Part shown: positions 1-64,000 of the stretch, piece by piece
How positions within the stretch are numbered: the stretch's first letter is position 1
How the letters are laid out: the number at the start of each line of letters is the position of its first letter
Origin: Actinomycetota bacterium
GTDB taxonomy: Bacteria; Actinomycetota; Thermoleophilia; Gaiellales; Gaiellaceae
Assembly: GCA_005884005.1 (NCBI GenBank)
Contig: VAWI01000011.1
Location: forward strand, 1 to 64,000
Reading direction: 5' to 3'
Length of the DNA stretch: 64,000 nucleotides
Program-made: the position numbers and the translations under genes
The notes under the pieces: generated by a model
What the model was told of the DNA's origin: nothing
Databases searched by the model: none
The model's input: the letters and a program-made list of their open reading frames with translations, nothing else

Positions 1-514
1 CGGCGTTCGCAAAGCCGTAGCGGAACTGCTCGTAGGTGAGCGGCACCGCCCGCCCGTGGTTGGCCGGGTTGGAGAGCACCGGAGCAGCCGACTTCAGAGC
101 CGAGACCGGCAGCGGCAAGACGCCGCGGAAGGGGGCCGGATCGATCGCGACGGTTGCCGCGGCGATGCCCCGCCCGGCGACCATCTGGACGAGCAGTCCG
201 CCGAACGAATGCCCGATCAGAGCCGGCTTCTTGTCGAGCCGACCGATGACCTCGGCGTAGCTGTCAGCGACCTGTCCTACTGACTTATGCGCGAAAACCT
301 CGGGGTGGGCGTTCGCCTCTTCGACGGTGTCGGGATCATCCGGCCAGCCCGGGCTAACCGTCGTGTAACCGGCCTCTTCGAAAACCGTGGCCCAGCGGGT
401 CCAGCTGCTCGGCAGTAGCCACAAACCGTGGATGAAAACGATGGGCGCGAGCCCAGACGCGTTGGCGCGTTCGAGCTGCTCATCGACAGTCGAGGGAGCC
501 GTCGTAACAGACAT
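1..514 (-). CDS. Alpha/beta hydrolase (partial, C-terminus beyond the window)
   Basis: The start and the first 171 codons are visible; the gene runs off the left edge. The protein shows an HG oxyanion-type pair at residues 29-30 (VFIHGLW) and a nucleophile elbow GHSFGG at 101-106 with Ser103 as likely nucleophile, both standard for alpha/beta hydrolases. The catalytic Asp and His would lie outside the window. The ATG is preceded by AGGAGGT four bases upstream, which fixes the start. It has no signal peptide, so it is probably a cytoplasmic esterase or lipase-like enzyme. The substrate cannot be told from sequence. Confidence 0.85.
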   Translation of the reverse strand, partial: MSVTTAPSTVDEQLERANASGLAPIVFIHGLWLLPSSWTRWATVFEEAGYTTVSPGWPDDPDTVEEANAHPEVFAHKSVGQVADSYAEVIGRLDKKPALIGHSFGGLLVQMVAGRGIAAATVAIDPAPFRGVLPLPVSALKSAAPVLSNPANHGRAVPLTYEQFRYGFANA

Positions 515-743
515 GCTCACCTCCTCTCTTGGACCCGCTGCGTGTTGCGGATCCTGTAGGAAGTCCTACGGTACTCCTCCGTCGTCTCCGACGCGAACGG
601 CCGTCGCTTTTGAGTCAGAAGGCGACGCCGTGGCGATCCTCTGGTGAGGACGCTGGGCCACGCCGCGGGCACCGCGCGAGACGATCCTTGTCGTTACGCT
701 CCTCGTTCCGCCAGCACGCCCTCAGACCAGGGAGTCATCATTC

Positions 744-1184
744 ATGCCTAACACCGTTGCCGAGCCGATCCAGGTCGGGGCTCTCGCAGTCCGCTTTCAC
801 GTCGACGCAGACGAGTCCGGAGGCAGTGTGAGCGTCTTCGAATGCGATGTCCCCGCTAATGCCCGCATGCCCGCGCCGCACAGCCACGACGACTTCGATG
901 AAACCGTCTTCGGGCTGGACGGCGTCACGACGTTTACCGTCGGCGGAGGGCGCACCGACCTGAACCCTGGCGAGGCGCTCTTCATCCCTCGGCGCGTGAT
1001 CCACGGATTCAGTAACGGCGGCGACGTTGACGCCCGGTTCCTCGCAGTCATCAGTCCGGGTCTGCTGGGCTCGGGCTACTTTCGGGATGTCGCCGGCGTC
1101 CTCGCTGGCGATGGCCCGCCGGACGTCGAAAAGATCGGCGAAGTCATGCGCCGTCATGGCCTGACCCCCGCACCACCGGCCTGA
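744..1184 (+). CDS. Cupin domain protein
   Basis: A 146-residue single-domain cupin. Motif 1 is HSHDDFDE at 46-53 (His46, His48 and Glu53 as metal ligands) and motif 2 contains PGEALFIP followed by His87, completing the usual 3-His/1-Glu site. It is transcribed away from the hydrolase at the left edge, and no partner identifies a substrate. Stand-alone cupins of this size include dioxygenases, isomerases and sugar-binding proteins, so only the fold and metal site are claimed. A purine-rich GGGAG lies upstream of the ATG. Confidence 0.85.
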   Translation: MPNTVAEPIQVGALAVRFHVDADESGGSVSVFECDVPANARMPAPHSHDDFDETVFGLDGVTTFTVGGGRTDLNPGEALFIPRRVIHGFSNGGDVDARFLAVISPGLLGSGYFRDVAGVLAGDGPPDVEKIGEVMRRHGLTPAPPA

Positions 1185-1211
1185 CCGGCCAAACCCGCCT
1201 GCAGGCCGGTC
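1183..1211 (+). terminator. Hairpin after the cupin gene
   Basis: GACCGGCC at 1183-1190 pairs perfectly with GGCCGGTC at 1204-1211, overlapping the cupin stop codon. There is no T-run, so it may be a weak or Rho-assisted terminator, or only a 3'-stabilising hairpin. Confidence 0.4.
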
Positions 1212-1909
1212 GGTCCGGAAAGGCGCCCAAGCGAAGGGGGGAAAGCGAGGGCAACTGGACTAATTCCGCGGCCCAGGCGAACGTTGGCGCCAAGCATCTC
1301 GCAGTGGCACCTCTCACTATTCGGTCGTGCTAGAGCCGGCGGAGCCTGATTGGGATGCGTCACTCCCGCCCAATGTTTGCTACCGACACGGACTGTGCGA
1401 CGGGCTCGCCGCGACTCCCTCCCTTAGGAACCGCGACTGCGGTGGCCGCCGCCGTACTTACGCGACCCGGACAGCGCAGCGTTGGTCGTGTGCCTGCTCT
1501 CCAATGGCGCGGATCGAGTGGAGATTGACTGCGGCCCGCAGACTCCGGTCGCCTCGACGCCGAATCGATCTACGAAGCCCTGACCGATCGGGGGTGGAAA
1601 CGGCGGCCGGCCTGGAAGGTCTGGACGGCCGTGAGCAGTCGCAGGTGGCCCCCCAAGGAGTCCAGTCACTCGGGTGACCATCCCGGACACTGGTCCGGCC
1701 GAGGAACTACCGCTCATCCCTTCCGCTGAACGCGCTCTCTTGATTTGCCGAGCAAAGCGAGCAGCCTTGTCTCAACGACGCCGCGCCCCAACAGCCCGTG
1801 TGCCATGAGTCCACGGTCGATTCCTTCTTCTAGAGCTAATCATCGCCGTCGTTTTCGAACCCCGGGAACGGGTACGGCGAGGGCGACGCAAGGAGGTGTT
1901 CAAATCACG
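1212..1909. other. About 700 bp without a convincing gene
   Basis: No reading frame here has a credible start, ribosome site and composition together. Two short stretches look coding but lie in different frames of the plus strand. One (about 1428-1545) contains YLRDPDSAALVVCLLSNG. The other (about 1547-1729) contains GRLDAESIYEALTDRGW. This fits a small gene broken by a frameshift, but it is weak. The rest shows nothing recognisable. Confidence 0.4.
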
Positions 1910-2113
1910 ATGGCTTACTACGCACCCACAGCCACGAGATCGCGGCCGGGCTTCAGCCTCATCTTCGTCGTGTATCTCGTCGCCGGGGCGATCGTCGCGG
2001 CCACACACCACTACTGGGCCCATCTCCATACGATCAAGCAGATTGGTTCAGCGCTACTCGCAACCGTCCTCTGGCCGCTGATCCTGCTCGGTATCAACTT
2101 GCATATCCACTAG
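1910..2113 (+). CDS. Small two-helix membrane protein
   Basis: A 67-residue protein with two hydrophobic segments (about 17-32 and 46-62) separated by a His-rich turn (THHYWAHLH), ending in GINLHIH. The ATG at 1910 follows AAGGAGG eight bases upstream. The frame is open further upstream to 1745, but that part is low-complexity and has no ribosome site. Small di-helical proteins of this type are common in actinobacteria and often uncharacterised; no function is claimed. A strong hairpin follows the stop. Confidence 0.7.
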   Translation: MAYYAPTATRSRPGFSLIFVVYLVAGAIVAATHHYWAHLHTIKQIGSALLATVLWPLILLGINLHIH

Positions 2114-2121
2114 TGCCGGCT

Positions 2122-2147
2122 GCGGGCGCGCCCGAGGGCGCGCCCGC
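2122..2147 (+). terminator. GC-rich hairpin after the small membrane protein
   Basis: GCGGGCGCGCCC at 2122-2133 and its reverse complement at 2136-2147 form a perfect stem directly after the stop codon at 2113. No T-run follows, so it is terminator-like rather than a canonical intrinsic terminator. Confidence 0.5.
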
Positions 2148-2288
2148 ACCTGAATCCTGTCTCCAGGCGAGTGCTTTGCCCGCGCTTTTGCTGCCCGCAA
2201 TTTGCGGCCAAAGTAACCCGAGCGACGTTACTGCGCGAGGTGAGCGGGAAGCCGAAAAGTGTCCCTCGTGCGAAATGGAGGTTCACCG

Positions 2289-3095
2289 ATGGGGATGACA
2301 GAGGTATGGAATTTTCAGGATGAGGCGCTGGCGCGGATCGATCTGCGCGGCTTCGAGGTCCGCGGACGCGACGGCGCTATCGGCGAAGTCGTGCAGGCGA
2401 TCGAGGGAGCCGGAGGTGGCTACATCGTCGTCGATCCCGGCGTAGCGATGCCGCTTGGGCGGCAGCTCCTTGTGCCTGCCGGGCTGGTGGAGAAGGTTGA
2501 CATCGACGACGGCCGCGTGTCTGTCCGGGCAGAGCGTGAGCAGATCAGAAATGCCCCCGAGTACATGCCCGGTCGGCCGCTCGACGAGCCGACCCGAAGC
2601 GTGTTTGGCGACTATTTCCGCTCGCTGGTGGGGGAGATCACTGGACGCGTGGGTCAGCGCGCGCCTGCTAAGCCGACCCGAAATCCGCGCCGAGCAAGTC
2701 CTGCTAAGGGGAGTACGCGCGCGACCCGGACCTCGGCGCGAGCGAGAGGCCGGTCGAGAATGGCCGACGAGCCGACGAAGGACGAGCTGTATCAACAGGC
2801 CAAGAAGCTCGACATTGAAGGCCGCTCGAAGATGAACAAGCCTGAGCTCGCCCGGGCGGTCGGCCGACGGCGCGGCCAATCGGCCCGCCGTAGCTCGAGC
2901 GGCACGACAGCAAATCCCGTTCAGGTGCAGGCGTTCCTCGAGGGCATCGGTTATCCGACCGAGAAGCGCCGGCTGCTGCGCGAGGCAGAGAGCCAACGGG
3001 CAAGCCGCGATGTTCGCGCGACACTCCGGCGGCTGCCCGACAAGCAGTTCAAGTCGCCAACCGAAGTGAGCAAGGCGATCGGCAAGCTCAATTGA
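2289..3095 (+). CDS. PRC-barrel / Rho_N-like / DUF2795 fusion protein
   Basis: A 268-residue soluble protein. Residues about 8-85 resemble a PRC-barrel (ARIDLRGFEVRGRDG, then IGEVVQAIEG). A basic Arg/Ala-rich linker follows (about 115-165). Next is a Rho N-terminal or SAP-like helix pair (DEPTKDELYQQAKKLDIEG). The C-terminus matches the DUF2795 pattern (FLEGIGYPTEKRRLL, then LRRLPDKQFKSPTEVSKAIG). Rho_N/SAP modules usually bind nucleic acid. The ATG at 2289 has GGAGG upstream; an earlier in-frame ATG at 2259 lacks one. It is followed 11 bp later by a zinc-ribbon gene, probably co-transcribed. Role unknown; RNA or DNA binding is an inference. Confidence 0.75.
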   Translation: MGMTEVWNFQDEALARIDLRGFEVRGRDGAIGEVVQAIEGAGGGYIVVDPGVAMPLGRQLLVPAGLVEKVDIDDGRVSVRAEREQIRNAPEYMPGRPLDEPTRSVFGDYFRSLVGEITGRVGQRAPAKPTRNPRRASPAKGSTRATRTSARARGRSRMADEPTKDELYQQAKKLDIEGRSKMNKPELARAVGRRRGQSARRSSSGTTANPVQVQAFLEGIGYPTEKRRLLREAESQRASRDVRATLRRLPDKQFKSPTEVSKAIGKLN

Positions 3096-3106
3096 GAGGA
3101 GGGATC

Positions 3107-3289
3107 ATGGCGAACCCAGTTGCAGCCGGTAGCGACGTCTCCTCAGGGACATATCGCTGCACAAACTGCGGCTACAAGTTGCAGGTCGGGTCGATCAAAC
3201 ACTTGCCCCCTTGCCCGTCTTGCGGCAACGGGGATTACGAGACGGTTCGCGGCGGCGACAGCGTCGACGATCCGTACCCGAATCGCTAA
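3107..3289 (+). CDS. Small zinc-ribbon protein
   Basis: A 60-residue protein with two CxxC knuckles, Cys18/Cys21 and Cys36/Cys39, in the arrangement YRCTNCGY and CPSCG. This is a rubredoxin-like or zinc-ribbon fold. The start is set by AGGAGGG five bases before the ATG. It sits 11 bp after the PRC-barrel/DUF2795 gene and is followed by a clear terminator, so the two form a short operon. Zinc ribbons of this kind bind nucleic acids or protein partners; the partner is not evident. Confidence 0.8.
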   Translation: MANPVAAGSDVSSGTYRCTNCGYKLQVGSIKHLPPCPSCGNGDYETVRGGDSVDDPYPNR

Positions 3290-3304
3290 CAGACTTCGGT
3301 CAAA

Positions 3305-3334
3305 GGGCCAGAGCAGCTTCATCTGCTCTGGCCC
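3305..3334 (+). terminator. Terminator hairpin after the zinc-ribbon gene
   Basis: GGGCCAGAGCAG at 3305-3316 and CTGCTCTGGCCC at 3323-3334 form a perfect 12-bp stem with a six-base loop, 15 bp after the stop. A long T-run is absent. Confidence 0.7.
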
Positions 3335-3413
3335 TCCGCGGGCGCCTGGCAGATCAACCGCGCGACATTGACCGGCTCGCCGGACGCCTCCTCGACAGGC
3401 ACGAAGCCGGTGG

Positions 3414-3419
3414 TACGGT
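3414..3419 (+). promoter_or_regulatory. -10-like box TACGGT before the LytS-type kinase
   Basis: TACGGT lies nine bases before the ATG at 3429. There is no ribosome-binding site, so the mRNA may be leaderless or nearly so. No clear -35 was seen. Confidence 0.4.
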
Positions 3420-3428
3420 CCAAAAACC

Positions 3429-4517
3429 ATGCCCCGCGTTCGGCGATTGCGCCGCGAGGCTCCCACGCTCGAGCTTCTTGCCGCAACGCTGCCGGAGCTG
3501 CGGCTCGGCCTCTCAGACTCCGGCGCCCGGACCCTCGCCTACGAGGTCTTCGAGAAGCTCGGCTACGGCGCCGTCGCTGTCACTGACACCAACCGCGTGC
3601 TGGCCTTCGTCGGCGCCGGGGCCGATCACCACGCAGCGGGTGACGCCCCCATCCGCCCGGTCTTTGAAGCCTTGGCCGAGAACGAGACTCGCGTCGCACC
3701 GCTCGCTCTTCGGGTTGCATGCGGGCACCGCGCATGCCCACTCGGCGCGGCGGCGATCGTGCCGCTCCGGCTGAGCGACGGTCCCGTCGGCGCGCTGGTG
3801 GCCTTCGCGACCGACGGCGCGCCGCTCGCCGACGACGACGTCGACCTGCTGACCTCACTCGGCGATCAGCTCTCCGCGCAGCTGCAGCTCTCGGAGCTTG
3901 CCGGCTCCGCGCGCGCCGCCGCGTCCGCGGAGCTGAAGGCTTTGCAGGCGGAGATCGAGCCGCACTTCCTCTTCAACTGCCTCAACACGATCGCCAGCTT
4001 CATCCGCACGGATCCCGACCGTGCACGCGAGCTGATCCTCGCCTTTGCCGACTATTGCCGCTGGACGCTTGCCCGACCCGGTGAGTTCATCACGCTCGCC
4101 GAGGAGCTCAGGCATGTCCAGAGCTATCTGGCGCTGGAGCAGGCGCGGTTCGGCCCGCAGCTCGAGGTCGAGGTCGACGCGAAGCCCGATGCGCTCGAGG
4201 TGCGCCTGCCGCCGTTCCTCGTTCAGCCGCTCGTGGAGAACGCGGTCAAGCACGGGAAGACCGATCGGCCGTTGCGGCTCGTCATCCGCGCACGTGTCCG
4301 CCGCGGCCGCTTGCGCGTGACGGTCCAAGACAACGGCCGCGGGATCGCTCGCGAGGCGCTCGACCGCGTGCTCGAGCCAGGCGTGGGCGACGCCGACGGC
4401 GCCGGGCTCGGACTGGCAAACGTCCACGGGCGGCTGACGGCTTTCTACGGCGAGGGCGTACGGTTGAGGTCCGGCGGCTTCGGCACCGTCGTTCGGCTCG
4501 ACGTTCCCGCTGAATGA
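3429..4517 (+). CDS. LytS/YehU-family sensor histidine kinase
   Basis: A 362-residue cytoplasmic kinase. An N-terminal GAF-like sensor (about 30-150) lacks membrane segments. It contains several Cys and His residues (CGHRACPLG near 98-106) that could bind a cofactor or sense redox. The His_kinase domain has the phospho-acceptor His179 in EIEPHFLFN, the N box LVENAVKHG (Asn271), DNGRG at 301-305 and GLGLANVHGRL. This HFLFN context is characteristic of the LytS/AgrC-like family. The LytTR response regulator follows about 100 bp downstream, so the two form a two-component system. The signal is unknown. Confidence 0.9.
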   Translation: MPRVRRLRREAPTLELLAATLPELRLGLSDSGARTLAYEVFEKLGYGAVAVTDTNRVLAFVGAGADHHAAGDAPIRPVFEALAENETRVAPLALRVACGHRACPLGAAAIVPLRLSDGPVGALVAFATDGAPLADDDVDLLTSLGDQLSAQLQLSELAGSARAAASAELKALQAEIEPHFLFNCLNTIASFIRTDPDRARELILAFADYCRWTLARPGEFITLAEELRHVQSYLALEQARFGPQLEVEVDAKPDALEVRLPPFLVQPLVENAVKHGKTDRPLRLVIRARVRRGRLRVTVQDNGRGIAREALDRVLEPGVGDADGAGLGLANVHGRLTAFYGEGVRLRSGGFGTVVRLDVPAE

Positions 4518-4570
4518 GGCGTCGCTTGCGATGCCGATCTGGAGGCCGTGGCGGCTTTGCCGCTGCGGCC
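4518..4570 (-). repeat. Dispersed palindromic repeat, family A copy 1
   Basis: On the minus strand the unit reads GGCCGC, GGCAAAGCCGC, GGCCTC, then GGCATCGCAAGCGACGCC. It lies between lytS and lytR and shares its order and sequence with copies at 6119, 44421, 46092 and 46452. The last block is a near-perfect palindrome able to form a hairpin. Confidence 0.75.
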
Positions 4571-4623
4571 GTCCAAACCCGGCTCATGGATTCACTCTGG
4601 TGGAGAGTGCGGGAGGAAAGCGC

Positions 4624-5340
4624 ATGAGCATTCGGGCGCTGATCGTGGACGACGAGGCGCCGGCCCGGGGCGAGCTGCGCTACCTCCTTGCGGCGCATCC
4701 CGAGGTTGAAGTCGTCGGCGAGGCCGCGACCGCGGCTGAGGCGCTCGCGCTCGCGGAGAAAGTCCGCTACGACGTCGTCTTCCTCGACATCGAGCTGCCG
4801 GGGATGACGGGGCTCGAGGTGGCGCGGCTCGTGCTCGACCGCAGCGAGCGGCCCGCGGTCGTCTTCGTCACCGCGCACGACCGCTATGCCGTCGACGCTT
4901 TCGCCGTCGAGGCCTTCGACTACCTCGTCAAGCCTGTCGAGCCGGAGCGGCTGGCGCGGGTGGTCGAGCGCCTTACGCAAGCGCGCGAGCGTGAGGTGCC
5001 CGCGGTCGAGAAGATCGCGGTCGTCAGCGCGGGTGGCGCGAAGACGCTGCTCGATTACGACGCCGTCTACTGGATCGAGGCGGACGGCGACTACAGCCGT
5101 GTGCACGCCTATGACCGCGCTTATCTGTCGACTTCGTCGCTACGGGAGCTGGGCGAAACGCTGCCCGCGGCTCGCTTCGCGCGGATCCACCGCAGCCACC
5201 TCGTCAACCTCGGCAAAGTCGCCGCCGTCCGTCGAGGGGGGCCCGACCGGCTCCGGCTCGTGCTCGACGACGAGCAGCGGTCCGAGCTCGATGTCGCGCG
5301 CCGGCAGACCCGCGCGCTGCGAGAGCGCCTTCGCCTTTAG
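4624..5340 (+). CDS. LytTR-family response regulator
   Basis: A 238-residue regulator. The receiver domain (1-120) has the acidic pair Asp9/Asp10, phospho-acceptor Asp55 in FLDIELPG, conserved Thr in FVTAHD and Lys in YLVKPVEP. The C-terminal half (about 135-238) is a LytTR DNA-binding domain (VYWIEADGDYSRVH, then FARIHRSHLVNL). The ATG at 4624 follows GGGAGGAAAGC, a good ribosome site; an earlier in-frame ATG at 4531 lies next to the repeat and lacks one. It pairs with the LytS-type kinase upstream. Target genes are not shown. Confidence 0.9.
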   Translation: MSIRALIVDDEAPARGELRYLLAAHPEVEVVGEAATAAEALALAEKVRYDVVFLDIELPGMTGLEVARLVLDRSERPAVVFVTAHDRYAVDAFAVEAFDYLVKPVEPERLARVVERLTQAREREVPAVEKIAVVSAGGAKTLLDYDAVYWIEADGDYSRVHAYDRAYLSTSSLRELGETLPAARFARIHRSHLVNLGKVAAVRRGGPDRLRLVLDDEQRSELDVARRQTRALRERLRL

Positions 5341-6050
5341 AGACGCCGAAGCAGTTCGACCAGCTGGGCCGGGCTCTCGACCACGAGGTCGGCCGCCTCG
5401 CGGAGCGCCGGCGGTCCTTCGGCGGACGCGACGGCGATTCGGACGGCGACATCGAGGGCGTCGAGACCGCGGAAGGCGTCCAGGTCGGTGGTGTCGTCGC
5501 CCGCGTAGAGCGCCCGTCGGAGCCCGCGTTGCTCGAGCAGCGTTCGCACGGCCGTCCCCTTGTCGGCGGCGACCGGTGGCCGGACCTCGAGCACCTTGCG
5601 CCCGAACTGGGCCTGGAGGCCGAGCGCCGTCGCGCGCTGAGCAACGCCGCGCAGCACGGCTAGTGCTGCCTTTTCGTCCTCCGCCTGACGGTAATGGAAG
5701 ACGATCGCGAGGCCCTTGTCCTCGACGGGCCAGTCGACGCTCTCCGCAAACTCTCGCAGCGGCCCGCGCCACCGTTCGGCCTCCGGCGCGAGCTCGAGGC
5801 CGTGCACGCCGACGTAGACAGCACCGGCGACTCCGACGACCCGGGCGGCGTCCTCGCCGGTCCGGCCGCTGATGCAGGCGACAAGGGCGTAGCGGGCGAC
5901 GAGCCGCTTCAGCTCGGCTCGCGTCTCCTCCGGCACGCTCGCCAGCTCAGGCCGCGCCACGATCGGAGCGAGTGTGCCGTCGACATCGAGCAGGATCGCG
6001 GCTTCGCCGGGACTCTCAGTAAGCGACGCGAGCAGGGCCTGCACAGCCAC
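5337..6050 (-). CDS. otsB: Trehalose-6-phosphate phosphatase
   Basis: HAD-superfamily phosphatase of about 237 residues. Motif I is LDVDGTLAP (nucleophile Asp22 and acid/base Asp24), motif II is in CISGRTGED, and motif IV is YAGDDTTDLDAF. The cap region and VLEVRPPVAADKGTA are typical of OtsB, which releases trehalose from trehalose 6-phosphate. The start chosen is GTG at 6050, six bases after a TATCGT box; the frame stays open upstream to 6164 but would then overlap the divergent permease. The 3' end overlaps the convergent lytR gene by four bases. No otsA is present here. Confidence 0.85.
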   Translation of the reverse strand: MAVQALLASLTESPGEAAILLDVDGTLAPIVARPELASVPEETRAELKRLVARYALVACISGRTGEDAARVVGVAGAVYVGVHGLELAPEAERWRGPLREFAESVDWPVEDKGLAIVFHYRQAEDEKAALAVLRGVAQRATALGLQAQFGRKVLEVRPPVAADKGTAVRTLLEQRGLRRALYAGDDTTDLDAFRGLDALDVAVRIAVASAEGPPALREAADLVVESPAQLVELLRRL

Positions 6051-6056
6051 CGCCGT

Positions 6057-6062
6057 ACGATA
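6057..6062 (-). promoter_or_regulatory. -10-like box TATCGT before otsB
   Basis: TATCGT on the minus strand lies six bases before GTG at 6050. It fits the recurrent leaderless pattern of this window and supports the late start. Confidence 0.45.
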
Positions 6063-6112
6063 CGAGTCGCCCGGGACTACTCGACTTTGAAGAGCCACTT
6101 TCCATCGATCGG

Positions 6113-6520
6113 ATGAAACGGCCGAGCCGGCAAAGCCGCCCCGGCCTCTCAAACGGCGTCGCAAGCGACGCCTCGGTGGTGCGTCTGCTAGCGATCGGCC
6201 TCGCCGCCGGCGTCTTCAGCGCGCTCTTCGGCGTCGGCGGCGGAATCGTCATCGTGCCGCTGCTGGTGGCCGTGGTCGGCCTCGACGGCCGGCGCGCGAC
6301 GGGAACGTCGCTGGCGGCGATCGGCATCACCGCCGCGGCGGGCGCCGTCGCCTACGGGCTCCACGGAGACCTCAAGCCCGGTGCGGCCGCCATCATCGGC
6401 GTTCCGGCGGCGTTCGGTGCCGTTGCGGGCGTGACGCTGCAGCAGCGACTCGAGACGCGGACGCTGACGTTCGGCTTCGCGCTCTTCCTGGCGGCGGTCG
6501 GGATCCGCCTGCTCCTCTGA
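6113..6520 (+). CDS. TauE/SafE-family permease, N-terminal half
   Basis: A 135-residue membrane protein with about four helices and the TauE/SafE hallmark FGVGGGIVIVPLL. TauE/SafE (formerly DUF81) exporters are usually about 250 residues with two such halves; this gene covers one and the next covers the other. The first 20 residues are encoded by a family-A repeat (6119-6172), so the true start may instead be GTG at 6176 or 6179. The two ORFs overlap by one base (TGATG), implying translational coupling. Substrates in the family include sulfite and organosulfonates; none is assigned. Confidence 0.8.
   Translation: MKRPSRQSRPGLSNGVASDASVVRLLAIGLAAGVFSALFGVGGGIVIVPLLVAVVGLDGRRATGTSLAAIGITAAAGAVAYGLHGDLKPGAAAIIGVPAAFGAVAGVTLQQRLETRTLTFGFALFLAAVGIRLLL
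6119..6172 (+). repeat. Dispersed palindromic repeat, family A copy 2
   Basis: Same order as the other copies: CGGCCG, GGCAAAGCCGC, GGCCTCTC, then GGCGTCGCAAGCGACGCC, the last block a perfect palindrome. It falls at the 5' end of the permease frame, either encoding its N-terminus or lying in its leader. Confidence 0.75.
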
Positions 6521-6909
6521 TGGAGATCCTGGCCGCGCTCGTCGGCCTTCTCGCCGGCGTCCTCGCCGGCCTGTTCGGCGTCGGCGGCGGGATCCTGTTC
6601 GTGCCGGCACTCGTGCTCGTGCTCGGTTTGACTCAGGTGCACGCGGAGGCGACGTCGCTGCTCGCGATCTTGCCGACGGTGATCGCCGGCGCCTGGCGCC
6701 AACAGCGGTACGGAAACGTCGACTGGCACACGGCCTTGCTGGTGGGCCTGGGCTCGATCGCAGGCGTCGAAGGTGGCGTCCAGCTTGCGAAGGCGCTGCC
6801 CGAGGGCGTACTGCGACGGATCTTCGCCGTGTTCATGCTCATCGTCGCCGCCAACCTCGCGTGGCGTGCCTTGCGCATCAAACAGGCCTATTCTTCTAAC
6901 GGTGACTAA
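6520..6909 (+). CDS. TauE/SafE-family permease, C-terminal half
   Basis: A 129-residue protein with about four helices and a second hallmark loop FGVGGGILFVPALVL, matching the second half of a TauE/SafE exporter. It starts at the ATG overlapping the stop of the preceding half, so equal expression is likely. Its end overlaps the next gene by eight bases. Both halves keep their hallmark loops and open frames, so a working heterodimer is more likely than a broken gene. Confidence 0.8.
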   Translation: MEILAALVGLLAGVLAGLFGVGGGILFVPALVLVLGLTQVHAEATSLLAILPTVIAGAWRQQRYGNVDWHTALLVGLGSIAGVEGGVQLAKALPEGVLRRIFAVFMLIVAANLAWRALRIKQAYSSNGD

Positions 6910-7291
6910 GCCTGAGGAGGTCTGGATCCCGCTTGTCGACGAGCCGATCGGGACGATCGTGGCGCAGATTCAAGCCGATCACGCCGAGATCGGAGTGCTC
7001 GTCGACACGCCGCAGCGACTGCTCGCGTTCAGGACCTTCGCTTACATCCGGGTCGGGCTCGTCCTCGGCGAGCTGTTGCTCGAGAACGACATCGAGCCCT
7101 ACAACGGCTCCGAAACCTGGATCGACCTGCTGCTCGGGAATCCCGAATTCAAGGCGCGGGTGGTTGCGGAGGTTCGGGCGGTCGCCGAGCAGGTAGCCCG
7201 TGACGTCGCGAACGACGCTCCACTGGGACCGGATGAGTCGGCGCGCGAGCGCTTCCTCGAGTTCGCGCGGCGCCAGCGCGAGCAGATCTGA
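6902..7291 (+). CDS. Conserved-looking protein of unknown function
   Basis: A 129-residue soluble acidic protein starting at GTG 6902 (TKPEEVWIPLVDEPIG), inside the end of the permease gene. It is predicted mainly helical (RVVAEVRAVAEQVARDV, then ARERFLEFARRQREQ), with no catalytic motif or Cys cluster. The frame is open upstream, but that part is only a shadow of the permease. The tight overlap suggests it belongs to the permease operon. I do not recognise the family. Confidence 0.7.
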   Translation: MTKPEEVWIPLVDEPIGTIVAQIQADHAEIGVLVDTPQRLLAFRTFAYIRVGLVLGELLLENDIEPYNGSETWIDLLLGNPEFKARVVAEVRAVAEQVARDVANDAPLGPDESARERFLEFARRQREQI

Positions 7292-7332
7292 CCAGCCGCG
7301 ATCCGTAGGGTGGGCCATAATGCCGCGTAGCC

Positions 7333-8775
7333 ATGCGGCTTCCGCTTGCTCTGGCGCTTGCGTCCGTTTTCCTGTTGGCCGGCTCGGCCGGCGCGTCCTC
7401 GCGCGGCTCGCAGGCAGGTGCGACGGCGAGTGCGTATGGAATCAAGGTGGTGGTCCCCGGTCAGGCCGGCGGGGTCTCGGCGTCCGTCTCAGCGCCTCCG
7501 GACGCGGTGGGTTTCGCGTCCGGGTTCGCCTACCCGAGCGACGGCTCGATTCTGACGACAGGTGCGCTCTCCGCATCGGTCTCGACCAACGTCGCGGCAA
7601 ACGCAAGATCGACGGCCTCGAGCTCGGTCAGCTCGTTCTCGCTCTTCAGCGGGGAGGTCACTGCGGCGAGCATCGTCGGGCATGCGACCGCGTCGACAAG
7701 CGGGCAGAGCGCGACCGGGAGTCTCGGGGGGGCCGCGGTCACCGGGCTCACGGTCGGCGGCGTCGCGCAGACCGCGAGCTCGAACGGGCGCGTGGCCCTC
7801 GGCGATTGGGGCTACGCGATCAGCCTCGAGCAGGCTGAGGTCCGCTCCTCGTCCGGCAAGACGCCGAGCTACCGCGGCTACGTCACCGCTCTCGACATCC
7901 ATCTGACGGTCGATCACGGCGGACTCCCCGCCGGCAGCGAGATCCTCGTCGGCTATGCCGAGTCCTGGGCGCAGGCCGGGACACCGGAGCCGGTGACCCC
8001 GACCGCTCCGGGCAAGGTGACCCCGAAGAAGAAGACGAAGCCGCCCGAAGCCCCGCAGTCGAAGGCCGGCAACCCGCAGGGCCTTGGGCCGGCGTTTCGT
8101 ATCCCGTTCGGCCTACAACCCGAGCTGACCGCAGGCGGCTACGTCTTCCCGGTTTACGGTCCGCACGACCCGGTCGCTGACACGTTCGGAGCCTTGCGCT
8201 CTGACGTACCGGGCAATTGGCACCACGGGGACGACATCTTCGCTCCGCTCGGCGCCCCGGTGCTCGCGTGCGTCGATGGAACCGTCTTCTCTGTCGGTTG
8301 GAACAACATCGGCGGCAACCGCCTCTGGCTGCGAGACGGCCAAGGGAACGAGTTCTACTACGCGCATCTCTCCGCCTATTCGCCCGCGGCGAGAAACGGA
8401 AACCGCGTCAAGGCGGGAGAGGTCGTCGGCTTCGTCGGCAACACCGGAGACGCCGAGGGAACGCCGTACCACCTTCACTTCGAGGTACACCCGGTCGCCT
8501 ACCTCGCACTCGGCTACGACGGAGCCGTTGACCCCACGCCGTACCTGCTCGCCTGGCAGCAACAGAAGGACCTCTACCTGGCGCAGGTGGCCGGCTACCT
8601 GCCGGGCGTCGTCGGCGTCGCCCCCAAGCCGGGAGCGATCCTGCTCCAGGCCTCGGATATCTCCCAGGCGAACGGCCTCGATCCGGCCTCGCTCCAGCGC
8701 GCCTTCTTCGCCCCGCTGAACACAGGCGAAAGCGCCCGCCTCGCGGCGGTCAGCAGCACCAGCCCCGGCGGCTGA
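7333..8775 (+). CDS. Secreted M23-family (LytM-like) peptidase
   Basis: A 480-residue exported protein. Residues 1-22 form a signal peptide (LPLALALASVFLLAGSAGA). Residues 23-220 form a Ser/Ala-rich beta domain, followed by a Pro/Lys linker (about 223-240) and an M23 domain (about 270-400). The zinc motifs are present: His297-x3-Asp301 in WHHGDDI and His380-x-His382 in YHLHFEVH. M23 enzymes cut peptide bridges in peptidoglycan. The C-terminal 80 residues (LYLAQVAGYLPGVV and beyond) are an extra region. It is likely monocistronic and convergent with the YtxH-like gene. Confidence 0.9.
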   Translation: MRLPLALALASVFLLAGSAGASSRGSQAGATASAYGIKVVVPGQAGGVSASVSAPPDAVGFASGFAYPSDGSILTTGALSASVSTNVAANARSTASSSVSSFSLFSGEVTAASIVGHATASTSGQSATGSLGGAAVTGLTVGGVAQTASSNGRVALGDWGYAISLEQAEVRSSSGKTPSYRGYVTALDIHLTVDHGGLPAGSEILVGYAESWAQAGTPEPVTPTAPGKVTPKKKTKPPEAPQSKAGNPQGLGPAFRIPFGLQPELTAGGYVFPVYGPHDPVADTFGALRSDVPGNWHHGDDIFAPLGAPVLACVDGTVFSVGWNNIGGNRLWLRDGQGNEFYYAHLSAYSPAARNGNRVKAGEVVGFVGNTGDAEGTPYHLHFEVHPVAYLALGYDGAVDPTPYLLAWQQQKDLYLAQVAGYLPGVVGVAPKPGAILLQASDISQANGLDPASLQRAFFAPLNTGESARLAAVSSTSPGG

Positions 8776-8778
8776 AAG

Positions 8779-8797
8779 GGGCTCTTGCTACGAGCCC
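8779..8797. terminator. Hairpin between convergent genes
   Basis: GGGCTC at 8779-8784 and GAGCCC at 8792-8797 form a short stem between the M23 gene and the convergent YtxH-like gene. It overlaps the latter's last codons. Weak, with no T-run. Confidence 0.35.
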
Positions 8798-9192
8798 GAG
8801 TTGCCCTGGTAGCCGAAGTCGTCCTCGTCGCCGAAGACGGTTTCCTTCAGCCACTTGCGCGCGTCCGAGCCGGTCATCGGGTTGAAGAGGAAAATCCCGA
8901 CCGCGATTCCCGTCACCAGCAGCAGGTTGCGGCTCTTGTGGCTCGGCCCGTGCTGGATCCGGTCGGCTGCGCTACGGAGGTCGTCGATCGCCGAGCGCAG
9001 GTTGTCCCGTAGATCCTTGTCCGAGGCGACACGAACCGCTTTGCCGCTGACGCCGCGCGGTCCCATCAGCTCGTCGTAGACGCCGCGGGCGGCGACGAAT
9101 GCGTTCTTCAGGTTGTCGCGGAACTCCTCGTCCTTGATCGCGCGCTCGACGTACGGCTTCACGTCCGAGACGCGCTCCCTTGTCTTCGCCAT
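8788..9192 (-). CDS. YtxH-like membrane-anchored protein
   Basis: A 134-residue protein (MAKTRERVSDVKPYVERAI) with a charged helical N-terminal region of about 90 residues, one hydrophobic segment (LLLVTGIAVGIFLFNP, about 95-112) and a short acidic tail. This layout resembles YtxH-type or general-stress membrane proteins, though the family assignment is tentative. The ATG follows AAAGGA. It lies 53 bp downstream of lon on the same strand and may be read from the hsp20-lon transcript, which would fit a stress role. Confidence 0.65.
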   Translation of the reverse strand: MAKTRERVSDVKPYVERAIKDEEFRDNLKNAFVAARGVYDELMGPRGVSGKAVRVASDKDLRDNLRSAIDDLRSAADRIQHGPSHKSRNLLLVTGIAVGIFLFNPMTGSDARKWLKETVFGDEDDFGYQGNSGS

Positions 9193-9245
9193 TTCAGCGT
9201 TCCTTTCGCTCGCTTCGCGGTTCTCTACCCCGCGGAAACTAACGC

Positions 9246-11647
<2,402 letters not shown>

Positions 11648-11651
<4 letters not shown>

Positions 11652-12085
11652 GGGCTCCTCCCGATCCTGATCGACACCTTCTCGGGAGCGGGCTCGCGCT
11701 CGGCGATCGGCAGCGTCACTGCCAGGAGTCCGCGCTTGTACTCAGCGCGAGCGCCGGCGGGATCGACCTGCTCGTCGAACTGAATTCGGCGCTGGAAGGG
11801 GCCATGCTCGATCTCCATGTGGAAGTAGCGGCCGCGGTAGGCAGGCGAGCGGGTGCCGGCCACGACGAGCGTCTTGTCGTCGGCAAAGATCCGCAAGGTC
11901 TCCGAGTCGACTCCGGCGAGCTCGACCACGACCCTGAACTCGGGTGGGTCCTCGGTCCGGACGACGTCTACCTGCGGCCGAAATCCGCGACGGAGGCCCG
12001 AGAAGCGCGGGACCTGCCAGAGGTCGTCGATGAGCTCCTGGATCTCACTCTGCAGGTGGTCGAGGTGATCTTTCTTGTCCGGCAC
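11648..12085 (-). CDS. Hsp20-family small heat-shock protein
   Basis: A 145-residue protein with an alpha-crystallin domain (about 35-135): FRVVVELAGVDSETLRIF, then EYKRGLLAVTLPIAE, the A/V-x-L groove motif of sHSPs. The N-terminal arm is short. Small heat-shock proteins hold unfolding clients without ATP. It starts with GTG at 12085, seven bases after a TACCCT box and without a ribosome site, so it may be leaderless. It overlaps lon by ATGA and heads that operon. No CIRCE or HAIR-like element was recognised upstream. Confidence 0.92.
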
Positions 12086-12092
12086 GACCTTA

Positions 12093-12098
12093 AGGGTA
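12093..12098 (-). promoter_or_regulatory. -10-like box TACCCT before hsp20-lon
   Basis: TACCCT on the minus strand, seven bases before the GTG start of hsp20. It matches the recurrent box seen before other first genes. Confidence 0.5.
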
Positions 12099-12189
12099 GA
12101 ACGGGAGCTGGCTCGGCGTGGATTCCCGCTCGACGCAGACCCGGACCTCCTCCAAGCCAGCGACCGCTAGCTTTGTCGGAGGACGGGTG

Positions 12190-14361
12190 ATGGAGCGCTG
12201 GACTCGATTCGTGCTGCGGTTTCGCTGGCCGATCCTGGCCGGTTGGCTCGTGGTGCTTCTGGCGGGCGGCTTCGCGTTCCTGCATCTGAGCTCGCTCCTT
12301 TCGAACGAGTTCTCCGTGCCCGGCACAGACTCGGAGCGCGCGCGGACGATTCTCGAGCGCCACTTCGGCGATCGGAGCGACGGCGCGTTCACGATCGTCT
12401 TTCGCCTGCGCAACGGCGTCGATCGCGCGGCTTACGTGCGGTTGCAGCGCGATGTCGACCGCGCAGCTCGTGTCGTGCCGGACTCGACCCCGCGGCGGCT
12501 CGTGCCGGCCGGGCGCCACATCCTCTACGGCGACGTCGTCTCGACGCTGAGTCTCGCGAAGGCAAAGGGCTACACCGACGATCTCGATCGAGCCCTCCCG
12601 CACAGCGGCCGAGTCGAGTCCTACGTGACCGGCCAGGCCGCGATCCAGCACGACCTCGACCCGATCTTCTCCAAGGACCTTCGCAAGGGGGAGATGATCG
12701 CTCTGCCGATCGCGGTGCTCGTCCTGCTCGCCGTCTTCGGGCTCTCCGTCGCGGTGACGATGCCTTTCATCTTCGCGGCCTGCACGGTGATGGCGACGCT
12801 CGGCGGCGTCTACGTCTACGCGCATTTCCTGACGACTGCGACGTACGTCACGAATCTCGTCTTCCTGATCGGGCTCGGAATCGCGATCGACTACTCCCTC
12901 CTCGTCATCTACCGCTTCCGGGAGGAGTTGACCCGCCGCGGAGACGTCGAGGCGTCGATCGTGCGGACGATGCAGACCGCCGGCCGCGCCGTGATCTTCT
13001 CCGGCGCGACGGTCGCAATCGGGCTCGCGCTGCTCCTGTTCATACCGCTTCCGTTTGTCCGCTCGATCGGCGTCGGCGGCTTCCTGATCCCGCTGACGTC
13101 GCTCGCGGCGGCGATGACGCTGCAACCGGCTTTGCTGTCGCTGTACGGACAGCGCGGCGTGGCGCGGATTCCGCTGTTGCCGAAGAGGTTTCGCGCCGAG
13201 GACTCCGGCTTCTGGCACCGGCTCGCGGGTGCGATCATGCGCCGTCCGCTCGCGTTCCTGGGCGCGGGTGCGGCGCTGCTCGTGGCGGCCGCGATCCCCG
13301 TCTACGGACTGAAGCTGACACCGGGGTCGGCATCCGGGATCCCCCAGTTCCCACAGTCGGTGCGCGGCTTCGACCTGCTCAAGCATTCGATCGGGCCGGG
13401 AGCCATCTCGCCGACACAGGTCGTTGTCGACGTCGGGCGGCCTGGAGGCGTGCGCGCGCCTGCCGTGCAGGCGGCGATCGGCCGCCTCGTCGCCCGGATC
13501 AAGGCCGATCGGGAGACAGCCTCGCTACGGGTTGCGGCCCGGCCGCCCTTCGTCGACGGGAGCGCCCGCTACGAGGAGCTGATCGTCGCCGGCCACGACG
13601 AGTACGGCTCCGAGGCGGCGCAGAGCTTCGTTCACCGGCTGCGCGGGAAACTCGTACCTGCGGCCGGGTTTCCGAGCGGCGTACGTGTGCTCGCCGGCGG
13701 CGGCCCGCCGCAGGGCGTGGACTTCCTCGACCAGGCGTATCGCTACTTCCCGTGGCTCGTGGCCGCGGTGCTCGTGCTGACGTACTTCCTGCTGATGCGC
13801 GCGTTCCGCTCGGTGCTGTTGCCCTTGAAGGCAGTGTTCCTGAACCTGCTCTCGGTCGCCGCGAGCTACGGAATGCTCGTGGTCGTCTTCAAATGGGGCG
13901 TCGGCAGAAGCGTGCTGGGGCTGTATGAGATCGGCCAGATCGAGGGCTGGATCCCGATCTTCTTGTTCGCGATGCTGTTCGGTCTCTCGATGGACTACGA
14001 GGTCTTCCTGGTCACTCGCATGCGCGAAGAATGGGATCACGGGCGCGATAACCGAGAGGCAGTCGCCTACGGGCTCGAACGCACCGGCCGGATCGTGACC
14101 GCGGCGGCGATCGTGATGGTCGCGGCGTTCTCGGGCTTCGTCGCCGGACGAATCGTCGGCCTGCAGGAGTTCGGCATCGGCCTCGCGGTCGCGATCTTCG
14201 TCGACGCCACGCTCGTTCGCGCTGTGCTCGTTCCCTCTTTGATGGCGATCTTCGGCCGCTACAACTGGTGGCTGCCCGCGCCGCTCGCGCGTGTCGTCCG
14301 GGTGCCGGAGTCGCCGCTGGAGCAGCGCCGTCGGGCTGCCTTCCGGCCCGCGGCCCGTTAG
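12190..14361 (+). CDS. MMPL-family RND transporter
   Basis: A 723-residue inner-membrane protein with the two-lobed MMPL/RND layout. TM1 (about 10-30) is followed by a periplasmic domain, then five to six helices (about 170-320). A second TM (about 360-380), a second periplasmic domain and six helices (about 510-690) complete it. The motif GIAIDYSLLVIYRFREEL, then AMLFGLSMDYEVFLVTRMR, carries the Asp-Tyr pairs typical of proton-coupled MMPL proteins. These export lipids, siderophores or drugs; the substrate is unknown. ATG 12190 has GGAGG upstream. It is divergent from hsp20. Confidence 0.9.
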   Translation: MERWTRFVLRFRWPILAGWLVVLLAGGFAFLHLSSLLSNEFSVPGTDSERARTILERHFGDRSDGAFTIVFRLRNGVDRAAYVRLQRDVDRAARVVPDSTPRRLVPAGRHILYGDVVSTLSLAKAKGYTDDLDRALPHSGRVESYVTGQAAIQHDLDPIFSKDLRKGEMIALPIAVLVLLAVFGLSVAVTMPFIFAACTVMATLGGVYVYAHFLTTATYVTNLVFLIGLGIAIDYSLLVIYRFREELTRRGDVEASIVRTMQTAGRAVIFSGATVAIGLALLLFIPLPFVRSIGVGGFLIPLTSLAAAMTLQPALLSLYGQRGVARIPLLPKRFRAEDSGFWHRLAGAIMRRPLAFLGAGAALLVAAAIPVYGLKLTPGSASGIPQFPQSVRGFDLLKHSIGPGAISPTQVVVDVGRPGGVRAPAVQAAIGRLVARIKADRETASLRVAARPPFVDGSARYEELIVAGHDEYGSEAAQSFVHRLRGKLVPAAGFPSGVRVLAGGGPPQGVDFLDQAYRYFPWLVAAVLVLTYFLLMRAFRSVLLPLKAVFLNLLSVAASYGMLVVVFKWGVGRSVLGLYEIGQIEGWIPIFLFAMLFGLSMDYEVFLVTRMREEWDHGRDNREAVAYGLERTGRIVTAAAIVMVAAFSGFVAGRIVGLQEFGIGLAVAIFVDATLVRAVLVPSLMAIFGRYNWWLPAPLARVVRVPESPLEQRRRAAFRPAAR

Positions 14362-14366
14362 CCAAC

Positions 14367-14372
14367 TACGAT
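14367..14372 (+). promoter_or_regulatory. -10-like box TACGAT before rmlA
   Basis: TACGAT lies eight bases before the ATG at 14381, only a few bases after the MMPL stop. No ribosome site is present. Confidence 0.45.
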
Positions 14373-14380
14373 CCCGCGCG

Positions 14381-15124
14381 ATGAAGGGCGTCATCCTCGC
14401 CGGGGGCACCGGCTCAAGGCTCCACCCGCTCACGCGGATCACGAACAAGCACCTGCTGCCGATTCACGATCGGCCGATGGTCAACTTCGCGATCGAGGCG
14501 CTCGTCAACGCCGGTATCGACGAGCTGATGCTCGTCACCGGCGGGACGCATGCGGGCGAGTTCTTCCGCCTGCTCGGCAACGGCCATGAGCACGGGATCG
14601 ACCGGCTTTTCTATGCGTACCAGGAGGAGGCGGGCGGGATCGCGGAGGCGCTTGGGTTGGCCGAGCGGTTCGGGGCCGGCGACCGGATCTGCGTGATGCT
14701 CGCCGACAACGTGCTCGAGAGCTCGCTTCGACCCGCGGTCGAGAACTTCTCCGCCCAGGAGCGCGGGGCGCGCATCCTGCTCTCGCCGGTCGAGGAGGTC
14801 GAGCACCTCCAGCACCTCGGCGTCCCCGAGCTGAACGGCGACGGCCGGGTCATCCGGATCGTCGAGAAGCCCTCCGACCCGCCGAGCAAGTTTGCGGTCA
14901 CGGGCATCTACTTCTATGACGAGTCCGTTTGGGACGTGATCCCGACGCTGAAGCCTTCGGGCCGCGGCGAGCTCGAGATCACGGACGTCAACAACTGGTA
15001 CGTCGATCAGGGCGCGATGCAGTACGACGTGCTCGAGGGCTTCTGGGGCGACGCCGGTGAGTCGATCGACGCCTACTACGCGGTCAATGACTTCGTGCGT
15101 GCGCACGGGGTGAACAAGCCGTGA
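14381..15124 (+). CDS. rmlA: Glucose-1-phosphate thymidylyltransferase (RmlA-like)
   Basis: A 247-residue nucleotidyltransferase. The N-terminus is VILAGGTGSRLHPLTRITNK, with the GG-x-G-x-R-L-x-P-x-T nucleotide loop and catalytic Lys. VEKP and the Asp in MLADNVLE are also present. It is of the short RmlA type and would make dTDP-glucose from dTTP and glucose 1-phosphate, though other NTP or sugar specificity cannot be excluded. It heads a set rmlA-rmlC-rmlD-rmlB that supplies dTDP-L-rhamnose or a related deoxysugar. It overlaps the next gene by four bases (GTGA). Confidence 0.88.
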   Translation: MKGVILAGGTGSRLHPLTRITNKHLLPIHDRPMVNFAIEALVNAGIDELMLVTGGTHAGEFFRLLGNGHEHGIDRLFYAYQEEAGGIAEALGLAERFGAGDRICVMLADNVLESSLRPAVENFSAQERGARILLSPVEEVEHLQHLGVPELNGDGRVIRIVEKPSDPPSKFAVTGIYFYDESVWDVIPTLKPSGRGELEITDVNNWYVDQGAMQYDVLEGFWGDAGESIDAYYAVNDFVRAHGVNKP

Positions 15125-15588
15125 TCGACGGGGTCGAGGTGTACCCCTTGTCCCGTCGTGAGGATGAGCGCGGTTGGTTCGTGGAACTGATGCGCTTCTC
15201 GAATCTGCCACAGCAGGTCAAGCAGTCGAACCTTGTGTTCTCACGCCAGGGGGTTATCCGGGGGCTGCACTATCACGAGCGGGGGCAGAGCGACCTCTTC
15301 GCGTGCTTGACCGGAATGGTGCGCATTGTCGTGCTGGACCGCCAGAGTGGCGAGACGTTCACGGTCGACATCGGCGACGACAATCCAGTCACGGTTTTCG
15401 TCCCCGGCACCCATGCGCACGGGTACGAGGCGCTCACTGACTCTCTTTTCATCTACCACGTCACAGAGGAGTACGACCCGGCTGATCCCGACGAGCACGA
15501 GATTGCTTGGAACGATCCGCGCGTGAAGCATCTCTGGAGCACGCAATCGCCGATCCTGTCCAGCCGGGACGAAGACGCAGCGTCTTAG
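15121..15588 (+). CDS. rmlC: RmlC-like dTDP-4-dehydrorhamnose 3,5-epimerase
   Basis: A 155-residue cupin-type sugar epimerase (RGWFVELMRFSNLPQQVKQSN, shown here only in part). QGVIRGLHYH contains the catalytic His of the RmlC family, and PGTHAHGYEAL is the second conserved stretch. Family members are usually 180-200 residues, so this is a short version, possibly a 3-epimerase or a sugar isomerase. It starts at the GTG overlapping the rmlA stop, and sits inside the rml set, which supports a dTDP-sugar role. Confidence 0.8.
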   Translation: MIDGVEVYPLSRREDERGWFVELMRFSNLPQQVKQSNLVFSRQGVIRGLHYHERGQSDLFACLTGMVRIVVLDRQSGETFTVDIGDDNPVTVFVPGTHAHGYEALTDSLFIYHVTEEYDPADPDEHEIAWNDPRVKHLWSTQSPILSSRDEDAAS

Positions 15589-16379
15589 TTACCGGCGCCG
15601 GCGGCCAGCTCGGCCGGGCACTCGTCGAAGCGTTCGCCGGTGACGATGTCGTCGCGCTGACCCACGCCGACTGGGACGTGAGCATCCCCCCGCCGGCAGC
15701 GCTCGCGCCCGCCGACCTCGTTCTGCACGCGGCCGCTTGGACCGACGTTGACGGAGCCGAGGACGATCCGCAGGGCGCGGCGGCCGTCAACGTCGGCGGG
15801 ACGAAGCACGCGGCCGAGCTCGGCCCGCTCGTCTACTACTCGAGCGACTACATCTTCGACGGGCAGAAGCGCTCGCCGTATCTCGAGTCCGACGCGCCCA
15901 ATCCGCTCTCCGCCTACGGCCGCTCGAAGGCCTACGGCGAAGCTGCGGCGGGCGAGCAGGCGTGGATCGTCCGCTCGTCCTGGCTCTTTGGGCCGACCGG
16001 CCACAACTTCGTCCGGACGATGCTGCGGCTCGGCGCCGAGCGCGACGAAGTCTCGGTCGTGGACGACCAGGTCGGCAGCCCCACATACGTGGGCCATCTC
16101 GCCGCCGCGACGCGGGAGATCGTCGAGCTGCCGTTCGGGATCTGGCACGTCGCGGCCGACGGCGAGTGCACGTGGGCCGAGTTCGCCCAGGCGATCTTCG
16201 AAGAGGCAAAGCTCGAGTGTCGCGTCGTCCCCATCTCGACCGCCGAGCTCGGGCGCCCCGCGCGCCGGCCCGCCTACGCGGTTCTGCGGAGCGAGAAGCC
16301 GGAAGCGCCCCAGCTGCCGCAGTGGCGAAGCGGCCTGCGGGAGTGCGTCGCGCGCCTGAGCGAGCGGGCAGACCACTAG
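15507..16379 (+). CDS. rmlD: dTDP-4-dehydrorhamnose reductase
   Basis: A short-chain-type NAD(P)-binding reductase of about 265-290 residues. It has the Rossmann loop VTGAGGQLG, YYSSDYIFDG, and the catalytic YxxxK within YGRSKAYGE. It performs the last step of dTDP-L-rhamnose synthesis. The start is unclear: no ATG or GTG occurs between the TTG at 15507, which lies inside rmlC, and the Rossmann motif. TTG 15507 or an in-frame CTG must be used. The family position and neighbours make the function fairly secure. Confidence 0.85.
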   Translation: MERSAREASLEHAIADPVQPGRRRSVLVTGAGGQLGRALVEAFAGDDVVALTHADWDVSIPPPAALAPADLVLHAAAWTDVDGAEDDPQGAAAVNVGGTKHAAELGPLVYYSSDYIFDGQKRSPYLESDAPNPLSAYGRSKAYGEAAAGEQAWIVRSSWLFGPTGHNFVRTMLRLGAERDEVSVVDDQVGSPTYVGHLAAATREIVELPFGIWHVAADGECTWAEFAQAIFEEAKLECRVVPISTAELGRPARRPAYAVLRSEKPEAPQLPQWRSGLRECVARLSERADH

Positions 16380-16382
16380 GCT
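16377..16382 (+). promoter_or_regulatory. -10-like box TAGGCT before rmlB
   Basis: TAGGCT overlaps the rmlD stop codon and lies eight bases before the rmlB ATG. This suggests an internal leaderless transcript. Confidence 0.4.
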
Positions 16383-16390
16383 TCCGGCCG

Positions 16391-17377
16391 ATGCGAATCC
16401 TCGTCACCGGTGGCGCCGGGTTCATCGGCTCGCACTGCGCAAAGCGCCTCGCCGCCGCAGGCGACGAGGTCGTTGTCCTCGACAAGCTCACCTATTCGGG
16501 CAACCGCGCGAACCTCGAGGGTGCGGACGTCGAGTTCGTGCAGGGCGACGTCGCCGACCGCAGCGCCGTCACCGCAGCGGCAGAGGGTTGCGAGGCGATC
16601 CTCAACTTCGCCGCGGAGACGCACGTCGACCGCTCGATCCTCGGTGCGGCCGAGTTCATCGAGACCGACGTCCTCGGGACATATGTTCTGCTCGATCGCG
16701 CTCGCGAACACGGCGCTCGGTTCGTTCAGGTCTCGACCGACGAGGTCTACGGAGATGTGCAGGCAGGCGACTCCTCGAAGGAGGAGGATCCGCTGCGCCC
16801 GTCGAGCCCCTACGCGGCGTCGAAGGCGGGCGGAGACCTGCAAGTGCTTGCCGCCGTCCGCACCTACGGCGTCAACGCCTCGATCACCCGCGGCTCGAAC
16901 ACCTTCGGGCCGAACCAGTATCCCGAGAAGATCATCCCGCTCTTCATCACGAACGCGCTCGACGGCGAGCCGCTGCCTGTCTACGGCGACGGCCGTCAGA
17001 CGCGTGACTGGCTGCACGTCGAAGACCATTGCGCCGGAATCGAGCTGGTCCTGCGCGAAGGGGAGGCCGGCGGGATCTACAACGTCGGTGGTGGCGAGGA
17101 GATCGAGAACCGCGACCTCACCGCCCGCATCCTCGAGCTCACCGGCGCCGACGATTCGCTCGTCCGCCACGTCGAGGACCGGCCCGGCCACGACCGGCGT
17201 TACTCGCTCGACACGTCCAGGTTGCGCTCCCTCGGCTGGGAGCCGCAGCACACGCTCGCCGACGGCCTCCCCGAGACGGTCGCCTGGTACCGCGACAACC
17301 GCGACTGGTGGGAACCGATCAAATCGGGCGAGTACCTCGCGTACTACCGCCGCCAGTACGCGGCCCGGCTTACTTAG
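16391..17377 (+). CDS. rmlB: dTDP-glucose 4,6-dehydratase
   Basis: A 328-residue extended SDR. It has TGGAGFIGSH at the N-terminus, the catalytic STDEVYGD segment (Thr-Asp-Glu) and YAASKAG (Tyr/Lys). NTFGPNQYPEKIIPLF and DWLHVEDHC are typical of RmlB. It converts dTDP-glucose to dTDP-4-keto-6-deoxyglucose, the branch point for rhamnose and other deoxysugars. It ends eight bases into the convergent kinase gene. Expected partners RmlA, RmlC and RmlD are directly upstream. Confidence 0.95.
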   Translation: MRILVTGGAGFIGSHCAKRLAAAGDEVVVLDKLTYSGNRANLEGADVEFVQGDVADRSAVTAAAEGCEAILNFAAETHVDRSILGAAEFIETDVLGTYVLLDRAREHGARFVQVSTDEVYGDVQAGDSSKEEDPLRPSSPYAASKAGGDLQVLAAVRTYGVNASITRGSNTFGPNQYPEKIIPLFITNALDGEPLPVYGDGRQTRDWLHVEDHCAGIELVLREGEAGGIYNVGGGEEIENRDLTARILELTGADDSLVRHVEDRPGHDRRYSLDTSRLRSLGWEPQHTLADGLPETVAWYRDNRDWWEPIKSGEYLAYYRRQYAARLT

Positions 17378-18779
17378 TCGTGCAGTGCTTGGCGCGCGCG
17401 AGAGCGTCCTTGGGCTCGTGACGCTGCGGCTCGAGCTTCTTCGCCTGCTCCAGATACGGAATCGCTTCGTCGCAACGGCCGAGTTGGAGCAGCGTGTAGC
17501 CGAGGTTGTAGTTCGCGTAGGCCTCGTACGGGTAGCCGACCCCGTTCAGCTTCGCGACCGCCTGCTGTAGCAGAGGCAGGGCGCCGGCATAGTCGCCGGC
17601 CTGCAGCTTGCGGTAGCCGGCGTCGTTGAGCGCGCTGCCGCTCAAGGAGCTGGAGCCGGGGCTCGTCGTCGGCGGTGGCGGGGGTGACGTCGTCGGCGCG
17701 GTGATCGTTGTCTGGATTGTGCTCCCCGGATGCGTGATCGTGACCGTTCTTGGTCGAAGAGGCGCCGAGGCATTCGAGTTGTCGTTCCCGTTCGTGAGCA
17801 CGATCGCGGCGATCGCGCCGGCGATCGCGAGCAGCGCGACCAGCGCGACCAGCGCCGGCCAGCGACTCCGCCGAGAGCGTCGCCGCGAGACCGGGGTAAG
17901 CACCGACACCGGCGCCAGGGCCGACGGCCTGAACGACTGCGTCGCCCCAGCTGCCTCCGCGAGCGCGGCCCGCAGCGCCGCCACGAACTCCGCCGCGGTC
18001 TCGAAGCGCTGCGCCGGATCCTTCGCCAGCGCTTGCCGGAAGACTGCGTCGAGCTCGGCAGGAAGGCCCTCGCAGATCTCGGCGATGGACGGCACCGGCG
18101 CGTTCACGTGAGCGGTTGCTTCTGCCGTGATCGAATCGCTCTCGAACGGCCGCCGTCCGCTGAGAAGCTCGAAGGCGACGACCGCGAGCGCGTAACGATC
18201 GCTCGCGGGTGTCGCACGTTCGCCCTGGGCCTGCTCCGGCGCGAGGTAGCCGGCCGTTCCGAGCACCGTGCCGGTCATCGTCAGCGAGTCCATGCCGGCT
18301 GCGCTCGCGATCCCGAAGTCGGCGACGTGGACGGTCCCGTTTCGGTCGAGCATGAGGTTCGCCGGCTTGACGTCACGGTGGACGACGCCGTGGCGATGGG
18401 CGGCATCGATCGCCGTCGCCGCCTGCTCGAGCCACTCGAGCGCCTGCCCGATCTCCTGGGCCCCATCCCTTTGGATCCGTTCCTCGAGCGAGCCCCCGCT
18501 CAGATATTCCATGACGATGAACGGCCGCCCCGCGTGCTCTCCGACGTCGAACACCGTCACGACGTACGGCTCTCCGGACAGCCTCGCCGCTGCCAGTGCC
18601 TCGCGCGTGAAGCGCCCGCGGACGTCGTCGTCGCGCGAGTAGCGCTCGGCGAGCAGCTTCACCGCGACAGCGCGGCCGAGAACCGAATCGGTCGCGCGGT
18701 AGACCTCGCCCATGCCTCCGAACGCGATGCGTTTCGGTGAGCGGTAGCGAGGCGGGAGGATGTCCGTATCGACCGTCAT
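17370..18779 (-). CDS. Membrane Ser/Thr protein kinase with extracytoplasmic TPR repeats
   Basis: A 469-residue PknB-like kinase. The kinase domain (about 12-270) has the ATP Lys in AVAVKLLAERY, catalytic loop VVHRDVKPANLML, DFG, and GTAGYLAPEQ in the activation segment. A single TM lies near 310-332 (ALVALVALLAIAGAIAAIVL). Then comes a Thr/Pro-rich linker and a C-terminal TPR-like region (GYRKLQAGDYAGALPLLQQA, and YNLGYTLLQLGRCDEAI). The TPR part would be outside the cell and could bind a protein ligand. The glycine-rich loop reads AFGGMGEVY, slightly atypical. It is divergent from the SpoIID gene. Confidence 0.92.
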   Translation of the reverse strand: MTVDTDILPPRYRSPKRIAFGGMGEVYRATDSVLGRAVAVKLLAERYSRDDDVRGRFTREALAAARLSGEPYVVTVFDVGEHAGRPFIVMEYLSGGSLEERIQRDGAQEIGQALEWLEQAATAIDAAHRHGVVHRDVKPANLMLDRNGTVHVADFGIASAAGMDSLTMTGTVLGTAGYLAPEQAQGERATPASDRYALAVVAFELLSGRRPFESDSITAEATAHVNAPVPSIAEICEGLPAELDAVFRQALAKDPAQRFETAAEFVAALRAALAEAAGATQSFRPSALAPVSVLTPVSRRRSRRSRWPALVALVALLAIAGAIAAIVLTNGNDNSNASAPLRPRTVTITHPGSTIQTTITAPTTSPPPPPTTSPGSSSLSGSALNDAGYRKLQAGDYAGALPLLQQAVAKLNGVGYPYEAYANYNLGYTLLQLGRCDEAIPYLEQAKKLEPQRHEPKDALARAKHCTTK

Positions 18780-18921
18780 GCGAGAAGAATGCCCGCCGCC
18801 TTCCCTGCCCGCGTCGGTGAACCGGAAAACGCGTGTTCAGCAGGAGATTAGGAGGCTGTAAAGGATCGACAAGGCCGCTTCGCGAATGCGCTACCCTCGA
18901 CCCGTCCCGGGGTCCCGCGGC

Positions 18922-20544
18922 ATGTCCATTCGCCCCTTCGCCATAGTCCTCGTCGCCGCCGCCCTCGGCCTGACCGGCGCGGCTCCGAGCAGCTCGAAGA
19001 CCATACCGCCGACGATCCGTACACAGCCGACCTTCTTCATCAGCGGGCACGGCTGGGGCCACGGCCTGGGAATGAGCCAGTACGGGGCCTATGGCTACGC
19101 ACAGCACGGCTGGACGTACGACCGGATCCTCAAGCACTACTACACGGGGACGACAATCGGCCAAGCGCCGGTCAGCCGGGTGCGCGTTCTCCTACTCGAC
19201 TCGAAGAAGGCAACAATCGCGTCGAAGCTCCCGTTCCAGGTCGTTGATGCAACCGGTTCGAAGCACGCGCTCGACGCGGGGAGCTACGCCGTCGGGCCCG
19301 GCTTCAAGTACACGGACCCGACGAATTCACAGGCCAAGCCGGCCGCCTTGCCCTACCCGCTCGAGTTCAGGCCGGGCGCGACCGCGCTCTCCCTGAACGG
19401 CCGGGGTTATCGCGGCTCGCTGCGCGTGCTCAAGCTCACCCCTGCCAAGGTTCGCATCGTCAACGTCGTCGACCTCGATTTCTACATCCGCGGCGTGGTT
19501 CCGTCAGAGATGCCGAAGACCTGGGCGCCCGAGGCGCTCAAGGCCCAGGCCGTCGCCGCGCGCTCGTACGCGCTTTCGCACCTGCACGCGGCCGCCGGCT
19601 TCGATCTCTATCCGGACACGCGCGACCAGGTCTATCTCGGTATTCCGCACGAGGCACCGTCGACGAACGCCGCGGTGAACGCGACCGCCGGCCAGGTCGT
19701 CCTCTACAAGGGCAAGGTCGCGAGCACGTACTTCTTCTCGACCTCCGGCGGACGAACCGCGTCCGTCCAGGACCTCTACCCGGACTCGCCGCCGGTTCCC
19801 TACCTCGTCTCCGTCCCGGACCCCTACGACTCGATCTCTCCGTACCACGATTGGGGCCCGTTCCGGTACACCGCGCGGAAGCTCGCTCGTGGCCTGAAGT
19901 CGCCGGGCAAGCTGCTCGACGTCAAGACCGTCGCCGCCTCTTCGGGCCGGGTGCAGAGCGTCGTCGCGACGGGGTCGAAGGGCGAGGCGACGGCCACGGG
20001 CAGCGAGGTTCGCTCCGCCCTGGGGCTTCGCTCGACCTGGTTCCAGGTCGGCGTCCTCGCCCTCGGCGCGCCGACGACACCGCTCACGTACGGCACTGCG
20101 ACCGCCCTCAGCGGGACTGCTCGCGGTGTCAGCTCGGTCGAGCTCCAGCAGCTCGGCTCCGCCGGTGACTGGCAAACCGTCTCGACGCTCACTCCGCGCG
20201 GAGGGTCCGTTGCACCGAGGGTGAAGCCGCAACAGTCGAGCCAGTTCCGGCTTGCAGTCGGCAAGATCGCGAGCGACCCGGTCCCGGTCGCGGTTGCGCC
20301 GTCTGTGCGGTTGCACGTGCCGGCCCAGCTCACGGGCTTCTGGGGCGCCGTCAAGCCGGCCGCGGCCGGAAGCACGGTCACGGTCCAGCGCCAGGCCGGC
20401 GCCGCCTGGCGTGCAGTCGCTCGAGTGAAGACGACCGCTCAGGGTCGCTTCACCGTCCCGCGCGCCGTGGCGCCGGGCACCTACCGGGCGAGGGTGTCGG
20501 CGAAAGGCTTTGCGCCCGGCCTCTCCAAGCCGGTCACAGCCTAG
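18922..20544 (+). CDS. SpoIID/LytB-domain secreted protein
   Basis: A 540-residue exported protein. A signal peptide (SIRPFAIVLVAAALGLTGA) precedes a SpoIID/LytB domain with HGWGHGLGMSQYGAYG near 40-55, GVVPSEMPKTW, QAVAARSYAL and DTRDQVYLG. SpoIID proteins are lytic transglycosylases acting on denuded glycan; in non-sporulating actinobacteria they are probably cell-wall remodelling enzymes. The C-terminal 200 residues are beta-rich, Ig-like repeats. ATG 18922 was preferred over ATG 18886, because the latter overlaps a TACCCT box and would add residues before the signal peptide. Confidence 0.9.
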   Translation: MSIRPFAIVLVAAALGLTGAAPSSSKTIPPTIRTQPTFFISGHGWGHGLGMSQYGAYGYAQHGWTYDRILKHYYTGTTIGQAPVSRVRVLLLDSKKATIASKLPFQVVDATGSKHALDAGSYAVGPGFKYTDPTNSQAKPAALPYPLEFRPGATALSLNGRGYRGSLRVLKLTPAKVRIVNVVDLDFYIRGVVPSEMPKTWAPEALKAQAVAARSYALSHLHAAAGFDLYPDTRDQVYLGIPHEAPSTNAAVNATAGQVVLYKGKVASTYFFSTSGGRTASVQDLYPDSPPVPYLVSVPDPYDSISPYHDWGPFRYTARKLARGLKSPGKLLDVKTVAASSGRVQSVVATGSKGEATATGSEVRSALGLRSTWFQVGVLALGAPTTPLTYGTATALSGTARGVSSVELQQLGSAGDWQTVSTLTPRGGSVAPRVKPQQSSQFRLAVGKIASDPVPVAVAPSVRLHVPAQLTGFWGAVKPAAAGSTVTVQRQAGAAWRAVARVKTTAQGRFTVPRAVAPGTYRARVSAKGFAPGLSKPVTA

Positions 20545-20546
20545 CC

Positions 20547-21200
20547 CTAGGTCTGATTCTCCAGCAGCTCGTCGTCGGGGACTTCGCGGATTTGCCGCGC
20601 CGGCGAGCCGACGACGACTGCGCGCGCGGGCACGTCGCGGATGACGATCGCGCCGGCGCCGACGAAGGCCTCCTCGCCGATCTCAATTCCGGGTAGCAGT
20701 ACCGCGGCGCCGCCGATCCGGGCCCCGCGCCTGATCGTCGGGCCCTTGATCAGATCGCGCCGCTTCTCGGTACGGCCCATGTAGTTGTCGTTCGTCGTCG
20801 TCACGCACGGGGCGATGAAGACGTCGTCCTCGAGCGTCGAGTAGGCGGTGATGTAAGCGTGGGCCTGAATCTTGGTCAGCGCCCCGATCGTCGTGTCGTT
20901 CTCGACCAGGGAACCACGCCCGATGACGACGTCGGCGCCGATCTCGACCCGCTCGCGGACGCAGGCCTGGTCGCCGACGATCACCCGCTCTCCGAGCTTC
21001 GTCCCGGCGAACACAACCGCGCCGGTCGAGACGATCGTCCCGGCACCGAGCTCGAGCGGCGGCAGCTCCTCTTTCTTCGCGGTCGAGCGCGGCGAGAGTG
21101 TTGGCTGCTTGCCCACGACGGCGTAATCGAGTATCTGGCAGCCGTCGCCTATCACCGTCCCCGGGTAAATCACGGCGGTCTCCGCGACCTCGTAGCTCAA
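20547..21200 (-). CDS. Left-handed beta-helix acyltransferase (hexapeptide repeats)
   Basis: A 217-residue protein made of hexapeptide repeats (VIYPGTVIGDGCQI, then VIVGDQACVRERVEIGADVVIG), ending in VVVGSPARQIR. This matches sugar O- or N-acyltransferases such as WbpD/WlbB. It starts with TTG at 21200, overlapping the stop of the upstream oxidoreductase (TTGA). Together with the oxidoreductase and the WecB-like epimerase it resembles the UDP-acetamido-sugar modification set of surface polysaccharides, where a keto sugar is aminated and then acetylated. No aminotransferase is present here, so the final sugar is uncertain. Confidence 0.85.
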   Translation of the reverse strand: MSYEVAETAVIYPGTVIGDGCQILDYAVVGKQPTLSPRSTAKKEELPPLELGAGTIVSTGAVVFAGTKLGERVIVGDQACVRERVEIGADVVIGRGSLVENDTTIGALTKIQAHAYITAYSTLEDDVFIAPCVTTTNDNYMGRTEKRRDLIKGPTIRRGARIGGAAVLLPGIEIGEEAFVGAGAIVIRDVPARAVVVGSPARQIREVPDDELLENQT

Positions 21201-22174
21201 GCGAGCGTTTGCTCCAGCGAGGCTTGCAGTTGCTCGAGCGCCCGCACTACCGCAACGCCGTCGCGGGCCGCCGCGAGCGGGTCGCCCTCCCCGGTGACAA
21301 GGCGCAGAAAGTGCTCGCACTCCAACCGCAGCGGCTCGTCATTCGGGATCTTCGGGCTGTGGATGTCGCCGGTCCTCGTCATCCACTCGCCGTAGGTCTC
21401 CGCCCGCTCGACGGGACCCTTGTCGTAGATCGTCAGCTTGCGGTCGAGCTCCATGTCGTCGAAGACGGCCATCTTGTCGCGGCCGACGACGGTGATCCGG
21501 CGCATCTTGTGCGGGTCGAGCCAGGAGAGATGCATGTGCGCGACCTTGCCCGAGGGGAAGCGGAGGTAGCAGAAGACGACGTCCTCGACCCCCTCCGTGA
21601 GGAACGACTCGCCGCGCGCCCAAGCCTCGGTCGGCTCCTCCTCGAGCAGGTGGAGGATGACCGAAAGATCGTGGACGCCGAGCGACCAGAGCGCGTTCTC
21701 GTCCTTGCGGATCTGGCCGAGGTTCTGCCGGTTGCCGTAGACATAGAGGACGTCGCCGAGCTCGCCGGAGCGGATCAGCTCCTTGAGGCGCAAGACGCCC
21801 GGGTGGTAGAGCAACAGGTGGCCGGGCATCAGTACGCGGCCATGCTCCTCGGCGGTCGCGACGAGCTCCTCGACCTCGGTGCCGGTCAGCGCGGGTGGCT
21901 TCTCCACGAGGACGTGCTTGCCGGCCTCGAGTGCGCGCTTGGCGAGGTCCGCATGCGTGACGACCGGCGTGGCGACGATCACCGCCTCGAGCGAGTCGTC
22001 GGCGAGCATCTCGTCGAAATCCGCGGTCAGGCGTGCCTCGGGATAGCGCGAGGCGAACCGCTCCCGCTGCTCGTCAGAGAGGTCGCAGAGCCAGGCGAGC
22101 TCGGCGAGCTCGTCGAAGTTCCGCGCGAGGTTCGGGCCCCAGTAGCCGAGGCCCGCGAGGCCGACTTTCGTCAC
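21197..22174 (-). CDS. Gfo/Idh/MocA-family NAD(P)-dependent oxidoreductase
   Basis: A 325-residue protein with an N-terminal Rossmann domain (GLGYWGPNLARNF), the family signature VEKPPAL (Lys in the catalytic EKP motif) and the C-terminal Gfo/Idh beta-sheet domain. Members such as WbpB/WlbA oxidise the 3-position of UDP-sugars. It lies in a three-gene leftward operon with overlaps on both sides: four bases with the epimerase gene upstream and four bases (TTGA) with the acyltransferase downstream. A sugar-nucleotide substrate is inferred from that context. Confidence 0.9.
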   Translation of the reverse strand: MTKVGLAGLGYWGPNLARNFDELAELAWLCDLSDEQRERFASRYPEARLTADFDEMLADDSLEAVIVATPVVTHADLAKRALEAGKHVLVEKPPALTGTEVEELVATAEEHGRVLMPGHLLLYHPGVLRLKELIRSGELGDVLYVYGNRQNLGQIRKDENALWSLGVHDLSVILHLLEEEPTEAWARGESFLTEGVEDVVFCYLRFPSGKVAHMHLSWLDPHKMRRITVVGRDKMAVFDDMELDRKLTIYDKGPVERAETYGEWMTRTGDIHSPKIPNDEPLRLECEHFLRLVTGEGDPLAAARDGVAVVRALEQLQASLEQTLA

Positions 22175-23220
22175 GGGCGCAGGGTAACGAGCACTTCGGC
22201 GATCCGCTCGGAGGCTTGGCCGTCCCCATAGAGCTCCGGTCGCTCGTCAGGCATTCGTGCACTCGAGACGGCGCCGGCGATCGCGGTCGGATCGTGACCA
22301 ACCAAGATGTTGGCGCGCGCACGGACGGTCTCGGTCCATTCGGTCGTGTCGCGAAGGGTCACGCATGGGACGCCATGCCAGTACGCCTCCTTTTGGAGCC
22401 CTCCGGAGTCTGTGGCGATCACGCGCGCCTGCGAGGCGAGCGCGGTGAAGTCGAGGTACCCAAGCGGCCTCAGGAGCCTGACGTTCGGTGGGACCTCGAG
22501 TCCCGCGTCGTCGAGCGTCTTTCGAGTTCGAGGGTGAATTGGGAAGACCACGGGGTCGTCGACGCGGCTCAAGCCCGCGAGGATTCGCTCGAGCCGCTCC
22601 GGGACTGCATTGGCCTCGCGATGCACGGTGGTGGCCACGTAGGCGCGGGGCTCGAGCCCAAGCGCATCGAGGACGTGTGAGCGACGCTTGGCGACGGGGG
22701 CGAGCCGGAGGGTTGCGTCGAGCATCACGTCGCCGACGACCTCGCGCCGGCCGGGGACGCCTTCGGCTGCGAGGGTTTGTCCCGCGTGCTCGTCCGGCGC
22801 GAACAGGATCGCCGCCATCCGGTCGACCTCGATGCGGTTGCGCTCTTCGGGCATCTCCAGGTCGCCGCTCCGGAGCCCGGCCTCGACGTGAGCCTGGGGG
22901 ACTCCAGTGTCGTTGGCCGCGAGCGCCCCGGCGAGGGTCGAGTTGGTGTCGCCGAAGACGAGCACGGTGTCCGGGCTCTCGGCCGCGATCGCGCTGCGGA
23001 TTCCCGCCCGCATCGGCGCCGGCTCCGCGGTGTGGAGATCGAGCCGGTAGCGCGGCTCCGGCAGCCCCAGCTCGTCGAAGAAGACCTGCGACAGCTCGGG
23101 GTCGTAGTGCTGGCCCGTATGCAGGACGATCTCTTCGATTCCGTGATCGCGAAGGGCCACGGAGAGCGGGGCCGACTTGACAAACTGAGGGCGGTTTCCG
23201 ACGACCGAGAGAACCTTCAA
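22171..23220 (-). CDS. wecB: UDP-N-acetylglucosamine 2-epimerase (non-hydrolysing)
   Basis: A 349-residue GT-B-like epimerase. It has VVGNRPQFVKSAPLS at the N-terminus, LHTGQHYD, VFGDTNSTLAGALAA, HVEAGLRS, the catalytic EERNRIEVDRMA stretch, and TDSGGLQKEAYW near the C-terminus. All are hallmarks of WecB, which interconverts UDP-GlcNAc and UDP-ManNAc, although related UDP-sugar epimerases share them. The start is TTG at 23220, nine bases after a TAGGGT box. It is the first gene of the leftward surface-sugar operon, next to tRNA-Lys. Confidence 0.93.
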   Translation of the reverse strand: MKVLSVVGNRPQFVKSAPLSVALRDHGIEEIVLHTGQHYDPELSQVFFDELGLPEPRYRLDLHTAEPAPMRAGIRSAIAAESPDTVLVFGDTNSTLAGALAANDTGVPQAHVEAGLRSGDLEMPEERNRIEVDRMAAILFAPDEHAGQTLAAEGVPGRREVVGDVMLDATLRLAPVAKRRSHVLDALGLEPRAYVATTVHREANAVPERLERILAGLSRVDDPVVFPIHPRTRKTLDDAGLEVPPNVRLLRPLGYLDFTALASQARVIATDSGGLQKEAYWHGVPCVTLRDTTEWTETVRARANILVGHDPTAIAGAVSSARMPDERPELYGDGQASERIAEVLVTLRP

Positions 23221-23229
23221 GGCGCTGGT

Positions 23230-23235
23230 ACCCTA
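23230..23235 (-). promoter_or_regulatory. -10-like box TAGGGT before wecB
   Basis: TAGGGT on the minus strand, nine bases before the TTG start. It shares the short interval to tRNA-Lys on the other strand. Confidence 0.4.
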
Positions 23236-23245
23236 GGCGCGCTTC

Positions 23246-23318
23246 GGGCCGTTAGCTCAGTTGGTAGAGCAGGGGACTCTTAATCCCAAGGTCGAAGGTT
23301 CGAATCCTTCACGGCCCA
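23246..23318 (+). tRNA. tRNA-Lys (anticodon CTT)
   Basis: The acceptor arms GGGCCGT and ACGGCCC pair, the D arm contains TAGCTCAGTTGGTAGAGCA, and the T arm contains GGTTCGAATCC. The anticodon loop CTCTTAA gives anticodon CTT (Lys, AAG codons). The discriminator base is A and CCA is not encoded. A strong hairpin with a CTTTTG tail follows. Confidence 0.97.
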
Positions 23319-23321
23319 TTG

Positions 23322-23372
23322 CCGTTCGAAGTCCGGCTCCGGCTTCGCCGGAGCCATGACGACTTCGGACGG
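23322..23372 (+). repeat. Hairpin repeat family B copy 1 (tRNA terminator-like)
   Basis: An outer stem 23322-23333/23361-23372 encloses an inner stem GGCTCCGGC/GCCGGAGCC with a TTC loop. The 37-bp core 23329-23365 matches a second copy at 31040-31076: the flanking blocks AAGTCCGGCTC and GAGCCATGACGACTT are conserved, while the stems differ by paired changes. CTTTTG follows, so it may terminate the tRNA transcript. Confidence 0.75.
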
Positions 23373-23525
23373 CTTTTGTGTCGATCCGTGCCCGCAGTGG
23401 GCCGCGCCCGCCATGTCGGTCGCGGCCGCGGTCTCTCGAGCTCATTCATAAAGCAACGGGGAATCGGTCGGCCGAAAGTCCGCTTCGGATCGATTTCAAA
23501 TCCGTAGGGTTTTCCGTTCTGGGCG

Positions 23526-23531
23526 TACGCT
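23526..23531 (+). promoter_or_regulatory. -10-like box TACGCT before the cupin gene
   Basis: TACGCT lies six bases before ATG 23538 with no ribosome site between them, consistent with a leaderless mRNA. Confidence 0.5.
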
Positions 23532-23537
23532 CCGCGC

Positions 23538-24035
23538 ATGAGCAACTTGAATGATCCAAGGGAAACGATGGCCGACGGGATCCGGGCTGTCAGAGTCGCT
23601 GAGCGCGCCGGCGCCGAGCATCTTGGCGCGAGCTTGTACGAGGTTCAGCCGGGCGAGGAGATGGTCTTCCACTACCACGTCCAGCGCGAGGAGCTGCTGA
23701 TCGTCCTCGAGGGGCGGCTCAGCCTCCGCAGCGCCGCCGGTTGGGAAGAGCTTTCAGAAGGCGAGGTCGTCGCCTTCCCTCGCGGCGAGCGCGGTGCCCA
23801 TGGATACCGCAACAACGGTGACGAGTCGGTGCGGGTGTTGATGATGAGCGAGATGGACGGGCCAAACATCAGCGTTTATCCCGACACCAATCAGATCGGG
23901 ATCTTCGACGCCGGGCACCGTGTCGAGCGGCGATTCGGCGCCCTCTTCAACGTCACTGACGCAGTGGCCGACTACGGCGGCAAGGCGACGATCGTGCCGC
24001 CGGCGCCGGGGCCTCGCCAGACAAGCGGGGAGTAG
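23538..24035 (+). CDS. Cupin domain protein
   Basis: A 165-residue single cupin. Motif 1 is FHYHVQREELLIVLEG (His and Glu ligands) and motif 2 is EGEVVAFPRGERGAHGYRNNG (with a conserved His). The sequence LGASLYEVQPGEEMVFHYH resembles small cupins that bind sugar or organic ligands. It lies between tRNA-Lys and trpB2 on the same strand and has its own probable promoter. No pathway is suggested by its neighbours. Confidence 0.85.
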   Translation: MSNLNDPRETMADGIRAVRVAERAGAEHLGASLYEVQPGEEMVFHYHVQREELLIVLEGRLSLRSAAGWEELSEGEVVAFPRGERGAHGYRNNGDESVRVLMMSEMDGPNISVYPDTNQIGIFDAGHRVERRFGALFNVTDAVADYGGKATIVPPAPGPRQTSGE

Positions 24036-24100
24036 CGGGCGCGGCCTGAGGGAACTACGGAGCTCCTCGCGCTGAGGCCGCACGGACCGGGCCTACGCTC

Positions 24101-24106
24101 TATGCT
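24101..24106 (+). promoter_or_regulatory. -10-like box TATGCT before trpB2
   Basis: TATGCT lies six bases before the GTG start at 24113; a second candidate, TACGCT, lies just upstream. No ribosome site. Confidence 0.5.
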
Positions 24107-24112
24107 CGCGGC

Positions 24113-25501
24113 GTGCAGAAGACGCGCGCTCGCGCTTCGAGCCAGACGAAGTTCCTCCTCGAGGAATCGCAGCTTCCGCGGCGTTGGTACAACATCCGCT
24201 CCGACATGCCCACGGCGCCGCAGCCGGTGCTGCATCCGGGCACTGGGCAGCCCGTTGGGCCGGACGATCTCGCGCCGCTCTTCCCGATGGAGTTGATCGG
24301 GCAAGAGGTGAGCGAGGAGGCCGAGATCGCCATCCCCGACGAGGTGCTGGAGATCTACAGCCTCTGGCGGCCGACGCCTCTCTTCCGCGCGCGGCGCCTC
24401 GAGGATGCGATCGGGACCCGCTCGCGCATCTTCTACAAGTACGAGGGCGTCAGCCCGCCGGGAAGTCACAAGCCAAACACGGCGGTGGCGCAGGCCTTCT
24501 ACAACAAGCAGGAAGGACGTACGCGCCTGTCCACGGAGACCGGCGCGGGCCAGTGGGGGAGCGCGCTCGCGTTCGCCTGCAGGCTGATCGGGCTCGAGTG
24601 CAAGGTCTATATGGTCAAGATCTCGTACGAGCAAAAGCCGAACCGGCGCTCGCTGATCCAGGCGTGGGGCGCGGAAATCGTGCCGAGCCCTTCCGAAGAG
24701 ACGCAGTCGGGGCGGGCGATCCTCGAGGAGCATCCGGACTCGCCAGGCAGCCTCGGGATCGCGATCTCCGAGGCGGTCGAGGACGCCGCCGGACGCGAAG
24801 ACACCGCCTATTCCCTCGGAAGCGTTCTCAACCACGTCCTCCTGCACCAGACCGTGATCGGCCAGGAGGCCCTTGCGCAGATGGAGCTCGCGGGCGCCTT
24901 CCCCGATGTCGTCATCGGTTGCGTCGGCGGCGGCTCGAACTTCGCCGGCCTCGCCTTTCCGTTCATGCGCGAGAAGATTGCCGGCCGCGAGATCGACGTG
25001 CTCGCTTGTGAGCCCGCGGCCTGCCCGACTCTGACCCGGGGCCTCTTCGCGTACGACTTTGGCGACACGAGCATGCTGACGCCGCTCGTACCGATGCATA
25101 CGCTCGGGCACGACTTCGTCCCGGCCCCGATCCACGCCGGCGGGTTGCGGTATCACGGGGTCGCGCCGCTGATCTCGCAACTCCTGCGCGACGGGCTGAT
25201 CCGCGCCGAGGCGTATCTCCAAAACGACGTCTTCGCTTCGGCCGTCCTGTTCGCGGGGAGCGAGGGGATCCTGCCGGCCCCTGAGGCGGCGCACGCGATC
25301 CACGGGACCCTTCAGGTGGCGAACGCAGCGGACGAGGCGGGCGAGGAGCGCACGATCCTCCTCAACCTTTCGGGCCATGGTCACTTCGACATGGCCGCCT
25401 ACGACAACTACTTCGCCGGAAAGCTCAAAGACGTCGCCCTGGACGAAGATGAGATGAGTCGCGCCCTCCACGCGATCGAGGGCCTCCCCAGCCCCGCTTG
25501 A
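24113..25501 (+). CDS. trpB2: TrpB2-type PLP-dependent tryptophan synthase beta-like protein
   Basis: A 462-residue fold-type II PLP enzyme. PPGSHKPNTAVAQAFY carries the PLP-binding Lys in a SHKPN context. ETGAGQWGSALAFAC and the glycine-rich phosphate loop GCVGGGSNFAGL follow. The HKPN context and the long N-terminus place it in the TrpB2 group, which makes tryptophan from indole and serine or phosphoserine, often without TrpA. No trpA or other trp gene is nearby, so it may act alone or salvage indole. A bidirectional terminator follows. Confidence 0.9.
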   Translation: MQKTRARASSQTKFLLEESQLPRRWYNIRSDMPTAPQPVLHPGTGQPVGPDDLAPLFPMELIGQEVSEEAEIAIPDEVLEIYSLWRPTPLFRARRLEDAIGTRSRIFYKYEGVSPPGSHKPNTAVAQAFYNKQEGRTRLSTETGAGQWGSALAFACRLIGLECKVYMVKISYEQKPNRRSLIQAWGAEIVPSPSEETQSGRAILEEHPDSPGSLGIAISEAVEDAAGREDTAYSLGSVLNHVLLHQTVIGQEALAQMELAGAFPDVVIGCVGGGSNFAGLAFPFMREKIAGREIDVLACEPAACPTLTRGLFAYDFGDTSMLTPLVPMHTLGHDFVPAPIHAGGLRYHGVAPLISQLLRDGLIRAEAYLQNDVFASAVLFAGSEGILPAPEAAHAIHGTLQVANAADEAGEERTILLNLSGHGHFDMAAYDNYFAGKLKDVALDEDEMSRALHAIEGLPSPA

Positions 25502-25511
25502 AGCAAAAGCA

Positions 25512-25537
25512 AACGGGACGGCCGAGGCCGTCCCGTT
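25512..25537. terminator. Bidirectional terminator between trpB2 and the DUF6458 gene
   Basis: AACGGGACGGCC at 25512-25523 and GGCCGTCCCGTT at 25526-25537 form a perfect 12-bp stem. It lies between convergent genes, with an A-rich stretch on the trpB2 side giving a T-run for the opposite strand. Confidence 0.75.
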
Positions 25538-25557
25538 CACAGCTTGACGCTAATGCT

Positions 25558-25794
25558 CTAGTAGCCCGGGCCTGGAGGCGGGGCTTCGTCGACGTAGCCG
25601 CCGCGGCGGCGCGACCAGTAGCCGGGGCCCGCCCAGCTTGACCAGAAGATCATCGAGATCACAAGGCCCACCACTCCGACGATCATCAGGATCCAGCCGA
25701 TTGCGTCCTCGTTGACGTTGCCGATGTCGCCGCTGACACCCCAGACGAGGATGGCGCCGGCTGCGACTAGCAACAGACTTACTCCGATTCCCAT
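25558..25794 (-). CDS. DUF6458-family small membrane protein
   Basis: A 78-residue protein with two hydrophobic helices (about 3-21 and 32-52) and a Pro/Gly-rich tail (DEAPPPGPGY). The opening MGIGVSLLLVAAGAILVWGV, followed by a short acidic turn, matches the DUF6458 pattern, common in actinobacteria and of unknown function. The ATG has an AAAGGAG-type site upstream. It is monocistronic, between trpB2 and the oxidase operon. Confidence 0.8.
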   Translation of the reverse strand: MGIGVSLLLVAAGAILVWGVSGDIGNVNEDAIGWILMIVGVVGLVISMIFWSSWAGPGYWSRRRGGYVDEAPPPGPGY

Positions 25795-25889
25795 TGAGGT
25801 CTCCTTTCAGGGATCTTCTTCGCTTCAGCCCAACGAGCGCCGTTGTACCCGGCTGTTCGGCGCTGAAAACAAGGTCCGTAAACCTTTGC

Positions 25890-25961
25890 AACGCTTGTTC
25901 GCTGGGCCTAATCCTGGGCAGGGACGGCGCGAGCATCGAGGCCGCTTGTAACGCTTGTTCG
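25890..25961 (+). promoter_or_regulatory. Paired direct repeats upstream of the cytochrome oxidase operon
   Basis: AACGCTTGTTCG occurs at 25890-25901 and again at 25950-25961, exactly 60 bp apart, each preceded by TTG and one base. They lie 40-110 bp before ctaC and could be operator sites for a regulator. A TAGGCT box follows at 25989. Confidence 0.5.
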
Positions 25962-25988
25962 GAACAGGCGTTTTCTCGGCGGATTCAG

Positions 25989-25994
25989 TAGGCT
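25989..25994 (+). promoter_or_regulatory. -10-like box TAGGCT before ctaC
   Basis: TAGGCT lies seven bases before the GTG start of ctaC at 26002, with no ribosome site between. It fits the leaderless pattern. Confidence 0.5.
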
Positions 25995-26001
25995 CGCGAA
26001 C

Positions 26002-27024
26002 GTGCGCAGGGGAGTGCTCGTGCGCTTGGTCGCAGTCGGGCTCGCAGCCGCCGCAGTGGCGTCCGCGGTGGCTTTTTTCGTTCCCTGGCTGCCGACACCG
26101 GCGTCGAAGCAGGCTGACCGGATCGACTTCGTCTTCTGGTTCGTGACCGGGATCAGCATCGCCATCTTCGCCCTCGTGGTCGCTGTGATCCTCTACTCCG
26201 TCGTCCGCTTTCGCGCCCGTCCGGACGACGACTCGGATGGCGCGCCGATTCACGGCAATACAGGCCTCGAGATCGCCTGGACCGCCTTTCCGGCCGTGCT
26301 CGTGACCGCAGTCGCCGTCGTGAGCGCCGTCGCGCTCGCCCAGAACGAAAACCTCCCGAAGAAGCACTTGCAGGTGAACGTGCTGGCCCAGCAGTTCGCC
26401 TGGTCATTCAGCTACCCGAAGTACAAGGGTCTGACGGTCTCGGCGTTGCACCTGCCGCTCAACGAAGCGGTCGAGCTGAAGATGCGCAGCAAGGACGTGA
26501 TCCACTCGTTCTGGGTGCCGCAGTTCGGGCAGAAGCAGGATCTCGTGCCAGGCATTACGACCAAGCTGGTGATTACGCCGAAGCGGCTCGGAACCTATCC
26601 CGTCGTCTGCACGGAGCTGTGTGGGGAGGGCCACGCGCTCATGCGCTCGGAGGCGATCGTCATGAAGCCGACGGCGTTCGCGAGCTGGGTGAAAGCGCAA
26701 GAGCGGGCAGCCGCAAAGGCGAGCCAAGGACCCTCAGGCGGAGGTCCCGGACTGGCCGTCTTCAACAGCAACGGCTGCTCGGGCTGCCACACCTTCAAGC
26801 CTGCCGGATCGACTGCGACGACCGGGCCTGACCTCGATAATCTCCCCGCCGACGCGCGGCGGGCGGGGAAGCCGCTGTCGGCGTTTGTCCGCGAGTCGAT
26901 CGTCGATCCGAACGCGTACATCGAGAAGGGGTACCAGCCGAACATCATGCCGAGCACGTTCAAGTCGCTGCCAAAGCAGCAACTCGATGCGCTCGTCCAG
27001 TTCCTGATCGGGGGCAAGAAGTGA
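26002..27024 (+). CDS. ctaC: Cytochrome c oxidase subunit II with fused cytochrome c domain
   Basis: A 340-residue subunit. It has a signal/TM segment (7-27), a second TM (42-66), a third hydrophobic stretch (94-112) and a CuA cupredoxin domain. The copper ligands are His168, Cys203, Cys207, His211 and Met214 (CTELCGEGHALM). The C-terminal 90 residues are a cytochrome c domain with CSGCH at 259-263 and a distal Met in NIMPS. This makes it a caa3-type subunit II, which accepts electrons from cytochrome c and passes them through CuA to subunit I. GTG start; its stop overlaps ctaD (GTGA). Confidence 0.97.
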   Translation: MRRGVLVRLVAVGLAAAAVASAVAFFVPWLPTPASKQADRIDFVFWFVTGISIAIFALVVAVILYSVVRFRARPDDDSDGAPIHGNTGLEIAWTAFPAVLVTAVAVVSAVALAQNENLPKKHLQVNVLAQQFAWSFSYPKYKGLTVSALHLPLNEAVELKMRSKDVIHSFWVPQFGQKQDLVPGITTKLVITPKRLGTYPVVCTELCGEGHALMRSEAIVMKPTAFASWVKAQERAAAKASQGPSGGGPGLAVFNSNGCSGCHTFKPAGSTATTGPDLDNLPADARRAGKPLSAFVRESIVDPNAYIEKGYQPNIMPSTFKSLPKQQLDALVQFLIGGKK

Positions 27025-28955
27025 CGACCGCGACGACCGCTCACGACGAGCTGCACGCGGGCGCTGCGCCTCCGCCGCACGGCTGGCGCCGTCTGCTGGC
27101 GCCCGGCTGGTTGCGCGTTCCGTGGATGAGCGCGCTCTTCTTCGGCATCGGGCTCGGGATCACCCTGCTCGTCCGCTGGGCGGAAGGCTGGCACCCGATC
27201 TGGGACGGACAGGTGATCACGACCATCGAGCTGGTCGCCGTCCCGTTCGGCTTCCTGGCCGGGATCGGTGGGTTCGACTACTGGACCCGCTACGCGATCG
27301 GCTCGCCGACTCAGCCCGAGGATCACTCGGGCCATGGCGCTTACAGCTGGCGCGACTACTTCCGCATCAACACCGACCACAAGGTGATCGGTGTCCAGTA
27401 CGTCGTCACGACGATCTTCTTCTTCGTCGCTGCCGGCCTTCTGGCGATGATCATGCGCGCCGAGCTGGCGCGGCCCGGGATGCAGTTCGTCGGCAACCAG
27501 GTCTTCAACGAGCTCTTCTCCGTGCACGCGGCGCTGATGATCTTCCTCTTCATCATCCCCGCGTTCGCCGGGCTCGGGAACTACGTCATCCCGCTGATGA
27601 TCGGGGCGCCGGACATGGCCTTCCCGCGGCTGAACGCGCTCTCGTTCTGGCTACTGCCGGTTGCCGGGCTGCTGATGCTCTCGAGCTTCTTCGTTCCAGG
27701 GTTCGGCTGCGGCTGGACCGGCTACGCGCCGCTCTGCTCGACCCACCAGGAGCTCGGGGCTGTCTTCTTCAACATGGGCGTCCAGTGGGCCGGCGCATCC
27801 TCGATCATGACCGCGCTCAACTTCCTGGTCACGATCATCACCATGCGCGCGCCGGGGATGACGTTCTGGCGGCTGCCGCTGCTCGTGTGGGCGAACTTCA
27901 CGACCTCGCTGCTGGTCGTGATCGCGACGCCTTTCATCGCCGGCTCGCAGTTCATGACGATGTTCGACCACATCATGCATACGAACTTCTTCAACTACGA
28001 AGCGCACGGCTACGTGCTCGGGTATCAGCACATCTTCTGGTTCTACTCGCACCCGGCCGTCTACATCATGATGTTGCCCGGCTTCGGGATCGCCTCGGAG
28101 GTGATCTCGACCTTCGCGAGGAAACCGATCTTCGGCTACCGGCTGATGGCGCTCTCGCTGATGGCGATCCTCGTGCTTGGTTTCTCGGTCTGGGCGCACC
28201 ACATGTTCGTCTCGGGCATGGCGCCGTGGCTGCGGGTGCCGATGATGGTGACGTCGGTGGTGATCGCCGTCCCGACTGGAATCAAGGTCTTCTCTTGGCT
28301 CGCCACCTTATGGGAGGGCAAGCTCAACTTCTCGACGCCGATGCTGTTCGCGCTCGGCTTCGTCTCCATGTTCGTGATCGGCGGCCTCTCCGGGATCTAC
28401 CTGGCCGCGGTCCCGATCGACATCCACGTCTCCGACACCTACTTCGTCGTCGCGCACATCCACTACGTGCTCTTCGGCGGCTCGCTGTTCACGATCTTCG
28501 CCGGCATCTACTACTGGTTCCCGAAGATGACCGGGCGGATGTACGACGAGCGGCTCGGGAAGCTGCACTTCTGGCTGACCTTCATCGGCTTCAACGCGAC
28601 CTTCTTCCCGATGCATTACCTCGGGATCCAGGGGATGCCGAGGAGGGTCTCGGACTACGCGCCGCGCTTTGCCGACCTCAACTTCTTCATCTCGATCGCG
28701 TCGTTCTTCCTCGGCGCCTCGACGCTCGTCTTCCTCTACAACATGATCGTCTCGTGGGCACGCGGGGCGCCGGCACCGGCGAATCCTTGGCGCGCGCACA
28801 CGCTCGAGTGGCAGGTCTCCTCGCCGCCGCCGGTCTTCAACTTCGACGAGATCCCGCAGGTCGTCGGCGGGCCCTACGAATACGGCGTCCCGGGCGCCCG
28901 GCACGCAGTCTTCAACGGCGACCGCGTCATCGAGGAGGAAGAGGTGAACGTGTGA
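27021..28955 (+). CDS. ctaD: Cytochrome c oxidase subunit I
   Basis: A 644-residue haem-copper oxidase subunit. Conserved haem and CuB ligands are present: the low-spin haem His in ELFSVHAALMIF, the His-Tyr region in WFYSHPAVYIMMLPG, the CuB His pair in VWAHHMFVSG, and the distal haem ligands in VAHIHYVLFGG. It reduces O2 to water and pumps protons in the membrane. About 115 residues with two hydrophobic helices precede the usual subunit I start (NTDHKVIG), so the N-terminus is longer than in the classic family. It starts at GTG overlapping ctaC and ends in TGATG with the next gene. Confidence 0.97.
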   Translation: MTTATTAHDELHAGAAPPPHGWRRLLAPGWLRVPWMSALFFGIGLGITLLVRWAEGWHPIWDGQVITTIELVAVPFGFLAGIGGFDYWTRYAIGSPTQPEDHSGHGAYSWRDYFRINTDHKVIGVQYVVTTIFFFVAAGLLAMIMRAELARPGMQFVGNQVFNELFSVHAALMIFLFIIPAFAGLGNYVIPLMIGAPDMAFPRLNALSFWLLPVAGLLMLSSFFVPGFGCGWTGYAPLCSTHQELGAVFFNMGVQWAGASSIMTALNFLVTIITMRAPGMTFWRLPLLVWANFTTSLLVVIATPFIAGSQFMTMFDHIMHTNFFNYEAHGYVLGYQHIFWFYSHPAVYIMMLPGFGIASEVISTFARKPIFGYRLMALSLMAILVLGFSVWAHHMFVSGMAPWLRVPMMVTSVVIAVPTGIKVFSWLATLWEGKLNFSTPMLFALGFVSMFVIGGLSGIYLAAVPIDIHVSDTYFVVAHIHYVLFGGSLFTIFAGIYYWFPKMTGRMYDERLGKLHFWLTFIGFNATFFPMHYLGIQGMPRRVSDYAPRFADLNFFISIASFFLGASTLVFLYNMIVSWARGAPAPANPWRAHTLEWQVSSPPPVFNFDEIPQVVGGPYEYGVPGARHAVFNGDRVIEEEEVNV

Positions 28956-29785
28956 TGAGCCACATCCTCGTGATCGCGAACGAGACCGTAGCCAGCAAGC
29001 AGCTGCTGGACACGGTCCAGAGCGGAGCCGGTACCGGCGACGACCTCGTCACCGTGCTCGCGCCGGTGAACGCACCCGCCGGCGGCTATGTCGTGTACGA
29101 GGACACCCGACGCGCCGCTGCCGGGCGGCGCCTTGACCGCACCCTCGAGGCGTTGCACGAGGCCGGGATCTCCGCGCACGGAATGGTGGTCGAAACCAAC
29201 CCGGTCGACACGGTTCGCGATGCACTCGCGACGCTCGAGCCGCCGCCCGATCGGATCGTCGTCTCGACCCATCCGGCGGAGAAATCGGGCTGGCTGCGCA
29301 AGCACACGGTCGACCGGATTCGTGATGTTGCCGGCTCGACTCCGGTTGAGCACATCGTCGTCGACCTCGAATCGGAGGGCGGTCCCAAGAATGTCCTGGT
29401 TGTCGCCAACGAGACGGTCGTCGGCGCGCCGCTGATCGCCCGCATCCGCGAGCGCGCACAGCGCGGTCCAGCCAGCTTTTTGATCATCTCACCTCAGAGC
29501 GACCCGACCCTCGCGCATCATCCCGAGGCCGAGCGGCGGCTCCGGCGCGCGCTGACGATCCTGCGCGGTGAGGGGATCGACGCGCACGGCCAGATCGCGC
29601 ACCCGGATCCGTTCACGGCCGCCACGCAGGCAGTCGAGGACGAGCGGATCGACGAGATCATCGTCTCCACCTTCGCGCCCTCGAAGTCGCCCTGGCTGCG
29701 CCGCGACCTGATTCAGCGTTTGCACAAGGCCACGCACCTGCCGGTCGAGCACGTCGTTCTCCAAGAGGAAGCGGCCATCACATGA
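28955..29785 (+). CDS. Tandem Usp-like domain protein in the oxidase operon
   Basis: A 276-residue soluble protein with two related halves. Each begins with a conserved strand: ILVIANETVASKQLL in the first and VLVVANETVVGAPLI in the second, about residue 145. Each half ends with a TPVEHIVVDL-like strand, and both contain IVSTHPAEKSGWLRK or IVSTFAPSKSPWLRR. The alternating beta-alpha pattern resembles universal stress proteins, but no ATP loop was identified. It overlaps ctaD and ctaE, and a third copy is fused to membrane helices at 30391. A regulatory or assembly role in the oxidase operon is inference. Confidence 0.75.
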   Translation: MSHILVIANETVASKQLLDTVQSGAGTGDDLVTVLAPVNAPAGGYVVYEDTRRAAAGRRLDRTLEALHEAGISAHGMVVETNPVDTVRDALATLEPPPDRIVVSTHPAEKSGWLRKHTVDRIRDVAGSTPVEHIVVDLESEGGPKNVLVVANETVVGAPLIARIRERAQRGPASFLIISPQSDPTLAHHPEAERRLRRALTILRGEGIDAHGQIAHPDPFTAATQAVEDERIDEIIVSTFAPSKSPWLRRDLIQRLHKATHLPVEHVVLQEEAAIT

Positions 29786-30381
29786 GCGCTCACGCGGAAA
29801 CCCAGCACGCAGCTCATCCACCCGTAGCGCATCAGAGCTCGCGCGTCGATGCCCGCACGCTCGGGATGTTCCTGTTCATCGCGTCCGAGGTGATGCTCTT
29901 CGGCTCGTTCTTCACGGCCTACTTCTTCATCCGCGTCGTCAATCACCAGCCCTGGCCGCCGCATCCCTTCCACCTGCCGGTGTTCGTCGCGTTCGTCAAC
30001 ACGGCCATTCTGGTGACGTCGAGCTTCACGATGCATTGGTCGCTGCAGTCGATCAAGCGCGGCAATCGCGTAGGCCTGCAGGCGGGCCTGACGCTGACCT
30101 TGCTGATGGGTCTCACCTTCCTGCTGACGCAGCTGCTCGAATACGCGCGGATCGGCTTCACCCCGCACGACCAGGCATTCGGAACGATTTTCTTCTCCCT
30201 GACCGGTCTGCACGGGGCTCACGTTCTCGTCGGGCTGACGATCCTCGCGGCGATGACCACGCGCGCCTATCGAGGACATTTCTCCCCGGAGGCGCACAAC
30301 GGGGTCGAGATCGGCGGGATCTACTGGCACTTCGTCGACGTGATGTGGATCATCGTGTTCACCACCGTGTACGTGCTCTAA
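29782..30381 (+). CDS. ctaE: Cytochrome c oxidase subunit III
   Basis: A 199-residue membrane protein with five helices, the short actinobacterial form. It contains LGMFLFIASEVMLFGSFFTA near the N-terminus, GIYWHFVDVMWIIVFTTVYV at the end, and LTGLHGAHVLVGL with conserved His residues. Subunit III stabilises subunit I and supports proton uptake. It overlaps the Usp-like gene by ATGA and is followed nine bases later by the TM-Usp gene, so the five genes form one operon. Confidence 0.95.
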   Translation: MSAHAETQHAAHPPVAHQSSRVDARTLGMFLFIASEVMLFGSFFTAYFFIRVVNHQPWPPHPFHLPVFVAFVNTAILVTSSFTMHWSLQSIKRGNRVGLQAGLTLTLLMGLTFLLTQLLEYARIGFTPHDQAFGTIFFSLTGLHGAHVLVGLTILAAMTTRAYRGHFSPEAHNGVEIGGIYWHFVDVMWIIVFTTVYVL

Positions 30382-30390
30382 GGGGGCGGC

Positions 30391-31032
30391 ATGCCGCTGA
30401 ACCCGTTTCGCAGCGAGGCCGAGGCGTATCGCTTCGTCTGGCTGACGATCGGCTACTTCGGGCTGATCGTCGCGGGAGCCTTGATCAATCGCTGGGTCGG
30501 ACTCGCGGTCTTCATCGTTCTCAGCGCGATCGTGCTCTTCTTCTACTTCCGCCGCGGAGAACGGCGGGGGGCACGAGTCCTCTCTCCGACCCGGGCGCAT
30601 ACCGCCGAGGACGAGCGGCGGATTCTGGTAGTCGCCAACGAGACGGTCGGCGGCGAGACGCTGCGCGATGCGATTCGCCGCCGCAGCGAGGGCTCGCGCG
30701 CCAAGGTGCTGGTCGTCTCGCCGGCGCTGAACACGCCGCTCAAGCACTGGGTCTCGGACGACGACCAGGCGCGGAACGCTGCGCAGGAGCGCCTCGACCG
30801 AAGTCTCGCGCGACTGATGGAGGCCGGCATTGAGGCGCGCGGCGAGATCGGCGACGGCGAGCCGCTGCAGGCGATCGAGGACGCGCTCCGCACTTTCGGG
30901 GCCGACGAGATCATCATCTCGACCCATCCCGAAGGCCGGTCGAACTGGCTCGAGAAGGGCGTCGTCAGCGGCGCGCGCGAACGCTTTGCAGTCCCGATTA
31001 CGCACGTAGTTGTGGATCTGCAACGCGAGTAA
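30391..31032 (+). CDS. Membrane protein with C-terminal Usp-like domain
   Basis: A 213-residue protein. Two helices (about 17-35 and 36-53: FVWLTIGYFGLIVAGALI, then GLAVFIVLSAIVLFFYF) precede a charged linker and one Usp-like domain. That domain begins ILVVANETVGGETLR and contains IIISTHPEGRSNWLEKG, clearly homologous to the two halves of the 28955 protein. The helices occupy the place of a small subunit IV in other oxidase operons. A working idea is that it tethers the Usp-like module to the oxidase; this is inference. GGGGGC precedes the ATG. Confidence 0.75.
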   Translation: MPLNPFRSEAEAYRFVWLTIGYFGLIVAGALINRWVGLAVFIVLSAIVLFFYFRRGERRGARVLSPTRAHTAEDERRILVVANETVGGETLRDAIRRRSEGSRAKVLVVSPALNTPLKHWVSDDDQARNAAQERLDRSLARLMEAGIEARGEIGDGEPLQAIEDALRTFGADEIIISTHPEGRSNWLEKGVVSGARERFAVPITHVVVDLQRE

Positions 31033-31083
31033 CGCGATCAAGTCCGGCTCGCGCCTTGCGCGAGCCATGACGACTTGATCGCG
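31033..31083 (+). repeat. Hairpin repeat family B copy 2
   Basis: An outer stem 31033-31044/31072-31083 and inner stem GGCTCGCGC/GCGCGAGCC with CTT loop. The 37-bp core 31040-31076 has the same length and flanks as the copy after tRNA-Lys, with compensating changes in both stems. It begins at the stop codon of the last oxidase-operon gene and could serve as its terminator. Confidence 0.75.
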
Positions 31084-31145
31084 AACACGTCACCTGCGAG
31101 CGTTCCGGTCGCGACGGGCGGAGCCCGCCGCTCCGCGAAGTTCAA

Positions 31146-31229
31146 GTAACAGAGTGTTACAAGGATATTTCCGCGAGAACGGCTGTCTCAAGCGGTTCGC
31201 GTTTCGATAGGCAAGTAACAGTCTGTTAC
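31146..31229. promoter_or_regulatory. Pair of GTAACA-N3-TGTTAC dyads between convergent genes
   Basis: GTAACAGAGTGTTAC at 31146-31160 and GTAACAGTCTGTTAC at 31215-31229 are perfect 6-3-6 dyads, each preceded by CAA, 69 bp apart. Such dyads are typical of dimeric repressor operators, but both flanking genes end here. The sites may control an unseen RNA or be remnants. The rest of 31084-31272 shows no gene. Confidence 0.5.
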
Positions 31230-31272
31230 TAACTACTCGAGAGACGCTACGACTCCGCGATTGGTGCGGCGA

Positions 31273-31995
31273 CTACTTCTTGCTCTTGATGAACGCGACC
31301 AGGGCCTTCGCCTTTGCCGCGGACACGGAGCCCGGCGCGATGGTGGCGCTCATGATCCCCTTCTTGAACCCTTTCACGATCTGCTTGTCGGGATCGAGGA
31401 TCGACTCGAGCAGATAGGCGTCGTTGGCGGTGACGGTCTGGCCGTTGGAAAGCTGGACCTTCGAGCCATAGAGTCCTTTGTAGGTCGGCCCGATGCTCTT
31501 TGCGCCGGTGAGCGTGTGGCAGCTCGCGCAACCGAGGCTCTGATAGAGCTTGGCGCCGGTTGCGGCCTGGCCGCCTCCTCCGCCTCCGGAAGCCGCGGCC
31601 GTCACTGTCGGCGGGGCGCCCTGGCTAGCCGCGCCCGTTCCGGCCACCGACGCGACGTAAGCCGCCACGGAGGCCGCGTCCGCGCCGGTCACGATCTTGG
31701 GCGGCATCAGACCGGCGGGAGCGGGATGGTAGATCTGGTCGTAGACGACCTGCTTGATCGTGCTCTGCCGAAAATGCTGTTCCTTCGCGCCGGCGAAGGC
31801 ACCGTCCAGATCGGGGCCGATCGTCCCGCTCGTTCCCGCGTCCGCAAGACGGTGGCAACTGCCGCATTTGGAGACGAAGAGCGTCTTCCCCTGGGAGACG
31901 TCTCCGCCCTTGGCGATCCCCGTTTGCCCGGTCCCGCAGCCTGCCGAGAGCGTCGCGACCCCCAGCAAGAGCAGTCCCGCGGCGAGGAAGCGCAC
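31273..31995 (-). CDS. Dihaem cytochrome c lipoprotein
   Basis: A 240-residue exported protein. GTG at 31995 starts a lipoprotein signal (RFLAAGLLLLGVATLSAGC), with the lipidated Cys in LSAGC. Two cytochrome c domains follow, with haem motifs KCGSCH and GCASCH separated by a Ser/Gly/Ala linker (GGGGGG). The second domain ends in IVKGFKKGIMSATI, which supplies a candidate distal Met. It is anchored outside the membrane and could pass electrons to the caa3 oxidase nearby. It lies five bases after the STAS gene stop on the same strand. Confidence 0.9.
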   Translation of the reverse strand: MRFLAAGLLLLGVATLSAGCGTGQTGIAKGGDVSQGKTLFVSKCGSCHRLADAGTSGTIGPDLDGAFAGAKEQHFRQSTIKQVVYDQIYHPAPAGLMPPKIVTGADAASVAAYVASVAGTGAASQGAPPTVTAAASGGGGGGQAATGAKLYQSLGCASCHTLTGAKSIGPTYKGLYGSKVQLSNGQTVTANDAYLLESILDPDKQIVKGFKKGIMSATIAPGSVSAAKAKALVAFIKSKK

Positions 31996-32000
31996 AGACG

Positions 32001-32363
32001 CTAGGCGGGAGGCTGGCTCGAGATCCCGACCTTCGAGAGCGCTTCGTCGCGCGTCGGGTAGATCGTGAAGACGCGGTCGAGACCGGTGATCTCGAAGATC
32101 TTGGTGATGTTTCGGTCGCTGCACACGAGCGAGAGCTGGCCGTCGTTCGTCCTCAGCCGCTTGACGCCGCCGACGAGAACTCCCAGCGTGGTCGAGTCGA
32201 TGAACGTGGTGTTCGAGAAATCGACGATGACCTCCTTGCCGCCTTTGGCGATCACGTCCAGCAGCTGCTGCTTGAACTCGGGTGCGGTGTAGAGGTCGAC
32301 CTCGCCCGCGAGGGCGATGACGTACGCACCGTCGACCTGCTCCGTCTTGATGTCGAAGTTCAT
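32001..32363 (-). CDS. STAS-domain anti-sigma factor antagonist
   Basis: A 120-residue protein consisting of one STAS domain, like SpoIIAA/RsbV. The phosphorylation site is Asp56-Ser57 in FIDSTTLGVLVGG, where an anti-sigma kinase would phosphorylate the Ser. No anti-sigma kinase or sigma factor is in this window, so the partner is elsewhere. A GGGGGAGC site precedes the ATG. It lies between the TPR gene (downstream) and cytochrome c; order on the minus strand is tatA-tatC-add-TPR-STAS-cytochrome c. Confidence 0.9.
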   Translation of the reverse strand: MNFDIKTEQVDGAYVIALAGEVDLYTAPEFKQQLLDVIAKGGKEVIVDFSNTTFIDSTTLGVLVGGVKRLRTNDGQLSLVCSDRNITKIFEITGLDRVFTIYPTRDEALSKVGISSQPPA

Positions 32364-32392
32364 CCGCTCCCCCGGGTCGTGGACGCCTGAGT

Positions 32393-33247
32393 CTATCGGT
32401 GCTTCGCGGGACTGAGCACGGCGATCCGCTGCCTCGCCTGCTGCGCGCTCGGGTCAGTCGGTGCCAGCTTGATCACCTTCTTGTACGCCGCGATTGCGGA
32501 AGTGGTATCGCCGGTCGCATCAGCGAGAGTGGCGTAGTAGTACTGCGTGTTGACGTCGGTCGGCTGCAGCTTCGCAAGTCGCTTGTAGACCTGGGCATCC
32601 TTTTGCAAGGCAGCCGTGTACTCGGAATAGGCGGTCTGCGCTTTCTGCGTCAACTGCTGGGCTGTCGGGTCGTTGCCGAGCATCTGACCGATCTGGCTCG
32701 AGCTCGAAACGCCGATCACGTTTCCGAACGTAAGCGGCGCCTGCGCCTGGAGATTCTGGGCCTCGGTGTATTTGATCTGCGCCTTGTTCTGGTAGTAGGC
32801 CGCGACACTCTGAAGGGCCGTCGTGTCGTTCGGCCGGAGCTTCAGCACGTGCTGGTACGCCTTGTTCGCGTCATCCGTCTTCCCGTCCGTCTGGTACGCG
32901 GTCGCGAGGGCGTTCCAAGCGTTCGGGTCCTTCGGATGGTTCTGCGTCTTCTTGAGGGCGCTCTTGACGGCAGAGCTGTTCGTCGAGGTGCCGTTGCTGC
33001 CAAAGATGTTGAAGTTGCCACGCAGAAGGTCGCCGAGGCCGGTCGAGCCGGAGCCGACGCCGAAGAAGACGAATCCTCCGGCGAAAACGAAGGCGAGGAG
33101 GAGGAAGACCCACTTCGCCTGCCGGCGCAGGCGAGGGAAGAACATCGTCTGCTCGATGGTCGGCGGCCGGCGCGCAGCAGCCTGCTTCCTCCTGCCGGGC
33201 TGTGACTTGGCAGCCTTGCGCCGCGCTTGTGCCGCTCCTCGGGCCAC
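32393..33247 (-). CDS. TPR-repeat membrane protein
   Basis: A 284-residue protein starting at GTG 33247, five bases after the adenosine deaminase stop. A basic N-terminal segment (about 35 residues) precedes one TM (AKWVFLLLAFVFAGGFVFFG) and an extracytoplasmic domain with TPR-like units (WNALATAYQTDGKTDDANKA, and YYYATLADATGDTTSAIAA). TPR proteins of this type usually scaffold protein complexes. Ser/Asn-rich spacers separate the repeats. No more specific role can be read. Confidence 0.85.
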   Translation of the reverse strand: MARGAAQARRKAAKSQPGRRKQAAARRPPTIEQTMFFPRLRRQAKWVFLLLAFVFAGGFVFFGVGSGSTGLGDLLRGNFNIFGSNGTSTNSSAVKSALKKTQNHPKDPNAWNALATAYQTDGKTDDANKAYQHVLKLRPNDTTALQSVAAYYQNKAQIKYTEAQNLQAQAPLTFGNVIGVSSSSQIGQMLGNDPTAQQLTQKAQTAYSEYTAALQKDAQVYKRLAKLQPTDVNTQYYYATLADATGDTTSAIAAYKKVIKLAPTDPSAQQARQRIAVLSPAKHR

Positions 33248-33251
33248 GGGC

Positions 33252-34253
33252 TTAGGGTACCTCGACCCCGGCCACGGGGACGACATCCCAGTCGAAGGCA
33301 TCGCCGAGCTCCCGCAACTGCGTCCGAGTCACTTCCTCGCAGAGCGCGCCCTCCAGGCCGGCCTCGTAGAAGCTCCGGGGCACGAGGCCGAGCTCGCCGG
33401 CTACGGCGTATTCCTCGGAGAGATCGGTCCCGAACATCGCCGGGTCGTCGGTCGAGAGCGAGCAGACCGCGCCCGCGGCGACGAGTTGTGAGAGCGGGTG
33501 CTCACTCAGGGAGGGAACCGCGCCCGTGCGAACATTCGAGATCGGGCAGACGTCGAGGACGACGCGCCTGTCGGCCAGCTCCCGGAGCAGCCCCGGATCC
33601 TCGATCGCCCTGATCCCGTGCCGGATGCGACGGGCGCCGAGCGCGTCGAGCGCGCCGCGGATCGAGCTCGGCCCCGCGTGCTCGCCGGCATGCGGAACCG
33701 AGGCGAGGCCTTCGGAGCGGGCGAGCTCGAACGCGGGTGCATACGGCTCAGGCGGATGCTCGGCCTCGGGCCCGCCGAGCCCCACCCCGACGACGCCTCG
33801 GTCGCGGTACTTGATCGCGAACCGGACGACCTGCAGCGCCTCTTCGAGGCTGTAGACGCGCGCGATATCCGGCGTCAGGCGGATCTCGATCCCATACCGC
33901 TCGCGCGCCTCGACGGCACCGTCGCAGACGCCGGTGAAGACCACGTCGCTGTCGAGCCCTCGCCAGAGGCCGAGCGAGAAGATCGCCTCCAGATAGACGG
34001 CGCCGTGATGGACGGCTTCGGCCGCGTAGTCGACAACGATCTGCCGGAAGTCCTCCTCGTGCTCGAGTGCGCCCGACGTCAGCATGAAGACCTCGATGAA
34101 GTGGGCGAAGTCGCGGTACTCGTAGAGCGCGCGGAGGCCTTCGACAGAATCGGCCGGCAAGGCGTAGCCGTTGCGTCGTGCGATTTCGAGCAGCGTCTCC
34201 GGACGCACCGTCCCCTCGAGGTGGACGTGGAGCTCGATCTTCGGGTACGTCAC
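33252..34253 (-). CDS. add: Adenosine deaminase family protein
   Basis: A 333-residue amidohydrolase. Zinc ligands are in ELHVHLEGT near the N-terminus, in SVPHAGEHAG (His-x-x-Glu) and in CSLSTDDPAMF (Asp). The conserved RIRHGIRA is also present. This pattern belongs to the adenosine/adenine/AMP deaminase family, which hydrolyses the 6-amino group of purines; adenine or cytokinin-type substrates are possible. It starts at GTG 34253 overlapping the tatC stop (GTGA), so purine salvage is tied to the tat transcript only by position. Confidence 0.9.
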   Translation of the reverse strand: MTYPKIELHVHLEGTVRPETLLEIARRNGYALPADSVEGLRALYEYRDFAHFIEVFMLTSGALEHEEDFRQIVVDYAAEAVHHGAVYLEAIFSLGLWRGLDSDVVFTGVCDGAVEARERYGIEIRLTPDIARVYSLEEALQVVRFAIKYRDRGVVGVGLGGPEAEHPPEPYAPAFELARSEGLASVPHAGEHAGPSSIRGALDALGARRIRHGIRAIEDPGLLRELADRRVVLDVCPISNVRTGAVPSLSEHPLSQLVAAGAVCSLSTDDPAMFGTDLSEEYAVAGELGLVPRSFYEAGLEGALCEEVTRTQLRELGDAFDWDVVPVAGVEVP

Positions 34254-35017
34254 TCTGGCAGAGGGGCGGTGCCGGCGTTCGCCCGCCAGCGTGGCTCGAG
34301 GAACGAGGCGAGGCCGATCGAGAGCACATAGAGCGAGACCAGCGGTATGACCGAGAGGATGGTCGAGACCGGATCCACGCCCGGAAGCAGCACGCCGATG
34401 ACGGTCATGGCGAAGACGCCGACGCGCCACGTGCTGCGTAGCTTCGCTGCGGTGAGGATGCGCAACCGGACGAGCGCGAGCACGAAGACCGGGACCTCGA
34501 AGGCAAGCGCTACCCCAAGCAGCACGAACGTCGCGAACCTGTAGTAGTCGCGAGCCCGGATGAGGATCGTGTAGTGGGTCGAGTCGTAGTTGGTGAGGAA
34601 GTGGATCGCAGGCGGCAGCACGACCCAGTAGCCGAACGCGACGCCGCCGACGCCGAGCGCCGTCGCGAACGCGACGACGAGGGCGATCGAGCGCTGGCGG
34701 TGCTCCTCGATCGCCGGAGCGAGGAAGGCCCAGAGCTGCCAGAGCACGACCGGCAGTGCGAGCAGGAAGGAGGCGTACAGGCTGACCCAGATCGAGGTCG
34801 TGAACGGCTCGATCGGGCTGAACGTCACCGGCCGCTTGAACTTGTGCGGCAAAGGCCGGTTCAGCCAGTCGAGCAGCTGGCCGTGAAACGCGTACGTGAC
34901 GGCGAAAGCGACCGCAATCGCCGCCAGAGCAACGATCAGTCTCGCGCGGAGCTCGCCTAGATGCTCGACGAGCGTGGCTTCCTCGCCGTGGCGAAGGCGC
35001 CGCGGAAGAAGGCTCAT
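34250..35017 (-). CDS. tatC: Twin-arginine translocase subunit TatC
   Basis: A 255-residue membrane protein with six helices. The conserved N-terminal LVEHLGELRARLIVALAAIA and FSPIEPFTTSIWVSLYA loops and FGYWVVLPPAIHFL are TatC hallmarks; Glu and Arg in HLGELR contact the twin-arginine signal. It works with TatA (35022) to export folded proteins. The gene lies four bases after tatA. It overlaps the deaminase gene by four bases. Confidence 0.96.
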   Translation of the reverse strand: MSLLPRRLRHGEEATLVEHLGELRARLIVALAAIAVAFAVTYAFHGQLLDWLNRPLPHKFKRPVTFSPIEPFTTSIWVSLYASFLLALPVVLWQLWAFLAPAIEEHRQRSIALVVAFATALGVGGVAFGYWVVLPPAIHFLTNYDSTHYTILIRARDYYRFATFVLLGVALAFEVPVFVLALVRLRILTAAKLRSTWRVGVFAMTVIGVLLPGVDPVSTILSVIPLVSLYVLSIGLASFLEPRWRANAGTAPLPE

Positions 35018-35021
35018 GTCG

Positions 35022-35234
35022 CTAGGACGAAGAGGGAGGCGATGACGGAGGCGGCGCCTCGTCCCGGGCGGGGGGCGGCAGCTCTGCTTTATCGTCCTGG
35101 CCGGTCACGGAGTCCTTGAACTCGCGCATGCCCTTCCCGAGCGAGCGGCCGATCTCCGGCAGCCGCTTCGGCCCGAACACGAGCAAAGCGACGATGAGAA
35201 TCACGATGAGCCCGGCGATGCCGATCTCTGGCAT
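35022..35234 (-). CDS. tatA: Twin-arginine translocase subunit TatA
   Basis: A 70-residue protein with the short TatA layout: TM helix (IGIAGLIVILIVALLVFG), the FGPKRLPEIGRSLGKGMREF hinge and amphipathic helix, and a Pro/Ser-rich acidic tail. It forms the Tat pore with TatC. No separate TatB is present, as in minimal Tat systems. The ATG is six bases after a TACGCT box without a ribosome site. It heads the leftward operon and is divergent from the SDR gene by only 41 bp. Confidence 0.96.
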   Translation of the reverse strand: MPEIGIAGLIVILIVALLVFGPKRLPEIGRSLGKGMREFKDSVTGQDDKAELPPPARDEAPPPSSPPSSS

Positions 35235-35240
35235 GAGTCA

Positions 35241-35246
35241 AGCGTA
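35241..35246 (-). promoter_or_regulatory. -10-like box TACGCT before tatA
   Basis: TACGCT on the minus strand, six bases before the ATG. A similar TATGAG lies six bases before the divergent SDR start at 35276. Confidence 0.5.
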
Positions 35247-35275
35247 GCGCGTCCTCGAGTGGGTATGAGCGGGCG

Positions 35276-36220
35276 ATGCCGAAAAAGCCGCTACGCGAGC
35301 AGGTGATCGTCGTCACAGGAGCCTCGAGTGGCGTCGGCCGCGCGATCGCACGCGTGGCCGGCGAACGAGGCGCGAGGGTCGTTGTGGCGGCGCGCGGCGA
35401 GGACGGCCTCAACGCGGCGGTCGAGGAGATCGAGCGCGCGGGCTCGGAGGCGCTTGCGGTCGCGGGCGACCTCGCCGAGCGAGAGCAGAACGAGGAGCTC
35501 GTCCGCCGGTCGCTGGAGCGGTTCGGCCGCATCGACACGTTTGTCGCCAACGCGATCGTCACCGTGTACGCGGAGGTTGAGCAGCTCGAGCCCGACGAGC
35601 TGCGCCGCGTGATGGACGTCAACTTCTTTGGTGTTGCGTACGGCTACTGGGCAGCGCTGTCGGCGCTGAAGGAGAGCCACGGCACCTTTCTGCACGTGTC
35701 CTCTGCGCTTGCATACCGCGGGATCCCGCTGCAGGCCGCGTACTGTTCCTCGAAGGCGGCCGCGCGAACTTTTCTCGAGTCGGCGCGTGTTGAGCTTCAG
35801 AAGCACGGCCATGACGTCGCGATCTCGCTCGTCCTGCCCGGTGCGATCAACACCCCGCAGTTCGACCGGGACCGGCAGAAGCTCGGCAAGCAGCCGCAGC
35901 CGGTGCCGCCGATCTACCAGCCCGAGCCCTATGCCGAGGCGGTGCTGCGCTGCGCCGAGAAGCCGATCCGCGAGCTCCCAGTCTCCTGGGGGGCGCAGAA
36001 GCTCCTCTGGGGCCAGAAGCTCTCGCCCCGCACCGGCGACTGGATGCTGCGCCGGATCGGCTGGAAAAAGCAACACACGGGCGAGGACAAACCGGTCGAT
36101 TCGCCCGACAACCTGTTCGAGACGCTGGCCGGCGATCCGGGCGCACACGGCCGCTTCGACGCGCAGGCGAAGAGATCGACCGCGTGGACGAGGCTGCGGC
36201 TGCTGATCCCGAAGCGTTAG
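35276..36220 (+). CDS. Short-chain dehydrogenase/reductase
   Basis: A 314-residue SDR. It has the nucleotide loop TGASSGVGRA (14-23), catalytic Ser in HVSSALAYRG (about 142), Tyr156 and Lys160 in YCSSK, and the usual NAG motif replaced by VANAI. The C-terminal about 60 residues extend beyond the classic 250. Substrate is unknown; such extended SDRs often act on lipids or steroids. It lies alone between tatA and the convergent membrane protein, and probably has its own promoter in the 41-bp divergent gap. Confidence 0.88.
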   Translation: MPKKPLREQVIVVTGASSGVGRAIARVAGERGARVVVAARGEDGLNAAVEEIERAGSEALAVAGDLAEREQNEELVRRSLERFGRIDTFVANAIVTVYAEVEQLEPDELRRVMDVNFFGVAYGYWAALSALKESHGTFLHVSSALAYRGIPLQAAYCSSKAAARTFLESARVELQKHGHDVAISLVLPGAINTPQFDRDRQKLGKQPQPVPPIYQPEPYAEAVLRCAEKPIRELPVSWGAQKLLWGQKLSPRTGDWMLRRIGWKKQHTGEDKPVDSPDNLFETLAGDPGAHGRFDAQAKRSTAWTRLRLLIPKR

Positions 36221-36222
36221 AG

Positions 36223-36615
36223 CTAATAAACGAACGCGCGCGCCCGCCCGGCGCTGACCTGGACGAGCCAGGCCGACAAGACGAGGCTCGGGAAGCTCGA
36301 GAAGAGCCCGTAGGTCGGGAGCGCCGGAATCGTGTGGCCGCCGAGATCCGGCATTGCCTGGACGAGTGCGAGACTGACGAGGCGTCCGGCCATCAGCGCT
36401 CCGGCCGCGAAGGCGAAGGCCACGTTGTACTTCAAGACCCGCAGCACGATCTTGACGGCGACCGCGCCGCAGATGCTGGTCAGGATCGCCCAGGCCTCGA
36501 CGCTCGTTGAGGGGGCGAGTCCCACGAAGGCTGCGCTGATCCAGGCGCTGATCGCGCCGCCGACGAACACCGCTGTCAGAGCGGTTACAAAGCTGGGCTG
36601 TCTGGCGTCGGCCAT
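36223..36615 (-). CDS. Four-helix membrane protein of unknown function
   Basis: A 130-residue hydrophobic protein with about four TM helices (11-31, 45-65, 67-85, 102-122) and few charged residues. It starts MADARQPSFVTALTAV, with GGAGGAAAG upstream of the ATG. It converges with the SDR gene and diverges from sufC. I do not recognise the family, and no conserved catalytic residues stand out. Confidence 0.65.
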   Translation of the reverse strand: MADARQPSFVTALTAVFVGGAISAWISAAFVGLAPSTSVEAWAILTSICGAVAVKIVLRVLKYNVAFAFAAGALMAGRLVSLALVQAMPDLGGHTIPALPTYGLFSSFPSLVLSAWLVQVSAGRARAFVY

Positions 36616-36768
36616 GTCTTTCCTCCTTCGGCGTGGCCGCCCGCCATGCAGTGGTTCTCAGCGTGGTTCGGCGGGTTTGCAGCGTTCCTGTATCCCTCGT
36701 TCGGTGGCCACCACAGACCCGCTAGCATGGATTTGCGGGCCACGCCGTCCGGCACCCGCATCCTGATC

Positions 36769-37536
36769 ATGGCACTCCTAGAACTCAAGAATCTGCATGT
36801 CGCGCTGGAGGACGGCACCGAGATCGTCAAGGGTGTCGATCTCGCCGTGAACACGAACGAGACCCATGCAGTCATGGGGCCGAACGGCTCTGGCAAATCG
36901 ACTCTCGCCTACGCGCTGATGGGTCACCCAGCCTACGAGATCACAGAGGGTGAGCTCCTGCTCGATGGTGAAGACCTGACCCAAATGGAGGCCGACGAGC
37001 GGGCGCAGAGGGGCCTCTTCCTCGCGTTCCAGTATCCGCACGCCGTTCCCGGCGTGACGGTGACGAGCTTCATGCGCTCGGCGATCAACTCGGTTCGCAA
37101 GGCGAAGGCCGGCGGGGATGACCCGATTCCGATTCCCGAGTTCCGCAAAGAACTGATGGCGGCGATGGAGCAGCTGAAGGTCCCGCGCGAGATGGCGAGC
37201 CGCTACTTGAACGAGGGCTTCTCGGGCGGCGAGAAGAAGCGGGTCGAGATCTTGCAGATGGCGATGCTGAAGCCGCGCATCGCCGTGCTCGACGAGACGG
37301 ACTCCGGACTCGACATCGACGCGCTGAAAATCGTCGCCGGCGGCGTCAAGGACCTCGTTGGCCCTAACATGGGTGCAATCGTGATTACGCACTACCAGCG
37401 AATCCTCAACTACATCGATCCCGACTTTGTGCACGTCTTCGTCGGCGGGCGTATCGTCGAGGAAGGTGGCCCAGAGCTCGCGCACAAGCTGGAGGCTGAG
37501 GGCTACGAAGCGTTCACACCTGAGGTGGTGAAGTAA
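36769..37536 (+). CDS. sufC: Fe-S assembly ATPase SufC
   Basis: A 255-residue ABC ATPase. Walker A GPNGSGKS, signature FSGGEKKRVEI, Walker B IAVLDETDSGLD (the SufC-type DETDSGLD) and the H-loop ITHYQRIL are all present. SufC dimerises on SufBD and drives Fe-S assembly. ATG 36769 was chosen over ATG 36727, which overlaps a TAGCAT box. sufB starts immediately after its stop. The order C-B-D differs from sufBCD of Proteobacteria but is known in other bacteria. Confidence 0.96.
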   Translation: MALLELKNLHVALEDGTEIVKGVDLAVNTNETHAVMGPNGSGKSTLAYALMGHPAYEITEGELLLDGEDLTQMEADERAQRGLFLAFQYPHAVPGVTVTSFMRSAINSVRKAKAGGDDPIPIPEFRKELMAAMEQLKVPREMASRYLNEGFSGGEKKRVEILQMAMLKPRIAVLDETDSGLDIDALKIVAGGVKDLVGPNMGAIVITHYQRILNYIDPDFVHVFVGGRIVEEGGPELAHKLEAEGYEAFTPEVVK

Positions 37537-38952
37537 ATGGCGGCTACACCAGAGACAGAGATCGTCGCCGGAATCGGCAACGACTACAAGTACGGCTTCC
37601 ACGACGAGGAGAACTACGTCTTCAAGTCCGAGCGGGGTCTTTCGGCAGAGGTGGTCGCCGCGATCTCTGAACGTAAGAACGAGCCGGACTGGATGCGGAA
37701 GTTCCGCCTCAAGTCTCTCGAGTACTTCATGGCGCGCCCGCTGCCGGAATGGGGCGGCGACCTGAGCCAGATCGACTTCGACAACATCTACTACTACATC
37801 AAGCCGACCGAGGAGCAGGCCAACACCTGGGAAGACCTGCCGGCGGACATCAAGAACACCTGGGACCGCCTCGGGATCCCAGAGGCGGAGCGGAAGTTCC
37901 TAGCCGGCGTCGGCGCCCAATACGAGTCCGAGGTCGTCTACCACAAGCTTCAGGAGAAGCTCGAGTCGCAGGGCGTGATCTTCAAGGACATGGACTCCGG
38001 CCTGCGGGACCACGAGGAGCTCGTGAAGCAGTACTTCGGGACGATCATCCCTCAGAACGACAACAAGTTCGCAGCCCTGAACTCGGCCGTCTGGTCGGGC
38101 GGCTCATTCATCTACGTTCCGCCGGGCGTCTCGATCGAGATGCCGCTCCAGGCCTACTTCCGGATCAACGCCGAGAACATGGGCCAGTTCGAGCGCACGC
38201 TGATCATCGTCGACGAGGGCGCTTACGTTCACTACGTCGAGGGCTGCACGGCGCCGATCTACACGACCGACTCGCTGCACTCAGCGGTGGTCGAGATCAT
38301 CGTCAAGGAAGGCGGCCGTTGCCGCTACACGACGATCCAGAACTGGTCGACCAACGTCTACAACCTGGTCACCAAGCGGGCCGTCGCCTACAAGGACGCG
38401 ACGATGGAATGGGTCGACGGGAACCTCGGTTCGAAGCTGACGATGAAGTACCCCGCCATCTGGCTGCTCGGCGAGCGGGCGCACGGCGAGGTGCTCTCGA
38501 TCGCGTTCGCTAACAAAGGCCAGCACCAGGACGCGGGCGGCAAGGCCGTGCACGTGGCGCCGAAGACGACCTCGACGATTACGTCGAAGTCGATCTCGAA
38601 GAACGGCGGCCGAGCGTCCTATCGCGGGCTGCTCGAGGTGGCCAAAGGTGCCGAGGGCGCAAAGTCGAAGGTCGTCTGCGACGCGCTGATCCTCGACGAG
38701 GACTCGCGTACCGACACGTATCCGTACATCAGCATCGACGAGAACAACGTCGACATCGGCCACGAGGCGACCGTCTCGAAGATCGGCGAGGAGCAGCTCT
38801 TCTACCTGATGTCGCGCGGCCTCTCTGAGGCCGAGGCGGCGGCGATGATCGTCTCCGGCTTCGTCGAGCCGATCACGAAGGAGCTGCCGCTCGAGTACGC
38901 GGTCGAGATGAACCGGCTGATCCAGTTGCAGATGGAAGGGTCAGTCGGCTAG
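37537..38952 (+). CDS. sufB: Fe-S assembly scaffold SufB
   Basis: A 471-residue SufB. It has the typical start region [19 protein letters not shown], the beta-helix core, the conserved [20 protein letters not shown] segment and the C-terminal [20 protein letters not shown]. SufB receives sulfur from SufS/SufU and nucleates the cluster with SufC and SufD. The ATG directly abuts the sufC stop codon, implying translational coupling. A repeat (39005-39023) separates it from sufD. Confidence 0.97.
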
Positions 38953-39004
38953 CTCCGAGATCTCGTTGCAACTCGCGCACGCTCTCGCAACAAACCGCCC
39001 CGTT

Positions 39005-39023
39005 CGGGGTCAGGCCCCGGCCG
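39005..39023 (+). repeat. Short palindromic repeat (family C) before sufD
   Basis: CGGGGTCAGGCCCCGGCCG at 39005-39023. The same block with one change occurs inside sufD at 39165-39183. GGGG and CCCC around TCAG(G/A) can pair. It lies in the sufB-sufD spacer. Confidence 0.6.
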
Positions 39024-39041
39024 TGTCCGAAGGCGCTGCCG

Positions 39042-40217
39042 ATGCGCTCTGAGCTGCTCGAGCGCTACCGCGCACTGCCGCTGCCGTCGACGACCGACGA
39101 GCCGTGGCGCTTCACCGACCTGAAGGGCTTCGACCCGGACACCTTTGTCTCGAACGGCCATGTCCGGGGTCAGACCCCGGCCGGGGCCGCGGGGAGCATG
39201 CTCGACCTCGACGTGGCCGCTCTGGCCACGGTCACTGAGGACGGGATCGAGATCGAGCGCGCGCCGGAAGGCGTCACCTTCGAGCCGCTGCGCGACCACG
39301 AAATGCTCGGCACGCTCGTCGGCGCCGACGAGAAGTTCGCGGCCCATAACGCTGCGCTCTGGGAGCACGGCTTGCTCGTCCAGGTTCCGAAGGGAGTCGT
39401 CCTCGAAAAGCCTCTCTACGTCCGGATCGCCAACTCGCACGACGACGGCGCGCTCTTCTGGCGCCTGCTCGTTGTCGCCGAGCCGGAGAGTCGTTTCAGC
39501 GTCGTCGAGGAGTACGCCTCCGCGCGGCCGGACCTCGCCGGCTACTCGAACGCCGTCTCCGAGCTCTTCGTCGGCCAGGGCGCGAAGGTCGAGTACGTCT
39601 CGCTACAGAACCTGTCCGCCGAGACCTGGCACTTCGCCTCGCACCGTGCGCGGGTCGACCGCGACGCTGAGCTCGACTGGGTCGCCGGCGGTTTCGGCTC
39701 GAAGAAGGGCAAGACGCGGATCCAGAACGACCTCGCCGGCGCCGGAGCGACCTCGCGCGTCACCGGCGCCTACTTCGCCGACGGCGAGCAGCACCTCGAC
39801 TACGACACTTTCCAGGAGCACATCGCTCCGAATACGACCTCCGACTTCGCCTTCAAGGGTGCCCTCCGCGACCATGCGACCGCGGTCTGGCGCGGGATGA
39901 TCAAGGTCGAGAAGGACGCGCAGAAGACAAACGCGTACCAGGAGAACCGCAACCTGATCCTGTCCGAGCAGGCGCACGCCGATTCGATCCCCGGCCTCGA
40001 GATCGAGGCCAACGACGTCCGCTGCACGCACGGCGCCACGATCAGCCCGGTCAATCGCGACGAGCTCTTCTATGCGATGGCTCGCGGCATCTCCCGCGGC
40101 GAGGCCGAGCGCCTGATCGTGCGTGGCTTCTTCACCGACGTCCTGAACCGGATCGAACTCGAGCCGGTGCGCGAGGCCGTCACCGAGGCCCTCGAGGCCC
40201 GGATCCCCCAGGCCTAG
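39042..40217 (+). CDS. sufD: Fe-S assembly protein SufD
   Basis: A 391-residue SufD, homologous to SufB in the beta-helix core and C-terminus (YAMARGISRGEAERLIVRGF). It has no obvious catalytic motif. A family-C repeat at 39165-39183 falls inside the frame and encodes about residues 42-48 (GQTPAGA) without breaking it. SufD supports SufB in the SufBC2D scaffold and is needed for iron acquisition. It starts at ATG 39042, about 90 bp after sufB. Confidence 0.93.
   Translation: MRSELLERYRALPLPSTTDEPWRFTDLKGFDPDTFVSNGHVRGQTPAGAAGSMLDLDVAALATVTEDGIEIERAPEGVTFEPLRDHEMLGTLVGADEKFAAHNAALWEHGLLVQVPKGVVLEKPLYVRIANSHDDGALFWRLLVVAEPESRFSVVEEYASARPDLAGYSNAVSELFVGQGAKVEYVSLQNLSAETWHFASHRARVDRDAELDWVAGGFGSKKGKTRIQNDLAGAGATSRVTGAYFADGEQHLDYDTFQEHIAPNTTSDFAFKGALRDHATAVWRGMIKVEKDAQKTNAYQENRNLILSEQAHADSIPGLEIEANDVRCTHGATISPVNRDELFYAMARGISRGEAERLIVRGFFTDVLNRIELEPVREAVTEALEARIPQA
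39165..39183 (+). repeat. Family C repeat inside sufD
   Basis: CGGGGTCAGACCCCGGCCG, one base different from the copy 160 bp upstream. It lies in frame within the N-terminal region of sufD. Confidence 0.6.
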
Positions 40218-40288
40218 AGAAACCGGGTTACTCTCCGCCTCGTCCGGCATTCCCGGCGCCTCCCGACTTCTCGGCCGACGAGGCGGCG

Positions 40289-40399
40289 ATGATTGCCGCG
40301 CCGGTCCCCGCCGAGGCGCTCTGGGACGAGGTGGACGTGTTCGGGTCGATCACGCCCGAGGAGCAGGCGATGATCGACGACGCTGCGGCGGCGAGTTAG
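40289..40399 (+). CDS. Possible 36-residue protein after sufD
   Basis: An ATG frame of 36 codons ends in TAG at 40399, four bases into the convergent cytochrome lipoprotein gene. The frame is open upstream but has no start. The sequence has two similar amphipathic blocks (SADEAAMIAA, just before the ATG, and TPEEQAMIDDAA), with a coding-like composition. No ribosome site was seen. It could be a small protein or chance. Confidence 0.3.
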   Translation: MIAAPVPAEALWDEVDVFGSITPEEQAMIDDAAAAS

Positions 40400-41754
40400 G
40401 CACGAGCGCCGCGGTAGCAGTCTCTGCGGTATGCGGCGGGCACGGCATTGCACCGGGCCCGCCGCGCCGCGGCCTCGTTCGCGAAGCTGCCCAGGATCGT
40501 GCCGATCCCGTTGAAGCAGTAAGAGCGCGTCGCGGCGGGTGCGAGCAGGCACATCTTGATCGCGCGGGCCGGGCCGGCGTCGTTCGAGGTCAGGTCGCGG
40601 GAGCCGCCGTAGATGCACTCGCGCTCCATCGAGCCCGCAAGGCGGCAGAGCTGGACGATCTTCCGCGGGTTCTGGACGCTGTAGCCCGAGGCGTCGCGGC
40701 CGAAGGACTGAAAGCAGGTCCCGACCCAGCCTGTCTCGGCCTTCCGGCACCACGTGGCCGCTTTTCGGAAGTCGTAGTGGACGACCGGCAGGACCCGCGA
40801 GGTCACCATCAGGTAGCAGTAGAGCTTGTCTCCCGCCGCGACCTTGTCGCACGGGTAGAGCAGGTCCTTCTTGCTCACCCACTTCGTCGGCGCGATCTGC
40901 ATCGGCCCCGGCAAGAAGTTCTGCATGAAGACGCCGCCTGTGCACGAGGTGCGGTCCCAGGCAGTCGCGAGGTGGTCGCACACCTTGAGCGAATACGGCA
41001 GGTCGTTGAGGCTGTAGATCATCAGCCCGTGTCCGAGGCCATGGACGCACTGGTAGAGGAGGAAGTACGTCTTGTTGATCTCCTTGCCCGTGCAGAGGCT
41101 GCGGGCGATCGACGCGACCTTCGAGCGGGGGACGCCGCCGAATGCTCGCTCGATGACGCCGTGGTAGTAGCCCGACCAGCACGTCATCGAGCCGTTCGCG
41201 AGCGCCTGGGCGGCGTTGTCGTGGTAGCGGACGTAGCCGGCGTGGCCGATCTCGTGCGCGATCTGGTGGCAGCCGCTGTTGACCATCGGATTGGTCTTCA
41301 TGTAGCTCGAGAGCTTCGCCAGGGCTGCCTCGGGGTTCTCGTAGTAGGCGATGTTCCCGAACGCCTGCTTGTAGCAGGCGTAGTCGCTGTGACAGTCGGA
41401 AAGCTTGACGTGATTCGGTTTGAAGGCTGTCAGCGCTGCCGAGTTGTTCTTGGTCGACGCGGCCACAAAGCTCGCGACGTCGCGGATCTGGCCGGTGCTG
41501 AGCTTGCCCGCGAAGGAGGGCATGCCGCCGCCTCCGTTCGAGACTTGGCGGACGACGGAGTCGTAGCTCGGCTTCAGCTGGTCGAGGTTCGGGCCGGTCT
41601 GGCCGCTCGACTTCGCGGCCGACAATGCGTGGCACCCGCCGCAGTCTGCTGACGCGAAAACCTTCGCGCCTGCCGCGGTCCGCGCGCTCTTCCCGCTGCC
41701 GCATCCTGCCATGAGCACGGCCGCTGCTAGCAGCGCGAATGCCGTCTTGCGCAT
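40396..41754 (-). CDS. Lipoprotein with cytochrome c domain and Cys/His-rich domain
   Basis: A 452-residue exported protein. The signal peptide (RKTAFALLAAAVLMAGC) has a lipobox Cys. A cytochrome c domain (about 30-100) carries CGGCH. The remaining 340 residues are an unfamiliar domain with some 18 cysteines and several His clusters: CHQIAHEIGHAGY, YYHGVIERAF, CVHGLGHGLM. The H-x3-H and H-x3-H-like pairs look metal-binding; the Cys spacing suggests disulfides or extra metal sites. It starts seven bases after a TACCCT box. I do not recognise this second domain. The function may be extracytoplasmic redox or metal chemistry. Confidence 0.85.
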   Translation of the reverse strand: MRKTAFALLAAAVLMAGCGSGKSARTAAGAKVFASADCGGCHALSAAKSSGQTGPNLDQLKPSYDSVVRQVSNGGGGMPSFAGKLSTGQIRDVASFVAASTKNNSAALTAFKPNHVKLSDCHSDYACYKQAFGNIAYYENPEAALAKLSSYMKTNPMVNSGCHQIAHEIGHAGYVRYHDNAAQALANGSMTCWSGYYHGVIERAFGGVPRSKVASIARSLCTGKEINKTYFLLYQCVHGLGHGLMIYSLNDLPYSLKVCDHLATAWDRTSCTGGVFMQNFLPGPMQIAPTKWVSKKDLLYPCDKVAAGDKLYCYLMVTSRVLPVVHYDFRKAATWCRKAETGWVGTCFQSFGRDASGYSVQNPRKIVQLCRLAGSMERECIYGGSRDLTSNDAGPARAIKMCLLAPAATRSYCFNGIGTILGSFANEAAARRARCNAVPAAYRRDCYRGARA

Positions 41755-41761
41755 CTCTCAC

Positions 41762-41767
41762 AGGGTA
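41762..41767 (-). promoter_or_regulatory. -10-like box TACCCT before the cytochrome lipoprotein
   Basis: TACCCT on the minus strand, seven bases before the ATG at 41754. It is identical in sequence and spacing to the hsp20 box. Confidence 0.5.
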
Positions 41768-41806
41768 GGGGCATCGACGGCCGATCGGGCCGTTAGGTTC
41801 CGGGCG

Positions 41807-43093
41807 ACGCGACTGCTCACACTGTTCCTGGCCGGAATCGCTTTTGTTCCCGCGGCGGGTGCCGAGGGCGGTGGTTTTCTGACCTTGAAGCAGCTTTCGA
41901 ACCATGCTGACCCGTCGCTCCTACGAGTGAGCGGCGGTGCCCTCGTCGCCTACGACATCGAGTCCACCGGGTCGGTCGACGTGCTCGACGCCGGCGGAAC
42001 GACACACACCGTCGTGAGTGGCTGGCCGGCGGTCTCGGACCCCCAGCTCGTGCGCAAGCCGGATGGGACGATCTTTCTCTACTTCGGGGGGTCGACGCCC
42101 GACCTGAAGACGCAGGGCGCGCTTCGCTTCGCGTCGATCGACGGCGGCGCCTCTTGGAGCGGCCCTGTCAAGACGAACCCGGCGTCGACGATTGGCGACG
42201 TTCAGGCCTCGGCCCTTCGCCGCGACGGAGCGCCGTTGTTCTCCCAGGACGGCACCGGCTTCGTCAATGTCTACCAGGGCGACAACGGCGGCACGCTGCG
42301 CAACGACTTCAACCTCTGTTGCGGCTACAACGAGTCGCTGGCGGTCGATACCACGGGCCTTGCTCAGCTTGCGTTCTGGTCGAACGCGACCGGCAAGTCG
42401 GGTTACATGTATGAGAAGCTCGATGAGGCAGGTGGCGCGACCGCGGCGCCGGTGAATCTTGCCGCAGGCACAGATGCGCAGGCGTCCCCGTCGATCAATC
42501 GTCTGCCTCTTGTCGCGGCCGGTGCAGGCAACACCTTCATGGCTTGGCCCGGAGCGAGGCACGTGACGATCGCCGCGCTAGGCGCCGGGAAGTTGCGGCG
42601 CAAGTTCGCGACCGGTACGGCCGGCGCACCGAGACAAGTCGCACTCGCCGTCGAGCCCGACGGCACAAAGCTCTGGGTCGTCTGGACGCAGGGGAAATAC
42701 CTCTGGGCGACCCGGCTCCGCGATGCCGCTCACGCGGCCACGCCGATCGTCGTACGGACACCGCTGCCGGCCGGGCGGACGCCGTACACGCTCGAGGCGG
42801 TCGGCTTGGCCGGTCAGGTCCAGGCTGTCGTGAACGTCAGCGGCACTCCCGGGAACACGCTGTGGCGGACGCAACTGATTCCCGGTCTCGCCGCCAACAC
42901 GTCGCGCAAGCCGAAGCCGGTCGTCAAGATTCGAGATGACGTCGCGCCGGTCAAGGGAGCGACGCTCCGCGGCGGCGGCAAGATCGCCCACACGAATGCG
43001 AAGGGGCTCGCTTCGCTCAAGGGCTTCAAGCGTCATGCCCTCGTCAAGGTGACGAAGGCGGGTTACTTCGGAACGTCCTTCCGCGTCACGTAA
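41807..43093 (+). CDS. Secreted protein, probable beta-propeller or sialidase-like repeats
   Basis: A secreted protein of about 428 residues. Hydrophobic RLLTLFLAGIAFVPAAGA is a signal peptide. The rest has repeated beta-rich units reminiscent of BNR/sialidase-like repeats (SIDGGASWSGPVKTNP, and GTIFLYFGGSTPD), and ends in a basic, Ig-like tail. No ATG, GTG or TTG lies just before the signal peptide: an ACG at 41807 sits seven bases after a TAGGTT box, matching the local leaderless pattern. ATG 41711 is in frame but overlaps the divergent gene by 44 bases. Binding or scaffold function; no catalysis claimed. Confidence 0.65.
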   Translation, partial: TRLLTLFLAGIAFVPAAGAEGGGFLTLKQLSNHADPSLLRVSGGALVAYDIESTGSVDVLDAGGTTHTVVSGWPAVSDPQLVRKPDGTIFLYFGGSTPDLKTQGALRFASIDGGASWSGPVKTNPASTIGDVQASALRRDGAPLFSQDGTGFVNVYQGDNGGTLRNDFNLCCGYNESLAVDTTGLAQLAFWSNATGKSGYMYEKLDEAGGATAAPVNLAAGTDAQASPSINRLPLVAAGAGNTFMAWPGARHVTIAALGAGKLRRKFATGTAGAPRQVALAVEPDGTKLWVVWTQGKYLWATRLRDAAHAATPIVVRTPLPAGRTPYTLEAVGLAGQVQAVVNVSGTPGNTLWRTQLIPGLAANTSRKPKPVVKIRDDVAPVKGATLRGGGKIAHTNAKGLASLKGFKRHALVKVTKAGYFGTSFRVT

Positions 43094-43115
43094 CCGTGGG
43101 CCGGCCCGCCGGGGC

Positions 43116-43121
43116 TAGGAT
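43116..43121 (+). promoter_or_regulatory. -10-like box TAGGAT before sufS
   Basis: TAGGAT lies six bases before GTG 43128 with no ribosome site, so sufS can start its own transcript away from sufCBD. Confidence 0.5.
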
Positions 43122-43127
43122 GGCCCC

Positions 43128-44372
43128 GTGGCTGTGACGGCTCGTCCAAAGCTCGATGCGCAGAAGCTGCGCGCCGACTTCCCGATCTTCAACGAGCTGA
43201 TCCACGGAAAGCCGTTGTCGTTTCTCGACTCGGCGGCGAGCTCGCAGAAGCCCCGGCAGGTGCTCGACGCGATGCAGCGCTTCTACGAGACCTCGTACGC
43301 GAACGTCCACCGAGGGGTCTACGAATTGGCCGAGCGCGCGACGGCCGGCTACGAAGGTGCGCGCGAGACCGTCGGCCGCTTTCTCAACGCGCCTTCGGCA
43401 CGCGAGATCGTCTTCACCAGGAACGCAACCGAGGCGATCAACATCGTCGCGTACGCCTGGGGGATGAACAACCTCGGCCCGGGCGATGTCGTGCTTGTGA
43501 CCGAGCTCGAGCACCACTCGAACTTCGTGCCGTGGCAGTACGTCGCGCACAGGGCCGGCGCCGACTTCCGGATGCTCCCGCTCGACGACGAGGGTGGGCT
43601 GCGGCTCGACGCGCTCGACGAGCTCGCGGGTACGGGCCGGGTGAAGGTCGTCGCCGCTGGCATGGTCTCGAACTCGCTCGGCAGCGTGAACCCAGTCGAG
43701 AAGCTAGCCGCCTGGGCGCACGATCGCGGCGCGATCATGGTCTGTGACGCGGCGCAGGGCGCTCCGCACCGGGTCGTGGACGTCCAGGCGCTCGGTGCCG
43801 ACTTTGTCGCCGTCACGGCCCACAAGCTCTGTGGGCCGAGCGGAATCGGGGCGCTCTGGGGCCGGATGGAGCTGCTGCAGGAGATGGAACCCTTCAATCT
43901 CGGCGGCCACATGATCAGCCGAGTCACGTTCGAGGACACGAGCTGGGGCGAGGTGCCCGCGAAGTTCGAGGCCGGGACGCAGGCGATCGCCGAGGCCGTC
44001 GGCTTCGGCGCGGCGGTCGACTACATCACCGAGATCGGGCTCGACGCGATCGAGCAGCACGAACACGAGCTGGCCGCGTACGGGCTCGAGCGCCTTGCCG
44101 AGCTACCGTGGGTCAAGACGTACGGACCCCCGGCCGACCGCCGGGCCGGAATCATCTCTTTCAACGTCGACGGCATCCACCCGCACGACGTGGCGCAGAT
44201 CCTGGACGGCGAAGGAGTGGCGATTCGCGCCGGCCACCACTGCTGCCAGCCGCTGATGGCCAAGCTGGGCGTGGCCGCCACGAACCGGGCCAGCTTCTAC
44301 CTCTACACGGTCACCGACGAGATCGACCGGCTCGTCGACGGGCTGCACAAGGTCCGTAAGATCCTTTCTTAA
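43128..44372 (+). CDS. sufS: Cysteine desulfurase SufS
   Basis: A 414-residue PLP enzyme. The PLP Lys233 is in VTAHKLCGPSGIG, and the active-site Cys372 is in RAGHHCCQP, as in SufS/CsdA type II desulfurases. N-terminal residues (LDSAASSQKPRQVLDAM, then ANVHRGVYELAERAT) are typical. It takes sulfur from cysteine as a persulfide and passes it to SufU. It starts at GTG 43128 behind a TAGGAT box. The gene is separated from sufD by a divergent pair. Confidence 0.97.
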   Translation: MAVTARPKLDAQKLRADFPIFNELIHGKPLSFLDSAASSQKPRQVLDAMQRFYETSYANVHRGVYELAERATAGYEGARETVGRFLNAPSAREIVFTRNATEAINIVAYAWGMNNLGPGDVVLVTELEHHSNFVPWQYVAHRAGADFRMLPLDDEGGLRLDALDELAGTGRVKVVAAGMVSNSLGSVNPVEKLAAWAHDRGAIMVCDAAQGAPHRVVDVQALGADFVAVTAHKLCGPSGIGALWGRMELLQEMEPFNLGGHMISRVTFEDTSWGEVPAKFEAGTQAIAEAVGFGAAVDYITEIGLDAIEQHEHELAAYGLERLAELPWVKTYGPPADRRAGIISFNVDGIHPHDVAQILDGEGVAIRAGHHCCQPLMAKLGVAATNRASFYLYTVTDEIDRLVDGLHKVRKILS

Positions 44373-44420
44373 CCGCGAAAAGTTCTGCGCTTCGTTAACG
44401 GGCGCGCGAGTGAATCGCAC

Positions 44421-44451
44421 GCCCTCTTTGAACGGCATCGCAAGCGATGCC
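44421..44451 (+). repeat. Dispersed palindromic repeat, family A partial copy 3
   Basis: GCCCTCTTTGAAC followed by GGCATCGCAAGCGATGCC (perfect palindrome) at 44434-44451. The 5' half of the unit is missing. It lies in the sufS-sufU gap. Confidence 0.7.
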
Positions 44452-44493
44452 TCGCGCGGGGCTGGTTTCTCCTGTCGCTTCGCTCGGGATAGG

Positions 44494-44499
44494 TAAGGT
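44494..44499 (+). promoter_or_regulatory. -10-like box TAAGGT before sufU
   Basis: TAAGGT lies eight bases before the sufU ATG at 44508, with no ribosome site between. Confidence 0.4.
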
Positions 44500-44507
44500 C
44501 AACAGCA

Positions 44508-44936
44508 ATGAGCGATCAGCTCTATCGCGAAGTCATTCTCGACCATTACAAAAACCCGCGAGGGCACGGAGTGATCGAGGACGCGGACGCGGAGGCCGAG
44601 GGATTCAACCCGCTCTGCGGCGACGAGGTCTCGATTTACGTCTCGTTCGCCGACGACGACGAGACGATTGAGGACGTGAAGTTCTCGGGCCGCGGCTGCG
44701 CGATCAGCCAGGCGGCGACGTCGATGCTCGTCGACATGGCGAAGGGGCGCAAAGCGACGGAGCTCGCGGAGATGCCGAAGGACGAGCTGCTCGAGGAGAT
44801 CGGTATCCCGCTGTCGCCGATCCGGCTCAAGTGCGCGTTGCTCGGGCTGGGCGTCCTGAAGATCGCATTGCATCGCGCGAAGGGCACGCCGCTCCCGCAG
44901 GAGTGGGCGGGCCTGGACGAGCTGGAATTTAAGTAG
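44508..44936 (+). CDS. sufU: Zn-dependent sulfurtransferase SufU
   Basis: A 142-residue IscU-like protein of the SufU type. Zn ligands Cys37 and Asp39 (NPLCGDE), Cys64 (GRGCAISQA) and Cys109 (RLKCALL) are present, with the SufU-type insertion between them. SufU activates SufS and accepts its persulfide; it replaces SufE in Firmicutes and Actinobacteria. It starts at ATG 44508 and precedes the Rieske ferredoxin by 71 bp. Confidence 0.95.
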   Translation: MSDQLYREVILDHYKNPRGHGVIEDADAEAEGFNPLCGDEVSIYVSFADDDETIEDVKFSGRGCAISQAATSMLVDMAKGRKATELAEMPKDELLEEIGIPLSPIRLKCALLGLGVLKIALHRAKGTPLPQEWAGLDELEFK

Positions 44937-45007
44937 ACGTGGACGGCGGACCGTCGGCGACCCGGATCGGTGGCCGGTCCAGGTCGTCTAACTAGGACGC
45001 GTAGCGT

Positions 45008-45322
45008 ATGGCGAAGCTGGATGTCGGCCCGGTCGAGGAGCTGCCGCCGGGATCGGTCAAGATCGTCGTCGCCGGCTCGATCGCGATCGGCGTCTACAAC
45101 CTGGACGGAGAGTTCTACGCGATCGAGGATCGCTGCTCGCACGATGACGGCCCGCTCTGCGAAGGGGATTTTGACCCCGAGGAGGGCTACGCGATCTGCC
45201 CGAGGCACGGCGCCCACATCGACATCCGCAGCGGCAGGCCGCTGACGCTGCCGGCCGTCTTCCCGGTCGAGACCTTTCCGGTCCACGTCGAGGACGGGAT
45301 CGTCAAGGTCCAAGTGAGCTAG
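45008..45322 (+). CDS. Rieske [2Fe-2S] ferredoxin
   Basis: A 104-residue Rieske protein. The cluster ligands are Cys43 and His45 (RCSHDDG) and Cys64 and His67 (ICPRHGAH). It has no TM, so it is a soluble ferredoxin of the dioxygenase or nitrite-reductase small-subunit type. It follows the sufU gene on the same strand; such Rieske genes are often linked to suf genes in actinobacteria and may supply electrons to Fe-S assembly or be a client. Its last codons overlap a foldback element. TAGGAC lies nine bases before the ATG. Confidence 0.93.
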   Translation: MAKLDVGPVEELPPGSVKIVVAGSIAIGVYNLDGEFYAIEDRCSHDDGPLCEGDFDPEEGYAICPRHGAHIDIRSGRPLTLPAVFPVETFPVHVEDGIVKVQVS

Positions 45323-45486
45323 TGCCCCATCCAGCAATACATGCCGGCTTCTGGCCCGCGATCACGCGGCGCCAGAGTCCACCCTCGCTCTTGCCAAGGC
45401 TGCCAGCCTTGGCCGCGAGTGAGTGCGGCCTCTGGCTTGGTGCTCGCGACCCAGAAACTCGGCGGCATTACTGGAAGGGGCACTAG
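45319..45486. repeat. 168-bp foldback element
   Basis: The ends are exact inverted repeats (CTAGTGCCCC at 45319-45328 and GGGGCACTAG at 45477-45486). The centre is a hairpin GCCAAGGCT/AGCCTTGGC at 45393-45413. Between these the arms pair imperfectly but in register, including TCCAG/CTGGA and CCAGAG/CTCTGG. The left end holds the Rieske stop and the right end the methyltransferase GTG. It looks like a MITE-like insertion or a large transcribed hairpin. Confidence 0.7.
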
Positions 45487-46046
45487 TGCTCGACGACCGC
45501 GTGCGCGCTGTGCTCGAGCGGCTCGAGTCAGAGGAGCAGCGCCCGCCCGGAGTCGCGGTCGAGCCGACAACCGGCCGCTTTTTGTTCTCAGTCTGTGCGC
45601 CGCAGGCGGACTGCGAGGTACTCGAGATCGGGGGCGGCCACGGCTACTCGACGATTTGGCTCGGGGCGGCGGTTCGCCATCTCGGTGGGCGGGTGTTGTC
45701 GCTGGAGCGCGACCACGAGTGCATTGCCGACTGGCGGCGCAACATCGCCGACGCCGGGCTCGAGGAGACAGCCGAGCTCGTGGAAGGCGACGCGCGCGAG
45801 ACCCTGCCGATGATCGACGACGTCTTCGACGTGGTCTTCCTCGACGCAGCGAACAATCATTACGAGGAGCTCTTCCGTCTGGCCCGCGGGAAGCTCGAGC
45901 CGGGCGCAATCGTGATCGCAGACGACGTCACGTTGCACGCGGACACGTTGCGGGCCTATGCGGAGGCGCGGCAGGCCGATGCGACGCTGCTCAGCACGAC
46001 CGTTCCGCTGGACCGTGGCCTCGAGCTGTCCGTCGTGCTCCGCTGA
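45486..46046 (+). CDS. Class I SAM-dependent O-methyltransferase
   Basis: A 186-residue methyltransferase. Motif I is VLEIGGGHGYSTIWL. LSLERDHECIADW provides the acidic ribose-binding residue, and DVVFLDAANNHYEELF is the third motif typical of CCoAMT-like O-methyltransferases with a divalent metal. The start is GTG at 45486, at the very end of the foldback element; the frame is open upstream only through the element. The substrate is unknown. It may be coexpressed with the Rieske ferredoxin. Confidence 0.8.
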   Translation: MLDDRVRAVLERLESEEQRPPGVAVEPTTGRFLFSVCAPQADCEVLEIGGGHGYSTIWLGAAVRHLGGRVLSLERDHECIADWRRNIADAGLEETAELVEGDARETLPMIDDVFDVVFLDAANNHYEELFRLARGKLEPGAIVIADDVTLHADTLRAYAEARQADATLLSTTVPLDRGLELSVVLR

Positions 46047-46091
46047 GCTTGCTACCTGCGGCGGGTGGCGACCACGCACCCGGCTACCTGC

Positions 46092-46144
46092 GGCGTCGCT
46101 TGCGATGCTGCTAAGAGGCCGCGCGGCTTTGCCGGGCGGCCGCT
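46092..46144 (-). repeat. Dispersed palindromic repeat, family A copy 4
   Basis: On the minus strand: AGCGGCCGCCCGGCAAAGCC, then GCGCGGCCTCTTA and GCATCGCAAGCGACGCC. It is inverted relative to the nearly identical copy at 46452. The two enclose the structured RNA. Confidence 0.75.
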
Positions 46145-46186
46145 CACCCCGGTCGTTGATCAGGACAGGGTGGCGGCCCACGCACC

Positions 46187-46195
46187 TGCTACTTT
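46187..46195 (+). promoter_or_regulatory. Extended -10-like box before the structured RNA
   Basis: TGCTACTTT at 46187-46195 matches an extended -10 (TG, one base, TANNNT). It would start transcription near 46202. No convincing -35 is present. Confidence 0.4.
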
Positions 46196-46201
46196 TCGCC
46201 T

Positions 46202-46421
46202 ACCGCGGAAAGGAGGTGGTCCGGTAGTGAAATCTTCAAGTACGGGCAGTGGAGGTACCAGCGGGTAGAGGCGTGTCCCCCGGACCTACGGGGAATCGCC
46301 TAGCCAGCGTAGGGGACTCGCGCTTCGCGCCGCCGTTGCAATAACGGCAGGAAGCGCCTCTACTACTTCAACGCTGGTAACCGGATCAAGGGGCCGCTTG
46401 TAGCGGCCCCTTGTCTTTTTT
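46202..46421 (+). ncRNA. Probable structured noncoding RNA
   Basis: Between two family-A repeats lies a 220-bp transcript candidate with a clear intrinsic terminator. It folds into nested helices. P1 is TACCAGCG (46256-46263) with CGCTGGTA (46372-46379); P2 is GTAGAGGCG (46265-46273) with CGCCTCTAC (46355-46363). Inside are CCTACG/CGTAGG (46285-46290, 46308-46313), a GCGC-TTC-GCGC hairpin and GCCGTT/AACGGC. The 5' part has AAAGGAGGTGGTCC, complementary to the 16S 3' tail with one G-U pair. It is not a tRNA, RNase P RNA, tmRNA or SRP RNA by their signature motifs. A raiA-type or novel RNA is possible. Confidence 0.7.
46388..46421 (+). terminator. Intrinsic terminator of the structured RNA
   Basis: AAGGGGCCGCT and AGCGGCCCCTT form an 11-bp stem with a TGT loop, followed by GTCTTTTTT. 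This is the clearest intrinsic terminator in the window. Confidence 0.92.
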
Positions 46422-46451
46422 CATTACGCGGTCGACCGGACGCTCGGGATT

Positions 46452-46505
46452 AGCGGCCGCCCGGCAAAGCCGCGCGGCCTCTTAAGCGGCATCGCAAGCG
46501 ATGCC
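46452..46505 (+). repeat. Dispersed palindromic repeat, family A copy 5
   Basis: AGCGGCCGCCCGGCAAAGCC, then GCGCGGCCTCTTAAGC and GGCATCGCAAGCGATGCC (perfect palindrome). Inverted relative to copy 4 and about 90% identical to it. Confidence 0.8.
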
Positions 46506-46523
46506 GCGGCGGCCCGTGCCTTT

Positions 46524-48671
46524 TCAGGCCGGCGCACGCTCGATCTGGATTCGCGGCAGCCAGCCAAGCCAGCTCGGCAGGTACCAGTTCCAGCGGCCGA
46601 GCAGGCTCATGGCCGCAGGGAGGATCACCGAGCGGATAACCGTTGCGTCGAGCAGGAGCGCGATTGCGACACCGAAGCCCATCTGCTGGAACTGGACGAG
46701 ATCGCCCTTCGCGAAGCCCGCGAAGACCGCGACGATGATCAGCGCCGCACCCGTGATGATCCTGGCGGTCGAGCCCACGCCCCATCTGACGGAGGCCGTC
46801 GTATCGCCCGTCTCGTCGTAGCGCTCCTTGATCCGGCTGAGCAGAAAGACCTGGTAGTCCATCGAGAGGCCGAAGAGGACGGAGAACAGGAACAGCGGCA
46901 CCCAGGCTTCGATCGCGTCCACCTGCTGGAAGCCGAAGATGCCGTTCCCGACGCCCTTTTCGAAGACGAGCACGATCAGCCCGTAGGCTGCCCCGACCGA
47001 GAGCAGGTTGAGGACGATCGACGTCGCTGCCACGACGATGGAGCGAAAAGCCACGGTCAGGAGCACCAGTGTGAAGCCCAGCACGAAGATGAAGACGTAG
47101 GGCGTCGGCTTTGTGACGGAGTCGGCATAGTCGACGTTCTCGGCAGTCCTGCCGCCGACGAGCACGCGCGCGCCGGTGCTCCCGAAGAGATCCGGGATCA
47201 CGGTTGAGCGAAGGTTGCGGACAGCGGTCAGAGCCTGATCGCCTGCGTCGTCGCCTCGAATCGGGACGTCGAGCGCCGCGACCTGTCCGCCGGGCGCAAA
47301 ACGAGCTTTGCCGTCACCGAACTCCGGGTCTCCGGCCAGGCGGTCTCGCAGCCGGTTCAGTGCCGAGCGGACTTGCGGATCGGACGCGTGGTCGGCGACG
47401 ACGATGCGCACGGGGTCTGCGGTCGCGTCGGGGAAGTTCTTCTGCAGCGCGAGATATCCCTGCTTGGAGATGAAACGGTCCGGCAGCGTGCTGACGCCGT
47501 TCGTGCCGATCTTGAGCGAGAAGATGGGAATTGCCGCCGCGATCAGGAGGCCGCAGGCGAGTACGAGACTCAGCGTGGGGCGGCTCAACACGTGCCCGAC
47601 GACTGCGTTCCAGAAACGCCCCTCGGCCGAGCCGCCGAAGAGCGGAATCCGCAGCGAGTTGACGCGGTCACCGAGGAGGCCGAGCAGCGCGGGCAGCAGT
47701 GTCAGGGCTGCGGCGAGGGAGGTGACGCCGACCAGGATCGCTCCCGCGGCAAGGCTGCGCATGATCGTGTTCGGCACGATCAGCATGCCGAGCATTGCGA
47801 TCACAAATGCGGTGCCGCTGAAGAGGACCGCGCGGCTGGCCGTTGCGCCGGCCGCCTCGATCGCGTCTGGCGGCTTCCGGCCGCCGGTGCGCTCCTCGCG
47901 ATAGCGCGAGATGACAAACAGCGAGTAGTCGATCCCGAGCGCGAGGCCCATGCCGGTGAGCATGTTCACGACGAAGATCGACAGCTCCCAGATCTGAGAG
48001 ACGACCGCGATGAGCCCGAGGCCACCGACGATCGCCAGGATCGCGAGTAGCAACGGCACCAGGCCTGCGACGACCGAGCCGAACACGAGCACGAGGATGA
48101 TCAGCGCTGCGGGGAGTCCGAACTCGAGCTCACCGCTCTTGAGGTCGTGCTGGGAGAGCTCGTCGAAGTCGTTGTCGCGAACGTTGTTGCCGGTGATTGC
48201 CACCTCGAAGCCCGAGCTGCCGTTTTCCCGCTCCACCAGCTGATTTACCGGCTTGATGTCGCTCGTGTCGAAGACGTTGATCGGGATGATCAGGGCGTGC
48301 TTGTCTCGTGAGACGAGCGACGGATCGTGGGTCTGGTAGTAGAGCTGCGCGTCGTGGACGTTCCCGGTCGCCTGCCCCTTCCGCACGAGTTGGCTCACGA
48401 AGTTGCGAAAAGCCGGCTCGTCGACGTTGTAGCGGCTGGAGCGCACGAGCACGATGTCGCTGAAGTTCAGGCGCGGGTTATAAGGGAAGGCGCTGAACTC
48501 GATCCGTTCGGCCTGCCGGAACTCGGGGTTGCCCGCAGCGCCGCCGTTCGAGGTCAGGTTGCCGGGCAGGAGCAGCCCGATTGCCGCAAGGGCGAGCACG
48601 AGCGCCGCGATCCAGGCGCCGATCGTGCGCCAGGGATGGCGGCTGCACGCCCTCGCCAGACGCTCGGTCAC
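46524..48671 (-). CDS. MMPL-family RND transporter
   Basis: A 715-residue MMPL transporter. It has TM1 (about 14-34), a periplasmic loop, TM block (about 180-330) with LALGIDYSLFVISRYREE, a second TM (365-385), a second loop, and TM block (525-690) with FGLSMDYQVFLLSRIKERY. The Asp-Tyr pairs for proton relay are intact. It starts with GTG at 48671. Substrate unknown. It is the first of two MMPL genes on this strand in the region; a third is at 12190 on the other strand. Confidence 0.9.
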   Translation of the reverse strand: MTERLARACSRHPWRTIGAWIAALVLALAAIGLLLPGNLTSNGGAAGNPEFRQAERIEFSAFPYNPRLNFSDIVLVRSSRYNVDEPAFRNFVSQLVRKGQATGNVHDAQLYYQTHDPSLVSRDKHALIIPINVFDTSDIKPVNQLVERENGSSGFEVAITGNNVRDNDFDELSQHDLKSGELEFGLPAALIILVLVFGSVVAGLVPLLLAILAIVGGLGLIAVVSQIWELSIFVVNMLTGMGLALGIDYSLFVISRYREERTGGRKPPDAIEAAGATASRAVLFSGTAFVIAMLGMLIVPNTIMRSLAAGAILVGVTSLAAALTLLPALLGLLGDRVNSLRIPLFGGSAEGRFWNAVVGHVLSRPTLSLVLACGLLIAAAIPIFSLKIGTNGVSTLPDRFISKQGYLALQKNFPDATADPVRIVVADHASDPQVRSALNRLRDRLAGDPEFGDGKARFAPGGQVAALDVPIRGDDAGDQALTAVRNLRSTVIPDLFGSTGARVLVGGRTAENVDYADSVTKPTPYVFIFVLGFTLVLLTVAFRSIVVAATSIVLNLLSVGAAYGLIVLVFEKGVGNGIFGFQQVDAIEAWVPLFLFSVLFGLSMDYQVFLLSRIKERYDETGDTTASVRWGVGSTARIITGAALIIVAVFAGFAKGDLVQFQQMGFGVAIALLLDATVIRSVILPAAMSLLGRWNWYLPSWLGWLPRIQIERAPA

Positions 48672-48689
48672 ATCTACGAGTTTTTCGCG

Positions 48690-49577
48690 TCAGGCCGAGC
48701 GGCGCAACTGCTCGTCCAGTGACACCAGAGGGAGCTGGAACGTCTGGACGGCGTCGTCGTTGGAAACGACGTTGTCGCCATGCTCGAGCATGGTCAGGAG
48801 GTCGCGCGTGAGCGGGATGTTTCCCGGCAGCCGCTCGGTCACGAGCGCGTTGACCCTCATCAGGCCGACCGGGACGTGGACGCTCGGACGGCGCCGCATG
48901 CCGAGCGCCGCCTTGAGGCGCTGCCAGAACCCGTTCCAGCTGACGATGTCGGGGCCGCCGAGCTCAAAGGTCCGGTTCACCACCGGGTCCTCTCGGGTTA
49001 CGGCCGCGGCGAAGTACGCGGCCACGTCGTCGACCCAGATGGGCTGAATCTTCTGTTCGCCCGAGCCGATGATCGGGGTAACCGGGGTCAGCTTCGCGAG
49101 CTTGCGGAAGGTCGGCAGGATGCCCCCGTCTCGCCCGAAGACGAAGCTCGGTCGGAAGATCACGTGCTCGAGCCCTGAGCCCTCGACCGCCTGCTCCATC
49201 TCCCACTTGGCGTGGTAGTAGGGGACGAGGTCCTTCGTCTCCTTGCTTGTTCCGAGGGCGCTCATCAGGACGAAGCGCTTGACGCCCGCGTCCTTCGCGG
49301 CCGACACGAGGTCGCGGGTGCCTTGCTCCATCACGCGCTTGAATTCCTCCTCAGGGCCCTGGCGGATCGCGACCAGGTGCACGACCGTGCCCACGCCCTC
49401 GACCGCGTGCTGGAGGCTGACGGTATTCGTCATCTCTCCGACCACAGGTTCGCCCGGTAGCTCGCGCGACCGGGTGGAGTCGCGGACGAGCAGCTTCAGG
49501 TCGTGGCCGGCGTCCGCTAGGGCCCGCACGACATGCGGCCCGACGAAGCCGGTTCCGCCGGTGACGAGGACTTTCAC
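48690..49577 (-). CDS. NAD(P)-binding protein, atypical SDR (NmrA/NDUFA9-like)
   Basis: A 295-residue atypical SDR with [15 protein letters not shown] at the N-terminus. It has no standard YxxxK but has [12 protein letters not shown] (Tyr and Lys in register with the active site). [12 protein letters not shown] and a C-terminal helix region resemble NDUFA9-like and NmrA-like proteins, which bind NAD(P)H as redox sensors or act on quinone-linked substrates. GTG 49577 overlaps the dcd stop (GTGA), so the two are cotranscribed. Confidence 0.85.
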
Positions 49578-50158
49578 CGTGACTCCGTCCGAGTGACGTC
49601 GAAATTCTGCCAGTAGCGGCTCGGCGTCGGGCCCATCTGACCCTGGTACTTCGAACCGAGGTCGCCGCTGCCGTAGGGCTTGTCGGCCGGCTCGGTCAGC
49701 TGCACGAAGGAAATCTGGCCGATCTTCATCCCGTGGTAGATCGTGATCGGAAGGTTGGCGACGTTTGAGAGCTCCAGCGTGACGTGTCCGTCCCAGCCGG
49801 GGTCGATGAAACCGGCCGTCGAGTGGATCAACAGGCCGAGGCGGCCCAATGAACTTTTACCTTCCAATCTCGCGACCAAGTCATCGGGTAGCACGATCCG
49901 CTCGAGGGTCGAGCCGAGCACGAACTCGCCGGGGTGGAGGATGAACGGGCGCTCGTCGTCGATCTCGACGAGTTCGGTCAGATCCTCCTGCGGCTCCTTC
50001 ACGTCGATGTAGGGATAGCGCGCGTTGTGGAAGACGCGGAAGAAGCGGTCGACCCGAACGTCGACGCTCGAGGGCTGCAGCAGCGATTCGTCGTATGGCT
50101 CGATGACGATGCGCTCTTCCTCGAGCAGCCGAGCGATCGTCCGGTCGGAGAGAACCAC
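49574..50158 (-). CDS. dcd: dCTP deaminase
   Basis: A 194-residue trimeric deaminase. It has the catalytic Glu129 in [10 protein letters not shown], the loop [20 protein letters not shown] and a C-terminal [19 protein letters not shown]. This provides dUMP precursors from dCTP. Some actinobacterial members are bifunctional dCTP deaminase/dUTPases, which cannot be decided here. The start is GTG 50158 ([16 protein letters not shown]). The first 11 codons are duplicated 167 bp upstream. It overlaps the NmrA-like gene. Confidence 0.93.
50126..50157 (-). repeat. 32-bp direct repeat, copy in dcd 5' end
   Basis: This 32-bp block, covering dcd codons 1 to 11 except for one base, is repeated exactly at 50293-50324 in the same orientation. 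The flanks beyond are also similar (CGATTCT, then GGACAG). Confidence 0.9.
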
Positions 50159-50253
50159 GACCCGATTCTTTCAGGGACAGACTCTCGTGGGTGGCCGCAG
50201 CGCGATGCTTTGGGCGCGCTTTCGACACCCTTTCGTGACGTTTTGCCCTTGAC

Positions 50254-50280
50254 AAAACCAGGTGTCGGACACCTGGTTTT
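50254..50280. terminator. Perfect palindrome between the dcd start copies
   Basis: AAAACCAGGTGTC at 50254-50266 is followed by G and the exact reverse complement at 50268-50280, with T-runs on both strands. It behaves like a bidirectional intrinsic terminator upstream of dcd. Confidence 0.65.
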
Positions 50281-50292
50281 TGGGAGAGGTAC

Positions 50293-50324
50293 CAGCCGAG
50301 CGATCGTCCGGTCGGAGAGAACCA
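50293..50324 (-). repeat. 32-bp direct repeat, upstream copy
   Basis: Identical to the dcd 5' end at 50126-50157. Here it encodes [11 protein letters not shown] from an ATG and then runs into unrelated sequence (VPLPKTRCPTPG), so it is not a second dcd. Confidence 0.9.
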
Positions 50325-50353
50325 TGGCGCGATTCTGCGATTGCGCGTTTCAC

Positions 50354-50379
50354 GGACAGGCACCTATCGGTGCCTGTCC
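50354..50379. repeat. Palindrome GGACAGGCACC / GGTGCCTGTCC
   Basis: An 11-bp stem with a four-base loop (TATC), just downstream of the MMPL stop. GGACAG also occurs beside the dcd copy at 50174 and links the palindromes to the duplication. Confidence 0.65.
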
Positions 50380-50395
50380 CTACAGCCGGTTGCGG

Positions 50396-52558
50396 CTAGC
50401 GGCCGCCGGCCGCCGCCCCCGCTGGGCGGAGCGGCGCAGCCGGGACGCGCAGCACCCGCGCGACGGGGTGCGGCAGCCACCAGTTCCAACGCCCGAACAG
50501 ACGGACGAGCGAGGGCACGAGCAGCGTCCTGATCACCGTCGCGTCGAAGATGACCCCGGCGGCGAGCCCGATCCCGAACTGCTTGATGTCGACGCCCGGG
50601 CTGCTCGAGAGCACGAAGAACGCGAACATCAACACCAGCGCCGCGCTGGTCACGAGCTTGCCCGTGCGTGCAAGGCCGAGCTCGACCGCCGTCGCGGTAT
50701 CCCCCGCCTCGTCGTACTCCTCGCGCATCCGCGTGAGCATGAAGACCTCGTAGTCCATCGAGAGCCCGTAGAGGAAGGCGAAGATCATCAACGGTATCCA
50801 GGAGATGATCGCGCCGGTCGCCGGCACGCCCCAGATCGCGTCCGAGCCGTGGCCCCACTGGAAGATGAAGACGATGATCCCGTAGGCCGCGCCCAGCGAG
50901 ACGAGGTTGAGCACGACTGCCTTCAGCGGCAGCAGGATCGAGCGGAAGGCGCGCATCAGTAGCACGAAGGTGAGCAGGATCACGAACGCAAGAACGTACG
51001 GGAACTTGCCGTAGACGGCGTGGACGAAGTCGCGGTCCTCCGGGGAGATGCCGCCGAGCGTGGCCGTCGCCGTGAGGGACGGCAGAACGTCGTGCTGCAG
51101 CCTGGAGATCGTCGTCGAGGACGAGCTCGAGGCCGAGTCTGTGGTCGGGAAAGCCTCGACAAGAGCGTCGCCGTCGCGGCGCCATTGCGGAGGCGCGACG
51201 GCTGCCGCGATTCCCGGAGTGCGCCTGAGGGCGCTGACGACCTCGCGCGTTGCGCCCGGCCCACCGTGCTCGATCAGCACCACGTACGGCTTCATCACCC
51301 CCGGGGAGATGTCGGCTCGTGCGAGCGCTGCGCGCCCATTGATCGCGTCGCCCTTGCCCGGGAAGTCCTTGAGCTGAGCCTCGGCGGGATTGATCTGCAG
51401 ACCCGGCACAAGCAGGATCGCGACGATCGCGATTCCCGCCAAGGCGACCGGAATCGGCCGCTTGACGACGATCTGCGCCCAGCGGTGCCAGAACCCGTGC
51501 GTCGGATCCTGCCGCTCGACGATGCGCTTCGGCATCACCCGCAGCCGGTTGATCCGAGGTCCGAGCATCGCGAGGAGCGCCGGCAGCAGCGTGATCGAGG
51601 TCAACACCGAAACGGCCGGGATCAGCATGCCGCCGATTCCGATCGACCTGATCACGGGAATGGGCAGGATCACCATCGAGAGCAGGCCGATCGCGACCGT
51701 GGAGCCCGAGACGATCACCGAGCGCCCGGCGTGTCGCATCGTTTCGATCAGCGCCGTCTCGGTGTCCTCCCCGTTCGCCAGCTCCTCGCGGAAGCGGAAG
51801 ATCATCAGCAACGAGTAATCGATCGCGACGCCCAGGCCGACCAACGCCACAAGGAACTGCACGATCAGCGAGACCGATGTGATGTAGGTCAGCAGGTAGA
51901 TCAGCGTGAAGGTGTTCAGGATCGAGCTGATGGCGATCCCGATCGGTATCAGCACGGCGGGCACGGTCCCGAAGACGAAGAGGAGAATCACGAGCGCGCC
52001 GAGCCCGCCGACCACGGCCTCGAGAAACACGCTCGGGCCATTGTTGTTGCCGCCGCTCGATGCCTCCTGCAGCGCGTCGCGGCCGGTCAGGTACGACTGA
52101 ACACCGGCCGGCGTCGCTCGCTTCAGTGCGGCCCGTGCCTCCTTGATCTTGACCTTCCCGTTGAAGCCCTGGTTGCCGGGTGGATAGAGCTCGGCGAAGG
52201 TCGTGTGCCGGTCGCGCGAGACGTAGGCGTCGGCGTCGCTGCCGGTCGAGAAGTACGAGCTGACGCGCGAGCCGGGGTTCTGCTTAGCCGCAGCCGCGAT
52301 CGCCGGCCTGATCGCCGTGACCTTGGTGATGTCTCCGTTGCTGTGAAAGACCGCCACGAGCGGCGCGTTCTCGCCGGTCCCGAACGTCTTCAGCGCTCGC
52401 TGGTTCGCCTCGTAGGCCGAGTAGCCGGGGATCGAGAACTGCTCGAGCCAGCGCTTCGAAACGGCGTTCGCGGAGTAGGCGCCGATGAGTGTCAGCGCGA
52501 GCCAGAGGAACACGATCGCGCGGCGGCGTCTGAGAACGAGACGGGCGAGAGCGGTCAT
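50396..52558 (-). CDS. MMPL-family RND transporter
   Basis: A 720-residue MMPL transporter. ATG at 52558 follows a TATGGT box by nine bases. TM1 (about 12-31), a periplasmic domain, TM block (180-330) with LGVAIDYSLLMIFRFREE, a second TM (about 360-378), a second periplasmic domain and TM block (505-690) with LYGLSMDYEVFMLTRMREEY. The Asp-Tyr proton-relay pairs are intact. Closest in layout to the 12190 copy. Substrate unknown. It lies next to dcd but in a separate unit. Confidence 0.9.
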   Translation of the reverse strand: MTALARLVLRRRRAIVFLWLALTLIGAYSANAVSKRWLEQFSIPGYSAYEANQRALKTFGTGENAPLVAVFHSNGDITKVTAIRPAIAAAAKQNPGSRVSSYFSTGSDADAYVSRDRHTTFAELYPPGNQGFNGKVKIKEARAALKRATPAGVQSYLTGRDALQEASSGGNNNGPSVFLEAVVGGLGALVILLFVFGTVPAVLIPIGIAISSILNTFTLIYLLTYITSVSLIVQFLVALVGLGVAIDYSLLMIFRFREELANGEDTETALIETMRHAGRSVIVSGSTVAIGLLSMVILPIPVIRSIGIGGMLIPAVSVLTSITLLPALLAMLGPRINRLRVMPKRIVERQDPTHGFWHRWAQIVVKRPIPVALAGIAIVAILLVPGLQINPAEAQLKDFPGKGDAINGRAALARADISPGVMKPYVVLIEHGGPGATREVVSALRRTPGIAAAVAPPQWRRDGDALVEAFPTTDSASSSSSTTISRLQHDVLPSLTATATLGGISPEDRDFVHAVYGKFPYVLAFVILLTFVLLMRAFRSILLPLKAVVLNLVSLGAAYGIIVFIFQWGHGSDAIWGVPATGAIISWIPLMIFAFLYGLSMDYEVFMLTRMREEYDEAGDTATAVELGLARTGKLVTSAALVLMFAFFVLSSSPGVDIKQFGIGLAAGVIFDATVIRTLLVPSLVRLFGRWNWWLPHPVARVLRVPAAPLRPAGAAAGGR

Positions 52559-52567
52559 AAGCCGCGC

Positions 52568-52573
52568 ACCATA
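52568..52573 (-). promoter_or_regulatory. -10-like box TATGGT before the MMPL gene
   Basis: TATGGT on the minus strand, nine bases before the ATG at 52558. Confidence 0.4.
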
Positions 52574-52622
52574 CGGATTCGAAACAACCCTGCGCAAGCG
52601 GGACAATTCTGGCTGCATGAGT

Positions 52623-52638
52623 CCTATGCACCTATGCA
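52623..52638 (+). repeat. Tandem octamer CCTATGCA x2
   Basis: CCTATGCA twice in direct tandem in the gabT/MMPL divergent gap, about 20-35 bp before the gabT -10-like box. A possible regulator site, but short. Confidence 0.35.
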
Positions 52639-52657
52639 TTCCGCCCGGGCGCTCGTG

Positions 52658-52663
52658 TATCGT
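52658..52663 (+). promoter_or_regulatory. -10-like box TATCGT before gabT
   Basis: TATCGT, seven bases before the gabT ATG at 52671, without a ribosome site. The tandem octamer lies upstream. Confidence 0.5.
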
Positions 52664-52670
52664 CGGAGCC

Positions 52671-53996
52671 ATGGCAATGACTCGAACGATCGAGCTGAAG
52701 ACGGCCGTTCCGGGGCCGAAGTCGCGCGAGATCCTGGCCCGCAAGGACCAAGTCGTCGCCGAACCGCTGTCGGTTTTTCTTCCGGTTGTGATCGAGGAAG
52801 GCCGCGGCGCCACGCTCACCGATGTCGACGGCAACACCTTCATCGACTTCACCGGCGGCGTCGGCTGTCTGAACGTCGGCCACTCGCACCCTCGCGTCGT
52901 CGAGGCGGCGCAGGAGCAGCTGGCGAAGTTCTCGCATACCGACTTCACGATCGTCCCCTACGAGGTCTACGTCACGCTCGCCGAACGCCTGATCGCGGCT
53001 TCTCCGTTCCGCTCGCCAGCGAAGGCAGCATTCTTCAACGCCGGCACGGAAGCGGTCGAGAACGCGATCAAGTTCGCGCGCGCCTACACGGGCCGCCCCG
53101 CGGTGATCGCGTTCGAGGGCGGCTTCCACGGCCGCACCCTGCTCTCGCTCTCGCTGACGTCGAAGACGCATCCGTACAAGGCGGGGCTGGGACCGTTCGC
53201 GCCCGAGGTCTACCGGGTGCCGTTCCCGAACGAGTACCGCGGCCCGAGCGCGGAGGACGCGCTGGCCGCGCTGGAGCGGGCGCTGGTGACGCAGATCGCC
53301 GCCGAGACGGTCGCTGCGATCGTGATCGAGCCGGTCCAGGGCGAGGGCGGCTTCGTCGTCGCGCCGAAGATGTTCCTCGAAGGTGTCCGCCGGCTCTGCG
53401 ACGAGCACGGGATCGTCATGGTCGTCGACGAGGTACAGACCGGATTCGGACGCACCGGCAAGCTCTTTGCGATCGAGCACTACGGGATCGAGCCTGATCT
53501 GATCACGGTCGCGAAGTCGATCGCCGCAGGGCTGCCGCTCTCCGGCGTGATCGGCAAGGCAGAAATCATGGACGCCCCCGCCGACTCGGCGGTTGGCGGC
53601 ACCTACGTCGGCAATCCGGTCGCGCAGGCGGCGGCGCTCGCCGTACTCGACGTGATCGAGGACGAGGGCGTCTGCGACCGCGCGGCTCAGCTCGGCGAGA
53701 CGATCCGCGCACGCATGGAGTCCTGGCGGGAGCGCTGGCCGCCGATCGGCGACGTCCGAGGCCTCGGCGCGATGCTGGCGATCGAGCTGGTCAGAGATTC
53801 GGCCGGCAAGGAGCCGGACGCCGACACGGCAACCGCTGTCGTAGAAGCCGCCGCCGAGCGTGGCCTCTTGCTGCTCAAGTCCGGCATCTACTCGAATTGC
53901 ATCCGGGTGCTCACACCACTGGTCCTCACGGACGCCGAGCTCGACGAAGCCTTGGCGGTCTGGGAGGAAGCTCTGGAAGCGACGCTCAACCGGTAG
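52671..53996 (+). CDS. gabT: 4-aminobutyrate aminotransferase (class III)
   Basis: A 441-residue class III aminotransferase. It has DFTGGVGCLNVGHSHPRVV, the PLP phosphate-binding region FFNAGTEAVENAIK, FEGGFHGRT, the acidic PLP contact DEVQTGFGRTG, and the Schiff-base Lys in ITVAKSIAAGLPLSG. YSNCIRVLTPLVLT near the C-terminus matches GabT. It transfers the amino group of GABA to 2-oxoglutarate, though 5-aminovalerate and other omega-amines are possible. No gabD is adjacent. The kinase gene starts 33 bp after it. Confidence 0.92.
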   Translation: MAMTRTIELKTAVPGPKSREILARKDQVVAEPLSVFLPVVIEEGRGATLTDVDGNTFIDFTGGVGCLNVGHSHPRVVEAAQEQLAKFSHTDFTIVPYEVYVTLAERLIAASPFRSPAKAAFFNAGTEAVENAIKFARAYTGRPAVIAFEGGFHGRTLLSLSLTSKTHPYKAGLGPFAPEVYRVPFPNEYRGPSAEDALAALERALVTQIAAETVAAIVIEPVQGEGGFVVAPKMFLEGVRRLCDEHGIVMVVDEVQTGFGRTGKLFAIEHYGIEPDLITVAKSIAAGLPLSGVIGKAEIMDAPADSAVGGTYVGNPVAQAAALAVLDVIEDEGVCDRAAQLGETIRARMESWRERWPPIGDVRGLGAMLAIELVRDSAGKEPDADTATAVVEAAAERGLLLLKSGIYSNCIRVLTPLVLTDAELDEALAVWEEALEATLNR

Positions 53997-54015
53997 GAGA
54001 GAAGACGCACACGGC

Positions 54016-54021
54016 TACGCT
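54016..54021 (+). promoter_or_regulatory. -10-like box TACGCT before the Ser/Thr kinase
   Basis: TACGCT lies seven bases before GTG 54029, with no ribosome site. It supports the GTG start over any frame extension inside gabT. Confidence 0.5.
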
Positions 54022-54028
54022 GAGGCTC

Positions 54029-55456
54029 GTGGTCGGGGAACTGATCGCGGGCCGTTATGAGCTCGAGGAGCTCGTCGGCTCGGGCGGCATGTCGAGCGTC
54101 TACCGCGCGCACGACCGCCTGCTCGAACGGACGGTCGCGCTGAAGATCCTGCACGAGCAGTTCACGCGGGACGACGACTACGTCGAGCGCTTCCGCCGCG
54201 AGGCGCGCGCCGTCGCGCAACTGACTCACCCGAACATCGTCACGGTGATCGACCGGGGCGAGCAGGATGGGCGCCAGTTCATCGTCTTCGAATACGTGGA
54301 CGGGATGAACCTGAAGGAGCTGATGGCGCAGGAAGGGGCGCTGAGCCCTCGTGAGGCGATCGAGCTGGGGTTGCAGATCGCGCGCGGGCTCGCGTTCGCG
54401 CACGACCAGGGGCTCGTCCACCGCGACGTCAAGCCGCAGAACGTCCTGCTCGACGGGGACGGGCGCGCCAAGGTCACGGACTTCGGAATCGCCCACGCCG
54501 TCGACGTCGACGGGATGACGATCACCGGCACGATCATGGGCACGAGCAACTACATCGCGCCGGAGCAGGCCCGCGGTCAACCGGTCGACGAGCAGACCGA
54601 CGTCTACTCGCTCGGCTGCGTTCTTTACGAGCTGCTCGCCGGCGAGGTCCCCTTCGACGGCGACAACTTCGTCGCGGTCGCTATGCGCCACGTGAACGAG
54701 CCGGTCCCAAGCGTCCGCGAGGTTCGGCCCGATGTACCCCTTCGCCTCGACTGGGCGATTCAGCAGGCGATGGCGAAGGACCACGGCGAACGGTTCGATT
54801 CCATGGCCGACTTCGCCGCCGAGCTCGAGGCCTGCCACGCGGAGCTCGACGGCGACGAGGGGGCGACGATGGTCGTGCCCCGGGCCGCGCGCCGGCCGCG
54901 ACCTAGAAGCGCGCGGCGCCGCCGGCTGGGCGTTCTTCCCGCCGTCCTACTCGGGGTCGCCTTGGCTGCGCTTGCCGGCGGTTTGCTTGGGGCCTTTGCA
55001 CTGCGCGACGGCGGCGGGTCGAAGACGTCCGGTTCGGCGGGGTCAGGCGCAATCCGTCTGAGTGGTTTGACCGCGTACGACCCGGAAGGGAGCCCGCCCG
55101 GGGAGGAACACAACAGCGAGGCCAAAAATGCGGCGGACGGCAACCAGACGACGTACTGGCAAACCGAGCACTACAACGGGGCGCAGCTGAACAAGAGCGG
55201 CGTCGGCGTGATCCTCGACGCCCACCGTTCGGTGTCCCCCAAGACGATCACCGTCACGACCGATACACCAGGTTTCACCGCTGAGATCCAGGCCGGCGAC
55301 ACGCCTTCTTCGTTTCATTCCGTGTCGGGTCCGAAGAGTGTCGATCGCATTACGACGTTCGACCTGAACGGGGGAAGCGGGCGCTACTTCGTCGTCTGGA
55401 TCACCGACCTCGGCGGGTACTCATCCGCGCACGTGAACGAAGTGAAAGCCCGCTAA
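54029..55456 (+). CDS. Membrane Ser/Thr kinase with extracytoplasmic discoidin-like domain
   Basis: A 475-residue kinase starting at GTG 54029. The kinase domain (about 9-270) has GSGGMSSVYRA, ATP Lys in TVALKILHEQF, VHRDVKPQNVLL, DFG and MGTSNYIAPEQARG. A single TM lies near 300-325 (VLPAVLLGVALAALAGG). The outside domain (about 345-475) contains NAADGNQTTYWQTEHYNG and VWITDLGGYSSAHVNEVKA, features of galactose-binding (F5/8 type C) domains, which could sense glycan. It is convergent with ddl, overlapping by four bases. Confidence 0.92.
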   Translation: MVGELIAGRYELEELVGSGGMSSVYRAHDRLLERTVALKILHEQFTRDDDYVERFRREARAVAQLTHPNIVTVIDRGEQDGRQFIVFEYVDGMNLKELMAQEGALSPREAIELGLQIARGLAFAHDQGLVHRDVKPQNVLLDGDGRAKVTDFGIAHAVDVDGMTITGTIMGTSNYIAPEQARGQPVDEQTDVYSLGCVLYELLAGEVPFDGDNFVAVAMRHVNEPVPSVREVRPDVPLRLDWAIQQAMAKDHGERFDSMADFAAELEACHAELDGDEGATMVVPRAARRPRPRSARRRRLGVLPAVLLGVALAALAGGLLGAFALRDGGGSKTSGSAGSGAIRLSGLTAYDPEGSPPGEEHNSEAKNAADGNQTTYWQTEHYNGAQLNKSGVGVILDAHRSVSPKTITVTTDTPGFTAEIQAGDTPSSFHSVSGPKSVDRITTFDLNGGSGRYFVVWITDLGGYSSAHVNEVKAR

Positions 55457-56513
55457 AACTCGAGCCGCGAGCGCCGTTCGTGGCGCTCGAGCGCGAGCTC
55501 GACCAGCCGGTCGAGCAGCTCCGGATATGGAATCCCGGACGCCTCGAACAGCTTGGCGTAGACGCTCGTCGCGGTGAACCCGGGGATCGTGTTCAGCTCG
55601 TTGACGAGCACCTCGCCGTCTTCGCGGACGAAGAAGTCCACGCGCGCCATGCCCTCGCACTCGGCGGCGACGAAGCTCTCGACCGCGAGGCGCTGGACGC
55701 GCTCGATCTGCGGCTGCGGGAGGCGCGGCGGCACGATCAGGTCCATGCCGCCCTCGTCGTACTTGGCCGAGTAGTCGTACCAGTCGGGCGCATCGAACCC
55801 GTGCGAGACGATCTCGCCCGGAAGAGACGCGATCGGGCTGCGGTTCGAGCCGAGGACGCCGCACTCGACCTCGATGCCCGCGACGAACTCTTCCACGAGC
55901 ACCTTCTCGTCGTGGCGAAACGCGAGCTCGACCGCCGCCCCGAGCTCTTCCTCCGAGCGCACCTTCGAGATTCCGACCGACGAGCCGAGCCGGGCGGGTT
56001 TGACGAAGACCGGATAGCCGAACGGGTTCCGGAGCTCGTCGCCCTCGCGCAGGACGATGTTCCCCGTCACCGGGATCTGTGAGTCGCGCATCACCGCCTT
56101 GAACTTGTCCTTGTCCATCGCGAGCGCCGAGCCGAGCACGCCGGCGCCGACGTAGGGCACGTCCGCCAGCTCGAGCAGACCCTGGACGGTTCCGTCCTCG
56201 CCGAAGGGCCCGTGGAGGACGGGGATCACGACATCGACGTCGGCCAGGGTCGCGGGGACGCTTTCGGTCGGAACCGGGAGCGTCTCTACTGCCGTGCGGC
56301 CTTCGCCCGTGTCCAACTCGCCTGCGGCCCCCGGGTCGAGCGCCCGCGACCCGCCGGACTCGAGCTGCCACTTTCCCTCGCGGTCGATCTCGACTGTCAC
56401 GGCCTCGTAACGCTCCGGGTCGAGCGACTCCAGCACCGAACGCGCCGATGCCACCGAGATCTCGTGCTCGCTCGAGCGGCCGCCGCTGAGGACCGCGACT
56501 CGCACGCGCTGGC

Positions 56514-56517
<4 letters not shown>
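55453..56517 (-). CDS. ddl: D-alanine-D-alanine ligase
   Basis: A 354-residue ATP-grasp enzyme. LSGGRSSEHEISVASARSV at the N-terminus, HGPFGEDGTVQGLLE, KPARLGSSVGISKV, EEFVAGIEVECGV and ELNTIPGFTATS at the metal site are all Ddl hallmarks. It makes D-Ala-D-Ala for peptidoglycan. It overlaps the upstream pknB stop by four bases, linking cell-wall precursor supply to the FHA-kinase operon. Confidence 0.96.
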
Positions 56518-58451
<1,934 letters not shown>

Positions 58452-58455
58452 AGCC

Positions 58456-59946
58456 TCACTTCTTCGACCTCGAGCTCAGGCCCGCCTGCATCAGCAGCTT
58501 GGCGATTGGCGCCGCGGTCGTGCCGCCGAACCCGGTTTGGTTCTCGAGCGTGACCGCGACCGCGACCTGTGGGTGGTCGGCCGGAGCGAAGCAGATGAAC
58601 CAGGTCGTGTTGATCCCCGAGCTGCCTGTCTCCGCCGTTCCGGTCTTGCCTGCGACCGAGATTCCCGGGATGGCGGCCGCGCCGCCGGTTCCGTCGTTGA
58701 CCGCGGCGACCATCATCGAGGTGATCTCGCCCGCAGTCTGGGGCGACATCACGCGCCTTAGCTTCTGGGGCTGGATACGGACGACCGTGTGGCCCCCGGC
58801 GTCCACGACGCGGTTCAGCACCTGCGGGTCCATCGCGACGCCGCCGTTGGCGATCGTCGAGGCGACCATCGCCATCTGCAGCGGCGTCACAGCGAGCCGT
58901 TCCTGCCCGAACGCAAGCCGGCCGGGGTCGACCTGGGTCGCCGGATGCGACGGGAAGAAGAGCCTGCCGCCGTTGTACAGGCCGCTCGGAACCTTCTCGT
59001 TGGCGGGCGTCTCGAGCGGCGGGTCCTTGTAGAAGCCGAACTTCTTCATGTACTCGAGGATCGTTCCGGCACCGAGCGCCTTGCCGACGTTGCAGAAGAC
59101 CGAGTTGATCGAGTGCTGGAGACCCAACGCGAGCGTGGGGTGGCCGAAGGACTCGACCGGCCCGTCGGGGCTGGCGGCGTTCGATACCTGCTTGCCGTAT
59201 TCGATGCAGTAGCCGGGGTCGTAGAAGGTCGATTCGGGGGTGAACTTGTGCGAATCCAGAGCCGCCGTCGCGGTGACGACCTTGAACGTCGACCCCGGCG
59301 TGAAGAGGCCGTCGGTCGCGCGGTTCAGCAGCGGCGCCGCAGGGTGGCAGGGCGCTCCGGGCGCCTTGATCAGGTTGAAATGGTTCTCGACGAGGTTCGG
59401 GTCGTAGGTCGGTTGCGAGGCAAGCGCGTAGACCTTGCCGGTCTTCGGGTTCATCACGACCGCGGCGCCGCACTTCCCCGCGAGCTGCTGGTTAGCAAGC
59501 CGCTGGATGCTCGGGCGGACGCTCAGGATCAGGTCGTTCCCGGTGATCGTGACGCCCTTGATCCGGTCGATCGTCTTGTTGAAGATCGTGCTCAGATTCG
59601 CGTTCGAGGAGGTCAGATACGCATTCTCGGACTGCTCGACGCCGGCCCGCGACCGGCCCTGGGTCGAATAGCCGACTAGGTCCGCAAACAGGCGCCCGGT
59701 CGGATAGCGGCGGAAGTAGAGCGTCTGCCCGCCGACCTTCCGCCGAACGTTCGTCGCCAGGATCGTCCCGTCGGCGGCGCGGATCAGCCCGCGCTTGATC
59801 CGGAACTGCGCCACCCGCTGGATTGCGTTGTCCTGTTTTTCCGCAAGGCCCGCAGAGGCCCACGTCTGCCAATACGTCGTGGCCACGATCAACGCCGCGA
59901 GCAAGATCAGCGAGGCGACGGCGAGCTTCGTGATCTGGCGGTTCAC
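58456..59946 (-). CDS. pbpA: Class B penicillin-binding protein (PbpA type)
   Basis: A 496-residue transpeptidase. It has a TM near 7-27 (ITKLAVASLILLAALIVA), a dimerisation domain and a transpeptidase domain with TPGSTFKVVTATAAL (Ser-x-x-Lys), HSINSVFCN (Ser-x-Asn) and AGKTGTAET (Lys-Thr-Gly). It cross-links peptidoglycan. The size and order match PbpA of actinobacteria, paired with a RodA/FtsW flippase-polymerase (59943). Its stop lies five bases before pknB and its start overlaps ftsW by four. Confidence 0.96.
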   Translation of the reverse strand: MNRQITKLAVASLILLAALIVATTYWQTWASAGLAEKQDNAIQRVAQFRIKRGLIRAADGTILATNVRRKVGGQTLYFRRYPTGRLFADLVGYSTQGRSRAGVEQSENAYLTSSNANLSTIFNKTIDRIKGVTITGNDLILSVRPSIQRLANQQLAGKCGAAVVMNPKTGKVYALASQPTYDPNLVENHFNLIKAPGAPCHPAAPLLNRATDGLFTPGSTFKVVTATAALDSHKFTPESTFYDPGYCIEYGKQVSNAASPDGPVESFGHPTLALGLQHSINSVFCNVGKALGAGTILEYMKKFGFYKDPPLETPANEKVPSGLYNGGRLFFPSHPATQVDPGRLAFGQERLAVTPLQMAMVASTIANGGVAMDPQVLNRVVDAGGHTVVRIQPQKLRRVMSPQTAGEITSMMVAAVNDGTGGAAAIPGISVAGKTGTAETGSSGINTTWFICFAPADHPQVAVAVTLENQTGFGGTTAAPIAKLLMQAGLSSRSKK

Positions 59947-61250
59947 GCTTCCCTCGGCGCGTTGGCGCGGTTGGAGATCAGCAGCAGGCCGGCGAGCAGG
60001 ACAAAGTTCGCGACCACGCTCGAGCCGCCGTAGGAGACGAAGGGGAACGTGATTCCCGTCAGCGGGATGATCCGGAGGATTCCGCCGACGATGATGAAGG
60101 TCTGCAGCGCGAAGCCGAAGGTCAGGCCGGCGCCGGCGAGCTTCGAGAAGCCGTCATCGGCGAGCAGCGCGATTCGCATTCCTCGCAAGACGAACACCAT
60201 GAAGAGGAGGATCAAGGCCGAGATCCCGATCAGGCCGAGCCCCTGCGCGAGCGCGGAGTAGATGAAGTCCGTGTTCAGGGACGGGATCAGCGGGTGGCCC
60301 TGGGTGGTCTCGATCGTCTCTTTGCCGAGGCCGGTGCCGCCGAAGCCGCCGCTGGCGATCGAATAGAGCGACTTTACGAGTTGGTAGCTGCCGCAGTCCT
60401 GGCGCAGCGCCATGTGACCCGTGAGGGCGCAGTAGACCTTTTGGTCGGTCCAGGGGTGCAGCCAGATGGTGACGCGCTCGTGGACGTGGGCGACCTGCGT
60501 GTAGACGAAGTACGAGCCGGCGAGGAAGAGCGCGAGGCCGATGCCGGTGAACAGCAGCCGGCCAGTCGCCACGTAGAGCATCGCCAGGAAGATTCCGAAG
60601 TAGAGGAGCGCAGAGCCGAGATCGTTCGTCTCCACGAGGACGAGCATCGCGCCGCCCCAGATCAAGAGCAGCGGGCCGAAGTCCTTCAACCGCCCCTGCG
60701 CGAGCACCTCCCGCTTCTCGCGCAGGTAGCCGGCGAGGAAGACGATGAGGCAGAGCTTCGCGATCTCGCCCGGCTGGAACTGGAGCGATCCGAAGTGGAT
60801 CCAGAGCCGGGCGCCGTTGACCGTGGTGCCGATCCCGGGCAGGGCTGGAAGGATGAGCAACCCGATCGCGGTCAGGCCGAAGATGTACTTGTAGCTCTCC
60901 AGCCGACGGTAGTCGCGGCGCAGCGCCCAGAGCGTGCCCGCAAAAACGGCGACCGCGATGATGATCCAAACTGCCTGCCGGAACGCGTCTCCTGGCCGGA
61001 TGCGGTAGATCTCGGTCAGCCCGATCGCGGTCAGCAGGGCCGCCATCGGCAGCAGGTATGGGTCGGCGTAAGGCACGGCGTAGCGAGCGACAAGGTGCGC
61101 GACCAGGTAGAGCGCGAAGAAGAACGCCGCGTAGGAGAGCGAGGCGGTCGAGACGACAGACTGGCGGGCGATGTAGACGCTGGCAAAGCCGAGCGCGGTC
61201 AGGGCCCCGACGACGACGAGGTTCAGCAGCTCTCGGTTTCGAAGGCTCAC
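59943..61250 (-). CDS. FtsW/RodA/SpoVE-family SEDS glycosyltransferase
   Basis: A 435-residue protein with about ten helices. The SEDS signatures are in GARLWIHFGSLQFQPGEIAK, GSALLYFGIFLAML, and the C-terminal GITFPFVSYGGSSVVANF. SEDS proteins polymerise glycan strands with a class B PBP; here PbpA is directly downstream. In actinobacteria this locus usually carries the RodA-type member, so rodA is more likely than ftsW, but sequence alone does not decide. The N-terminus is extended by two to three helices compared with E. coli RodA. Confidence 0.94.
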   Translation of the reverse strand: MSLRNRELLNLVVVGALTALGFASVYIARQSVVSTASLSYAAFFFALYLVAHLVARYAVPYADPYLLPMAALLTAIGLTEIYRIRPGDAFRQAVWIIIAVAVFAGTLWALRRDYRRLESYKYIFGLTAIGLLILPALPGIGTTVNGARLWIHFGSLQFQPGEIAKLCLIVFLAGYLREKREVLAQGRLKDFGPLLLIWGGAMLVLVETNDLGSALLYFGIFLAMLYVATGRLLFTGIGLALFLAGSYFVYTQVAHVHERVTIWLHPWTDQKVYCALTGHMALRQDCGSYQLVKSLYSIASGGFGGTGLGKETIETTQGHPLIPSLNTDFIYSALAQGLGLIGISALILLFMVFVLRGMRIALLADDGFSKLAGAGLTFGFALQTFIIVGGILRIIPLTGITFPFVSYGGSSVVANFVLLAGLLLISNRANAPREA

Positions 61251-61253
61251 CGC

Positions 61254-62225
61254 TTATCTCCTGTAGAGCGTCCAGAGAACGACCCCGACGACCGCCAGCG
61301 CGACGAGGATCAGCAGCAGGGCAGGAATCAGCCGCGCAAGGGCACGACGCTTCGGCGCAACAATTTCCTGGGCCTCCCCGGGCGGTACGACCATCGTGTC
61401 GAGCGCCGGCACGCGGTCGAGCTCGTCGAGCGTGTCCTCGTCGAGCTCGCCGTCGCCGTCCGCGGTGAGAGCCGGGTACTGCGCCGTTTCCTCGAGCGGC
61501 TCTCCGACATCATCGCCGATCTCGAAGAAGACGACCGTGATGTTGTCCTCGCCGCCGCCCTTATTCGCTGCGCGGATCAACGCCTTCGCGGTCTTCTGCA
61601 GGTTGTCGCGATTCTCTTCGATGGTGCTGAGGATCACGTCGTCCTCGACCATCGAGGTGAGTCCGTCCGAGCAGAGCATGAACAGGTCACCGGTTTGCGT
61701 CTCGATCGAGAAGGTGTCGACGTCCACGTCGGGGTCGGTGCCGAGAGCGCGCGTGATCACCGAACGCTGGGGATGCGTCCTGGTCTCCTCGGGCGAGAGC
61801 TTTCCGCTGCGGACGAGCTCGGCGACGAGCGAGTGGTCCTCGGTCAACTGCTCGAGCCTGCGGTCCCGGATCAGATATGCGCGCGAATCGCCGACGTGGC
61901 CGAAGGCGACGGTCCCGTCCCCGACGAGCGCCACGGTCAGCGTCGTTCCCATCCCGGAGGCCGCGGCGTCCTGGCTCGAGCGCTGGTAGACGCGCCGGTT
62001 TGCCTCCTGGATCAGCTGAGTGACGCGGCGCTCCCCACTGCCGGCCGTGCCCTCGTCCTCGCGCACGGCGCCGGCGGCGAGGCTCGACGCGAGCTCGCCC
62101 GCCTGCGCGCCGCCCATGCCGTCGGCGATCGCGAAGAGTGGCGGCTCGACGACGTAGTCGTCCTCGTTTCGCCGGCGCTTCTTCCCCGTGTCCGTGCCGT
62201 GGCCTAGCTGTCTGACCGTGCTCAT
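61254..62225 (-). CDS. pstP: PP2C-family Ser/Thr phosphatase (PstP-like)
   Basis: A 323-residue phosphatase. The catalytic PP2C domain (1-240) has NEDDYVVEPPLFAIADGMGG, GHVGDSRAYLI, LFMLCSDGLTSMV and GGGEDNITVV, which include the metal-binding Asp residues. A TM near 298-320 (LIPALLLILVALAVVGVVL) anchors it to the membrane. It opposes PknB. It overlaps fhaB by four bases (ATGA). Confidence 0.96.
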   Translation of the reverse strand: MSTVRQLGHGTDTGKKRRRNEDDYVVEPPLFAIADGMGGAQAGELASSLAAGAVREDEGTAGSGERRVTQLIQEANRRVYQRSSQDAAASGMGTTLTVALVGDGTVAFGHVGDSRAYLIRDRRLEQLTEDHSLVAELVRSGKLSPEETRTHPQRSVITRALGTDPDVDVDTFSIETQTGDLFMLCSDGLTSMVEDDVILSTIEENRDNLQKTAKALIRAANKGGGEDNITVVFFEIGDDVGEPLEETAQYPALTADGDGELDEDTLDELDRVPALDTMVVPPGEAQEIVAPKRRALARLIPALLLILVALAVVGVVLWTLYRR

Positions 62226-62713
62226 GACTCGTATCTCAGCTCGGTCTCGCCAACGCGGACGACGTCCCCCGGCGTCAGCTTGCGCGGGCGCGTGAGCTTG
62301 ATTCCGTTCAGGTAGGTGCCGTTCGTGGAGCCGACATCCTCGACCCAGACGCCGTCGCGGCGGGGCTCGATCCGCGCGTGCTTCGCCGAGGCGTAGTCGT
62401 CCCCGTCCAGGGTGACGTCGTTCTGCGGCCCGCGGCCGACCGTGATCGGGGCCGAATCGAGCATCCGCCCTTCGCCCGGCTCGAGCGTCGGGCTGGAGAC
62501 GACGACGAGCCGCCCCACGTTGCGCGGGCCGACGTCGCGGACTGCACCCAGTTCGTTCGCCTGTGACGGCGCGAGGATGAAGCTCTCCTGCGGCACACGC
62601 AGATCCTTGCTGGCCGTGCGGACTATTCGCCAGATGAACAGGTAGAGCAGCACGACAAAGGCGATCTTGAGGACGAGCAGGAGCTCCTCGACCGCGATCG
62701 AGGCAAGGGTCAT
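62222..62713 (-). CDS. fhaB: FHA-domain membrane protein FhaB
   Basis: A 163-residue protein. An N-terminal TM (EELLLVLKIAFVVLLYLFIW) precedes an FHA domain (about 85-160) with TVGRGPQNDVTL, SAKHARIEP and VEDVGSTNGTYLNG. The Arg and Ser of GR and SAKHAR bind phosphothreonine. FhaB (FipA-interacting in mycobacteria) reads PknB signals. ATG 62713 follows the fhaA stop by one base. Confidence 0.94.
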   Translation of the reverse strand: MTLASIAVEELLLVLKIAFVVLLYLFIWRIVRTASKDLRVPQESFILAPSQANELGAVRDVGPRNVGRLVVVSSPTLEPGEGRMLDSAPITVGRGPQNDVTLDGDDYASAKHARIEPRRDGVWVEDVGSTNGTYLNGIKLTRPRKLTPGDVVRVGETELRYES

Positions 62714-62714
62714 C

Positions 62715-63491
62715 TCAGCCTCCGGGCTCCCGCCGGAAGACCAGCTCGGTCGACCCCACTGTGATCGTGTCACCTGGGCGCAGTTTGGCGCGCTTCAGCC
62801 GCCTGCCGTTGACCTCGGTGCCGTTCGTCGAATCGAGGTCTATGACCCAATGAGCGGCGCCCTCCTGCCGAACTTCTGCGTGACGGCGCGACACGTTCGG
62901 GTCCTCGACCTGGATGTCGGCGTCTTTCGAGCGGCCGATCACGACGCGCCGCTTCTCGATCTGGTGTTGCTTGCCGTTCCACGAAAGCGTTGCAATCTCC
63001 TGCTCGAGTCCGAGCTCCTGCGGGGAAACGGCCTCCGTGTCGGGCTGTTTCGGCTTGTACACCATCGTCGCGCCGGGTGCGACATCGGGTGCCGGCGCTT
63101 CGTCGGGTACCGGATGCGGGCCGCCCTGGGCCATCCGCGTCGCGATTCCGAACTCGCCGACCTCGAGGTCCTCGTCGGTCTCCATCAGGACTTTTGGCGG
63201 CGAGAGCATCACGTACTTCTCCCGGCGGGCGTTTTCGGCGAGGTAGTCCTGCAGCTCGGTGAGCAGCGACTCTTCGTAGCTCTCGAATTGGGCGCGGTCC
63301 GCGGGAGCGAGATAGACCGTGTACTCGTTCGGGACATAGAGGCGCGAGACCGAGATGACGCGATGATCCTCCATTTCCTTGACCAGCTTGCGGGCGAGCT
63401 CGACCGGCTGGACGTTCGTCCTGAAGGCCCGTCCGAAGACGCCTTCGAACAGGGACTCGATCTTGGCTTCGATGTTCCTAAGCACGGTCAT
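62715..63491 (-). CDS. fhaA: FHA-domain protein FhaA (DUF3662)
   Basis: A 258-residue protein. The N-terminal DUF3662 domain (about 1-110: TVLRNIEAKIESLFEGVFG, then YVPNEYTVYLAP) precedes an acidic linker and a C-terminal FHA domain (about 170-255). The FHA core is VVIGRSKDADIQVEDPNVSR and IDLDSTNGTEVNGR. FhaA regulates peptidoglycan synthesis with PknB and MviN in mycobacteria. ATG at 63491. It is the first clear gene of the leftward operon; a tandem repeat lies 40 bp upstream. Confidence 0.95.
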   Translation of the reverse strand: MTVLRNIEAKIESLFEGVFGRAFRTNVQPVELARKLVKEMEDHRVISVSRLYVPNEYTVYLAPADRAQFESYEESLLTELQDYLAENARREKYVMLSPPKVLMETDEDLEVGEFGIATRMAQGGPHPVPDEAPAPDVAPGATMVYKPKQPDTEAVSPQELGLEQEIATLSWNGKQHQIEKRRVVIGRSKDADIQVEDPNVSRRHAEVRQEGAAHWVIDLDSTNGTEVNGRRLKRAKLRPGDTITVGSTELVFRREPGG

Positions 63492-63528
63492 TGCAGGGCT
63501 TACCCCCCGCTCCCGAGTGTAGTGGCCC

Positions 63529-63628
63529 GACCGGCAACGTTCGCCGGGCAACGTCACCGGCCAGACCACTAGCCCTGACCGGCCACGTTCGCCGGTCTGG
63601 CCACGTCACCGGCCAGACCATTAGCTCT
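63529..63628 (+). repeat. Tandem repeat of two about 50-bp units
   Basis: Units 63529-63576 (48 bp) and 63577-63628 (52 bp) share GACCGGC, CACGTTCGCCGG or the A variant, and ACGTCACCGGCCAGACCA. GGTCTGGCC at 63595-63603 also pairs with GGCCAGACC at 63611-63619, giving a hairpin. It lies between fhaA and the partial membrane gene. Confidence 0.7.
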
Positions 63629-64000
63629 CGGCTTTGGCCGCAAGACCGAGGCTGGTGGCGAGGATCGCGACGACGATTGCAGCGCTCGGCAGGGCCGGGC
63701 CCGGAGCGAGCGTGCCCGCCATCAACGCGATCGCGAACGGAGCGATCCCGCGCCTCCTGACGTGCGGGAGGGCCGCCGCCGCGGCGGCGAGCACGATTGC
63801 CTCGAAGAGAAGCATCGGACGAGCGCTCAACGTGTGCCAGATCGCGTCGGCGGCTGTGAACGGGCTGCGGGTGCGGTTGAGGTCGAGCGGCGGTGCGAAG
63901 CTGCCGGTGAAAGGGAGCTTGCCGCCCCGAACTCCGGCGACAAGCCCGGCGGTGAGCACGGCGGCGAAGACGTGCACAGTCCGAACGACGCCGCCGCGGA
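63621..64000 (-). CDS. Membrane protein, C-terminal part (partial)
   Basis: The visible 126 codons end at TAA 63621 and run off the right edge. They hold about three hydrophobic helices (VHVFAAVLTAGLVAGV; MLLFEAIVLAAAAAAL; FAIALMAGTLAPGPAL and beyond) with short loops. An in-frame GTG at 63977 exists, but the frame is open to the edge, so the true start may be outside. Upstream of fhaA in related genomes a Ser/Thr kinase or other membrane protein may stand here; no claim is made. Its stop overlaps the tandem repeat. Confidence 0.5.
   Translation of the reverse strand, partial: RGGVVRTVHVFAAVLTAGLVAGVRGGKLPFTGSFAPPLDLNRTRSPFTAADAIWHTLSARPMLLFEAIVLAAAAAALPHVRRRGIAPFAIALMAGTLAPGPALPSAAIVVAILATSLGLAAKAES

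Follow-up and report, generated by a model that had tools for sequence, protein, structure and literature searches.

Within the 64,000-nt stretch of Gaiellaceae DNA analysed here (the window; contig VAWI01000011.1), positions 46202-46421 of the (+) strand hold a predicted stand-alone RNA gene of ~220 nt, which is very probably a divergent homologue of Ms_IGR-5 (RF02471) in the Gaiellaceae (class Thermoleophilia). Ms_IGR-5 is reportedly an actinobacterial small RNA first described from Mycobacterium smegmatis. Our comparison gives this conserved RNA, present also in mycobacteria and streptomycetes, a concrete and testable anatomy: helices P0 and P1 are added, a tiny and probably translated reading frame is recognised inside the fold, and the start-codon bias of the family points to translation initiation. 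The best overall explanation, which we judge on balance probable if only just, is a stand-alone Ms_IGR-5-type RNA gene with two mutually exclusive states, folded and ribosome-loaded.

Gene boundaries, flanks and distribution

The RNA gene occupies a gap of 477 bp between a methyltransferase gene (PF13578) ending at 46046 and an MMPL gene (PF03176) ending at 46524, in keeping with the gene-free gap reported in a preliminary description of this DNA; the MMPL gene lies downstream of the RNA on the opposite strand and is convergent with it. The same description had proposed a structured RNA with a textbook intrinsic terminator, and we confirmed the latter at 46387-46421, where a 12-bp stem (46387-46413) is followed by TCTTTTTT. 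Terminators were found in most full-length homologues. For the comparison of start regions and reading frames we used a phylum-wide set of 143 distinct sequences, drawn from many families and picked for carrying the Shine-Dalgarno block together with a stop near helix P2; since its members are related and preselected for both features, counts from this set are not independent. Most of them carry TANNNT at -15 to -12 from P0 (75 at -13 and 30 at -14), compared to 1-4 matches in each control window, and by its position relative to P0 the corresponding -10 promoter box in the window is TACTTT at 46190-46195. An A at the position of A46202, directly 5' of P0, is present in 98% of homologues. A46202 is thus the probable +1, and the 3' end of the RNA likely falls within the T-tract. 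Because terminator, promoter box and homologues agree, the RNA was assigned to the (+) strand, as were all features below; the limits of the whole gene (46202-46421) are predicted transcript ends based on the conserved A, the terminator and sequence conservation.

Inverted repeats enclosing the locus (46090-46156 and 46440-46507) exist as first described, but they are not part of the RNA element. They represent a dispersed REP-like repeat of ~65 nt, two copies of which lie here in opposite orientation; the genome carries at least 50 copies, some of them clustered, and in the nearest relative (L002) none adjoins the RNA. Neighbouring genes vary by family (epimerase, gyrA, iron-dependent repressor, solute-binding protein and SLAC1). 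No neighbour is shared by all the families examined, and the RNA therefore probably functions independently rather than as the leader of an adjacent gene.

A DNA search covering 61 related genomes, from Gaiellaceae and allies in the class Thermoleophilia, recovered the element in 50, including 27 of the 28 good-quality genomes, nearly always as a single copy. Among named records, those bearing this sequence signature came mainly from Gaiellaceae, from Thermoleophilia or from unclassified Actinomycetota MAGs. Two relatives depart from the common form: in one (L018, 1493-1650; G022 C79) P3 runs directly into the terminator without the 3' strands of P2 and P1, and in the other (L034; G005 C2) the Shine-Dalgarno sequence and the 5' half of the frame are missing from an otherwise conserved RNA. 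Each is either a decayed copy or a misassembly.

Fold and covariation

The 220-nt sequence folds at -107.3 kcal/mol, compared to -85.7 +/- 4.8 kcal/mol for shuffled sequences (z = -4.5). P1 (46256-46263 with 46372-46379) and P2 (46265-46273 with 46355-46363) have exactly the coordinates first proposed, and P1 extends outward through GGT at 46254-46256 pairing with ACC at 46380-46382, with a bulged A between. Its full strands are therefore 46254-46263, within the reading frame, and 46372-46382 (CGCTGGT-A-ACC), and the 5' strand of P2 includes the stop codon of the frame. Across 21 aligned relatives, standard pairs filled 94.7% of pair cells versus 36-47% when partners were slid, and two-sided changes occurred at 17 of the 39 pairs, five of them in P1 and three in P2. 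The preliminary description had staked the RNA on covariation of P1 and P2 in homologues; both covary, which favours the RNA.

The 21-sequence alignment also places P3 (GTCCCC at 46275-46280 with GGGGAC at 46312-46317), the mini-hairpin P4 (CC-UAC-GG, 46285-46291), which shows little variation, and a variable hairpin b (46332-46348) whose stem covaries. The P5 hairpin (CGC-CUAGCCA-GCG, 46297-46309), with its near-invariant loop, and variable hairpin a (46319-46329) come from the relatives' alignment; both variable hairpins are missing from short-form relatives. A possible attenuator-like switch, in which the 3' strand of P1 would pair with core GCCAGCG, was rejected as unsupported, the pairing being lost in short-form relatives.

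P0 was identified by a phylum-wide strand-pair test and joins CCGC at 46203-46206 with GTGG at 46249-46252, within the reading frame. Over 49 distinct strand pairs from the phylum, 185 of 196 outer pairs were formed, compared to 112 +/- 7.6 with shuffled strands, and many strand combinations are fully compensatory (CACG/CGTG, CCAG/CTGG, CAGG/CCTG, CCAA/TTGG and CGAC/GTCG). Because P0 links the four bases 5' of the Shine-Dalgarno sequence with the codons immediately 5' of AGGT, it encloses the ribosome-binding site. In phylum members P1 starts with GGT, typically paired with ACC downstream of a linker that is often AATCCA. In members from outside the window's order, a pairing is possible between GGACN of the frame and the loop of a 3' hairpin (41 of 69, versus 27 +/- 3.5 when shuffled).

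Ribosome-binding site and short reading frame

Directly after the 5' strand of P0 comes an extended Shine-Dalgarno sequence, GGAAAGGAGGTGGTCC (46207-46222), with 16-nt pairing, G-U allowed, to the 3' tail of 16S rRNA. Sixteen contiguous pairs, again counting G-U, are possible in 141 of the 143 homologues, a set preselected for this block. The tail used was the canonical actinobacterial one; its core was seen in reverse complements of 16S genes, and its last bases we assume from general knowledge. The 15-mer Shine-Dalgarno pattern has its sole exact match in this genome at the RNA locus. Matches to GAAAGGAGGTGATCC followed by AGCCGC were left out as reverse complements of 16S genes. In three members from other families of the phylum (L121, L171 and L199), an 11-12 nt perfect complement of the Shine-Dalgarno sequence, GGACCACCTCC, lies inside the P2 domain and could serve there as a sequestering element; as a general family trait an internal anti-Shine-Dalgarno was rejected, complements of 11-12 nt being found in these three only.

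Four bases past the Shine-Dalgarno sequence, a GTG opens a reading frame of 13 codons (46227-46268, VKSSSTGSGGTSG) that ends with TAG at 46266-46268, within P2; the in-frame start and the stop at P2 recur throughout the family, where the frame has 10-15 codons. Its length changes by multiples of three (first 50 loci). In the 143-sequence set the Shine-Dalgarno-to-stop distance modulo 3 is distributed 62/45/36, and the start shifts along with the frame. An in-frame NTG stands at the correct spacing in 126 of these preselected sequences, whereas the two alternative frames give 1 and 39, and the remaining 17 carry ATT, ATC, ATA or ACG where NTG is expected. Counted separately, the in-frame codon 2-4 nt past the Shine-Dalgarno sequence is initiator-like in 119 of 143, with 14, 30, 12 and 11 in control windows.

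Start codons in the set were TTG (66), GTG (32), CTG (16), ATG (11), ATT (9), ATC (6), ATA (2) and ACG (1), so that ATG is rare (8%). Set against the bacterial norm, in which ATG is the usual start and AUC, AUU and AUA are rare (PMC9094748), this usage is strongly skewed towards weak starts. The skew does not extend to every group: the streptomycete-type members (L163-L168 and L172), which fell outside the pattern used to collect the set, mostly start with ATG and have a Shine-Dalgarno sequence ending in GGUUC, weakened by wobble pairs. The combination looks like compensation between start and Shine-Dalgarno strength.

Taken together with the literature, translation of the short frame is likely, and we hold this with good confidence. 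Ms_IGR-5 is among the small RNAs catalogued as transcribed in S. lividans (PMC8079986) and S. avermitilis (PMC8780764), and IGR-5 of M. smegmatis was detected as ncMSMEG15794c (PMC10454040). Ribo-seq footprints were recorded on MS_IGR-5 homologues of M. abscessus and M. smegmatis, with that study's own warning that co-sedimenting ribonucleoproteins can yield an equal footprint signal (PMC4974804). In M. smegmatis, ATG, GTG, TTG and ATT all initiate given a Shine-Dalgarno sequence (PMC4633059). Translation of the frame is plausible because of these mycobacterial footprints and of near-cognate initiation in M. smegmatis. The element had first been called noncoding; the structured RNA stands, but in view of a conserved short frame with a maximal Shine-Dalgarno sequence family-wide the label is doubtful. 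In the literature searched, which had the family's founding paper outside it, we found no description of a frame inside Ms_IGR-5.

Relationship to Ms_IGR-5

The element had also been considered undescribed, with raiA as a possible match. An Rfam scan of the locus returned no family at threshold and none credible at E <= 10; raiA, ROOL, GOLLD and OLE gave no match at that E-value, and neither did tmRNA, RNase P, SRP or 6S RNA models, in agreement with the reported absence of tRNA, RNase P, tmRNA and SRP RNA at this position. A tRNA gene is found elsewhere in the window, at 23246-23318 (+) (73.9 bits). Matches to CC2171, chrB-b, P17 and similar families were discarded: their scores were low and traced to the Shine-Dalgarno block, to the terminator or to the flanking repeats. 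RF02471 itself had no match at the locus, either at gathering (45 bits) or at E <= 10, and its best score in the whole genome was 10.2 bits, away from the locus.

The link to Ms_IGR-5 came instead from reciprocal matches. A covariance model built from Gaiellales sequences, the window's family, alone (R1) recovered accepted Ms_IGR-5 loci, with position and strand both correct (L168, E = 6e-10; L157, 2.5e-8; L139, 4.5e-8). In relatives of other classes RF02471 scored above threshold (L139, 165 bits; L134, 81; L125, 57; L150, 50). Both models coincide at many loci of the window's class (for example G172 C92, with E-values of 8.3e-9 and 3.6e-9, G114 and G069). Most RF02471 matches in this class fall below threshold, and they include a few members of the window's own family (G036 C111, E = 0.007). 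The start region aligned poorly in the alignment for a second, intermediate covariance model.

Because R1 and RF02471 find each other's loci, the element is best read not as undescribed but as an Ms_IGR-5 homologue that the Rfam model leaves out: judged strictly by score it is no member, by descent we count it as one. As the window's family and most of its class escape the model, the Ms_IGR-5 family is much wider than Rfam shows. One genome of the window's order (G046) also holds a second Ms_IGR-5 of actinomycete type (L119, 1527-1724 of C114; 102 bits), probably on a foreign contig, the genome being 5% contaminated.

Proposed mechanism and alternatives

The 3' half of the codons forms the 3' strand of P0 and the 5' strands of P1 and P2, which makes an elongating ribosome and the fold mutually exclusive, and the RNA probably could not be folded and translated simultaneously. 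The cell may use this exclusivity as a switch. The long Shine-Dalgarno sequence would capture a 30S subunit, and the weak start codon would slow initiation on the captured RNA. Upon successful initiation the ribosome would open P0, P1 and the base of P2 and halt at P2, while after failed initiation the RNA would remain in its closed form, such that initiation capacity would set whether the RNA is folded or ribosome-loaded. One of the two states would then act in trans. We put forward this mechanism as a whole, a ribosome-gated RNA that is either folded or translated, tentatively and as somewhat short of probable.

If the product mattered, the RNA could instead be the mRNA of a micropeptide of ~13 residues whose structured 3' part controls stability or translation. 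The reading frame is universal in the family, an M-S/T-D start recurs, and the synonymous share of single-base codon differences is 38%, compared to 21% expected. However, the peptides differ across the phylum (VKSSSTGSGGTSG, LSDLWTCEVAAS and LSDTSGGGSS), differences in codons 2-6 are even over codon positions (517/484/480), and it is the helices instead that determine the codons in the 3' half. Peptide-level selection was not adopted, its signal being weak and mixed, and the micropeptide reading appears unlikely. Since the peptide is unconserved phylum-wide but the frame is present, being translated or loaded with a ribosome is probably more important than the peptide itself.

Loading could also be an end in itself, with the RNA as a 30S decoy that uses its full-tail Shine-Dalgarno sequence and poor start to trap or store small subunits, elongation being nearly irrelevant. 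The 16-nt complementarity to the 16S tail and the weak start codons agree with such a role, but a conserved open frame with an in-frame stop would be superfluous, and the P0-P2 fold and single gene copy point beyond a sponge. We consider the decoy rather improbable, and equally so a conventional antisense RNA acting in trans, in which the CUAGCCA loop or the purine-rich block would pair with target mRNAs and the frame would be incidental. That reading fits a gene standing alone with its own terminator, the near-invariant P5 loop and the cataloguing of Ms_IGR-5 as an sRNA in Rfam; it leaves unexplained why all 143 sequences, chosen though they were for Shine-Dalgarno block and stop, have in-frame initiator codons at the correct spacing, which is unexpected for a by-product. 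Finally, a ribosome-mediated attenuator of the downstream gene, suggested by a leader-peptide-like frame with helices and a terminator downstream, is highly implausible, as the convergent MMPL gene leaves no co-directional gene immediately downstream and the neighbours examined vary between families.

Returning to the ribosome-gated RNA, a broader and more speculative extension, which we regard as a minority possibility, is that Ms_IGR-5-type RNAs form a phylum-wide sensor of translation initiation, combining the strongest Shine-Dalgarno sequence with a weak or near-cognate start. If this were true, IF3, free 30S subunits, drugs and starvation would decide between the folded and the ribosome-loaded state.

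Comparison with known systems

One known system with a resemblance is infC of E. coli, which encodes IF3 and is autoregulated through an AUU start: a strong ribosome-binding site is combined with a start disfavoured by IF3. The likeness is in working principle only, with no homology, and the window RNA differs in carrying a tiny frame in a stand-alone RNA without a protein product of the infC type. The raiA motif, a structured RNA of similar size in Gram-positives, resembles the element in size and structuredness, its Rfam model remaining unmatched at E <= 10. CC2171 (RF01867), a small RNA of Caulobacter, has a 5' block, GAAAGGAGGUGAUCC, that is likewise complementary to the 16S tail; its score of 18 bits in the window, against a threshold of 75, comes mainly from this block (46207-46222), and the other sequence and structure are unrelated. 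The 5' end of an unrelated alphaproteobacterial RNA is thus also complementary to the full 16S tail, a possible parallel.

The closest comparison is with Ms_IGR-5 itself. Its members' long 3' hairpin, with a GUCC loop pairing with GGACN of the frame, is missing in the window, where the terminator directly follows the 3' strand of P1, and P3-P5 and the variable hairpins differ. The Rfam consensus of RF02471 leaves the 3' strand of P1 unpaired and lacks the P0 and P1 helices. The Ms_IGR-5 architecture, with P0 round the Shine-Dalgarno sequence, P1 as GGT/ACC and the stop codon in P2, is nonetheless present in the window, and both share the order of parts: a promoter box 5' of P0, a long Shine-Dalgarno sequence, a short frame, P1, and an AAUCCA-like linker ahead of the 3' strand of P1.
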